From positions 1 to 40,480 of the forward strand of contig JAFGNZ010000287.1 of assembly GCA_016926755.1 (NCBI GenBank): a stretch of 40,480 nt of DNA, in the 5' to 3' direction. Positions within the stretch are counted from its first letter, which is position 1, and each line of letters begins with the position of its first letter. The notes under the pieces were generated by a model. The model searched no databases, had not been told where the DNA came from, and worked only from the letters and a program-made list of their open reading frames with translations. Origin of the DNA: Myxococcaceae bacterium (GTDB taxonomy: Bacteria; Myxococcota; Myxococcia; Myxococcales; Myxococcaceae). A program made the position numbers and the translations under genes. Of this stretch, positions 1 to 40,480 are shown piece after piece.

Positions 1-1937
1 CCGTACTCGCGCACGTAGTCGTGGAAGGACATGAAGCGCTCGAACATGTCCCGCACGATCGCCTTGGGGCGGATGTTCTCCTGGCCCACCCACGGGTGCT
101 TCGCCGCGAACAGGTTGAAGGTGCCGTAGATGAAGTCCCGGTTGGGCTTGGGCCACTCGAGCTTCTCCAGCTCCTCCATCCGGTCGTCGTACTCCATGCC
201 CTGCGCCTTCATCTCGGCGATCTTCTCGCCCTTGAGCTGGTGGAGCTGGGCGTAGAGCACCACCTCCGGGTTCTCCAGGATGGACTCCACCAGCGTCACC
301 ACGTCCAGCGCGTACGTCTCCGTGGTGGGATCCAGCTTCTCCAGCGTGTCCAGCAGGTACAGCGACAGCGTGTGGTTGAGCGAGAAGTCCCGCTGCAGAT
401 CCTCGGCCACCTTCACCACCGCGCCGCCGGGCTGCTTCTCCACGCTGACGATCCCCGCGCCGCGCAGCGTCCGGAAGCAGTTGGCCGCCGTCTTCAGGTG
501 CTTGCGCTTCATGTACTCCGAGTCATGCGTGCGCCGCACGAGCTGCACCAGCCGCTTGTAGCCGCCGCTGCCCTCCGTCAGATCGCTCTGCAGCAGGTTG
601 AGCAGCAGGCCGTGGGACACCTCGAAGCGGGACTCCAGCGGCTCGGGGATGCCGTTCTGCAGCCGCTCGAAGGTGCTCTTGTCATAGTGGACGTAGCCCT
701 TCTGGGGCGGCTTGGCCTTGGGGGCCTTCTTCTTGCCCGCCGCCTCCTTCTGCGCCTGCTTGATGTTCTCGATGACATGGTCGGGCGCCTGCGCCACCAC
801 GCTGCCCTGATCATCGAAGCCCTTGCGCCCCGCGCGGCCGGCGATCTGCTTGAAGTCGCGCACGCTCAGCGTGGCCAGCTTCTCGCCGTTGAACTTGAAC
901 AGCTGGGTGAAGAGCACCGTGCGGATGGGGATGTTCACCCCCACGCCCAGGGTGTCCGTGCCGGAGATGACCTTGAGGTGCCCGGACTGGGCCAGCTTCT
1001 CCACCAGGAGGCGGTATTTGGGCAGCAGGCCCGCGTGGTGCATGCCCACGCCGTGGCGCAGGAAGCGCTGGAACTCCTTGCCGTAGGGCGTGTCGAAGGG
1101 GGCCTCCAGGAGCGCCTGCCGGATGGCCTCCTTCTCCTCCTTGGTGGAGAAGTCCACGCTCATGAGGTTCTGCGCCTGCTCGGCCGCGGCGCGCTGCGTG
1201 AAGTTCACCAGGTAGATGGGGTACTTCCCCTGGGCCACCAGGTCCTGGATCGTCTCGTGCAGCGGCGTCTCCCGGTACTCGAAGTCCAGCGGCACCGGGC
1301 GCTGGGCGCTGAGCACGGAGACCACCTCCTTGCCGGTGAGCTTCTGCAGCCCCTCTTCGATCACGTGGGTGTCGCCCAGCGTGGCGGACATCATCAGGAA
1401 GGTGGTGCGCGGCAGCGCCAGCAGGGGGAGCTGCCACGCCGTGCCGCGCTCCCGGTCCGAGTAGTAGTGGAACTCGTCCATCACCACGTAGTCCACGCGG
1501 GCGCGCGAGTCGCGCATGGCCATGTTGGCGAGGATCTCCGCGGTGCAGCAGAGGATGGGCGCCTCGCGGTTGATGCTGGCGTCGCCGGTGAGCATGCCCA
1601 CGTTCTCCGGGCCGAAGGCGTCGCAGAGCGCGAAGAACTTCTCGTTCACCAGCGCCTTGATGGGGCACGTGTAGTAGGAGACCTTGCCCTCGGCCATGGC
1701 CTTGAAGTGGAGCGCGGTGGCCACCAGCGACTTGCCCGAGCCGGTGGGCGTCTTGAGGAACAGGTGCTTGTCCGCCAGCAGCTCCAGGATGGCCTCCTCC
1801 TGCGCCGGGTAGAGCGACAGCCCCGTGTCCGCCACGTAGCTGACGAAGCGGTTGAGGATCTCGTCCGTGCTCAGGGGGGGATCGCCGGGGGCGGGCAGCA
1901 GGGCAGCCAGGGGGGGGCGTCTGTCGGAGGTAGCCAT
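1..1937 (-). CDS. Ski2-like DEAD/DEAH-box helicase, C-terminus cut by window edge
   Basis: ATP-dependent nucleic-acid helicase of superfamily 2; RNA unwinding or remodelling is the likely role. Reading from the ATG at 1937, the frame stays open for 645 codons and leaves the window. Motif I is TPTGSGKS with Lys69, motif II is DEFH at residues 154-157, motif III is SAT, and motif VI reads [10 protein letters not shown], which is the Ski2/Mtr4/Lhr pattern. The region after motif VI contains a Lys/Ala-rich linker ([16 protein letters not shown]) and then a helical part resembling the DUF3516 segment seen in bacterial members. The start is the first ATG before motif Q-like sequence (LYPAQEEAI); no strong Shine-Dalgarno is visible. 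It diverges from the SDR gene with a 71-bp gap. The helicase call is firm; the substrate is unknown. Confidence 0.93.
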
Positions 1938-2008
1938 CACAGGGGTGGAATCTAGGCGGGTGAGCACGGCGCTACCTGGAAAAAGCGCGTGTCTGCAAGA
2001 ATGCCCGC

Positions 2009-2818
2009 ATGACCAGCATGCAAGGGAAGACAGTCATCATCACGGGCGCCTCGGCGGGGATCGGAGAGGAGCTCGCCGTGGCGCTCGCTTCACGGGGTGC
2101 GAACCTGGTGCTCGCGGCGCGGGGGGAGGAGGCGCTCGCCCAGGTGAAGCAGCGGTGCGAGCAGGCAGGGGGGCGCGCCATCACCGTGGGGACGGACGTC
2201 ACGGATCCGGAGGCGTGCCGGCGGCTGGTGGACCGCGCCGTCGAGGCCTTTGGGGGCGTGGACATCCTCGTCAACAACGCGGGCATCTCCATGTGGGCGC
2301 GCTTCGAGGAGATAACGGACCTGTCGCTCTTCGACCGCGTCATGCGCGTGAACTACCTGGGCGCCGTGTACTGCACCCACCATGCCCTGCCTCACATCAA
2401 GGCGCGCAAGGGGCTGCTGGTGGCCATCTCCTCGCTGACGGGGAAGACGGGGGTGCCCACGCGGACCGGCTACTCCGCGAGCAAGCACGCGATGCAGGGG
2501 TTCTTCGACTCGCTGCGCATCGAGCTGCTCGGCACGGGGGTGGACGTGCTCGTCGTGTCTCCCGGGTTCGTCTCCACGGACATCCGCGCGCGAGCCCTGG
2601 GCCCCGACGGCAAGCCGCTCCTGGCGAGCAAGCGCGACGAGGACAGCGGCACCATGGACCTGAACACCTGCGTGGCGCAGATCGTCCGCGCCATCGAGGG
2701 CCGCGAGCGCGAGGTGGTGATGACGGCCAAGGCGAAGGTGGGCATGTTCCTCAAGCTCGTCGCGCCAGCGCTCGTCGATCGCATCGCGCTCCGGGCCGTG
2801 CGGGAGAAGCGCCCGTAG
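2009..2818 (+). CDS. Short-chain dehydrogenase/reductase (SDR), classical type
   Basis: NAD(P)(H)-dependent oxidoreductase of 269 residues, the usual length for a classical SDR. The cofactor motif TGASAGIG is at residues 12-19, NNAG at 89-92, and the catalytic triad is Ser142, Tyr155 and Lys159 (YSASK). Arg38 at the end of beta-2 (LAARG) would favour NADP(H). The C-terminal tail ([19 protein letters not shown]) is basic and amphipathic, as in DHRS7B-like enzymes that sit on membranes and act on lipids, but the substrate cannot be read from sequence. ATG at 2009 is used; an in-frame ATG at 2018 ([10 protein letters not shown]) is also possible because no clear ribosome-binding site separates them. 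The gene lies 131 bp before the fumarase gene on the same strand, with a small hairpin between them. Confidence 0.93.
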
Positions 2819-2871
2819 CCGCGAGGCTCCCTGAAGTGCAAGCAGTTCTTCTGGCGTCCCTCTCGTGGGCT

Positions 2872-2886
2872 GACGGGGCGCCCGTC
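2872..2886 (+). terminator. Small GC hairpin between SDR and fumarase genes
   Basis: gacggg (2872-2877) and cccgtc (2881-2886) form a perfect 6-bp stem with a gcg loop, 53 bp after the SDR stop. There is no T-tract, so this is a weak terminator candidate. Confidence 0.25.
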
Positions 2887-2949
2887 GGCCCCGGCGCGGG
2901 CGGACGGGAGCTGTGCTAACTGAGAGGCCTCTGCCGCGAGGAACGCACC

Positions 2950-4578
<1,629 letters not shown>

Positions 4579-4807
4579 GTCACGGCGTTGATCCAAACAA
4601 AGGCGGGGCGGTCCTTGCTTCCGTGAAACCAGCCAGGGGCGCTGGCTCGTCGGCATTGCCAGCATCGGCACGAGCAGGGAACTGGCATTCACGAGCACGT
4701 TCTCCTATCAAGGCTGGCTGAGTGCTGAGCTTCGGCATGCAGATGAGACGCGCTCCACTCCCCCTGGCGCTTCCCCCTGAGATGTTCAAGAAATCCTTGG
4801 AGATTAC

Positions 4808-5041
4808 ATGGTTCATCCCTGTACATCGCTCCATCCCGCTTTCATGGCCCTCGCCCTGGCGCTTGGCGGCGGATGCACCGCCACTTCCAGCACTGCGGAG
4901 ACATCCTTCACCCGCCTGGACTACCTCATCTCGGATGGCCAACCTGACTACAGCAATCACTACCCTACAGTCGTTCAGATCAGCACCCCGCATGGGGCAT
5001 GCAGTGGAGTCCTGATCAGTTCACCCAACCAAGGGATCTGA
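4808..5041 (+). pseudogene. N-terminal stub of a trypsin-like (S1) serine protease
   Basis: A 77-residue frame with a lipoprotein-like leader (FMALALALGGGC, Cys at about residue 23) followed by sequence that matches the start of secreted trypsin-like proteases: YPTVVQISTPHGACSGVLIS, where GxCSGxLIS normally precedes the TAAHC motif with the catalytic histidine. Here the frame stops (TGA at 5039) ten residues after CSGVLIS, and neither TAAHC nor GDSGGP occurs in any forward frame downstream. It therefore looks like a truncated gene, not one broken by a simple frameshift. TTGGAG at 4797-4802 is a good ribosome-binding site 5 nt before the ATG, so a short secreted peptide could still be made. 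The flanking 4579-4807 contains no gene. Confidence 0.55.
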
Positions 5042-5074
5042 ATCTTCCAAAAATCAGCGGATTAGCAATGCCGT

Positions 5075-5671
5075 CTACAACCCACCGTCTAGTGACTCCG
5101 CGACGCCCCCAGCTGGGCTGACTCCTCCATCCAGCCACTCAGGAGGTAGATGGTACGCAGGGACGTGCCCTGGAGGCTTGAGAATCGTGGAGAACCCTGG
5201 CTCCTCGAAGACACGTCGGTCGCCTGCATCTGGACTCTCCGGGGCCGCTGCCTCTTCAGGTTCGCCGCCCAATACTCGCCGCAGGATACGGCCATCGACG
5301 CCAATCGCGTACTTCGCGCCACCATCCAGCATCAGCACCTGATGCCCACAGCGCGCCAGGTCCGCATGGATGTAAACAAAAACGACATCTCCCTGGCGAA
5401 TGACTCGAACTCCGTGCGCCTCTGGCTTTTCCCAACAAGGCCGGTCCTCAGCGCTCGGGATGAAAAAATCATTCCAGGCAATCATCACGGCGCTGAGCGT
5501 CACTCCATCCAGGGCATACACCTTGTCGGGTTCACCCATGACGACCACGGGGGCCTGGAAGAAATCAGGGAACACGATGGACTTGTCATCCTGCGCTGGC
5601 ATGCCAGCGGGACTCTGATTCCTCACACAACTCAAGAGAACCACCCATGCCAGCAGGAAGACGTTTCTCAT
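5075..5671 (-). CDS. Predicted lipoprotein, unknown function
   Basis: 198 residues, not recognised. It begins with a lipoprotein signal peptide (FLLAWVVLLSC, lipobox LLSC, Cys15), so it should be exported and lipidated. The middle (residues 35-135) looks like a compact beta-rich domain, with GVTLSAVMIAWNDFF and a PCWEKPEAHGVRVI stretch; the C-terminal ~60 residues are Pro/Glu/Gly-rich and probably disordered (GEPEEAAAPESPDAGD). The start is ATG at 5671; its upstream GGGGGCG is only a weak Shine-Dalgarno. Its start lies 21 nt after the end of the upstream metallopeptidase-like fragment on the same strand, so the two may once have formed an operon. The G+C content is lower here than in the flanking genes. 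Confidence 0.7.
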   Translation of the reverse strand: MRNVFLLAWVVLLSCVRNQSPAGMPAQDDKSIVFPDFFQAPVVVMGEPDKVYALDGVTLSAVMIAWNDFFIPSAEDRPCWEKPEAHGVRVIRQGDVVFVYIHADLARCGHQVLMLDGGAKYAIGVDGRILRRVLGGEPEEAAAPESPDAGDRRVFEEPGFSTILKPPGHVPAYHLPPEWLDGGVSPAGGVAESLDGGL

Positions 5672-5692
5672 GGCGCCCCCATATCACCGAAG

Positions 5693-6019
5693 TCAGGGCA
5701 AGGCACATCCAGCTGGCGAAGGGAACTTGATGGTCGCCGGCGGATACCGTGGGTCATCCACGAATGAGGGAAGGGCACAATTCTTGAGCCTGTGGGAAGG
5801 ATCCGCTCTCGAATGGACATACGCCGCCTGCAGGTCGGCCTGCGACAGGCGATACAGGGACGCGTACTGGTCCAGATTCCGGCGCGCGGCCGCCTCAGGG
5901 GTGTCATGGGCGGGCCGAGCGCGCGCCTGGTCGCGCCCGGCCCACACCATCGTCGGCACGTTGCGCGCCGCATCCATGGACGCGATGGCAACGTGCAGCG
6001 GCGCTCCCGTTCTGCCCAC
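5693..6019 (-). pseudogene. Probable remnant of an M36/M4-type metallopeptidase propeptide
   Basis: 108 codons from ATG 6019. The part ASMDAARNVPTMVWAGRD followed by EAAARRNLDQYASLYRLS resembles the N-terminal propeptide region of myxobacterial M36 (fungalysin-type) metallopeptidases, where a vPTfvWA motif is followed by an AAR-x-L-x(6)-LYgLS helix. The frame then runs into unrelated sequence and stops; no HExxH zinc motif is present in any minus frame before 5075. The frame is also closed just upstream by a stop at 6071-6073, so the fragment lacks a signal peptide. This is most simply a two-sided deletion remnant. The family assignment rests on memory of the motif spacing and should be treated as tentative. 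Confidence 0.4.
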
Positions 6020-6022
6020 GGC

Positions 6023-6058
6023 AGTGCCTCCGACCGGCTCGCCCCGGCCGGAGGCACT
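6023..6058 (-). terminator. Strong hairpin after the 1202-residue lipoprotein gene
   Basis: agtgcctccg (6023-6032) pairs perfectly with cggaggcact (6049-6058), and four more inner pairs follow after one mismatch. It lies 33 bp after the stop of the upstream gene. There is no T-tract on the minus strand. Confidence 0.5.
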
Positions 6059-6090
6059 CCCACCGGGCGGCTATGCATGGAACCCAAACA

Positions 6091-9000
6091 TCACTGGCAG
6101 ATGTTCGTGTCGCGCAGCGGCTTGAAGTAGCCCCCGGCATTGCCCGTCAGCGAGCGAGCATAGAAGCCGCCCTCCCACCTCCCGTCATTGAAGAGGACAT
6201 GGGCCTGGGGAGCCAGCACCGTACCCAGGAAGCCATAGCCAGAGGCTGACAGGGAGGTGGCGTCCGGGAAGTTGAAGAGGACGCCGTGCTCGTCGATGCC
6301 ACCACCGAAGCTCTGGTTGAGGTTGGTGAGGGTGACCGAGCTGCCGCGAACGTTGATGACGGCCAGGGAGCCCGCGGGGGCCTCGATGGAGAGCAGCCAG
6401 GCACCGGTGAAGGCGCTGCCGTCTACATCGAAGACGTTCACCTCGGCAGAGGTGCCGCGCAGCAGGACGACTCCCCAGGACTCGCGGGTCGTGGAGCCGT
6501 TGGCTGGGAGAGCGCCGAGCTCGGAGGAGAGGGCGCGCAGCGAGCTGCCGCGGGCGGCGAAGTCGATGGGGGTGCCCTGCGACACGGTGCCGCGAACGAA
6601 GCCAACGGACTCGTCGGCGAGCTGGCCGCCGTACCAGACGTCACCCCAGACGCCACCTCTGGAGAGGGTGATGTCACCACCGGCCACCAGCACGTTGTCG
6701 ATGTCCGTGTCCGGCAGCATCCAGCCGACCGAGAAGTCCTGGAGGGAGATGTTTCCGCCAGCGGCCAGCCGGCCCTCGACGGCCTGGCCCTGGTTGTAGT
6801 CCTCGAGGATGAAGAGGTTGAAGTCTCCGAGACGAACCTCGATGCAGTGGCCGAAGCTGTTGTCGCCTACGGCCACGGTGATGCTGGTGAAGGTCGTCCC
6901 GTTGCGCACCATGACCGTGGCAATACCCGCGCCCGTGGCCGTCAGCATCCCGCCGCTCGTCACCGTGGCAACGCTCGAGTTCGAGCTCGAGTACACGGTG
7001 CCAAGGCTCGGTGAAGAGATGTCCCGCGTGATCCCGTCGTCATGGTGCCCGAGCACCTGCAGCTGCCGTTTCGTGCCGGGGCCCGGAAGGGTGGCATCAC
7101 CGTTGAGGACCTCAATGGAGGTCAGCTGCGCCGAGGAAACCACGGGCAGGGCAACCGATTCCGAGGCCAGCAGCTCGCCCTGGGCATCGAAGCCGAACGC
7201 CACGAGCTCGACCGTGCCGATGGCCTCCGCGGGGATCGGGAACTCGGCCACGAACGGGGCCGTCTCGAGGAAGACCGCCTGGCCCGCGCCGGCGATGAAC
7301 ACGACCGCGGGCTGGAACCCGCCAGTGGCCTCCAGGGCTACCGTCACGCGGCTACCCGGAGCCACGGGCGTGCCCGCGCTGGGTGAGCTGATCGTCAGAC
7401 TGCCTGACGAGAGCGACGCGACGCTGGTGATCCCACCCGCGCTCCGAATGGCCCCTCCATCGCAGCTATTGACCCGCGGCACATCGCCTGGGCGCGGGAT
7501 GGACGGAGCAAACAACCCGCCGCTGATGGGGCTGTTGAGGAGCTCGACGAGCTTCGTGTGATGCGGATCGTCGCTCGGGACCTTGAAGTGCTCGGTGTCA
7601 TAAGCCGACGAGTTCAGGCTGAAATAGCTCACCGCGGCCTCCGAGATCCCGCCCTTCTGCTCCGCCTCGGCCACGAACAGGTCGTGCTCATCACTGCAGA
7701 ACAGCTTGCTCTCCGGCCCCAGGATGAGCTTTTGCTTCTCCACCAGCGGCGCGTCGCTCACCAACGGGTGATTGAACTCCATTTGCGTATACAGTGTCCT
7801 GATGTTGCCAAGGAGCATCGGGTTGGAGGCGCTGCGCGCCAGCGCCAGCCCGCCGCGGCTCACCAGGGCATGTGAGGGGACCTGGGTCTCCCCGATGCTG
7901 CTGATGACCGCGCTGTCGGTCTTGAGGTCATCAATCGCGACGGCCCCCGCCCCCTCACCGTCGATCACGATGCCTACTCTTGCCAGCGAGTTCTTCATCC
8001 TCAGCCATTGGTCCGGCTTGTTTGCCTTGAGGTAGTCACGCATCACGACGATCTCGTCGGCCATGCGCGTCCCCAGATGGGGGGTGTTCATCGTGATGAG
8101 CCGGTTGAGGTCACCCGCATGGAAGTTGCTGAAGCGGCGGTAGTTGGACCAGTCGGCAAACTTGCGGGTCAAGAGTCCGCCCATGCCATGAGCGATGGCA
8201 TCCACCTGCGTGACGGCGATCCCTCGGCCACGCATCTCCTCCAGGGCCTCGTACACCGCATTCGGGACAACCCCCTGGTTCTCGCCGGAGCCCAGGCTGG
8301 CCGAGTTGCTGCTCGCATAGTCAGCACAGGTCACCTCGAAGAGCCCGTTCCTGTAGATGTCCGCGCTTCCTTTCCAGTAGAGACAGCCGGACCAGAGGTC
8401 GTGCACGACCACCACGGGAGGCCGAACGATGGTAATGTCATGCTCGATCTGAAACCCTCCACCCCCGCTAGGAATGTATTGTGCCTCGATGCGCGCGCTC
8501 CGCTTCGTGGCCTCCGCGAAGCCTCCGGTGTCAAAGTCCTCGGGGCTCGTGTACAGGGCAAACGCGTAGTACTGCCCTTGCGCTGCCTGCCGGACATCCA
8601 CGGTGACCGATCCGCTCCGCGCGGGACTACCGACCGCGCCGAGGCCGCCGTTCGCGGGAAAGCTCGCGCCAGGCAGCGAGAGCTGCATCTGACCGGGGCC
8701 AGGCACCTTGACGCGCAGGAGGAGCTGGGTAATGCCATCGGCCGCCACTCCCTGCACGGGCTCGCCGTTCGCAGCGAGCTTCACGGGATCGGTCTCCACG
8801 GTGCCCAGGAACGGGTGAATCAGGCTCGGGTTCGGATCAACCACCTCGATGCCCGAGAAGGCGATATTGTCGATGATCACCGTGGAGTCCAGGGCCCCAT
8901 CCCCCAGGTCGCGAATGTCAAACTCGAGCGTGATCAGCCCTCCGCTCGCGACCTCGGCGTTGACCGTCTTGAAATCAGTGATCCCCGCGTCCGGGAACAG

Positions 9001-9699
9001 AGGGATGCCCGGCGGGGCGCTGCTTGGAAATGTGTCAGCCCCCGCCGGATCATCGGAGAACAAGAGATCGAAGCCGGTCCCTCCCGCGCGCGTCGCCGAC
9101 ACGTCGAAGAAGAAGGAGCTGTTCACCGAGGCGCTGGCGGCGACACGGGTCCCGAGGGCATCCGTCACCCGCGCGGTGAACATGTCGTTGAACTTCGAGC
9201 CGAGATAGTCGGGAGACTCGGCGCTCAGGAAGTTGTACTCAAACGACAGGCGGTTGGCGCCGGCTGGCACATTGAGCGTGATCCGCAAGGTCACCGCGTC
9301 ACCCTCGACACCATCGGGCGAGAAGTCAGTGCCCGGCTCGGGCAGGTGGCTGACATTGATGCGGCCCGTGCTCAGCAGTACCAGCGAGTCGCCTCGCCGT
9401 GGCTTGATGACACCAAAATAGGGCTGCACCAGCGCCGCATCAGGGTGAGGGCTCGTGAGCTGGGCGTCCGTCACCATGCCTGCTGGAAGGTCCAGGGCGG
9501 TGGCCATGTCCGAGGCCAGGGTGAGCGAGAGCCCCTCTGCCGGCTTCACCAGCTGCCGGCTCGCGACCCGCTGGCGCTCGGCCCCGGTCACCTCACGGGA
9601 CTTCTTGACTTCCCCGTCATGCCCGGACAGGTCGATGTCAGCACACGCCGCTGCCATCGCGGCGATGAACAATAGAAAGAGAACGTTGCGCGTCTGCAT
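6091..9699 (-). CDS. Multidomain surface lipoprotein with inactive-looking lipase domain
   Basis: 1202 residues from ATG 9699, chosen because GGAG (9708-9711) sits 8 nt upstream; the GTG at 9708 overlaps that site. A lipoprotein signal ends at about Cys19 (FIAAMAAAC). Domains in order: a choice-of-anchor-L-like module (~60-295, with SFEYNFLSAE and FNDMFTARV); a beta-sandwich linker; a PGAP1/lipase-like alpha/beta-hydrolase (~430-720, VVVVHDLWS, DAIAHGMGGLLTRKFADW); an Ig-like segment; a Big2 domain (~863-944); and a C-terminal choice-of-anchor-A module (~951-1200). At the nucleophile elbow the usual GHSMGG is AHGMGG, so Ser is Gly505, while plausible Asp (CSDEHD) and His (DPHHTKL) partners remain. 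A binding or scaffold role on the outer membrane is inferred. It is the last gene of a three-gene minus-strand run. Confidence 0.85.
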   Translation of the reverse strand: MQTRNVLFLLFIAAMAAACADIDLSGHDGEVKKSREVTGAERQRVASRQLVKPAEGLSLTLASDMATALDLPAGMVTDAQLTSPHPDAALVQPYFGVIKPRRGDSLVLLSTGRINVSHLPEPGTDFSPDGVEGDAVTLRITLNVPAGANRLSFEYNFLSAESPDYLGSKFNDMFTARVTDALGTRVAASASVNSSFFFDVSATRAGGTGFDLLFSDDPAGADTFPSSAPPGIPLFPDAGITDFKTVNAEVASGGLITLEFDIRDLGDGALDSTVIIDNIAFSGIEVVDPNPSLIHPFLGTVETDPVKLAANGEPVQGVAADGITQLLLRVKVPGPGQMQLSLPGASFPANGGLGAVGSPARSGSVTVDVRQAAQGQYYAFALYTSPEDFDTGGFAEATKRSARIEAQYIPSGGGGFQIEHDITIVRPPVVVVHDLWSGCLYWKGSADIYRNGLFEVTCADYASSNSASLGSGENQGVVPNAVYEALEEMRGRGIAVTQVDAIAHGMGGLLTRKFADWSNYRRFSNFHAGDLNRLITMNTPHLGTRMADEIVVMRDYLKANKPDQWLRMKNSLARVGIVIDGEGAGAVAIDDLKTDSAVISSIGETQVPSHALVSRGGLALARSASNPMLLGNIRTLYTQMEFNHPLVSDAPLVEKQKLILGPESKLFCSDEHDLFVAEAEQKGGISEAAVSYFSLNSSAYDTEHFKVPSDDPHHTKLVELLNSPISGGLFAPSIPRPGDVPRVNSCDGGAIRSAGGITSVASLSSGSLTISSPSAGTPVAPGSRVTVALEATGGFQPAVVFIAGAGQAVFLETAPFVAEFPIPAEAIGTVELVAFGFDAQGELLASESVALPVVSSAQLTSIEVLNGDATLPGPGTKRQLQVLGHHDDGITRDISSPSLGTVYSSSNSSVATVTSGGMLTATGAGIATVMVRNGTTFTSITVAVGDNSFGHCIEVRLGDFNLFILEDYNQGQAVEGRLAAGGNISLQDFSVGWMLPDTDIDNVLVAGGDITLSRGGVWGDVWYGGQLADESVGFVRGTVSQGTPIDFAARGSSLRALSSELGALPANGSTTRESWGVVLLRGTSAEVNVFDVDGSAFTGAWLLSIEAPAGSLAVINVRGSSVTLTNLNQSFGGGIDEHGVLFNFPDATSLSASGYGFLGTVLAPQAHVLFNDGRWEGGFYARSLTGNAGGYFKPLRDTNICQ

Positions 9700-9707
9700 G
9701 AGACTCA

Positions 9708-9711
9708 CTCC
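9708..9711 (-). promoter_or_regulatory. Ribosome-binding site deciding the 9699 start
   Basis: GGAG on the minus strand, 8 nt before ATG 9699. It overlaps the alternative GTG at 9708, which makes that longer start unlikely. Confidence 0.5.
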
Positions 9712-9760
9712 ATTACGTCAAGCTTTGTAAAACGATTCAAAGGGTAGATTCATGGGTATG

Positions 9761-9788
9761 GCCACCCAGCAAAACCCTGCTGGGTGGC
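9761..9788 (-). terminator. Perfect 11-bp hairpin after the Hint lipoprotein gene
   Basis: gccacccagca (9761-9771) and tgctgggtggc (9778-9788) form a perfect 11-bp stem with a 6-nt loop, 78 bp past the stop codon at 9867. No T-tract follows on the minus strand. It separates the Hint lipoprotein gene from the pseudo-lipase gene, so these two may not be fully co-transcribed. Confidence 0.55.
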
Positions 9789-9866
9789 CAGCCGTTACCG
9801 AACAGCGAGCCTGCCGCCAGACGCGCGGCTCGTCAGCGCGGAGCGCCGCGTGGATCGAGAGCCCCG

Positions 9867-11735
9867 CTACTTCCCGTGGGTGGACATCTGGTAATCGCGA
9901 TGCCACCTGTCAGGCAGTCTGGCGAGCACGGAGCCATCCTTCCGGGTCATGGCGAGGGTCTCGTACTTTCTCTGGATCTGGCCATCGCCGACCATGAAGC
10001 CGTTGGCGTACACCACGGTCTGATCCTCGGCGAGGGTGGCCTTCTGTGCGTCCGAGCCGACCTTGACGTTGTACACCTTGCCGTCATACGCCTCGCGGCT
10101 CACCTCGACGAGCTTGCTGGGCCCGGTCTTGGTCATGGCCACGTCGCCCTCTCGCAGCGCCTTGGCCTGGACCATGCCGCGGCCCGCCACCTGGATGGGG
10201 TGCATCTCCGTCATCAGCAGGGTGCGGCCGGCCTCGCTACGGATGCGCACCATGGGGACCTTCTCGAACCCGACGGCCGTGTCCATGACCGTGAGCGCCG
10301 GGTGATACGGATTGGACACCTGGTCTCCCGCCTTCAGTGACTCGATGGTCGCCGACTTGCCGGCCGCCAGCTCGATCTCGGTCCCCGCGGCCAGGCAGCT
10401 GTTGGTGATGGTGATGTCCTTCAACGTATAGTCCGCCCGCGTCATGGCCGGATCATTGCTCAGAGTGATAGAGGAGCGATACGGCTTGTCACTTCCAGCA
10501 TCGAGGCGCAGAAGGAGCGGCAGCGGGATGATCATGCTCAGCATGGCGCGATCCTGCATCTGGCGGCAGCCTTCGTCGAAGAACGCGGCGTTGTCGCCCG
10601 TGAGATCCCAGGAGAGGGTCTTCTCGTCCGGACTCAGCGCGACCCCGTTCCAGAACTGAGCCATCTTTGCCACCACGGTGCTGCCATCGGTCACATCGCA
10701 GCCGCCGCCCACATTGGTGAGCACCAACTTGACATGCCCAGCATCGGAGCGAGGCACGCCGTTCTTCAGATCCTCCCTGAGCCCGTCGATGTGAGCCTTG
10801 TTGAAGACATGGCTGCTCGCGATCTTGATCGAGCCTTTCAGCGGCAGCTTGACGGCATGTTCCGTGCCCGTCAGATCAACGTCGCAGTCCTGGGTCCAGG
10901 TGCGGTTCAGGCACACGGAGATGAGGTTATCGTTATACGCGACGTCCTTCGGCGCCTCGACCGAGGGGGTCTCCAGCATGGGGACCTCGTCAACCTCGGA
11001 CGCGGTCTCCGAGCCCAGCTCGGTGTAGAGGTATGAATCCTCAAACCCGTTGGCGGCCGATTCCTCGATCTTGTAGGACGCAACAGCATATTGCTTGAGG
11101 CTGGTCAGGCTCAGGTCGCCGGCTGCGTTGACGGTCGTGTTGTACCCGCCCGCGTACTCCTGGGTCCAGCCCAGGGATCCCAGCGGGTAACCGCTCGCGT
11201 CGGTGTAGCTGACGTCGAGATAGGTATAGTTGGTGCCTCCGGGGAACGTGGAGCTCGCGGCGCCCAAGCCGTCATTGGTGACCGCGGTGGTCTCGCCGGC
11301 GTTGGCCACCGGGATGTAGTGCATCTCCTGGCGTTCCGCCGTGGCCAGGAGCCCGCTCTCCTCCTGGGGCAAGAGCCCTTCCCGATAGCCCTTCGCCAGA
11401 TGTTGCTGGCGCCGCCGCTCCATGGCCTGGAACAGATACGGCGAGTTCTCGGGCGTCTTGTCCGCGAGCTTGAGCCGCGCCATGGCAAACCGGTGTTGCT
11501 TTGGATCCGCCAGGTTCAAGCGGATGCGGACATCCGGCCGGACGAGGCTGTGAATGTAGCGCTGATCCGCCATGTAGTTCGTCCACTCGGCCCTGGACAG
11601 CTGTCCGAACTCCATGAGCCCCTGCTCGTTGTAGCCGTAGGCGGTCCGCGTCTCCTCATGGACCTCCGACTTGCATGCAGACAACATGGCCAGACACGCG
11701 CCGCTCAAGGCGCCAAACAGATTACGTCGCATCAT
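9867..11735 (-). CDS. Lipoprotein with C-terminal Hint (hedgehog/intein) domain
   Basis: 622 residues. A lipoprotein signal peptide ends at Cys21 (LAMLSAC). Residues ~30-440 are an unrecognised extracellular part containing paired cysteines. From Cys447 a Hint self-processing domain is visible: CLAAGTEIELAAGKSATIESLKAGD (block A), TxxHPI with His512 (block B), LREGDVAMT, and VVYANG with Asn578 near the C-terminal junction. Hint domains perform an N-S acyl shift at the first Cys, leading to cleavage or splicing. Only 44 residues follow Asn578, with no recognisable toxin or second extein. Cleavage at Cys447 would release a lipid-anchored N-terminal part. GGGGG lies 8-10 nt before the ATG at 11735; the second ATG (11732) is equally usable. 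Its start is 57 nt after the upstream protease gene, suggesting co-transcription. Confidence 0.85.
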   Translation of the reverse strand: MMRRNLFGALSGACLAMLSACKSEVHEETRTAYGYNEQGLMEFGQLSRAEWTNYMADQRYIHSLVRPDVRIRLNLADPKQHRFAMARLKLADKTPENSPYLFQAMERRRQQHLAKGYREGLLPQEESGLLATAERQEMHYIPVANAGETTAVTNDGLGAASSTFPGGTNYTYLDVSYTDASGYPLGSLGWTQEYAGGYNTTVNAAGDLSLTSLKQYAVASYKIEESAANGFEDSYLYTELGSETASEVDEVPMLETPSVEAPKDVAYNDNLISVCLNRTWTQDCDVDLTGTEHAVKLPLKGSIKIASSHVFNKAHIDGLREDLKNGVPRSDAGHVKLVLTNVGGGCDVTDGSTVVAKMAQFWNGVALSPDEKTLSWDLTGDNAAFFDEGCRQMQDRAMLSMIIPLPLLLRLDAGSDKPYRSSITLSNDPAMTRADYTLKDITITNSCLAAGTEIELAAGKSATIESLKAGDQVSNPYHPALTVMDTAVGFEKVPMVRIRSEAGRTLLMTEMHPIQVAGRGMVQAKALREGDVAMTKTGPSKLVEVSREAYDGKVYNVKVGSDAQKATLAEDQTVVYANGFMVGDGQIQRKYETLAMTRKDGSVLARLPDRWHRDYQMSTHGK

Positions 11736-11792
11736 ATCATTTCCCCCTGCGCTTCATGTTACAGACATTCTTGGTTGAAGAGGCGTTTCAGG

Positions 11793-13202
11793 TTATTTGC
11801 ACACCTGGGCGTAATCATCACAACAGTCGTTGTAGATCTCGCACATGGCATCGCAGAAGCAGTCGGGCCCAGGGCCACCGCACAGGCCCTCACAGCTCGC
11901 GGGCAGGTAGCTGCAGTAGTAATTGCCCTGGCTCAGGTCATTGAAGAGCATCATGTTGGGAGAGCCCTTGGGGTCATTCATCACGCAGTCAAGAGACGCC
12001 GCGCCCTTGAGGTAGAGCTCCACCTGCGCGGGTGTGGCTCCGGGGTTGGAGCTCAAGAACTGGGCCACGACACCCGCCACGTGCGCGCTCGCCATGGACG
12101 TGCCACTCAGGGTCTGCAGCGTCGTGGAGCCGTGGATCGAGGCACCCAGGATGTCCACGCCGGGGGCGAAGATGTCCACGCACGTGCCCCAGTTGGAGAA
12201 CGCGGCCACAAAGTCGGCGTAGTCAACGGCGGCGACGGTGAGCGCCTTGGGTTCACTCGCTGGCGAGCGAGTGCAGGCGTCCACGTTGTCATTGCCCGCG
12301 GAGACCACCACGGTGATTCCCGAGTCCACCACGGTGGCGATCGCCTGGTTGAGGGGCGTGTACAGCCCCCCGCTCAGGCTCAAGTTGGCCACACAGGGCC
12401 CAGGCTGGTTGGGACAGTCGTTGTAGACAAAGTCCAGGCCGGCAATGACTCCGCCCCAGGTTCCTTCGCCAGCACAGTCCAGCACACGCACAGGGTGGAG
12501 CGTGGCCTGCCTGGCCATCCCGTAGGTGCTGCCCACAGCCGTGCTGCTCACATGGCTGCCGTGGCCATCGCAGTCCTCGGTGCCCCAGCCGTCGAGGATG
12601 GCGCCGTAACCTCCGCCAATCCGGCCGGTGAACTCGGTATGCGTCGAGTTGATCCCGCTGTCGATGACATACACATGAACCCCGGCGCCGGTGCGGCCAT
12701 GGTCGTCGTACATGCCGTCGCGGCCCGTACGCTGGTCCACCCGATCAATGCCGTCGGCCATGGTGGGGACCTTGGTGGCGCGCTGGACCCGCTGGTTCTC
12801 CTGGATGTACGCCACGCCCGGATTGAGACGCAGCCCCTCGAGCGCCGCGTCATCCAGACGCGCGGCAAACCCGGGGATGACCGAGTACTGGTGCATGAGC
12901 CGGTTGTCTCCCCCGGCTTGGGCAACCTGGCGCGCCGCCGATTCGATGGCCGCCCCGGTGCGCCCTTCCGCGAAGACCACGACATACTCACCGGGGATGC
13001 GCACCTCCGCCGGCGCCCTGATCAGCGGCGCGGTGAGGCTGCCCACCTTCGCGTGATCGGCGGAGCCCTGCCGAGGGTTGCTCAGCGGCCGCTGCTCATC
13101 GCAACCGCTGCCCAGGGCCAGCGCGAGCATCCCGCTCAGGGCCAGGAGTTGGGTTCTTGCCTTGTGCTGAAAACGACTGCCTCTTGTCTGCCTTGTCTGC
13201 AT
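11793..13202 (-). CDS. Subtilisin-like (S8, proteinase K type) protease with somatomedin-B tail
   Basis: Secreted serine endopeptidase, 469 residues from ATG 13202; a GGAGGAG at 13208-13214 makes this start much better than the in-frame ATG at 13229. Order: signal peptide with possible lipobox (MLALALGSGC); I9 propeptide (~65-140, IPGEYVVVFAEG to GVAYIQENQRV); S8 catalytic domain with Asp181 (VIDSG), His214 (DGHGSHV), oxyanion Asn in SAGNDN, and Ser369 (SGTSMAS). The last 33 residues (437-469) form a somatomedin-B-like knot with eight cysteines in the SMB spacing, ending in CCDDYAQVC. SMB modules are common in animal extracellular proteins and much rarer in bacteria. The mature enzyme probably acts outside the cell in nutrient or prey degradation or in processing of surface proteins; the targets are unknown. 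Confidence 0.94.
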   Translation of the reverse strand: MQTRQTRGSRFQHKARTQLLALSGMLALALGSGCDEQRPLSNPRQGSADHAKVGSLTAPLIRAPAEVRIPGEYVVVFAEGRTGAAIESAARQVAQAGGDNRLMHQYSVIPGFAARLDDAALEGLRLNPGVAYIQENQRVQRATKVPTMADGIDRVDQRTGRDGMYDDHGRTGAGVHVYVIDSGINSTHTEFTGRIGGGYGAILDGWGTEDCDGHGSHVSSTAVGSTYGMARQATLHPVRVLDCAGEGTWGGVIAGLDFVYNDCPNQPGPCVANLSLSGGLYTPLNQAIATVVDSGITVVVSAGNDNVDACTRSPASEPKALTVAAVDYADFVAAFSNWGTCVDIFAPGVDILGASIHGSTTLQTLSGTSMASAHVAGVVAQFLSSNPGATPAQVELYLKGAASLDCVMNDPKGSPNMMLFNDLSQGNYYCSYLPASCEGLCGGPGPDCFCDAMCEIYNDCCDDYAQVCK

Positions 13203-13207
13203 TTCGT

Positions 13208-13214
13208 CTCCTCC
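13208..13214 (-). promoter_or_regulatory. Ribosome-binding site of the S8 protease gene
   Basis: GGAGGAG on the minus strand, 5 nt upstream of ATG 13202. It fixes the start of the protease and excludes the longer 478-residue version. Confidence 0.65.
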
Positions 13215-13312
13215 GCGAGGAAGAGACAAGGCGTGACCAGGCTATGCAGAGGATTTCTTGTTCCGTGCGGGGTGCAGCTTTCCTTCCGCACTGGAGCGGA
13301 CATCCGCCTGGG

Positions 13313-14275
13313 CTACCCGCTGCCCACGAGATCGAACATCTGGCCCACGCCCTTCGTGCGGGCCACCTCGTAGAGCGCCCTCGCCAGCGCCACGTCCTGC
13401 ACCGCCAGCCCCGTCGAGTCGAAGATCGTGATCTCGTCGCCCTGGCGGCCCTTCTTCTTCCCCGCCACCACCTCGCCCAGCGTGCCCGCGAGCTGCTCCT
13501 TGCGCAGCTGACCGTCGTGCAGCGGCACGTTCACCTCGCCCGAGTGCAGCGCCTGCTCCTCGTCGTCGATGAAGATCCGGCCGTCCAGCAGGATCCGCGC
13601 CTCCAGCTCCTGCTTGCCCGGCGCGTCCGCTCCCATCGCGTTGAGGTGCGCGCCCGCCTTCACCCACTCGCGCTTCACCACCGGCGAGCGCACCGGCGTC
13701 GACGTGCACACGATGTCCGCCCCCGACGCCTCCTGGAGGCTCACCACCCGACCACCCTTTTCCTTCTGCAGCGCCTGGGCCGCCGCCTCCGACGCATCCG
13801 CCAGCAGCAGCTCCAACCCCTCGAACAACGCGCGGTGCGCGTCGATCAGCACTCGCGCCTGCACCCCACACCCCACCAGCCCCAGCGTGCGCGGACTCGA
13901 GCGCGCCAGGTACTTCGACGCGACGCCCCCCGCCGCCCCCGTGCGCCACGCCGTCAGCAGCGTCCCATCCATGATCGCCAGCGGAGACGCCGTCTCCGGA
14001 TCGCTCAGCACGTACACCGCGCGCACCGTCGGCAGCCCGTGCTTCTCCGGGTTGCGTGGATGCGCGTTCACCCACTTCACCCCCGCCGCGCCGTCCAGGA
14101 ACGCCGGCATCGCCCGGAAGTCCCCGTCGTACTTCGGCAGCGACAGGTACACCTTCGCGGGCATGAGCGCCTCGCCCAGGCCGTGCGCGCGGAAGGCGCG
14201 CTCCACGGCGCTCAGGCCCAGCTCGACGGAGTAGAGGTTGCGGAGATCGTTCGCGCTCAGCAGGAGGGTTGGCAT
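13313..14275 (-). CDS. Ornithine cyclodeaminase / alanine dehydrogenase family protein
   Basis: NAD(P)-dependent enzyme of the OCD/mu-crystallin family, 320 residues, the normal length. Members convert ornithine to proline and ammonia, or act as alanine dehydrogenases or ketimine/imine reductases; the sequence does not decide between them. Visible: substrate-binding lysine in AGVKWVNAHP, the DGTLLTAWRTGAAGGVASKYLA block, a Rossmann fold with LGLVGCGVQA, and ADIVCTSTP. The C-terminal ITIFDSTGLAVQDVA is also typical. The frame is open upstream to 14542, but homologues start at the MPTLLLSANDLRNL methionine (14275), and the longer version would overlap the divergent gene at 14397. It stands alone between two oppositely regulated neighbours. 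Confidence 0.92.
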   Translation of the reverse strand: MPTLLLSANDLRNLYSVELGLSAVERAFRAHGLGEALMPAKVYLSLPKYDGDFRAMPAFLDGAAGVKWVNAHPRNPEKHGLPTVRAVYVLSDPETASPLAIMDGTLLTAWRTGAAGGVASKYLARSSPRTLGLVGCGVQARVLIDAHRALFEGLELLLADASEAAAQALQKEKGGRVVSLQEASGADIVCTSTPVRSPVVKREWVKAGAHLNAMGADAPGKQELEARILLDGRIFIDDEEQALHSGEVNVPLHDGQLRKEQLAGTLGEVVAGKKKGRQGDEITIFDSTGLAVQDVALARALYEVARTKGVGQMFDLVGSG

Positions 14276-14316
14276 GCGCGCCTTATAGCGGGGCGCCCTT
14301 CCTCCGGAAATTGTCG

Positions 14317-14338
14317 CATGATTTGCATGGTATTCATG
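14317..14338. promoter_or_regulatory. Three CATG repeats with 9-bp period in a divergent promoter region
   Basis: CATG at 14317, 14326 and 14335, spaced exactly 9 bp apart, inside the 121-bp gap between the cyclodeaminase and the EEP gene. This is the most A/T-rich part of that gap, so a promoter or operator is likely to lie here, but no consensus -35/-10 pair is convincing. Confidence 0.3.
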
Positions 14339-14396
14339 TAGAGCTGCTTTCCTGGACTCCAGGGCCCCTCCCGGAGTCTTCTCTCGGGAGCCGCCG

Positions 14397-15704
14397 ATGC
14401 ATCCACGCCGTCTCTTCCTCCTCGCACTCGCCGCCGTCTTCACGCTCACCCACTGCGCGCCGCCTGAGGCCGAGCTCGAGGCGAACCTCACGCAGGGTGA
14501 GAGCACCCAGGCCCTCACCCCCGGCGGCGGCCTGCGGTTCATGAGCTACAACATCAAGCACGGCGAGCTCAGCAGCCTGGAGAGCGTGGCGAACGTCATC
14601 AAGGGCCAGTCCCCTGATCTCGTCGCGCTCCAGGAGGTCGACGTCCTCACCCACCGCTCGGGCAACGTGGATCAGGCGGCGCGGCTCGGACAGCTCACCG
14701 GCATGTACCACGCGTTCGTGCCCTCGCTGCTCAGCTATGACGGAGGCCAGTACGGGCTGGCGCTCCTGTCGCGCTACCCCATCCGCTCCTCCCAGCGCGT
14801 CCCGCTGCGCTCCGCCGCCGAGCAGCGCATCCTCGCCATCGTGGAGGTCGAGCTGGATCCGCAGCACATCCTCCCCGTGGGCATCACCCACTTCGGCACC
14901 ACCGGCTCCTCGGAGCGCCTGAACCAGGCCGCGGACGTCAAGGCGGCCCTCGCCGGCAAGCCCTGGGCCCTCCTCGGTGGCGATCTCAACGCCAGCCCCT
15001 CCGAGTCCAGCATCACCAGCCTGCTGCAGCAGTTCACCGATGCCTGGGCCCGCGGAGGCTCGGGCAGCGGCTACACCCACTCGGCCAGCTTCCCCACCAA
15101 GCGCATCGACTACATCCTGCTCGGCGCCGGGTGGACCTCGCCCGTGTCCGCCAGCGTCATCAGCGCCACCTCGCAGTCCGATCACCGCCCCCTGGTGGCC
15201 ACCCTCATCCTGCCCTGGAGCCAGACGCTGCTCGGCGATCGCGTCCCCGGCACCCCCGTCCAGGCCGACACGAAGGCCGTCGAGGTCGGCGTCCGCTTCC
15301 GCAGCAACGTCGCCGGCACCATCGAGGCGCTCCGCTTCTACCGGGGCACCGGCAACGCCAACGGCTACGTGGCCCGCCTGTGGACGAGCTCGGGCACCCT
15401 GCTGGCCCAGCTCCCCGTGACGGATCAGCGCCTCCCCGGCTGGCAGGAGGTCACCCTCCCCTCGCCCATCTCCATCTCCGCCGGCGCCACCTACGTGGTC
15501 TCCTACTACTCGTCCAACGGGCAGTTCGCGCGGGATGTCGACGGGCTCCTCAACGCGATCGTCAGCGGCAACCTCACGGCCCCTTCCAGCGCCAGCGTGG
15601 GAGGAAACGGCGTCTACGTCTACGCGACCGGCGGAGGCTTCCCGACGAACTCCTATAAGAACACCAACTACTGGGTGGACGTCCGCTTCAAGCCCGCCCC
15701 GTAG
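14397..15704 (+). CDS. Secreted endonuclease/exonuclease/phosphatase protein fused to DUF4082
   Basis: 435 residues with an N-terminal export signal ending near Cys20 (AAVFTLTHC; His at -1 makes it a poor lipobox, so it may instead be a classical signal peptide). Residues ~45-275 are an EEP (DNase I/sphingomyelinase-like) domain: Asn52 in SYNIKHG, Glu79 in LQEVD, THFG, GGDLNASPSE, and the terminal SDHRPL. These are the metal-binding and catalytic residues of phosphodiesterases cleaving nucleic acids or phospholipids. Residues ~285-435 match DUF4082, a beta-sandwich usually found in secreted sugar-related proteins (VGVRFRSNVAGTIEALRFYRG, LPGWQEVTL, YVVSYYSSNGQFA). The fusion suggests a secreted hydrolase held to a polymer by its C-terminal module. 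The substrate is unknown. Confidence 0.9.
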   Translation: MHPRRLFLLALAAVFTLTHCAPPEAELEANLTQGESTQALTPGGGLRFMSYNIKHGELSSLESVANVIKGQSPDLVALQEVDVLTHRSGNVDQAARLGQLTGMYHAFVPSLLSYDGGQYGLALLSRYPIRSSQRVPLRSAAEQRILAIVEVELDPQHILPVGITHFGTTGSSERLNQAADVKAALAGKPWALLGGDLNASPSESSITSLLQQFTDAWARGGSGSGYTHSASFPTKRIDYILLGAGWTSPVSASVISATSQSDHRPLVATLILPWSQTLLGDRVPGTPVQADTKAVEVGVRFRSNVAGTIEALRFYRGTGNANGYVARLWTSSGTLLAQLPVTDQRLPGWQEVTLPSPISISAGATYVVSYYSSNGQFARDVDGLLNAIVSGNLTAPSSASVGGNGVYVYATGGGFPTNSYKNTNYWVDVRFKPAP

Positions 15705-15826
15705 GCTGTTCGAGCGGCAGCAGCTTCGGCCCCGGGGTTCCCTTTCAGGCAGAGCGCGCCGTTGAACAGCCTCCGCTCGCGCGGGGGCCCCCGGTTGGCC
15801 GGGAGTGAACGTGCTAGCTTGGCGCC

Positions 15827-17239
15827 ATGTCTCCGCAAGACCGGAATCGCGGCGAGTCCATCTCCCCGGAGCAAGAGGATCAGGGGGCCCAGGAGCTCCG
15901 CGCCCCCGCGGGCGGCAACCCCCACGAGACGCTGCCCTACGAGCACGCGCGGCGGCCCACGGATCTGCCCACCGTGCGCCGCTTCCGCCTCACCGTGGTG
16001 GAGGGCCCCGGCGTCGGCACCATCTGGGAGTCCGCCTCGGACGTGTGCTCCATCGGCTCGCACCCGCTCAATGACTTCCCGCTGGATGACTCCACCGTGT
16101 CGCGCTTCCACTGCGAGGTGCGCATCGGGCCCCGCGGCCCGCGGGTGAAGGATCTGGACAGCACCAACGGCGTCATCGTGGATGGGGTGCAGGTCGCCGA
16201 CGGCTTCCTGCGCGGCGGCACCCTGCTGCGGCTGGGGCGCATCGTCGTGCGCTTCGACTTCAGCGCGGAGAACAACCGGCTCCAGCTCTCGGAGCACACG
16301 CGGTTCGGCTCGCTGGTGGGCACCTCGGCGGCCATGCGCGGGTGCTTCGCGCTGCTGGAGCGCGCGGCGGCGCGGGACGTGACGGTGCTGCTGGAGGGCG
16401 AGACGGGGACCGGCAAGAGCCAGGCGGCCCAGGCCATCCACCAGGCCGGCGCGCGGCGGGACAAGCCCTTCATCGTGGTGGACTGCGGCGCCATCCCCTC
16501 CAACCTCCTGGAGAGCGAGCTGTTCGGCCACGAGAAGGGCTCCTTCACCGGCGCGGTAGGCCGGCGCGCGGGGGCCTTCGAGGAGGCGCAGGGCGGCACC
16601 GTCTTCCTCGATGAGATCGGCGAGCTGCCCGCGGAGCTCCAGCCCAAGCTGCTGCGCGTGCTGGAGACGCGGGAGATCCGCCGCGTGGGCAGCAACACCT
16701 GGCACCCGGTGGACGTGCGCCTGATCGCCGCCACGCACCGGGATCTGCGCGCGGAGGTGAACGCGGGCCGCTTCCGCTCGGATCTCTTCTTCCGGCTCGC
16801 GGTGCTGCGCATCCCGCTGCCCGCGCTCCGCCAGCGCCCCGAGGATCTGCCCATGCTGGTGGAGAAGATCCTCGCCTCGCTGGGAGCGGATCCGGAGCGC
16901 ACCGGCGCGCTGCGCACGCCCGAGTTCATCTCGCGGCTGCAGCACGCGGCGTGGCCCGGCAACGTGCGAGAGCTGCGCAACTACCTCGAGCGGTGCCTCG
17001 TCTTCGAGGATGCGCTGGCCCTCTCCGAGGAGGAGTCGCGCTCCGGCGGTACCTTGGAGGTGGATCCCACCCAGCCCTACGCCGATCAGCGCCGCCGGGT
17101 GGTGGATGACTTCGAGCGGCGCTACCTGCGCGCGCTCCTGGAGAAACACCAGGGCAAGGTGGCCCAGGCGGCCGTCACCGCATGCGTGGACCGGGTGCAC
17201 CTCTATCGCCTGCTGCGCCGCCACGGCATCAAGCCGTGA
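15827..17239 (+). CDS. FHA-domain sigma-54 (RpoN) transcriptional activator
   Basis: 470-residue bacterial enhancer-binding protein. Instead of a response-regulator receiver it has an N-terminal FHA domain (~50-135: SIGSHPLNDF, STVSRFHCEV, DLDSTNGVIVDG), which recognises phosphothreonine, so input is expected from a Ser/Thr kinase. The AAA+ domain follows: Walker A GETGTGKS with Lys197, the sigma-54-contacting loop as GSFTGA (238-243, Ser replacing the usual Ala), and Walker B GTVFLDEIGEL. The C-terminal ~40 residues form a Fis-type helix-turn-helix (KHQGKVAQAAVTACVDRVHLY). The ATG at 15827 is the first possible start before the acidic linker. Its stop is 3 bp from the stop of the convergent kinase gene, and a sigma-54-like promoter precedes the lipoprotein/kinase pair, which makes these genes candidates for its regulon. 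Confidence 0.94.
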   Translation: MSPQDRNRGESISPEQEDQGAQELRAPAGGNPHETLPYEHARRPTDLPTVRRFRLTVVEGPGVGTIWESASDVCSIGSHPLNDFPLDDSTVSRFHCEVRIGPRGPRVKDLDSTNGVIVDGVQVADGFLRGGTLLRLGRIVVRFDFSAENNRLQLSEHTRFGSLVGTSAAMRGCFALLERAAARDVTVLLEGETGTGKSQAAQAIHQAGARRDKPFIVVDCGAIPSNLLESELFGHEKGSFTGAVGRRAGAFEEAQGGTVFLDEIGELPAELQPKLLRVLETREIRRVGSNTWHPVDVRLIAATHRDLRAEVNAGRFRSDLFFRLAVLRIPLPALRQRPEDLPMLVEKILASLGADPERTGALRTPEFISRLQHAAWPGNVRELRNYLERCLVFEDALALSEEESRSGGTLEVDPTQPYADQRRRVVDDFERRYLRALLEKHQGKVAQAAVTACVDRVHLYRLLRRHGIKP

Positions 17240-17242
17240 GCC

Positions 17243-17259
17243 TCACCGGCGGCCGGTGA
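17243..17259. terminator. Palindrome at the junction of two convergent genes
   Basis: tcaccgg (17243-17249) and ccggtga (17253-17259) form a perfect 7-bp stem with a 3-nt loop. It begins at the kinase stop codon and lies 3 bp after the activator stop, so it could act in both directions. There is no T-tract. Confidence 0.4.
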
Positions 17260-18640
17260 TGCGCGAGAGCCCGGCGGCCCCCGCCACCGGCTCCACCCGG
17301 AATTGCGCCTCGAGTCCCCGCAGCGCCATCACCGTGGCCGCCAGCCCATGGCCCCCGTGCGCCGCCCATCCCGGCAGGAACAGCAGACCCCCGGCGCCGG
17401 GGACAGCGGGCCGAGCCTCCTCCCCCCTCGGCGGCGCCACGTCCGCGTGCACCGTGATGGCCAGCGTCACCCGCGGCGGGGACAAGCGCTGGCCGGCGTG
17501 CTCCAGCAGCCCCAGGGCCGCGACCAGCACCCTTCCCCTCACGGCCTGCTCCTCGGCCACGCCCTCCGGCAGCGGCGCCGTCGCCAGCAGGCAGCCCGCC
17601 CCATCCACCCTCACCTCCAGCCCGACTTCGCGCGCAACCCCGCCCGCGCGCTCCAGCAGCGCATCCAGCCGCTCCAGCGCGGCGGCATCCGGCTCCCCTT
17701 CCACCTGCGCCTCCACGTAGAGCGCCACCGCCCGCTCCTCGCGCGCCGGGCCTTGTCCCCCCTGCACCGCGCGCCGCAGATCCTCCAGCAGCGTGTCCAC
17801 GTCCGGATAGCGCTCCTCCCGCCGCTTCTGGAGACACCGGTGCACCACCGCATCCAGCGCGGCCGGCACCGGGGCGCGCTCGCTCACCCGCGGAGGAGGC
17901 GCGTGCAGGTGCTGCTCCTCCACCTCGTGCGAGGTGCTCCCCTGGAAGGGCGGCTGCCCGGAGACGAGTTGGAAGAGGAGCACGCCCATCGCGTACAGGT
18001 CCGTTCGTACGTCGGGGAGCTCTGCGCGAATCTGCTCCGGCGCCATGGTCAGCGGCGTGCCGAGCACCGCGCCGGTCTGCGTCAGCGTAGAGGCGCCCGG
18101 CGCCCCCGGGGACAGCCCCTTGGCCACCCCGAAGTCCACCAGCTTCACCAGGGCCGCCTCTCCCCCTCGCTGCAGGCGCATCACGTTCTGCACCTTCAGA
18201 TCCCGGTGCACCACGCCCGCCCCATGCGCGGCCCGGAGCGCGGCGCCCACCTGCTCCAGCACCTCGAGCGCCTCGCGAGCGGAGAGCGGCCCTCGTGCGG
18301 CGAGCTCGGCGGCGAGATCCCTCCCCTCCAGCCACTCCATGGCGATGAAGGGCCGGCCGTCCGCCAGCTCCCCATACCCGAGCACCTCGACGATGTGCGG
18401 GTGCCGCAGCCGCTGGAGGGTGGCCGCCTCACGCCGGAAGCGGCGCAGCGCGGTGCTGGTCGCGGTGAACAGCGAGTGCAAAACCTTCAGCGCGGCAGGC
18501 ACCCCGGTGCGTGCCTCCCTCGCGCGGTACAGGGTGGAGACAGGCCCCCGGTAGTGGAGACGCTCCACCACCCAGCCGCCCACCAGCGCTCCCGGGGACA
18601 GCTCCTCGCCATAGAGCGACTCCTCCCCGCCAGGTGCCAT
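17243..18640 (-). CDS. Ser/Thr protein kinase with degenerate cyclase-like C-terminal region
   Basis: 465 residues; phosphorylates proteins on Ser/Thr. Kinase domain ~20-285: Lys52 (AALKVL), Asp147 in HRDLKVQN, Asp169 in DFG, and the APE motif as MAPEQI. The glycine-rich loop is unusual (HYRGPVSTLYRA, one glycine instead of GxGxxG). There is no membrane helix, so it should be cytoplasmic. The C-terminal ~160 residues (ALYVEAQVEGE, ERAGGVAREVGLEVRVDGAGCLLA, RVTLAITVHADVA) have the rhythm of a class III cyclase fold without its metal aspartates; this is a weak inference. It starts 18 nt after the lipoprotein gene on the same strand, so they form an operon. Its gene converges on the FHA activator. 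Confidence 0.93.
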   Translation of the reverse strand: MAPGGEESLYGEELSPGALVGGWVVERLHYRGPVSTLYRAREARTGVPAALKVLHSLFTATSTALRRFRREAATLQRLRHPHIVEVLGYGELADGRPFIAMEWLEGRDLAAELAARGPLSAREALEVLEQVGAALRAAHGAGVVHRDLKVQNVMRLQRGGEAALVKLVDFGVAKGLSPGAPGASTLTQTGAVLGTPLTMAPEQIRAELPDVRTDLYAMGVLLFQLVSGQPPFQGSTSHEVEEQHLHAPPPRVSERAPVPAALDAVVHRCLQKRREERYPDVDTLLEDLRRAVQGGQGPAREERAVALYVEAQVEGEPDAAALERLDALLERAGGVAREVGLEVRVDGAGCLLATAPLPEGVAEEQAVRGRVLVAALGLLEHAGQRLSPPRVTLAITVHADVAPPRGEEARPAVPGAGGLLFLPGWAAHGGHGLAATVMALRGLEAQFRVEPVAGAAGLSRITGRR

Positions 18641-18658
18641 GCGCTCCTTGTAGCCCGC

Positions 18659-20095
18659 CTACTTCCGCGCGCACAGATCGGACGAGCCACTCCCGCCCAC
18701 CACATCACAGGCCCCGTGGAGGTACACGGTGACGGGCTCCTTCCACAGCTGGCCCGTGGTGTCCCGGCAGTCCTGGTAGTCCCCGTCACCGACGACCTGA
18801 GGCCCATCGTCCGTCATGCACTTCGAGCTCGGGTAGGAGGGTTTGGCCGGATTCAGGCAGGCCCCGGCCACCGTGGCGGCGCAGTTGGAGCCCGAGGCGG
18901 GCAGCGCGCACACCCGGTGGGTGGCGTTGGCCGCGCTGTTCGCCCACGCGCTGTCGTAGCAGGAGAACATCCGCCGGTACACCGAGCCATCCACCACCTG
19001 ATCCCGGCCGATCACCTTGCCGTCGCGCACCACGATCTCCACCGCCAGGGCGCTCGGATCGAAGATCGTCCCGTAGAAGGCCCCCTCTCTCAGGCGGAAG
19101 ACCTGCGCCTCGGAGAGGCGGTAGCTGGCGGGGGCCTCGACCTGCACCGTCGCCGTCGCCGACAGGTTGCTCTCGTAGGGCGCCGTCATCACGCTGAAGT
19201 ATCCCGCCGCGGGGCAGGTGAACGACACCGCCGGAGCCGTGGTGGAGCAGCTGCCCTCGCTCTGCGCCAGGAGGCGCGGTCCGCCGTCATCACAGCCGGC
19301 GATGTCCTCGCACACCCGCACCACCGTCCGCCCGCTGCTGGAGCCCAGCGCCGAGCCCGTGCACATGTCGGGCGCGTGGCCTCCCGCCCCCAGCCGCACC
19401 GTCTCCCCTGGATCGCACGAGCCGATGGCGTCCACCTCCCAGCCACAGTTGCGCTGCATGCCCAGGGTGTTCGTCGCGCAGGAGTAGAAGCTGTCCAGCC
19501 GCTGCGAGGTGGAGGGATCGTACTCGGTGGGGCGCGTCACCAGCTCCAGCCCGAAGGCGGCCGGAGAGCTCGGGTGCTCCCCCCGGGCCGACAGCTCCAC
19601 CCGCTTGCCGAAGGCGTTGTTGCGCGCCAGGAGGCAGGAGGACACCCGCTCCAGGCACGCCTGCGAAGGCGGTTGCGTGGCCCACTCGGTGCAGAGGCCC
19701 ATCTTCCCGCGCCACACCTCGTTGGTCCCCGTCAGGGGGTTCCTCCACGCCAGGTTCTGTCCGGTCGCCAGCGCGCAGCTCACCAGGTACGGCATGAACG
19801 CCTGCGCGTTCGGATCCCGGAGCTGGTTCTGGATGTAGGGATCTCCCGGCGGGTTGAAGAGCGTCGTCAGGGGCGTGCTCCCCAGCATCTGGTTGGCCAC
19901 CCTGTTCGTGGAGAGCGCGTTGAAGATGAGCGCCTGCGTGGTGAGCGAGTTGGGGATCCGGATCGCCTCCTCTCGCGTCTCCCACCCACCCTCCACCTCT
20001 TCCGGCAAAGCGGGCCCGCAGCCCCCGAGAGCGATCAGCAGCGAGGCTCCCAGGCCGCGGATGCACAGCTGTGAGCAACGAGCACGAACCGTCAT
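18659..20095 (-). CDS. Cysteine-rich predicted lipoprotein, unknown function
   Basis: 478 residues from ATG 20095, chosen because GGAGG lies about 6 nt upstream and because a lipoprotein signal follows directly (LGASLLIALGGC, Cys26). The frame is open further upstream, but that part is not protein-like. The body contains about 20 cysteines, suggesting disulfide-bonded folding outside the cytoplasm. Residues ~35-200 contain ALIFNALSTNRVANQ and LTTLFNPPGDPYIQ; a later ~100-residue segment (GSCDPGETVRLGAGG to VRVCEDIAGCDDG) looks like a small beta-sandwich. No family was recognised, although similar proteins occur in myxobacteria. It is the first gene of an operon with the 465-residue kinase, preceded by a sigma-54-like promoter. 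A role as surface sensor or exported effector of that kinase pathway is possible but unproven. Confidence 0.8.
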   Translation of the reverse strand: MTVRARCSQLCIRGLGASLLIALGGCGPALPEEVEGGWETREEAIRIPNSLTTQALIFNALSTNRVANQMLGSTPLTTLFNPPGDPYIQNQLRDPNAQAFMPYLVSCALATGQNLAWRNPLTGTNEVWRGKMGLCTEWATQPPSQACLERVSSCLLARNNAFGKRVELSARGEHPSSPAAFGLELVTRPTEYDPSTSQRLDSFYSCATNTLGMQRNCGWEVDAIGSCDPGETVRLGAGGHAPDMCTGSALGSSSGRTVVRVCEDIAGCDDGGPRLLAQSEGSCSTTAPAVSFTCPAAGYFSVMTAPYESNLSATATVQVEAPASYRLSEAQVFRLREGAFYGTIFDPSALAVEIVVRDGKVIGRDQVVDGSVYRRMFSCYDSAWANSAANATHRVCALPASGSNCAATVAGACLNPAKPSYPSSKCMTDDGPQVVGDGDYQDCRDTTGQLWKEPVTVYLHGACDVVGGSGSSDLCARK

Positions 20096-20137
20096 GAGAC
20101 TTCCTCCGATGGGTTCCGGCGATGCTGCAAATCGCGG

Positions 20138-20156
20138 AAAGCACGTAGCGGGCCAA
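20138..20156 (-). promoter_or_regulatory. Sigma-54-type (-24/-12) promoter candidate
   Basis: On the minus strand the site reads TTGGCCCG, four bases, then GTGCTTT. The invariant GG (-24) and GC (-12) are separated by exactly 10 nt, and it differs from TGGCACG-N4-TTGCW at one position in each half. The predicted transcript starts near 20129, giving a leader of about 35 nt before ATG 20095. Confidence 0.6.
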
Positions 20157-20252
20157 CGCTCGGGACAAACGAGCCCGAGGGGCAGCAGGCCCCTGGCCCT
20201 CGCGCTGTAGCGAGCCATGTCACAGCCGGGCGCCCGGTTGTGACGGCGCGCG

Positions 20253-23200
20253 CTACACCCCTCCCAGCTCCCCGCGCAGGGCCTCGAGGCGGACCCGCCA
20301 CAGGGGCGCCCCCTCGACGGCCCGATCGGCTCGGGCGAGCCACTGCCGTGCCTCCTCCGCGCACCCCGCGCGCAGCGCCCCTCGGGTTGCCTGGAGCAGG
20401 ATCTCTGCCATCTCATCGGCCGAGGCGCACTCCCCGGCGCCCTCCACCAGGGTCCGCCACGCCTCCCCCGTCCGCGCCGCCCCCATCTCCACCTCGCTCA
20501 CCTCCAGCTCCACCAGCCTCCTCATGATCGCCGTGGGCGGCAGGGACTCCGGCGGACAGTGCGCCTCGATCCACCGCAGCTGCCGGGCCGCCTCCGCCGT
20601 GTCCCCGGCCGCCATGGCGATCCGGGCGATGAGCAGGGCATCCATCGGCACCGGGTGCTCCCGGAAGAAGCGAACGCCCAGCTCGTGCGCGCGGCGCGCC
20701 AGCGGCAGCGCCTCCTCCAGTTGGCCCTGCATGTAGAGCACCTCGGCCAGGTTGAAGGTGGACCAGCGCTCCACCTGGGCGTGGCCCAGCTCGCGGCCCA
20801 GCGCCATGGCACCGCGCAGATCCGCCTCCATCCGCGCCACCTCCCCCAGCTTGAGCCACAGCAGCACGCGCGCCGTACGGGTGGCCGCCAGGTGCAGGGA
20901 ATCGCCCGCCTCCTCGCAGCGGGCGAGCGCCTCCTCGAAGCGCGCGGCGGCCTCCGCGGTCCGGTCCAGGAAGGTCAGGGCCGAGCCCTGCATCGCCAGG
21001 GCCACCACGAGCGTCTCGTGATCCTTCGCCAGCTCCGCGCCCTCGGCCGCCGAGCGGAGGACTCGCGCCGCGGCCTCCCACTCGCCCAGGCGGACGTGCA
21101 GCCGGCCCCGCGCCAGCGTGCAGCGCAGCGACAGGCGCGGATCATCCAGCCGCGCGATGCGCTCCATCGCCTCGCGCGTGCACGCCGAGGAGCCCTCCAC
21201 GTCCTCCATCCAGTCCCGCGCCGTGGCCTCCTCCAGCAGCAGATCCACCACCAGCGCCTCATCCCCCAGGGCCTCGGCCAGCACGCGCGCGGCGGACAGA
21301 TCCGCCAGCCCCTCGCGGAAGAGCTGGAGCCGGTGGCGCACCCGGCCGCGGCCCGCCAGCGCTCGCGAGCGGAGGGCCTGCTCCGCCTCGGGCAGCAGCG
21401 TGAGGGCGCGCGTATAGGACTGCTCCGCCTCCACCAGCAGGTGGGTGCCCCGAGCCTCCTCCGCCAGCGCGAGGAAGGCCTTGGCGGCCTCGAGGTGCGC
21501 GCCACAGCCCGCGGCGTGGTGCGCGCGGCGGCGTCGCACGGCCGGGCCCTCGCCCTCGAGGGAGCGCAGGGCGGCGGCGTGCAGGGCCCGGCGCGTGGAG
21601 GGAGGCGACGTCGCCTCCAGGGCTTCGCGCAGCAAGGGGTGCCGGAAGGAGAAGCGCTCCTGGCCCACCGGGCGCAGCAGCCCCGCGCGGACCAGGCGGG
21701 CCAGCCCTGCCCCCGCGTCCCATGAGGCCACCCGCTCCACCTCCTCCCGGGCATCGAGCCGCCGCAGCGCCCCATCCACCCGGGCCACCTCCACCTCGTT
21801 CCCCAGCACCGCGCACAGCCGCGCCAGCACCTGGTGCACCTCGGGGAGCTCGGCGAGCGCGCGCGTGGCCAGCCGCTCGAAGAGCGGCGTCACCGAGACA
21901 TCCAGCAGCGCATCCGGGGCGAGGTACCACCCGCCTCCAGGCGAGGCGCGCAGCGCTCCCGCCGCCCGCAGCGCCCCCGTCAGCTCCACCAGCGACAGCG
22001 GCACCCCCTGGGCCAGTTGCTCCAGGCGCACCAGGACCGGCTCGGGGATGAGCTCGACGGGGCGCAGCAGGTGGAGGAGGAGCGCGCGGCTGGCCTCGGG
22101 GGCCAGCGGCGTCAGCGCGTGGCGGGACACGTGGGCGCTGCGCTCGCCGAAGTGGGGGCGCAGGCCCAGCAGGGCGGGACGTCCCGCCACGCAGATCCAC
22201 AAGGGTGCCCGGGCCCCGGCCAGCGTCGCCAGCTCCAGCATGTCCAGGCTGGCGGGATCCGCCAGGTGCGCGTCGTCCAGCAGCAGCACCTGGGGGCGCT
22301 CCCGCGCGCGCTCGCGGAGGCGCTCGGCCAGGGCGCGGGCGGCGGCGTGGCGCTGAGCCCCCGATGAAGCCAGAGCCACGGCCGGGCGAGGCGTGGCCTC
22401 GGCGGAGGCAGCGCTCCTCAAGGCCTGGAGCAGCGCATCCGGCGTGGAGGCGTCCGGCGGCAGGGCGCGGAGGCGCAGCACCCGGGCCCTCCCCTCTGCC
22501 TCCCACCTCTCGGCGAGGGCCTCCAGCAGCCGGCTCTTCCCGTAGCCCACATCGCCGGTGAGGACACAGAGGCCCGGCACGCCCGTGGCCAGGCAGCGGG
22601 CTCCCTCTTCATACAATGTCCCCACCAGCGCCTCGCGCCCCACCAGGGGCGGAGCCTCGGAGCTCGGGGGCGCGGCCCCGCCGTCGCGAACCAGCAGGTG
22701 CACGCCGCCGGGCCCCACGCGCGTGGCGCTCGCCTCCAGGCGCGACAGGGCCTCGGCGCTCACCCGCACCTCCCCCTTCAGGAGCTCCAGCGGCCACCAG
22801 GCTTCGGGAGCCTCGAGGGCCGCACCCGCCACGCGGGTGGTGACGGCGCCGGGGCGCACGTAGAGCTCGGCAAGGTGGAGGATCGCCGCGGCCTCCGCTT
22901 CCTCGACCAGCCTCCGCGCGGCGAGGACGGCGGCTCGCAGGCTGGCCTCGGCCGACAGCGGCTCCGGGAAGACGACGACGTAGCCCCCAGCTCGCGTCCG
23001 AGCGAGCGCGCCCCCATGAGGCTCGATGGCCGCGAGCAGCGCATCGACGGGCGCGGGGCTCCGGATCCCCAGCAGCGCCACGGGCCGCACGCCCGCGCCG
23101 GAGGCCAAGGGGACGGAGGGACGGGGGGCCATGTCCAGCACGGCGGGCGCGGTGAGCTGGCACGCGGCCTCGAAGGCGGCGAGCACGTCCCCAGCGCGGG

Positions 23201-24074
23201 CGAAGCGCTCTGCGGGAGCCTTGGCCAGACACCGCCGCAGCACCTCGTCGAGCGCGGGGGGCACGGCGGCGCGCTCCGAGACGCGCGGCGGGCGCAGGCT
23301 GACGTGGCCATGGCGGATCTCGTCCGCGCCGCCGGTGAAGGGCGGCGCTCCGGTCAGCAGCTCGAAGAGGAGGATGCCGAGCGCATAGATGTCGGCGGCA
23401 GCCCCGGCCTCGCGCGCATCCAGGCACTGCTCGGGCGCCATGTAGACGGGGGTGCCGAGCCGCTGGCCCGCGCGGGTGATGTCGGCGGAGTCCTCGGCCG
23501 GGCCCTCACGGGGGGGCTCGAGGAAGCGCGCGAGCCCGAAGTCGAGGAGGCTGAGCGCGCCGCCCTCCCGCAGGAAGACGTTCTCCGGCTTCAGGTCGCG
23601 GTGGGCCAGCCCGGCGCCGTGCACACGCTCCAGCGCCGAGCACAACCCGGCGAGCAGCTCGCGCACCCGGGGCACGGAGGCGGCACCGGCGCCTGGGAGC
23701 GTGGCCATCCACGCGGCGAGCGTCTGCCCTCGCAGCACCTCCAGCACCAGGAAGGGACGGCCCCCCGCGGTGCCGTGCTGGAGCAGCTCGGGCACGGTGG
23801 GAGGGCCAATCCGACGCAGCGCCGCGGCCTCGCGGGCGAAGCGCTCATGATGAGGCCCCAGGCCCACCTTGAGCGCCACCTCGCCCCCATCCCCTTCGCG
23901 GTACGCGGTGAAGACGTGGGAGAAGCCCCCCGAGCCCAACAAGGAAGCGCCGCGCAGCCCAGGCACATCCGGGAGCAGAGACGGCTCGGGCGGAGAGGCG
24001 AGCGGAGAGTGCGCGCCATGCACGGGGCACACCGCCCCCTCAATGAGACGACGGTGGCAGGCCGGACAACGCAT
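20253..24074 (-). CDS. Ser/Thr kinase-AAA ATPase-TPR signalling protein (PknK-like)
   Basis: 1273 residues. It begins with a short zinc-ribbon-like motif (Cys3, Cys6, Cys16, His19). The kinase domain spans ~35-300: GSGGFSHVF loop, Asp160 in HRDLKPEN, Asp178 in DFG, MAPEQC. Residues ~320-480 look like a degenerate class III cyclase-type fold (PVALLGIRSPAPVDALL, GGALARTRAGGYVVVF). A STAND/AAA-type ATPase follows: LVGREALV, Walker A GDVGYGKS with Lys513, Walker B VLLLDDAH with Asp600 and Asp601. The C-terminal ~450 residues are helical TPR-like repeats for protein binding (FEEALARCEEAGDSLHLAATR and similar). Such proteins couple ligand or partner binding to kinase output. It diverges from the DUF2378 gene and ends 157 bp before the lipoprotein/kinase operon on the same strand. 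Confidence 0.93.
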   Translation of the reverse strand: MRCPACHRRLIEGAVCPVHGAHSPLASPPEPSLLPDVPGLRGASLLGSGGFSHVFTAYREGDGGEVALKVGLGPHHERFAREAAALRRIGPPTVPELLQHGTAGGRPFLVLEVLRGQTLAAWMATLPGAGAASVPRVRELLAGLCSALERVHGAGLAHRDLKPENVFLREGGALSLLDFGLARFLEPPREGPAEDSADITRAGQRLGTPVYMAPEQCLDAREAGAAADIYALGILLFELLTGAPPFTGGADEIRHGHVSLRPPRVSERAAVPPALDEVLRRCLAKAPAERFARAGDVLAAFEAACQLTAPAVLDMAPRPSVPLASGAGVRPVALLGIRSPAPVDALLAAIEPHGGALARTRAGGYVVVFPEPLSAEASLRAAVLAARRLVEEAEAAAILHLAELYVRPGAVTTRVAGAALEAPEAWWPLELLKGEVRVSAEALSRLEASATRVGPGGVHLLVRDGGAAPPSSEAPPLVGREALVGTLYEEGARCLATGVPGLCVLTGDVGYGKSRLLEALAERWEAEGRARVLRLRALPPDASTPDALLQALRSAASAEATPRPAVALASSGAQRHAAARALAERLRERARERPQVLLLDDAHLADPASLDMLELATLAGARAPLWICVAGRPALLGLRPHFGERSAHVSRHALTPLAPEASRALLLHLLRPVELIPEPVLVRLEQLAQGVPLSLVELTGALRAAGALRASPGGGWYLAPDALLDVSVTPLFERLATRALAELPEVHQVLARLCAVLGNEVEVARVDGALRRLDAREEVERVASWDAGAGLARLVRAGLLRPVGQERFSFRHPLLREALEATSPPSTRRALHAAALRSLEGEGPAVRRRRAHHAAGCGAHLEAAKAFLALAEEARGTHLLVEAEQSYTRALTLLPEAEQALRSRALAGRGRVRHRLQLFREGLADLSAARVLAEALGDEALVVDLLLEEATARDWMEDVEGSSACTREAMERIARLDDPRLSLRCTLARGRLHVRLGEWEAAARVLRSAAEGAELAKDHETLVVALAMQGSALTFLDRTAEAAARFEEALARCEEAGDSLHLAATRTARVLLWLKLGEVARMEADLRGAMALGRELGHAQVERWSTFNLAEVLYMQGQLEEALPLARRAHELGVRFFREHPVPMDALLIARIAMAAGDTAEAARQLRWIEAHCPPESLPPTAIMRRLVELEVSEVEMGAARTGEAWRTLVEGAGECASADEMAEILLQATRGALRAGCAEEARQWLARADRAVEGAPLWRVRLEALRGELGGV

Positions 24075-24315
24075 GGGCTCCCAGAAGGCTACCAGACCGG
24101 GACCAAGGTAGGAGCAGGTGTCCGTAGCGGAATTTTTCCCGCTGGTTAGAATCGCCGCCCTGCCTGATTTTACTGATTTTCACGCTAACGGAGACCCAGA
24201 CTCCACTCCCAGCGCTGGGCACCCCCACTGTCCGTTGCCCAGAGCGAAACACCACTGAACAACGTTTCACCACCGACTGAGCTTTCGTCCGCTCGGTCAT
24301 GTAGGGTGCGCCGCC
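24075..24315. promoter_or_regulatory. A/T-richer divergent promoter region between large kinase and DUF2378 genes
   Basis: 241 bp without a gene, less GC-rich than the surroundings from 24125 on. It contains a direct repeat ctgatttt at 24164-24171 and 24173-24180 (9-bp period), and an inverted pair gaaac (24246-24250) / gtttc (24264-24268) followed by a second CACCAC. No convincing -24/-12 or -35/-10 pair was found; the repeats are candidate regulator sites. Confidence 0.35.
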
Positions 24316-24939
24316 ATGACGCCAGAGAAGCTCGTTCACGCACAGACCGTAGAGGCGCTGTTCGTCCGTGCCTTCGAGAACCGCCTGACGCCCGCCTGTC
24401 GGGAGGCCCTCAAGCGGGCCGGGCTCGACCTGGACCGGAAGCTGAAGCGGTCCTACACGCTGGAGCAGTGGAAGGACTTCCTGCGGATCGCCGCGGCGCA
24501 CGTGTACGGGGGTGTGCCGGCCGAGGCCGCGTACTACTCGCTGGGTGGGCGCTTCATGGACGCGTGGTTCGGCACCTTCCTGGGGCGGGCCCTGCTGGGC
24601 ATGGCTCGCCTGGCGGGCCCCCGGAGGATGCTGCTGCGCGCGGGCCACGGCTTCCGCGCCGGCAACAACTTCAGCCAGGTGCGCCTCGTCGAGCGGGGGC
24701 CCACCTCGCTCGAGCTGGAGATGAATGACGTGCTGGCGGATCAGCCCACCTTCGCGGCGGGGCTGCTGGCCCGCGCGGTGGAGCTGGCCGGAGGCTGGCG
24801 CGTGGTGGCCATCCCCGAGGGCTTCGACGGGACGAAGTGCACCCTCCACATCCGCTGGTCCGAGGCCCCCGCCGTGGCCGGCCTCAACGACAGCGCCACG
24901 GCGGAGGAGCGAGCCTCCGCGCCACGCCCACGGGCGTGA
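24316..24939 (+). CDS. DUF2378 (TIGR02265) family protein, myxobacterial
   Basis: 207 residues, full length for this family, which is known almost only from Myxococcales and has many copies per genome. Visible family features: EALFVRAFENRLTP near the start, YTLEQWKDFLRIAAAHVYGG, the YYSLGGRFMDAWFGTFLGRALLG helix block, and a C-terminal alpha/beta part with FSQVRLVERGPTSLELEM. No enzyme motif or membrane segment is seen. The molecular role is unknown; members are often next to regulators, and this one diverges from the large kinase gene. A small ligand-binding or adaptor role is only a guess. The ATG at 24316 follows a short spacer with no strong ribosome-binding site. Confidence 0.88.
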   Translation: MTPEKLVHAQTVEALFVRAFENRLTPACREALKRAGLDLDRKLKRSYTLEQWKDFLRIAAAHVYGGVPAEAAYYSLGGRFMDAWFGTFLGRALLGMARLAGPRRMLLRAGHGFRAGNNFSQVRLVERGPTSLELEMNDVLADQPTFAAGLLARAVELAGGWRVVAIPEGFDGTKCTLHIRWSEAPAVAGLNDSATAEERASAPRPRA

Positions 24940-24955
24940 GCTGAGCCTCAGGGGT

Positions 24956-24971
24956 GGCTCCCGCGGGAGCC
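24956..24971. terminator. Bidirectional terminator between convergent genes
   Basis: ggctccc (24956-24962) and gggagcc (24965-24971) form a perfect GC-rich palindrome in the 67-bp gap between the DUF2378 gene and the DUF2314 gene. A strong hairpin is expected on either strand; there is no T-tract. Confidence 0.5.
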
Positions 24972-25006
24972 GCGCCCCAACACCGGGGGCGGGCCGGGCC
25001 GGGGGC

Positions 25007-26389
25007 TCACCTCTCCTGGCGGCGCAGGAGGATCTGGCTGCTCTCGCCTCCCTCGCGGCTGCCCTCGGGGCTCTCATACAAGTAGTCGGACACCTCCGAG
25101 TCGGCGACGTCCACGGGCGAGCCCAGGCGCAGCCGGCTCACGTCATTGGGCTCGTTGGCGAGCCTGCCGTGCCACCGGCCGTTCTTGTCCACCGAGGTGA
25201 CCTCCAGCCACATGTACTCGAGGTTGCCGCCGTCGGTGCGAAAGCTCGCCTTGAGCAGCAGCCGCTCGGGGTACTGCAGCCCCTTGGCCACGCGCGGCTT
25301 GAGCACGGCGAGCCGGGCCCGGGCCTTGCGCGCCACCGCCTCCAGCTCGGGATCCTCTGGAGGCGCGCTGGTGACCTCGTCGACGGGCTTGCCCAGGAGC
25401 GTGTCGAGCGCTGCCCGCTGCCGCTCCTCGAGCGCCCCGGTGCCAGGGAAGGAGAGCTCGAGCAGCACGTTCTCCGGATCGCCCTGATCGCGCTGGCCCT
25501 CGAGGGCCCGCAGCTTCACGCGTCCGCGCGCCCCCTCCCGGGGTTGGAGCTGGCGCTTCAACCGGGCGTCCTTCACCTTCGCCAGATCCACCTCCAGCGT
25601 CCCATCGGCGGCGGGCACCAGCCCCTCGGCCAACAGCTGCGCGACGCCGTTGACGAGCCGCCCCATGCCGTCATCCATCGAGGCGGGCACCTGCTCCACC
25701 ACCACATCCGGCAGGCCGAGCTTCGCCATCCCCAGGCTGATGACGCGCAAGGCCGAGCCGTCCTGGTACACGTGCAGCGTGATGTGCGCGTTGACGGGGG
25801 GCACGCCGCCGCTCCAGCCATCCAGCCGGGTCTCCTTCCAGCTCCGGGCAGAGAAGTACTCGCGCGTCTCGGTGTCCCACAGGAAGGCGCCATGCTCGGC
25901 CGCCAGCTGGTGGGCAAAGCGCGTGGCCGACAGGAGCACCTCGTGGCGTTGGGCGAAGGGCGCGCGGAACGCCAGCAGGGTGGCATGCCGCGCTCCCAGC
26001 AGCTGCTTGCGCTCCGAGGCCTCCAGCTTCCGCCCGAAGTACTCGAGCATCCGCTCGTCCATGGGCTCCAGGTCCTCGGGGGGGAGGGGCTGCACCAGGG
26101 CCTCGGGCCGGGTCGCGGTGGCCGCGGAGGACTCGGCCTCCGCCACGGAGTTCAGCCCCTTGTACTTCGACGCCAGCAGCTTGCGCGCCCTGGCGACGAG
26201 ATCGCTCTTCGGCGCGGTGGGGTGGAACAGCAGCACCGACCAGGTGACCTCGGGGGCGTAGAGCTCCGCCCGGGGGAAGGCCTTGGCTGAGGGCGCGGGG
26301 GCCTCGGCGCCCGCCTTCGCCAGGGGGGCCAGCGCCAGCACCAGGAGGACGGGGACACACCGCTGCGTGAGCATGCGGAGGAGAGACAT
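25007..26389 (-). CDS. Exported protein with C-terminal DUF2314 domain
   Basis: 460 residues from ATG 26389. The upstream open frame is not protein-like. A signal peptide is visible (VPVLLVLALAPLAKAGA, cleavage near residue 27), so the protein is probably periplasmic or secreted. Residues ~35-330 contain a poorly characterised region (VTWSVLLFHPTAPKSDLVARARKL, FAHQLAAEHGAFLWDTETREYF, MDDGMGRLVNGVAQLL). From ~385 there is a DUF2314 domain: EYMWLEVTSVDKNGRWHGRL, NEPNDVSRLRLGSPVDV. DUF2314 proteins such as YegJ are uncharacterised. It lies 88 bp downstream of the methyltransferase gene on the same strand, so it may be read from the tgt promoter as a third gene, but the gap makes this uncertain. 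Confidence 0.8.
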   Translation of the reverse strand: MSLLRMLTQRCVPVLLVLALAPLAKAGAEAPAPSAKAFPRAELYAPEVTWSVLLFHPTAPKSDLVARARKLLASKYKGLNSVAEAESSAATATRPEALVQPLPPEDLEPMDERMLEYFGRKLEASERKQLLGARHATLLAFRAPFAQRHEVLLSATRFAHQLAAEHGAFLWDTETREYFSARSWKETRLDGWSGGVPPVNAHITLHVYQDGSALRVISLGMAKLGLPDVVVEQVPASMDDGMGRLVNGVAQLLAEGLVPAADGTLEVDLAKVKDARLKRQLQPREGARGRVKLRALEGQRDQGDPENVLLELSFPGTGALEERQRAALDTLLGKPVDEVTSAPPEDPELEAVARKARARLAVLKPRVAKGLQYPERLLLKASFRTDGGNLEYMWLEVTSVDKNGRWHGRLANEPNDVSRLRLGSPVDVADSEVSDYLYESPEGSREGGESSQILLRRQER

Positions 26390-26477
26390 GGAAGGAACTC
26401 CGGACAGGAGGAAGCCGTGGAAACGACCGCGGAGTATGCCCACTCCGGGGCACGGCGTCTCCCGAAGTGGGGCGCCC

Positions 26478-27317
26478 TCAGCGCGCGCGCCACTGCGGAT
26501 GGGCGAGCACCCGCGCCTCGAGCTCGGGCGTGAGCGGAGCCCCGTGGGGGGCCCGAGCGGACGAGCGGCGCCAGCGCTCCAGCCAGCGCTCGCCCAGCGG
26601 GGCCGCCAGCGCCTCCAGGCGCGTGGCCGCCACCGTCGTCTCCCCCTTCGTGCCGGTGGACAGCCCGGCGCCCACATGGAAGCCGGCCAGGAGCAGTGTC
26701 ACGCGGGTGGGCGTGGCCGCGCTGTACGTCATCAGCAGGGCACCCTCCCCGTCCTCGCGGCAGCGGGCACGCACCCGCGAGAGCACCGCCTCCGTCCACA
26801 TCTCCGGGTTGGCGGCCGGGGAGAAGGGATCAAAGGAGACGAGGTCCACCAGAGGCAGCGGGCCCTCCAGGTGGGCGAGCGCGTTGCCCAGGAGGAGCCG
26901 CCAGCGCAGCCCGTCCCCTTCCCAGAGGCCCTCGCGCATGAGCGCCTCGGCCGGCTCTCGGAAGGGCTGCAGGAAGGAGAAGCCCTCCGGATCCGCCAGC
27001 GCCAGCCGGAGCGGCGCCAGGTCCACCTCCAGGCTCACGAGCTCGAGAGGCCTGCGGCGCTCGGCCCCCAGCTCGCGGGCGCAGGTGAGCGCGGCCACCG
27101 CGTTGGTGGCGGCGCCCAGCCCCACGTCGAGGATGACGAGGGGCGGGCCCGGCTGGCGCAGGCGCTCGGCCAGCCGCGGCTGCTCCACATAGAGGCGCAA
27201 GGCCTCCTGCCAGGGGCCGACGCTCGGGTGCATCACCTCGCCGTGCCCCAGGTGCTTCACGGCACGCGCGCCGTTGCGCAGCGTCACCACCTCGAAGTCG
27301 CCGTCGCGCATCTCCAT
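26478..27317 (-). CDS. MnmC-like SAM-dependent methyltransferase
   Basis: 279 residues resembling the methyltransferase half of MnmC, which makes mnm5 modifications on uridine 34 of certain tRNAs. Motifs: ILDVGLGAATNAVAAL (SAM-binding loop), LVSLEVDLAPLRLA (acidic end of beta-2), VDLVSFDPFSPAANPEMWTE (matching DaFsPakNPelW), and GALLMTYSAATPTRVTLLLAGFHV plus GTKGETTVA. The FAD-dependent oxidase half of full MnmC is absent, as in stand-alone MnmC2-type proteins. The start is ATG 27317 with AGGAG immediately upstream, though ATG 27311 has better spacing. It begins 26 nt after the end of tgt on the same strand. Both genes would then act on the tRNA wobble position. The exact tRNA substrate is inferred, not shown. 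Confidence 0.82.
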   Translation of the reverse strand: MEMRDGDFEVVTLRNGARAVKHLGHGEVMHPSVGPWQEALRLYVEQPRLAERLRQPGPPLVILDVGLGAATNAVAALTCARELGAERRRPLELVSLEVDLAPLRLALADPEGFSFLQPFREPAEALMREGLWEGDGLRWRLLLGNALAHLEGPLPLVDLVSFDPFSPAANPEMWTEAVLSRVRARCREDGEGALLMTYSAATPTRVTLLLAGFHVGAGLSTGTKGETTVAATRLEALAAPLGERWLERWRRSSARAPHGAPLTPELEARVLAHPQWRAR

Positions 27318-27343
27318 GAGCTCCTGGGCCCTGGCCGTGGGCC

Positions 27344-28522
<1,179 letters not shown>

Positions 28523-28705
28523 TTATACCTGCCGCGCGCTTGCTTCACCCGGATGATGTGAGCGCCCGCCCCACCGCCTGCCCGGCACCCCGGGGGTCCC
28601 GGCCCACCTCCCCCGCCCGGAAATCCCGGCCGCCGGCATGAACTCCACCGCCAGTGCGTTACTAGGAGCCCCACCGCGCCCCATTTCCGCTAGAAGAGCG
28701 CCGCC

Positions 28706-30307
28706 ATGTTCAACGTCATCAATGTCTCCAAGGCCTACGGGCCCAAGAAGCTGTTCGAGGAGGTCAACGTCGCCTTCTCCCCTGGCCGCCGCTATGGCCT
28801 GACCGGCCCCAACGGGGCGGGCAAGTCCACCTTCATGAAGATCCTGGCGGGGGACGAGGAGGCGGACATGGGCACGATCTCCCGGCCGAAGCGCCTGGGC
28901 ATCCTGCGCCAGGACCACTTCCGCTACGAGGACACGCGCGTGCTGGACGTGGTGCTCATGGGGAACAAGCCCCTGTGGGACGCCATGCACGAGAAGAACA
29001 CGCTGCTGGCCAAGGCGGACATCACCGAGGAGGACGGCAACCGCCTGGGTGAGCTCGAGGGCGTGATCGCCGAGGAGGACGGCTACGTCGCGGAGAGCGA
29101 CGCGGCGACGCTGCTGGTGGGCCTGGGCATCGAAGAGAATACCCACGAGGGCCCCATGCGGCAGCTCACCGGCGGCCTGAAGCTGCGGGTGCTGCTGGCG
29201 CAGGCGCTCTTCGGCAAGCCCGAGGGGCTGCTGCTGGACGAGCCCACCAACAACCTGGACATCGAGTCCATCCGCTGGCTGGAGAACTTCCTGAAGGAGT
29301 ACCAGGGCGTGCTGATCACCATCAGCCACGACCGGCACTTCCTCAACGAGATCTGCACGCACATCGCGGACATCGACTACGAGACGATCATCCAGTACAC
29401 GGGCGGCTACGACGAGATGGTGCACCAGAAGGCGCAGGTGCGCAGCCGCGTGGAGTCCGAAGTCTCGGAGAAGAAGAAGAAGATCGCCCAGCTGCAGGAC
29501 TTCGTGGCGCGGTTCCACGCCGGCACGCGCGCCTCGCAGGTGCAGAGCCGCATCAAGCAGATCGAGAAGCTGCGCACGGATGACTTGAAGCGCTCGAACA
29601 TCGCGCGGCCGTTCATCCGCTTCGATCAGAAGCAGGTCAGCGGCAAGCAGACGCTGATGATCGAGGGCATCCACAAGTCCTTCGACGGGGTGCCGGTCAT
29701 CAAGCCGTTCAACGCGCTGGTGTGCAAGGGCGAGAGGATCTGCGTCATCGGCCGCAACGGCGTGGGCAAGTCCACGCTGGTGAAGATGATCGCGGGGCAG
29801 ATCGAGCCGGATGGGGGCGGCATCAAGTGGGGCCACCAGGCGGCGATGGGTTACCTGCCGCAGGATCACCACGGCACCATCCGCCAGAACACCACGGCCT
29901 TCGAGTGGCTGCGCGACATCAACGTCAAGCTGACCAACGAGGAGATCTCGGGGGTGCTGGGGCGGATGCTCTTCTCGGGCGAGGAGCGGATGAAGCCCAC
30001 CACGACGCTGTCCGGTGGCGAGACGGTGCGGCTGCTCTTGTGCAAGCTGATGCTGACACAGGACAACGTGCTGGTGCTGGACGAGCCCACCAACCACCTG
30101 GATCTGGAGTCCATCAGCGCGCTGGCCGACGGCCTCAAGAAGTTCGAGGGCACCGTCATTGTCGTGACGCACGACCAGGAGCTGATCTCCGAGGTGGCCA
30201 CGCGCATCTGGTCGCTCAAGGAGGGCCAGGAGGTGCTCGACTACAACGGGCCCTTCCACGAGTTCCTCGCGAAGCACTCGGCCGACACCGCCCTCCGCCG
30301 CCGGTAG
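28706..30307 (+). CDS. ybiT: ABC-F family ATPase, YbiT type
   Basis: Cytoplasmic ABC-F protein without membrane domains; such proteins bind the ribosomal E site and adjust translation, and some confer antibiotic resistance. 533 residues with two nucleotide-binding domains: Walker A with Lys40 (GPNGAGKST) and Lys355 (GRNGVGKST), signature LTGG then LSGGETVRLL, Walker B LLLDEPTNNLD and LVLDEPTNHLD, each with catalytic Glu. The linker between them is charged (EVSEKKKKIAQLQDFVARFHAGTRASQ, PtIM region). Length, RRYGLTGPNGAGKSTFMKIL, IRWLENFL and FEWLRDINVK follow YbiT more closely than EttA or Uup. The first signature has Thr in place of Ser. It converges on the YihY-family gene with only 8 bp between stop codons. 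Confidence 0.93.
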   Translation: MFNVINVSKAYGPKKLFEEVNVAFSPGRRYGLTGPNGAGKSTFMKILAGDEEADMGTISRPKRLGILRQDHFRYEDTRVLDVVLMGNKPLWDAMHEKNTLLAKADITEEDGNRLGELEGVIAEEDGYVAESDAATLLVGLGIEENTHEGPMRQLTGGLKLRVLLAQALFGKPEGLLLDEPTNNLDIESIRWLENFLKEYQGVLITISHDRHFLNEICTHIADIDYETIIQYTGGYDEMVHQKAQVRSRVESEVSEKKKKIAQLQDFVARFHAGTRASQVQSRIKQIEKLRTDDLKRSNIARPFIRFDQKQVSGKQTLMIEGIHKSFDGVPVIKPFNALVCKGERICVIGRNGVGKSTLVKMIAGQIEPDGGGIKWGHQAAMGYLPQDHHGTIRQNTTAFEWLRDINVKLTNEEISGVLGRMLFSGEERMKPTTTLSGGETVRLLLCKLMLTQDNVLVLDEPTNHLDLESISALADGLKKFEGTVIVVTHDQELISEVATRIWSLKEGQEVLDYNGPFHEFLAKHSADTALRRR

Positions 30308-30315
30308 CCCCGGGC

Positions 30316-31371
30316 TCAGCTCGGCCGGGTGCCCCGGCGCAGCAGGAACAGGCCCAGGCCGAAGCCCGCGGCCCACTGGAGCGCGGCCGCCAGCGGGGTG
30401 CTCCGCAGGGACGGCTGGGGCGAGGGAGGAGCCCCTGGCTCGGGGCGGAAGTCCGTGGCGCCGGGTAGCCGCGCGCCGCCGCGCTCCAGCTCGGACTTCG
30501 TTGCCACCACTCCGCCTGGCTCCGGCCGCTTCTGGCCGGGCGACTTCCCCTCGGGCGAGCGGTGCTCGATGAGGGCATTGATCTCCGCGCCCAGCAGGAT
30601 CACCTGCGCGGAGATCCACATCCACAGCAGCATGACAATCACACCGCCGATGGCGCCGTAGTTCGCGTCATACTTGCCGAAGTTGGCCACGTACTTCGAG
30701 AAGCCCCACGAGGCGAGCACCCAGATGATGACGCCCACGACGGAGCCGGGCGTGATGAACTTGAAGCGCTGCTTCACATTCGGCAGCCCCCAGTAGAGCA
30801 ACGCCCACAGGAACATCATCAGCACCCCCGCCACGGGCAGGCGCAGCCAGGTCACCAGGGTGGGGAATGGATCTCCGAGCTTCTCGGCCAGAGGGGGCGT
30901 GGCGATCGCCACCGCGGCCGCGAGGACGGAGAAGATCGCGGCCACCAGCGTCGCCAGGATGGCAACGCCCCGTTGCTTCCAGAAGGGCCTCGCCTCCTCC
31001 ACGCCATAGGCGGTGTTGAGCGCCTTCATGAGCGCGACGATCCCGCCCGAGGCGGCCCAGATCGCGCCCAGGCCGCCCACTGTCAACAGGCCCACGCTGT
31101 TGCTCTGGGCCAGCGACTGGATCCGATCGCTCAGGATGGACACCACCTCCTTGGGCGCCACCTGGGACAGCTGTTGGATCAACCCCTGCGCCTGGGCGGG
31201 ATCGATGATCACGCTCGCCAGCGAGACCAGGAAGAGCAGAAACGGGAAGAGCGCCAGGACCCAGAAGAAGGTCAGCGAGCCGGCGACGTCGCTCACCTTG
31301 TCGCGCGTGTACTCGTTCTTCAGCGTCTTGAAGAACTCCTTCCAACCCATCCCCTTGCCTGGGAGAACCAT
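30316..31371 (-). CDS. YihY/BrkB-family inner membrane protein
   Basis: 351 residues from ATG 31371; GGAGG lies 5 nt upstream, which beats the in-frame ATG at 31410. Six membrane segments can be read: SLTFFWVLALFPFLLFLVSL (with the family's FFxxLALFPF motif), LLTVGGLGAIWAASGGI (with the ALMKALNTAYGV motif after it), VAILATLVAAIFSVLAAAVA, GVLMMFLWALLYWGL, SVVGVIIWVLASWGF and GGVIVMLLWMWISAQVILLG followed by GAEINA. After a ~60-residue Pro/Gly/Arg-rich linker there is an extra hydrophobic segment near the C-terminus (LAAALQWAAGFGLGLFLL). The family was once annotated as RNase BN, incorrectly; its function is unknown, possibly in envelope integrity or transport. Confidence 0.9.
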   Translation of the reverse strand: MVLPGKGMGWKEFFKTLKNEYTRDKVSDVAGSLTFFWVLALFPFLLFLVSLASVIIDPAQAQGLIQQLSQVAPKEVVSILSDRIQSLAQSNSVGLLTVGGLGAIWAASGGIVALMKALNTAYGVEEARPFWKQRGVAILATLVAAIFSVLAAAVAIATPPLAEKLGDPFPTLVTWLRLPVAGVLMMFLWALLYWGLPNVKQRFKFITPGSVVGVIIWVLASWGFSKYVANFGKYDANYGAIGGVIVMLLWMWISAQVILLGAEINALIEHRSPEGKSPGQKRPEPGGVVATKSELERGGARLPGATDFRPEPGAPPSPQPSLRSTPLAAALQWAAGFGLGLFLLRRGTRPS

Positions 31372-31440
31372 TCCGCCTCCTCGACAGTGTCCCGCTGTGA
31401 GGATGTGCACTCACCTCCCGGGCTGGCGGGGAGCGCCACG

Positions 31441-31460
31441 GAGCGCCCGGAGGGGCGCTC
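31441..31460 (-). terminator. Hairpin after the beta-helix protein gene
   Basis: gagcgccc (31441-31448) and gggcgctc (31453-31460) form a perfect 8-bp stem with a 4-nt loop, 36 bp after the stop of the beta-helix gene. No T-tract. Confidence 0.5.
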
Positions 31461-31496
31461 GGAGAGCAGGCAGGAGAAGGGGTGTACAGAGGCTCA

Positions 31497-34028
31497 CTAC
31501 CTCTCTACAGCTCCAATGTCGGGGCGCGCTCCCCGGGGCCGGCGCATGCCGCGCTGGTCGTTCATCAGGCCCGTACGGGCCGCCGCGTTGATGGCCGGGC
31601 TCCCAGCCGCGGGCAGGTGGGTCAACGAGCGCCCCCCGTTGTTTCTCAGTGAGCCAAGGCGGGCGTTCGTGGACTGCCTGTCTCCACTCGCACGGAGGTT
31701 GCAGGAGGTGTCGCTGGCGATGTTGTTTCCCTGCGAGGCCGGTGGCAGGCCCGCACACTCGGGACCGGATGGGTTCGCCAGGATCGTGTTCCACACGGAG
31801 AGCGAACTCCCCGAACCAAACCGGAGCAGGCCGGTGCCGCCTCCTGTCGCCCTGTTGTTGGCGATCGTCGCATGCAGGAGGGAAAGACTCCCGTTCGTTG
31901 ACACGCCTCCACCGCTGTCGCTGGACGTGTTGCCACTGATCGTCGAGTTGACGATCGTGCCGGTGCTGGCGAATACCCCGCCGCCCGGCGCACTGGAGGT
32001 GTTGCCGGACACCGTGCTCTCTCTGAGGTCCAGGCGCACCGCCATGATGCCGCCACCTGAGCCGAACGGTGCTCTGTTGGAGGCGATGGTGCTCCGGGCC
32101 ACTGTGACGTCTCCCCCGTCCACGCCGCCTCCTTGACCGCTCGCCTGATTGCCCGTGATGGTGCAGATATCGAGGGTGAGCTGGCCAGTGGCGTGGATCC
32201 CGCCGCCGTGGCCGCCAAAGAAGGGCGCGCGGTTGTTGCGAATGATCACATTGTGGGCGGAAAGGCTCGAATCGAAGCCTTCCACCATGATGCCTCCACC
32301 GATCCAGGCGGACTCGTTCCCCTCGACGATAGCATCGCGGAGCGTGAGCGAAGCCGAGAACGCCCGGATGGCGCCACCTCCCGCGTCGTTGCCATTGCGG
32401 AGGGTCATCCCACGGACAGTGGCTGTCACCTCGTGCGCCACGTCGAAGATCCGGCTGTGGCCGTTGCCGTTGACGGACACCGTGGCCCTGTTCACCCCCG
32501 CCACAGTGACGTTATCGCGCAGGTCGAGATCCCCGCCGGCGGCGGGATCGAGACCGGTCTCCTCATCGCTGGTCGGGGGGATGAGCAGGCCGTAGGCGCC
32601 CGCGGGGACGATGATCTCCTGGTGCCCTGGCAACCGGTTGGCTTCCTGGACAGCCGCGCGGAGCGAGCAGGCTCCGAATGCCGTCGCGCAGGTTGCGTCT
32701 CCAGGCAAGGCGTCGACCTGGTCGTCCGTGGTGTCCACCACGATCTGGGTCGGGACCGGCACCTCGATCTCGACCGCGCCCAGATCACACAGGAGCCGCG
32801 TGACGCCCCGTTGATCCGTGGCCGGGCAGGAATCGGAGATGGACCCACCCGTCGGAGATGGGTTCCCTGCATCCTTCACCGGGCTGGTCGACGCAGGGAG
32901 GTGGGTGCGGGTGGGCCCGCCATTGTTTGCCAGCGGGCCGAGCTGCGGATTCACGCCGATGAGGAATGGTTCGATCACAGGGGGCAACTGACAGCCGTTC
33001 GCATCTCCGAGCAGCACGTGGGTACTGGTGAAGGAGATGGGGCCAGCACAGTCGTTGGGACCGCCGCGGCCGTCGTTTCCAGCGATGATGCTGTTCCTGA
33101 CAACGAGCGTCGCCGACGCAAACGACTGCACCCCACCGCCCAGGAAGCTGGCCGGGTCGGTTCCTATCCCCCTGTTTCCCGTTATCGTGACGTTGTCGAG
33201 GACCGCGAAGCCAACATTGTTGATCCCGCCCGTACCGGCCCTGGGCGAGTCGGCGATGTTGCCGCTGACCGTCGTGTTGCGCAGGACCAGGACCCCGGCA
33301 CTGTTGTTCCTGATGGCTCCAGCCCGATTCGAGCTGTTGCCAGCCACGAGGGACTCATGCAGGAGCAGCGTGCCACTGTTGTTGATGCCACCGCCGAAGG
33401 CTCCTGTCGCGGTGTTCGACTCGATCGCCGTCCGCTGCACCGTGACCCTCGCACCGGCTCCCACCCACATCCCTCCGCCGCCGGTGAACCCCGTGTTCTG
33501 GGCGATGCGGGCATCGTTGATCTCGACCACGCTGGCACCCTGGACGAGGAAGCCGCCCCCTCCTTGTGCGAAGCCCCCTCGAACCTGGAGGGCCCGGAAC
33601 TCGACCTGAGCCCCGTCCACCTGAAAGACGCGGCTGCGCCCGCTCCCATCGATCACCGTGCTCCCGGCTCCAGCTCCTACCAACGTCATCTGCGAGTTGA
33701 TCAGCAACTCACTCCCGAGCGGGATCGTCATGGCGGGGAGGTTGATCAGATCACTGCCGGGGAGGGCATTTGCCTCGCCTATCGCTGCACGGAGCGTGCA
33801 ACCTCCTCCGGTAGCGGCGCAGACCCCGTCACCCGGGCTGGTGTCGCCGGTGTCACCCGAACTCGTGACCGCGAACGTGGCGGCGACCGCCTGCCCTGGC
33901 AACAGCACCATCCCTGCGAGCAGTACGATCCACAGGGGGGCGACCGATGAGTCACGCCTCACCATCCGCTCCCTGATCGCCAAGGACTTCGAGCAACCAA
34001 GCCCCTTGTCTGCTCTCCGCTCTCCCAT
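31497..34028 (-). CDS. Secreted right-handed beta-helix protein, duplicated CSLREAI-type modules
   Basis: 843 residues from ATG 34028, which has AGGAGG 7 nt upstream; ATG 33965 is an alternative giving a more typical signal peptide (APLWIVLLAGMVLLPGQAVAA). The protein is two copies of one module: residues ~49-420 and ~425-843. Each begins with VxxxDxxxxxPGDxxC, then a CxLRAAxxEAN block, then a parallel beta-helix of short repeats (xIxGNxxxxGGGxxxxG), and ends with LxNNGGxxxTHLPAxxSPxxxA, DQRG and a final xxxGAVE. No catalytic site, beta-barrel, sortase-type or MYXO-CTERM tail is present; the protein ends right after the module. It is probably an extracellular adhesin or structural or polysaccharide-binding protein. 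It lies downstream of the rhamnose operon on the same strand but is separated by 226 bp. Confidence 0.88.
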   Translation of the reverse strand: MGERRADKGLGCSKSLAIRERMVRRDSSVAPLWIVLLAGMVLLPGQAVAATFAVTSSGDTGDTSPGDGVCAATGGGCTLRAAIGEANALPGSDLINLPAMTIPLGSELLINSQMTLVGAGAGSTVIDGSGRSRVFQVDGAQVEFRALQVRGGFAQGGGGFLVQGASVVEINDARIAQNTGFTGGGGMWVGAGARVTVQRTAIESNTATGAFGGGINNSGTLLLHESLVAGNSSNRAGAIRNNSAGVLVLRNTTVSGNIADSPRAGTGGINNVGFAVLDNVTITGNRGIGTDPASFLGGGVQSFASATLVVRNSIIAGNDGRGGPNDCAGPISFTSTHVLLGDANGCQLPPVIEPFLIGVNPQLGPLANNGGPTRTHLPASTSPVKDAGNPSPTGGSISDSCPATDQRGVTRLLCDLGAVEIEVPVPTQIVVDTTDDQVDALPGDATCATAFGACSLRAAVQEANRLPGHQEIIVPAGAYGLLIPPTSDEETGLDPAAGGDLDLRDNVTVAGVNRATVSVNGNGHSRIFDVAHEVTATVRGMTLRNGNDAGGGAIRAFSASLTLRDAIVEGNESAWIGGGIMVEGFDSSLSAHNVIIRNNRAPFFGGHGGGIHATGQLTLDICTITGNQASGQGGGVDGGDVTVARSTIASNRAPFGSGGGIMAVRLDLRESTVSGNTSSAPGGGVFASTGTIVNSTISGNTSSDSGGGVSTNGSLSLLHATIANNRATGGGTGLLRFGSGSSLSVWNTILANPSGPECAGLPPASQGNNIASDTSCNLRASGDRQSTNARLGSLRNNGGRSLTHLPAAGSPAINAAARTGLMNDQRGMRRPRGARPDIGAVER

Positions 34029-34218
34029 GGTGCCCCTCCTGATACCGAGGGTGTGGATTGTCGAGATTCCGTGCACACGGCGACTGAGAGCTTGGAGAAC
34101 GGGTGGCTGAGCGCGGGTCTGCTGGCTGCGCCAGCCTCAGGCACCGCGCCCGCGCCAGGCGCATTGCCTGATGCCGCCGCGAGAAGACGGCCATGGTGGC
34201 GCGGGTCTGGTCGAGGGC

Positions 34219-34233
34219 CTGCGCGGTGCGCAG
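34219..34233 (-). terminator. Small hairpin after rfbC
   Basis: ctgcgc (34219-34224) and gcgcag (34228-34233) form a 6-bp stem with a ggt loop, 21 bp after the rfbC stop. A second, longer weak hairpin (tcaggca / tgcctga) lies further on, around 34137-34170. Neither has a T-tract. Confidence 0.3.
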
Positions 34234-34254
34234 CCTCTCGGGCACCCCACCAAC

Positions 34255-34809
34255 TCAGCCCGCGTACACGGGCAGCACCGGCGCGTCCTTCAGGCGCGGC
34301 GCCGCGGTGTCCTTGGGGGACAGCTTCGGCGCGCCGGAGAGCGGCCAGGGGATGGCCAGCTCCGGATCGTTCCAGGCGATCCCGCGATCATGCTCCGGGG
34401 CGTAGAACGCCGTGACCTTGTAGTGCAGATCCGCGGACTCGGAGAGGACGCAGAAGCCGTGCGCGAAGCCTTCGGGGATCCACAGCTGACGCCGGTTCTC
34501 CGCGGACAGCTCCAGCCCCACCCACTTGCCGAAAGTCGGCGAGCCGCGGCGGATGTCCACCGCCACGTCGTACACCGCGCCCGCCAGCACCTGGACCAGC
34601 TTCCCCTGGGGTTGGGGCTCCTGGAAGTGCAGCCCGCGCAGCGTCCCCTTCACCGAGCGCGAGGAGTTGTCCTGCACGAAGGGCCCCGGGATGCCGGCGT
34701 CCGCGTAGCGCTTCGCGTGGAACATCTCCAGGAAGAAGCCGCGCTCGTCGCCGAAGACCTTCGGCTCGAGGATCAGCACGCCGGGGATCTCCGTGGAGAT
34801 CACCTTCAC
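34255..34809 (-). CDS. rfbC: dTDP-4-dehydrorhamnose 3,5-epimerase
   Basis: Third step of dTDP-L-rhamnose synthesis: epimerises C3 and C5 of dTDP-4-keto-6-deoxyglucose. 184 residues, standard RmlC length. Catalytic His61 (LRGLHFQ), Lys70 (QGKLVQVL) and Tyr130 (LHYKVTAFY) are present, together with [18 protein letters not shown] and the C-terminal LSPKD. The start is GTG 34809, which overlaps the rfbA stop by four bases (GTGA), so translation is coupled to rfbA. Last gene of the operon. Confidence 0.97.
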
Positions 34810-35690
34810 GAGACGGCCCCCTTGTTCTCGAGGAGCGCCAGCAGGTACTGGCCGTACTCGTTCTTGCGCATGGGCTCGGCCAGCGCCGCCACCTGGGCAC
34901 CGGTGATGTAGCCCATCCGCCAGGCGATCTCCTCGGGGCAGGCCACCTTGAGCCCCTGCCGGTGCTCGATGATCTCGATGAAGTTGGAGGCCTGCATCAG
35001 CGACTCGTGGGTGCCGGTGTCCAGCCACGCGTAGCCGCGGCCCATCAGCTCCACCTGGAGCTGCCCGCGCCGCAGGTACTCCGCGTTCACGTCGGTGATC
35101 TCCAGCTCGCCGCGCTTGGACGGCTTGAGGTGCGCGGCGATGTCCAGCACCTGGTTGTCATAGAAGTACAGGCCGGTGACGGCGTAGTTGGACTTGGGCT
35201 TCGCCGGCTTCTCCTCGATGCTCAGCGCCCGGTTGTTCGGCCCCAGCTCCACCACGCCGTAGCGCTCCGGATCCTTCACGTAGTAGCCGAACACCGTGGC
35301 GCCCTGGGGCCGCTTCGCCGCGCGCTGCACCACCTCGCTCAGGCCGTGGCCGTAGAAGATGTTGTCGCCCAGGATGAGGCAGGAGCTGTCGCTGCCCACG
35401 AACTGCCGGCCGATGATGAACGCCTGCGCCAGCCCCTCCGGCCGTGGCTGCTCCGCGTACTCGAAGCGCACGCCCCACTGCTCACCGCTGCCGAGCAGCT
35501 CGCGGAAGCGCGGCAGGTCCGTGGGCGTGGAGATGATGAGGATCTCCCGGATCCCCGCCAGCATCAACGTGGTGACGGGGTAGTAGATCATCGGCTTGTC
35601 GTAGATGGGCAGCAGCTGCTTGCTCACCACGCGCGTCAGCGGGTAGAGGCGCGTGCCCGAGCCGCCAGCGAGAACGATCCCTTTCATCAT
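34806..35690 (-). CDS. rfbA: Glucose-1-phosphate thymidylyltransferase
   Basis: First step of the rhamnose pathway: dTTP + glucose-1-phosphate gives dTDP-glucose + PPi. 294 residues, as in RmlA. The nucleotide-binding [11 protein letters not shown] motif is at the N-terminus, followed by [27 protein letters not shown] (metal-binding Asp), [20 protein letters not shown] and the [14 protein letters not shown] block. The ATG at 35690 overlaps the rfbD stop (ATGA); a second ATG follows directly at 35687, and most homologues begin at that one (MKGIVLAGG). Confidence 0.97.
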
Positions 35691-36598
35691 CCACCTCGAG
35701 CAGGAGTGCTCCCGGCCTTCCACGCCGCGTGGAACCGGGAGAGTGACTCGGAGAGCGACAGGGGCTTCGCCGCGAGCAGGGCCCGCGCCTTGTCCGTCTT
35801 CAGCCCGCTGCGCAGCGGCCGCGGCGCGGGCAGCTTCAGGTCCGCCATCCTCGAGGGCGTGATGAGGCGCGGGTCGAACCCGAACACCCCGCACAGCGCC
35901 CGGCCGAAGGTGACGCGATCCAGCACCTCGCCGCCGCAGGTGTTCCAGGTGCCGCCCAGCTTGCGCGAGCCCAGCTCCACCAGCATCGCCGCCACGCTCT
36001 CGGCCAGGCTGGGCGAGACGAGCTGATCCTCGAAGAGCTTCACCGGCTGCTGCTTCTCCAGGGCGCCCACCAGCCACGCGCCGAAGTTGAGGCGGCCCGC
36101 GGGCGGCCAGCCGTACACCACCGCCGTGCGGGCGATGGCGCACCCGGGGGCGAAGATCCGGGCGGCCTGCTCACCCATGTGCTTGGTGACAGCGTAGACG
36201 CCGCGAGGGTTGGGCCGGGCCTCCTCGTCATACGGCCCGTGGTCGCCATCGAAGACGTAGTCCGTGGAGACGTGGACCAGGTGCGCCCCCACCCTCGCCG
36301 CGCCCCGCGCCACGGCCGCCGCCGCGGTGACGTTGGCCGCATAGGCCTGCTCCGGGTTCTTCTCGCAGGCGTCCACCTCCGTCATGGAGGCGCAGTGGAT
36401 GATGACCTCGGGAGCCGCGGACTCGATGGCGGTGAGCACGTCCGCCTCGAGCGAGAGCTCCACCCCGATGTAGCGATACGCCCCGCCCCCGCGCTGCCCG
36501 CCCCGCCCGAGCCCCACCACCGGGTGCCCGGCCTGCGCCAGCTGCGCGCAGACGCGGCTGCCGACCAGCCCATTGGAACCCGTGACGAGGAAGCGCAT
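35687..36598 (-). CDS. rfbD: dTDP-4-dehydrorhamnose reductase
   Basis: Final step of dTDP-L-rhamnose synthesis: NAD(P)H-dependent reduction of the 4-keto group. 303 residues, RmlD family (extended SDR). TGSNGLVGS forms the cofactor-binding motif at residues 6-14; VSTDYVFDG carries the catalytic Thr, and Tyr135/Lys139 form the YxxxK pair (YAVTK). The C-terminal [13 protein letters not shown] is family-typical. It begins 25 nt after the rfbB stop and overlaps rfbA by four bases. Confidence 0.94.
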
Positions 36599-36623
36599 GC
36601 AGGTGCTCCAGTCCGTGCGAGGG

Positions 36624-37643
36624 CTAGCCCTTGAGGCGAGCGCGGTACTGGGTCTCGAAGTACTGGCGGTACGCGCCGCTCATCACGCGCTCCCACCAGG
36701 AGGGGTTGTCCACGTACCAGCGGACCGTCTCGGTGAGCCCCTGCTCGAAGGTGTGCGCCGGAGTCCACCCCAGCTCCGCCTTGATCTTCGACGGATCGAT
36801 GGCGTAGCGGCGATCGTGCCCCGGCCGATCCTTCACGAACTTGATGAGGGCCGGCGGCTTGCCGAGCAGGCCGAGGATGGCCTTGACGATCTCGATGTTC
36901 TTGCGCTCGGCGCCGCCGCCGATGTTGTAGACGTCGCCGGCGTTGCCCTTCTCCAGCACGGCCAGGAGCGCGGCGCAGTGGTCCTCCACGTGGAGCCAGT
37001 CGCGCACGTTGGCGCCGTCGCCGTAGACGGGCAGCGGCTTGTCATGCAGCGCGTTGACGATCATGAGGGGGATGAGCTTCTCGGGGAACTGGTAGCGGCC
37101 GTAGTTGTTCGAGCAGCGCGTGACGACGACGTCCAGGCCGAAGGTGTGGTGGTAGGCCAGGGCGAGCAGGTCCGCGCTCGTCTTGGAGGCCGAGTACGGG
37201 CTGGAGGGCTGGAGCGGGGACTTCTCGGTGAAGGCGCCGGTGGGGCCCAGCGAGCCGTACACCTCGTCCGTGGAGACCATGAGGAAGCGCTTCAGGCCGC
37301 GCGCGCGGGCCGCCTCCAGCAGCCGCTGGGTGCCGAGCACGTTGGTGGCGACGAAGAGCTCGGGGCCGAGGATGGAGCGATCCACGTGGCTCTCGGCGGC
37401 CAGGTGCATGATCGCGTCGATGGAGTGCTGAGCCATCAGGTGCTCGACGAGCTCCTGGTTGCCGATGTCGCCGCGGACGAAGACGTGCTGGGGATCCCCC
37501 TCCAGCTCGGAGAGGTTCTCGAGGTTGCCCGCGTACGTGAGCTTGTCGAGGTTGACGATCTTCCACTCGGGGCGGTGCTTGCGCAGGTACTTCACGAGGT
37601 TGGAGCCGATGAACCCGCAACCACCTGTGACGAGGACGTTCAT
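36624..37643 (-). CDS. rfbB: dTDP-glucose 4,6-dehydratase
   Basis: Second pathway step: converts dTDP-glucose to dTDP-4-keto-6-deoxyglucose with bound NAD+. 339 residues. TGGCGFIGSN is at residues 6-15; the catalytic residues Thr125, Asp126, Glu127 (STDEVYG), Tyr150 and Lys154 (YSASK) are all present, as are RCSNNYGRYQFPEKLIP and YGDGANVRDWLHVEDH. First gene of rfbBDAC. Its leader contains an 8-bp hairpin that would hold the only GGAG-like sequence near the start, so translation may depend on that structure. Confidence 0.97.
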   Translation of the reverse strand: MNVLVTGGCGFIGSNLVKYLRKHRPEWKIVNLDKLTYAGNLENLSELEGDPQHVFVRGDIGNQELVEHLMAQHSIDAIMHLAAESHVDRSILGPELFVATNVLGTQRLLEAARARGLKRFLMVSTDEVYGSLGPTGAFTEKSPLQPSSPYSASKTSADLLALAYHHTFGLDVVVTRCSNNYGRYQFPEKLIPLMIVNALHDKPLPVYGDGANVRDWLHVEDHCAALLAVLEKGNAGDVYNIGGGAERKNIEIVKAILGLLGKPPALIKFVKDRPGHDRRYAIDPSKIKAELGWTPAHTFEQGLTETVRWYVDNPSWWERVMSGAYRQYFETQYRARLKG

Positions 37644-37651
37644 GGACAGCT

Positions 37652-37677
37652 CGGAGGCCAGGAGAGGAGGGCCTCCG
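37652..37677 (-). promoter_or_regulatory. Leader hairpin before rfbB
   Basis: cggaggcc (37652-37659) pairs with ggcctccg (37670-37677), a perfect 8-bp stem with a 10-nt loop, 8 nt upstream of the rfbB ATG. It contains the only purine-rich Shine-Dalgarno-like bases of the leader in its stem. Confidence 0.4.
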
Positions 37678-37704
37678 CGTATCGGAGTAGTCCCCCTGCG
37701 TCAA
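37678..37704 (-). promoter_or_regulatory. Possible sigma-70-type promoter for rfbBDAC
   Basis: TTGACG (37699-37704, minus strand) is a good -35 element. GATACG (37678-37683), 15 nt away, is a poor -10 candidate at short spacing. It lies 35 to 61 bp upstream of rfbB. Confidence 0.3.
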
Positions 37705-37762
37705 GGAAGGGCTGCGGAGGGCTTGTGCCCCCGGTGGGACGAGCGGTAAGGGAGCCCCCATC

Positions 37763-39388
37763 GTGTTCAAGCTCCCGAGCAGGCGTCCGGCCCAGGGCTC
37801 GCGCCTCCCTGCGGTCCACCAGCTGGTCCCGCGCCTGGCCTGGGGGGACGCGGTAGGCAATCAGGTGCGCTACCTCCAGGCGCTGCTGCGCAGCTGGGGC
37901 CACGCCTCGGAGATCTTCGCGGAGCAGTGGGACGAGTCGTGCCGGGAGCAGGCCCGCCCCGCAACGCTGCTACCCCGCTCGCTCTCCGCGGAGGAGCTGC
38001 TGCTGGTGCACCACAGCTTCCAATCGCGGCTGGTGCCCGTGCTGCGGAGGACTCCCGGGCGCAAGGCGCTCGTGTACCACAACATCACGCCCGCCCGGCT
38101 CTTCGAGGGCTTCGATCGCAAGGTGGCCGCGGCGTGCGCTGGAGCCCGGGACGAGCTGCTGGAGCTGCAGCCGCTCATGGAGCGGGCCTATGCCTACTCT
38201 GGCTTCAGCGCGGAGGAGCTACGGGCCGCGGAGTATCCGGCCGTGTCGGTCCTCCCCTTCGCGGTGGACTGGCGGGCGTTCGACGTGGCCCCGGACGAGG
38301 CGCTGAAGACGGAGCTGGAGGATGGCTGCGTCAACATCCTCTTCGTCGGGCGCGCCGTGCCGAGCAAGCGCATCGACGACGTGATGCGCGTCTTCGCGGC
38401 GTACCAGCGGCTCTACCAGCCCCGCAGCCGCCTGCTCATCACCGGCTATCTCAACCGCGAGACGCCCTACGGCACCTACCTCTTCGGGGTGAAGGAGCTG
38501 CTCGGCGCCGAGCGGGTCCAGCTCCTGGGCCGGGTGAGCGCCGCCCAGCTCTCGGCCTGCTATGCGGCCGCCACGGTGTACCTCTCCATGAGCCGGCACG
38601 AGGGCTTTGGTGTGCCCCTGCTGGAGGCGATGTATCGAGATGTTCCCGTGGTCGCCTATGGCGCCGCGGCGGTGCCCGAGACGATGGGTGGAGCGGGCAT
38701 CACCCCCCTGACGGATGCGCCCGAGGAGATCGCCCAGGTGCTCGCCGTGCTCGAGCGCCGGCCGGATCTGCGCCAGCGGATCCTGGATGGGCAGCGGGAG
38801 CGGCTGCGGCCGCTCGGGCAGGAGACGGTGGCGGAGCAGGTCCGAGAGGGGCTCCGGCCGTTCCTGGAAGGCCAGGCGCAGGCACGGGCTGCTGCCTCTG
38901 CTGCTTCCGTCGAGATCGTCTGCCCCACGCTGGCGAGGTGGCCGGATGCGCCCCTGTCCAGGCTGGGCAGGCGGCTCGCGGCGGCGCTCGCTGGCTCACG
39001 CCTCCTCACGCTGCACCCGGCGCCAAGCGCCACTCCTTCCGAGCGACGAGAGAAGGAGGGAGTGTGGCGCTTCACGCCCGATCAGCCTCTGCCCCGGCAT
39101 GGACAGGGCACCCTCCCCGGCTCCTCCTCGCTGGAGACGGCGCTCCGGGTCTCCCGCGCTCCAGTGGTCTTCCTTGGCGTGGAGGCCGAGGTAGCCCGAG
39201 CCGCCCTGCCCCACGTCCACGCGCGGGCCTGGGGTGTCCAGGAAGCAGGCGCCCCCGGCACGCCGAGCGCGGAGGCCACGGCGCTGGGAACTCGGCTGTT
39301 GACCTTGGACGCCGCTGCGCCCGAAGGCACGGTGAGCCGATTGCTAGAAGGACTCTCACACTCGAGGAGCAGCCATGCACGCGGATGA
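37763..39388 (+). CDS. GT4-family glycosyltransferase with extra C-terminal domain
   Basis: Transfers a sugar from an activated donor during surface polysaccharide synthesis; the donor could be dTDP-rhamnose made by the adjacent operon, but that is inferred. 541 residues from GTG 37763, with GGAG at 37751-37754. The N-terminal GT-B half contains VHHSFQSRLVPVL and VYHNITPARLF; the C-terminal GT4 half (~185-365) has FVGRAVPSKRIDDVMRVFA, SMSRHEGFGVPLLEA with the EX7E pair Glu280/Glu288, and VVAYGAAAVPETMGGAG. Residues ~375-541 (Pro/Ala/Arg-rich) are not part of a usual GT4 enzyme and were not recognised. The gene is divergent from rfbB (119-bp gap) and overlaps the next gene by 14 bp. Confidence 0.9.
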   Translation: MFKLPSRRPAQGSRLPAVHQLVPRLAWGDAVGNQVRYLQALLRSWGHASEIFAEQWDESCREQARPATLLPRSLSAEELLLVHHSFQSRLVPVLRRTPGRKALVYHNITPARLFEGFDRKVAAACAGARDELLELQPLMERAYAYSGFSAEELRAAEYPAVSVLPFAVDWRAFDVAPDEALKTELEDGCVNILFVGRAVPSKRIDDVMRVFAAYQRLYQPRSRLLITGYLNRETPYGTYLFGVKELLGAERVQLLGRVSAAQLSACYAAATVYLSMSRHEGFGVPLLEAMYRDVPVVAYGAAAVPETMGGAGITPLTDAPEEIAQVLAVLERRPDLRQRILDGQRERLRPLGQETVAEQVREGLRPFLEGQAQARAAASAASVEIVCPTLARWPDAPLSRLGRRLAAALAGSRLLTLHPAPSATPSERREKEGVWRFTPDQPLPRHGQGTLPGSSSLETALRVSRAPVVFLGVEAEVARAALPHVHARAWGVQEAGAPGTPSAEATALGTRLLTLDAAAPEGTVSRLLEGLSHSRSSHARG

Positions 39389-39824
39389 CCTGCTGGCAGA
39401 CCCGGCGCTGGCCCAGGCCATCTCCGATGAAGCGTCTCGACTGCCCTCTCCACCCGAGGGCACGCGTGAGGCCCTGCGCCAGCAGCTGGAGAACTCGACG
39501 CGCCCCCCTTCGGATGCGGCCTGGCCCGCCGTGCTCCAGGCGCCGCGAGAGAAGAAGGACACCCGCTACGCGGAGCCTGCCACCTCCCATCGGGCGGGGG
39601 TGGGCCCGCTGGTGGTCTTCGCCAAGCGCTCCTTCCGGAGGCTCTTCCAGCCCTTCATCAACGAGGTGATGCGCCGGCAGGTGGAGTTCAACGAGGCCAT
39701 CCTCGACTCGCTGGCGCTGATCTACGAGCAGCAACAGGAGCGAGCGCGCGCGGAAGCCCGCTGGCGTGCGGCGATGGAGGAGCGCCTCGCGAAGCTCGAA
39801 GGCAAGCCGCCACGCGACCAATGA
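39375..39824 (+). CDS. Small coiled-coil protein, unknown function
   Basis: 149 residues. The first 50 are Pro/Asp/Ala-rich; residues ~78-145 are helical and basic then charged (AKRSFRRLFQPFINEVMRRQVEFNEAILDSLALIYEQQQERARAEARW), a likely amphipathic helix followed by a coiled coil. The layout resembles the N-terminal adapter part of some polysaccharide-cluster methyltransferases, but the methyltransferase itself is absent. It starts inside the end of the glycosyltransferase gene (14-bp overlap; GAGGAGC upstream of the ATG), so translation is coupled and a partner role is plausible. No family was recognised. Confidence 0.75.
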   Translation: MHADDLLADPALAQAISDEASRLPSPPEGTREALRQQLENSTRPPSDAAWPAVLQAPREKKDTRYAEPATSHRAGVGPLVVFAKRSFRRLFQPFINEVMRRQVEFNEAILDSLALIYEQQQERARAEARWRAAMEERLAKLEGKPPRDQ

Positions 39825-39829
39825 CAGCA

Positions 39830-39844
39830 ACGCCCGCTGGGCGT
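39830..39844 (+). terminator. Hairpin after the glycosyltransferase/coiled-coil operon
   Basis: acgccc (39830-39835) and gggcgt (39839-39844) form a perfect 6-bp stem with a gct loop, starting 6 bp past the stop codon. No T-tract. It may also serve the convergent right-edge gene. Confidence 0.4.
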
Positions 39845-39876
39845 CTGAGGTGCAGGCCCGAGCACGGCTTGGAGGT

Positions 39877-40480
39877 TCAGGAGCCCCCATTGCCGCGCCA
39901 GCAGGTGGTGGAGCCCCAAGGCATGGGGGACCAGGTGTCGCCCCCACCCTCTTCAGGTGGGCCTGGGAGCCTGCAGCCCTCGAGCCCCCTGTTGCCCGAA
40001 GGCTGTCCGAGGCCCGTGAAGGCAGAGCCGCTCGGGCCACTGCCTGTCGGCGGCGCATGGCGCACAGCTGTCCGACAACCCGTCAGCTTCAGACAGGCCG
40101 CCTCCGCCAGCGCCCCCTCAGCGAACTCAGGCGGGGGACTGCCTGGGGGCTGCAAAGGCACCGGGCCTGTCGGACAAGCAGGCAGCTTCGGACAGGCCGA
40201 GCCCGCCAGCTCGCCCCTGGCCGGCTCGACCTTGGAGCTGTCCAGAGCAGGCGGCTGCAGTGGGGTGGGCGCCTCGGGTACCAACTCTGCCGGGCGCACG
40301 GGCATCAACTTGTGGAGCAGTTGCTCATCGCCGGCCAGCAACAGTGTCGACAGTTGGCACCTCAAGGCCTGGGCATCCCTGTCCCCCAGGGCACCCGCCA
40401 CGTACCGAGCCCACTGGACGACAGCCTCCCTGTCCAGGTGGGGCACCACCCGCGCGGCCATGCCCCAGAAGGAGCGCTCC
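39877..40480 (-). CDS. Open frame cut by the right edge, unknown function
   Basis: The minus-strand frame is open from the edge to TGA at 39877 (201 codons in the window); an internal ATG is at 40461, but ERSFWG before it reads as protein, so the gene probably continues. The first ~65 residues look like a helical domain (VVPHLDREAVVQWARYVAGALGD, LSTLLLAGDEQLLHKLM). The rest is Pro/Gly/Cys-rich and includes two degenerate 33-residue repeats (ACPKLPACPTGP, ACLKLTGCRTAV) encoded by palindromic DNA repeats. The C-terminal ~70 residues may be non-functional or low-complexity. No family was recognised. The codon bias is clear in the N-terminal part and weaker later. Confidence 0.45.
   Translation of the reverse strand, partial: ERSFWGMAARVVPHLDREAVVQWARYVAGALGDRDAQALRCQLSTLLLAGDEQLLHKLMPVRPAELVPEAPTPLQPPALDSSKVEPARGELAGSACPKLPACPTGPVPLQPPGSPPPEFAEGALAEAACLKLTGCRTAVRHAPPTGSGPSGSAFTGLGQPSGNRGLEGCRLPGPPEEGGGDTWSPMPWGSTTCWRGNGGS
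40068..40199. repeat. Two copies of a 33-bp palindromic repeat
   Basis: Copies at 40068-40100 and 40167-40199, offset by exactly 99 bp. Each begins with ctgtcSgacaa and ends with tcRgacaggccg, so each is an imperfect inverted repeat. The core TGTCSGACA is itself a palindrome. Looser CTGTCSG-like copies occur near 39998 and 40044. Confidence 0.55.

Follow-up and report, generated by a model that had tools for sequence, protein, structure and literature searches.

The somatomedin-B (SMB) domain is best known from animals, and it has been studied mainly in proteins such as vitronectin and autotaxin. Ligands of the vitronectin SMB are PAI-1, uPAR or integrin. In the subtilase family, an Asp-His-Ser triad and an oxyanion Asn make up the catalytic residues, and C-terminal propeptides are known from aqualysin-like enzymes. 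For the vitronectin SMB, two papers describe protein binding as its role (PMC2829074) and the stabilisation of PAI-1 (PMC8233489). Among the papers listed in our searches of the open-licence PMC literature, titles and abstract openings yielded no description of a bacterial, prokaryotic or myxobacterial SMB, or of an SMB combined with a subtilisin.

We analysed a stretch of 40,480 nucleotides from a Myxococcaceae bacterium (hereafter the window), in which a subtilase gene ends in an SMB-coding segment. The gene lies on the minus strand at 11793..13202 and runs from an ATG at 13202 to a TAA at 11793-11795; a longer reading frame from a TTG at 13229 is possible. From its open reading frame, translation and Pfam matches to S8, I9 and SMB, the product of 469 aa reads as an exported subtilase zymogen with a C-terminal SMB. 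It comprises a signal peptide (residues 1-33) followed by the putative lipid-carrying cysteine C34 (13101..13202), an Inhibitor_I9 propeptide (residues 73-140; 12783..12986; Pfam E 2.7e-8), a Peptidase_S8 domain (residues 172-402 as the extent of the Pfam match; 11997..12689; E 4e-34) and, at the extreme C-terminus, the SMB (residues 436-469; 11796..11897), all on the minus strand. Orthologues, defined as subtilase matches at E<=1e-100, were present in 17 of the 96 family genomes, including that of the window. Residues D181, H214, N304 and S369 showed no variation among these 17 orthologues. Eight cysteines of the catalytic region (211, 243, 263, 270, 310, 341, 406 and 430) were likewise kept in all 17, the last two being located just past the S8 match. 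The sequence thus identifies the product as a proteinase-K-type subtilase with S8 and I9 domains, an intact triad and a zymogen architecture.

By sequence, the closest solved structures were an extracellular serine proteinase (8c4z), aqualysin-1, keratinase and proteinase K, followed by PCSK9 chains. The window protein has the S8 domain and the I9 propeptide in common with proteinase K-like subtilases such as aqualysin-1 and the extracellular serine proteinases, and C211-C243 and C310-C341 fit the two aqualysin disulfides, assuming the pairing typical of that family. In contrast to these enzymes, it adds a probable lipoprotein signal, extra cysteines and the SMB tail, and its gene has fixed Hint and choice-of-anchor-A neighbours. 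Cys34 was found in 17 of 17 orthologues behind a hydrophobic stretch, with a variable residue at position -3 (Gly in the window). The resulting lipobox is the non-canonical GSG-C in the window and LGG-C, WSG-C, FVG-C or another variant in the orthologues. Lipid attachment at Cys34 is probable rather than certain. A full-length model of the subtilase, built from three sequences, reached a pLDDT of 31.8 and was not used.

The original prediction of a subtilase with a C-terminal SMB agrees with our results, as Pfam matched S8, the SMB match exceeded its Pfam cut-off and the predicted fold of the tail concurred. Pfam Somatomedin_B (PF01033), for which the curated cut-off is 23.1 bits, matched the whole protein at 28.5 bits (E 1.9e-6) and the isolated tail at 35.4 bits; according to the profile search this is the sole SMB above cut-off in the window genome. 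The 33 residues from C437 to K469 contain eight cysteines in the arrangement C-x3-C-x6-C-x-C-x3-C-x5-CC-x6-C, and the predicted CCxDYxxxC ending is literally there, as CCDDYAQVC. The SMB domains of vitronectin and ENPP1/2/3 (autotaxin) have the same order of eight cysteines, the same CxC and CC pairs, and the C-D and CCxDY motifs. The eight cysteines foreseen for the final 33 residues were all present, and their vitronectin-like spacing was borne out except in the second loop, which has 6 residues in the window and 9 in vitronectin. Unlike the SMB of vitronectin and ENPP1/2/3, the window SMB terminates a protease. Furthermore, vitronectin has an RGD after its SMB, whereas none follows the window SMB because the protein stops at K469.

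Scanning public genome contigs for the motif returned at least 113 stretches, from which a stricter pattern retained 92 domains. Alignment A1 consists of the window tail and 79 of these 92 domains, as 13 with doubled or irregular spacing were omitted on visual inspection, and it is a biased sample because part of the SMB motif is already built into the scan pattern. All 80 domains, namely the window tail and the 79 picked by motif and spacing, matched SMB at E<=0.01, which rules out that the spacing is owned by an unrelated bacterial Cys-rich family, the objection that had been raised beforehand. A chance cluster of cysteines is ruled out by the profile, the fold and the orthologues with the same module.

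As a single query, the window tail gave a weak match to vitronectin (E 0.0086). The 80-domain profile (the window plus 79 prokaryotic loci) matched 44 distinct PDB sequences at E<=1. Of these, 43 matched at E<=0.001, and they comprised vitronectin, ENPP1/2/3, snake venom phosphodiesterase, a sushi-domain protein and uridylate-specific endoribonuclease; the 44th was a defensin (E 0.62). Folded alone with the 80-sequence alignment, the tail gave a model with a pLDDT of 96.1 and a pTM of 0.64. The best 50 of 103 Foldseek rows for this model were all autotaxin or vitronectin (prob 0.99-1.00), and the best E was no lower than 0.008 because the domain is short. The 41 best rows could be overlaid at Z 4.4-5.2, middling by the grade of the tool, with an rmsd of 1.2-1.8 over 33-35 residues, and the TM-score against 1oc0_B was 0.81. 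A Z of this size would be poor evidence for a large fold, but it is convincing for a whole domain of 35 residues that also matches in sequence. Profile and predicted fold together indicate that the subtilase tail is a genuine SMB domain.

The subtilase gene belongs to a cassette of three genes. We extracted the neighbouring proteins of the 17 genomes from tblastn positions, and all three cassette proteins open with an apparent signal stretch and an invariant cysteine (Cys21 of the second protein in 17 of 17, Cys22 of the third in 16 of 16). The second gene (9867..11735, minus strand) encodes a lipoprotein-like protein of 622 aa with a C-terminal Hint domain. It lies directly downstream of the subtilase gene in all 17 genomes, across a gap of 57 bases in the window and 38-106 bases in the other 16 (measured to the start of homology). 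The Hint/Vint domain (residues 446-551; 10083..10400, minus strand) matched Pfam Vint at 29.7 bits (cut-off 27), and its N445-S446-C447 and T509-E-M-H512 motifs were kept in 17 of 17, as would be expected of a self-cleaving Hint domain.

The third gene (6091..9708, minus strand) encodes a choice-of-anchor-A protein according to Pfam and NCBIfam, and its true start is probably the ATG at 9699 (M4). It follows the Hint gene in 16 of the 17 genomes; the copy in G120 is cut by the contig end, and the contig of G083 ends before the third gene. The encoded protein contains, in this order, a choice-of-anchor L domain, a lipase-like region, a weak Big_2 domain and a choice-of-anchor A or ice-binding-like adhesive domain, with the lipase-like and Big_2 matches falling below the Pfam cut-offs. 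Within the HGxGG motif of the lipase-like region (HGMGG in the window, residues 507-511), the nucleophile is usually Ser in lipases. This position (G508) is Gly in 16 of 16 proteins, and therefore the lipase-like region is probably a dead enzyme, that is, a pseudoenzyme. Searches of the open-licence PMC literature found no papers on Hint and choice-of-anchor-A neighbours.

Between 5700 and 13700, no sigma-70-like promoter was found, and the three terminator-like matches were no excess over shuffled sequences (mean 3.4). No tandem repeats were found between 6000 and 13300. Five further genomes (loci L225, L226, L227, L228 and L229) contained a distant but nearly full-length relative of the Hint protein with 41-47% identity. 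Around these relatives, tblastn at E<=1e-15 detected neither the subtilase nor the third gene, in four stretches of 20 kb and one contig of 4.6 kb. The Hint protein therefore exists outside the cassette too.

The wider neighbourhood was inspected as well. Downstream of the cassette (3'), a homologous fourth gene was present in 13 of the 17 genomes (L209:15418-19527 and equivalents). It was absent from the window and from G094; in G083 and G120 the contig stops short of that position. The copy that was scanned, from G126, is by Pfam an M36 metallopeptidase of the fungalysin type that also contains PA and PKD domains, and by our own reading the protein has a MYXO-CTERM-like tail; it scored under the cut-off that NCBIfam sets for myxosortase-dependent members. 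Upstream of the cassette (L209:5785-7002, minus strand; L211:7154-8056, plus strand), 15 of the 17 genomes have a Ser/Thr kinase gene whose product is 61-70% identical to the G126 kinase; in the window the only kinase match, about 5 kb upstream, is more remote (36%). An open reading frame between kinase and subtilase resembles a sigma-factor-type regulator and matched no Pfam family at E<=1e-4.

Sixteen of the 17 subtilase orthologues terminate in an SMB, one residue after its last cysteine. The orthologue in G094 stops at the same linker and lacks the SMB. We dismissed a broken SMB hidden 3' of the G094 gene after reading three frames of 600 bases by eye, which revealed neither an SMB remnant nor its cysteine pattern. 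Despite its SMB-less subtilase, G094 retains all three cassette genes. Hence, the SMB is an add-on module to a three-gene surface-processing cassette that is able to exist without it, and docking through the SMB would be unnecessary for the core function of the cassette.

When the 17 orthologues were placed in a midpoint-rooted tree together with 13 close paralogues, they formed a clade (100/100). G094 was placed as sister to the other 16 with a support of 86/86, which is not a starred branch, and G094 itself had a long branch. Many weaker paralogues exist; the tails of the 13 that were fetched were read in part, and within this partial reading no SMB was seen and other tails stood in its place. 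The genomes of these 13 paralogues were also absent from the SMB matches of our search in Myxococcota. As 16 orthologues share the SMB, it predates their divergence, and the tree mildly favours one gain after the split from G094, although the SMB may instead have been lost in G094. Within the genus group of the window, the subtilase gene occurred in one of seven genomes; a further genome of this group, G099, encodes its SMB in another open reading frame.

How the protein may work can be proposed from its architecture. The I9 propeptide would fold the enzyme and would then be cut off. Because the putative lipid-carrying Cys34 precedes the propeptide, this cleavage would free the catalytic domain, together with the SMB, from the membrane. 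The SMB starts only six residues past the last cysteine of the catalytic domain, and it could serve as a docking knob, rigid and resistant to proteolysis, through which the mature protease stays attached to a partner on the surface or in the matrix. The likeliest such partner would be a product of the cassette itself, either the Hint protein or the choice-of-anchor-A protein. The docked protease would then act locally instead of diffusing off. Docking of the released mature protease to a surface partner is our first choice, held tentatively and with slightly less than even confidence, because the SMB is the sole recognised accessory module on the mature enzyme and because the vitronectin SMB binds protein. 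The missing RGD after the SMB, the non-canonical lipobox of the window and the SMB-less cassette of G094 speak against it.

The SMB may instead be a structural cap, a plug of four disulfides that shields the C-terminus of the protease from autolysis and unfolding and that has no ligand. We regard this as possible and as the second choice. The short distance between the SMB and the last catalytic cysteine would suit a cap, and the eight invariant cysteines of the catalytic region form a pattern that may have been selected for ruggedness. Moreover, G094 manages without the SMB, as expected of a dispensable stabiliser. However, besides the eight SMB cysteines, six further residues (S436, G439, G442, F449, D459 and D463) do not vary among the 16 SMB-bearing orthologues, and the 13 close paralogues that were fetched carry other tails.

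The rates of change bear on the same point. Mean pairwise identity among the 16 orthologues was 0.661 in the SMB and 0.689 in the catalytic region, compared with 0.247 in the linker (431-435). Pooled over 11 close pairs, which overlap and of which six come from just four genomes, dN/dS was 0.07 in the SMB, 0.229 in the catalytic region, 0.272 in the propeptide and 0.426 in the stretch 35-72; the value for the SMB is based on 33 codons with few changes, as in eight of the 11 pairs the SMB does not differ at the protein level. The SMB is thus under purifying selection, with a dN/dS below that of the enzyme itself, which is more than a bare plug seems to need. This constraint implies that the SMB matters, and it leaves docking and stabilising, the two roles suggested in the original prediction, undivided.

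To place the window SMB among other prokaryotic proteins, we compared its occurrence across genomes. PF01033 matched 33 of 195 Myxococcota genomes at E<=0.01, and 29 of the 195 exceeded the cut-off. In contrast, there were no matches at E<=0.01 in 14 control genomes; at a loose E<=10, sub-threshold matches appeared in five of the 14 controls, none of them above cut-off. One of the 195 genomes, G182, had 23 SMB matches, and an uncultured Myxococcales assembly reached via locus L099 (G204) had 34 at E<=0.001. The matches in these two assemblies are partly in tandem, as lineage expansions of the module. Outside the Myxococcota, 6 of 193 sampled genomes exceeded the SMB cut-off in the archaeal phylum of a Woesearchaeota assembly, with the seed counted, and 1 of 296 genomes had an SMB in the phylum of a Cryomorphaceae assembly, which was the seed alone. 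Stray contigs may be the source of the SMB in assemblies of these two types. Among the 80 scan stretches listed, 39 had a myxobacterial taxon name by manual count and six came from archaeal assemblies; most of the remaining listed titles were labelled merely Deltaproteobacteria, Proteobacteria or bacterium. One open reading frame with the SMB motif (L061) comes from an assembly that is labelled Klebsiella pneumoniae; our guess is that its contig is foreign to that assembly. In four loci (L069, L087, L088 and L156), a second Cys-rich repeat (approximately C..C...C..C.C..C.C..D..CC...WD..C) stands beside the SMB in the same proteins.

A second set of sequences, A2, consists of the window protein and the 59 of the 92 open reading frames that had both ends closed and a length of 150-1250 aa. 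Of these 60 proteins, 55 matched SMB at E<=1e-4 and the other five did not. Their partner domains were varied, and those named among the best 25 of 44 families included trypsin-like, M4, C25, SNase, lectin (C-type) and fn3 domains, among others. S8 occurred in just three of the 60 proteins, which by inference are the window protein and two Corallococcus orthologues. Using home-made rules instead of a trained predictor, we found a lipobox-like N-terminus in 34 of 76 complete SMB open reading frames versus 27 of 222 control frames at the same loci, and a hydrophobic N-terminus in 56 of the 76 versus 69 of the 222. The lipobox-like enrichment suggests that the SMB module is generally carried on exported proteins. 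Other prokaryotic SMB proteins, in Myxococcota, Woesearchaeota and elsewhere, hence resemble the window protein in matching the same profile and in often being exported and lipoprotein-like, but they rarely contain S8. The frequency among genomes, the variety of partners and the exported N-termini together point to the SMB as a resident extracellular module of Myxococcota, on many, mostly exported, protein types. As far as our literature searches show, this prokaryotic repertoire appears to be large and little described.

The repertoire also bears on a further explanation, according to which the SMB is a C-terminal propeptide or an export or sorting tail that is removed at maturation. The terminal position of the SMB in all 16 SMB-bearing orthologues would fit such a role, and so would aqualysin-1 being among the best solved relatives. 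Elsewhere in prokaryotes, however, the SMB is mostly non-terminal, with the last SMB core within about 10 aa of the protein end in only 19 of the 76 complete open reading frames. It is also unlike the MYXO-CTERM-type tail of the metalloprotease that adjoins the cassette in other genomes, and its strong constraint argues against a discarded tail. We therefore consider removal at maturation quite unlikely.

The fame of the domain in animals and the animal protein names of the 43 PDB matches (in a biased database) could suggest that this myxobacterial gene recently acquired an animal SMB by horizontal transfer. Such an event is highly improbable, given that the SMB is resident in 29 of 195 Myxococcota genomes on many protein types, with more than 20 matches in some assemblies and with 6 of 193 genomes in an archaeal phylum, and that the SMB shared by the 16 orthologues is older than their divergence. 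The original prediction of a transferred module thus fails as a recent event in this gene. Its view of an animal-typical domain in a bacterium was correct with respect to the domain, but the animal framing was too narrow for what is one of a large prokaryotic SMB repertoire. Whether there was an ancient transfer of the SMB between animals and bacteria, in either direction, is something that a domain of 35 residues is unlikely to resolve.

Docking by the SMB remains our preferred reading, and its widest form is a doubtful one. It would be that the cassette is an undescribed myxobacterial surface-processing system, in which a Hint lipoprotein cuts or couples itself, a large adhesin includes a lipase domain that is catalytically dead, and a zymogen protease tethered by lipid frees itself on activation and is then held by its SMB knob. 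The SMB would then be a general docking module of Myxococcota surfaces, used as in the animal matrix, and the animal and prokaryotic SMB would be an ancient shared module. The resident SMB repertoire of Myxococcota offers a simple bacterial setting for asking about the function and origin of the SMB. Within it, the protease-Hint-adhesin cassette provides a genetic handle, with three adjoining genes, one natural SMB-less variant and testable predictions.
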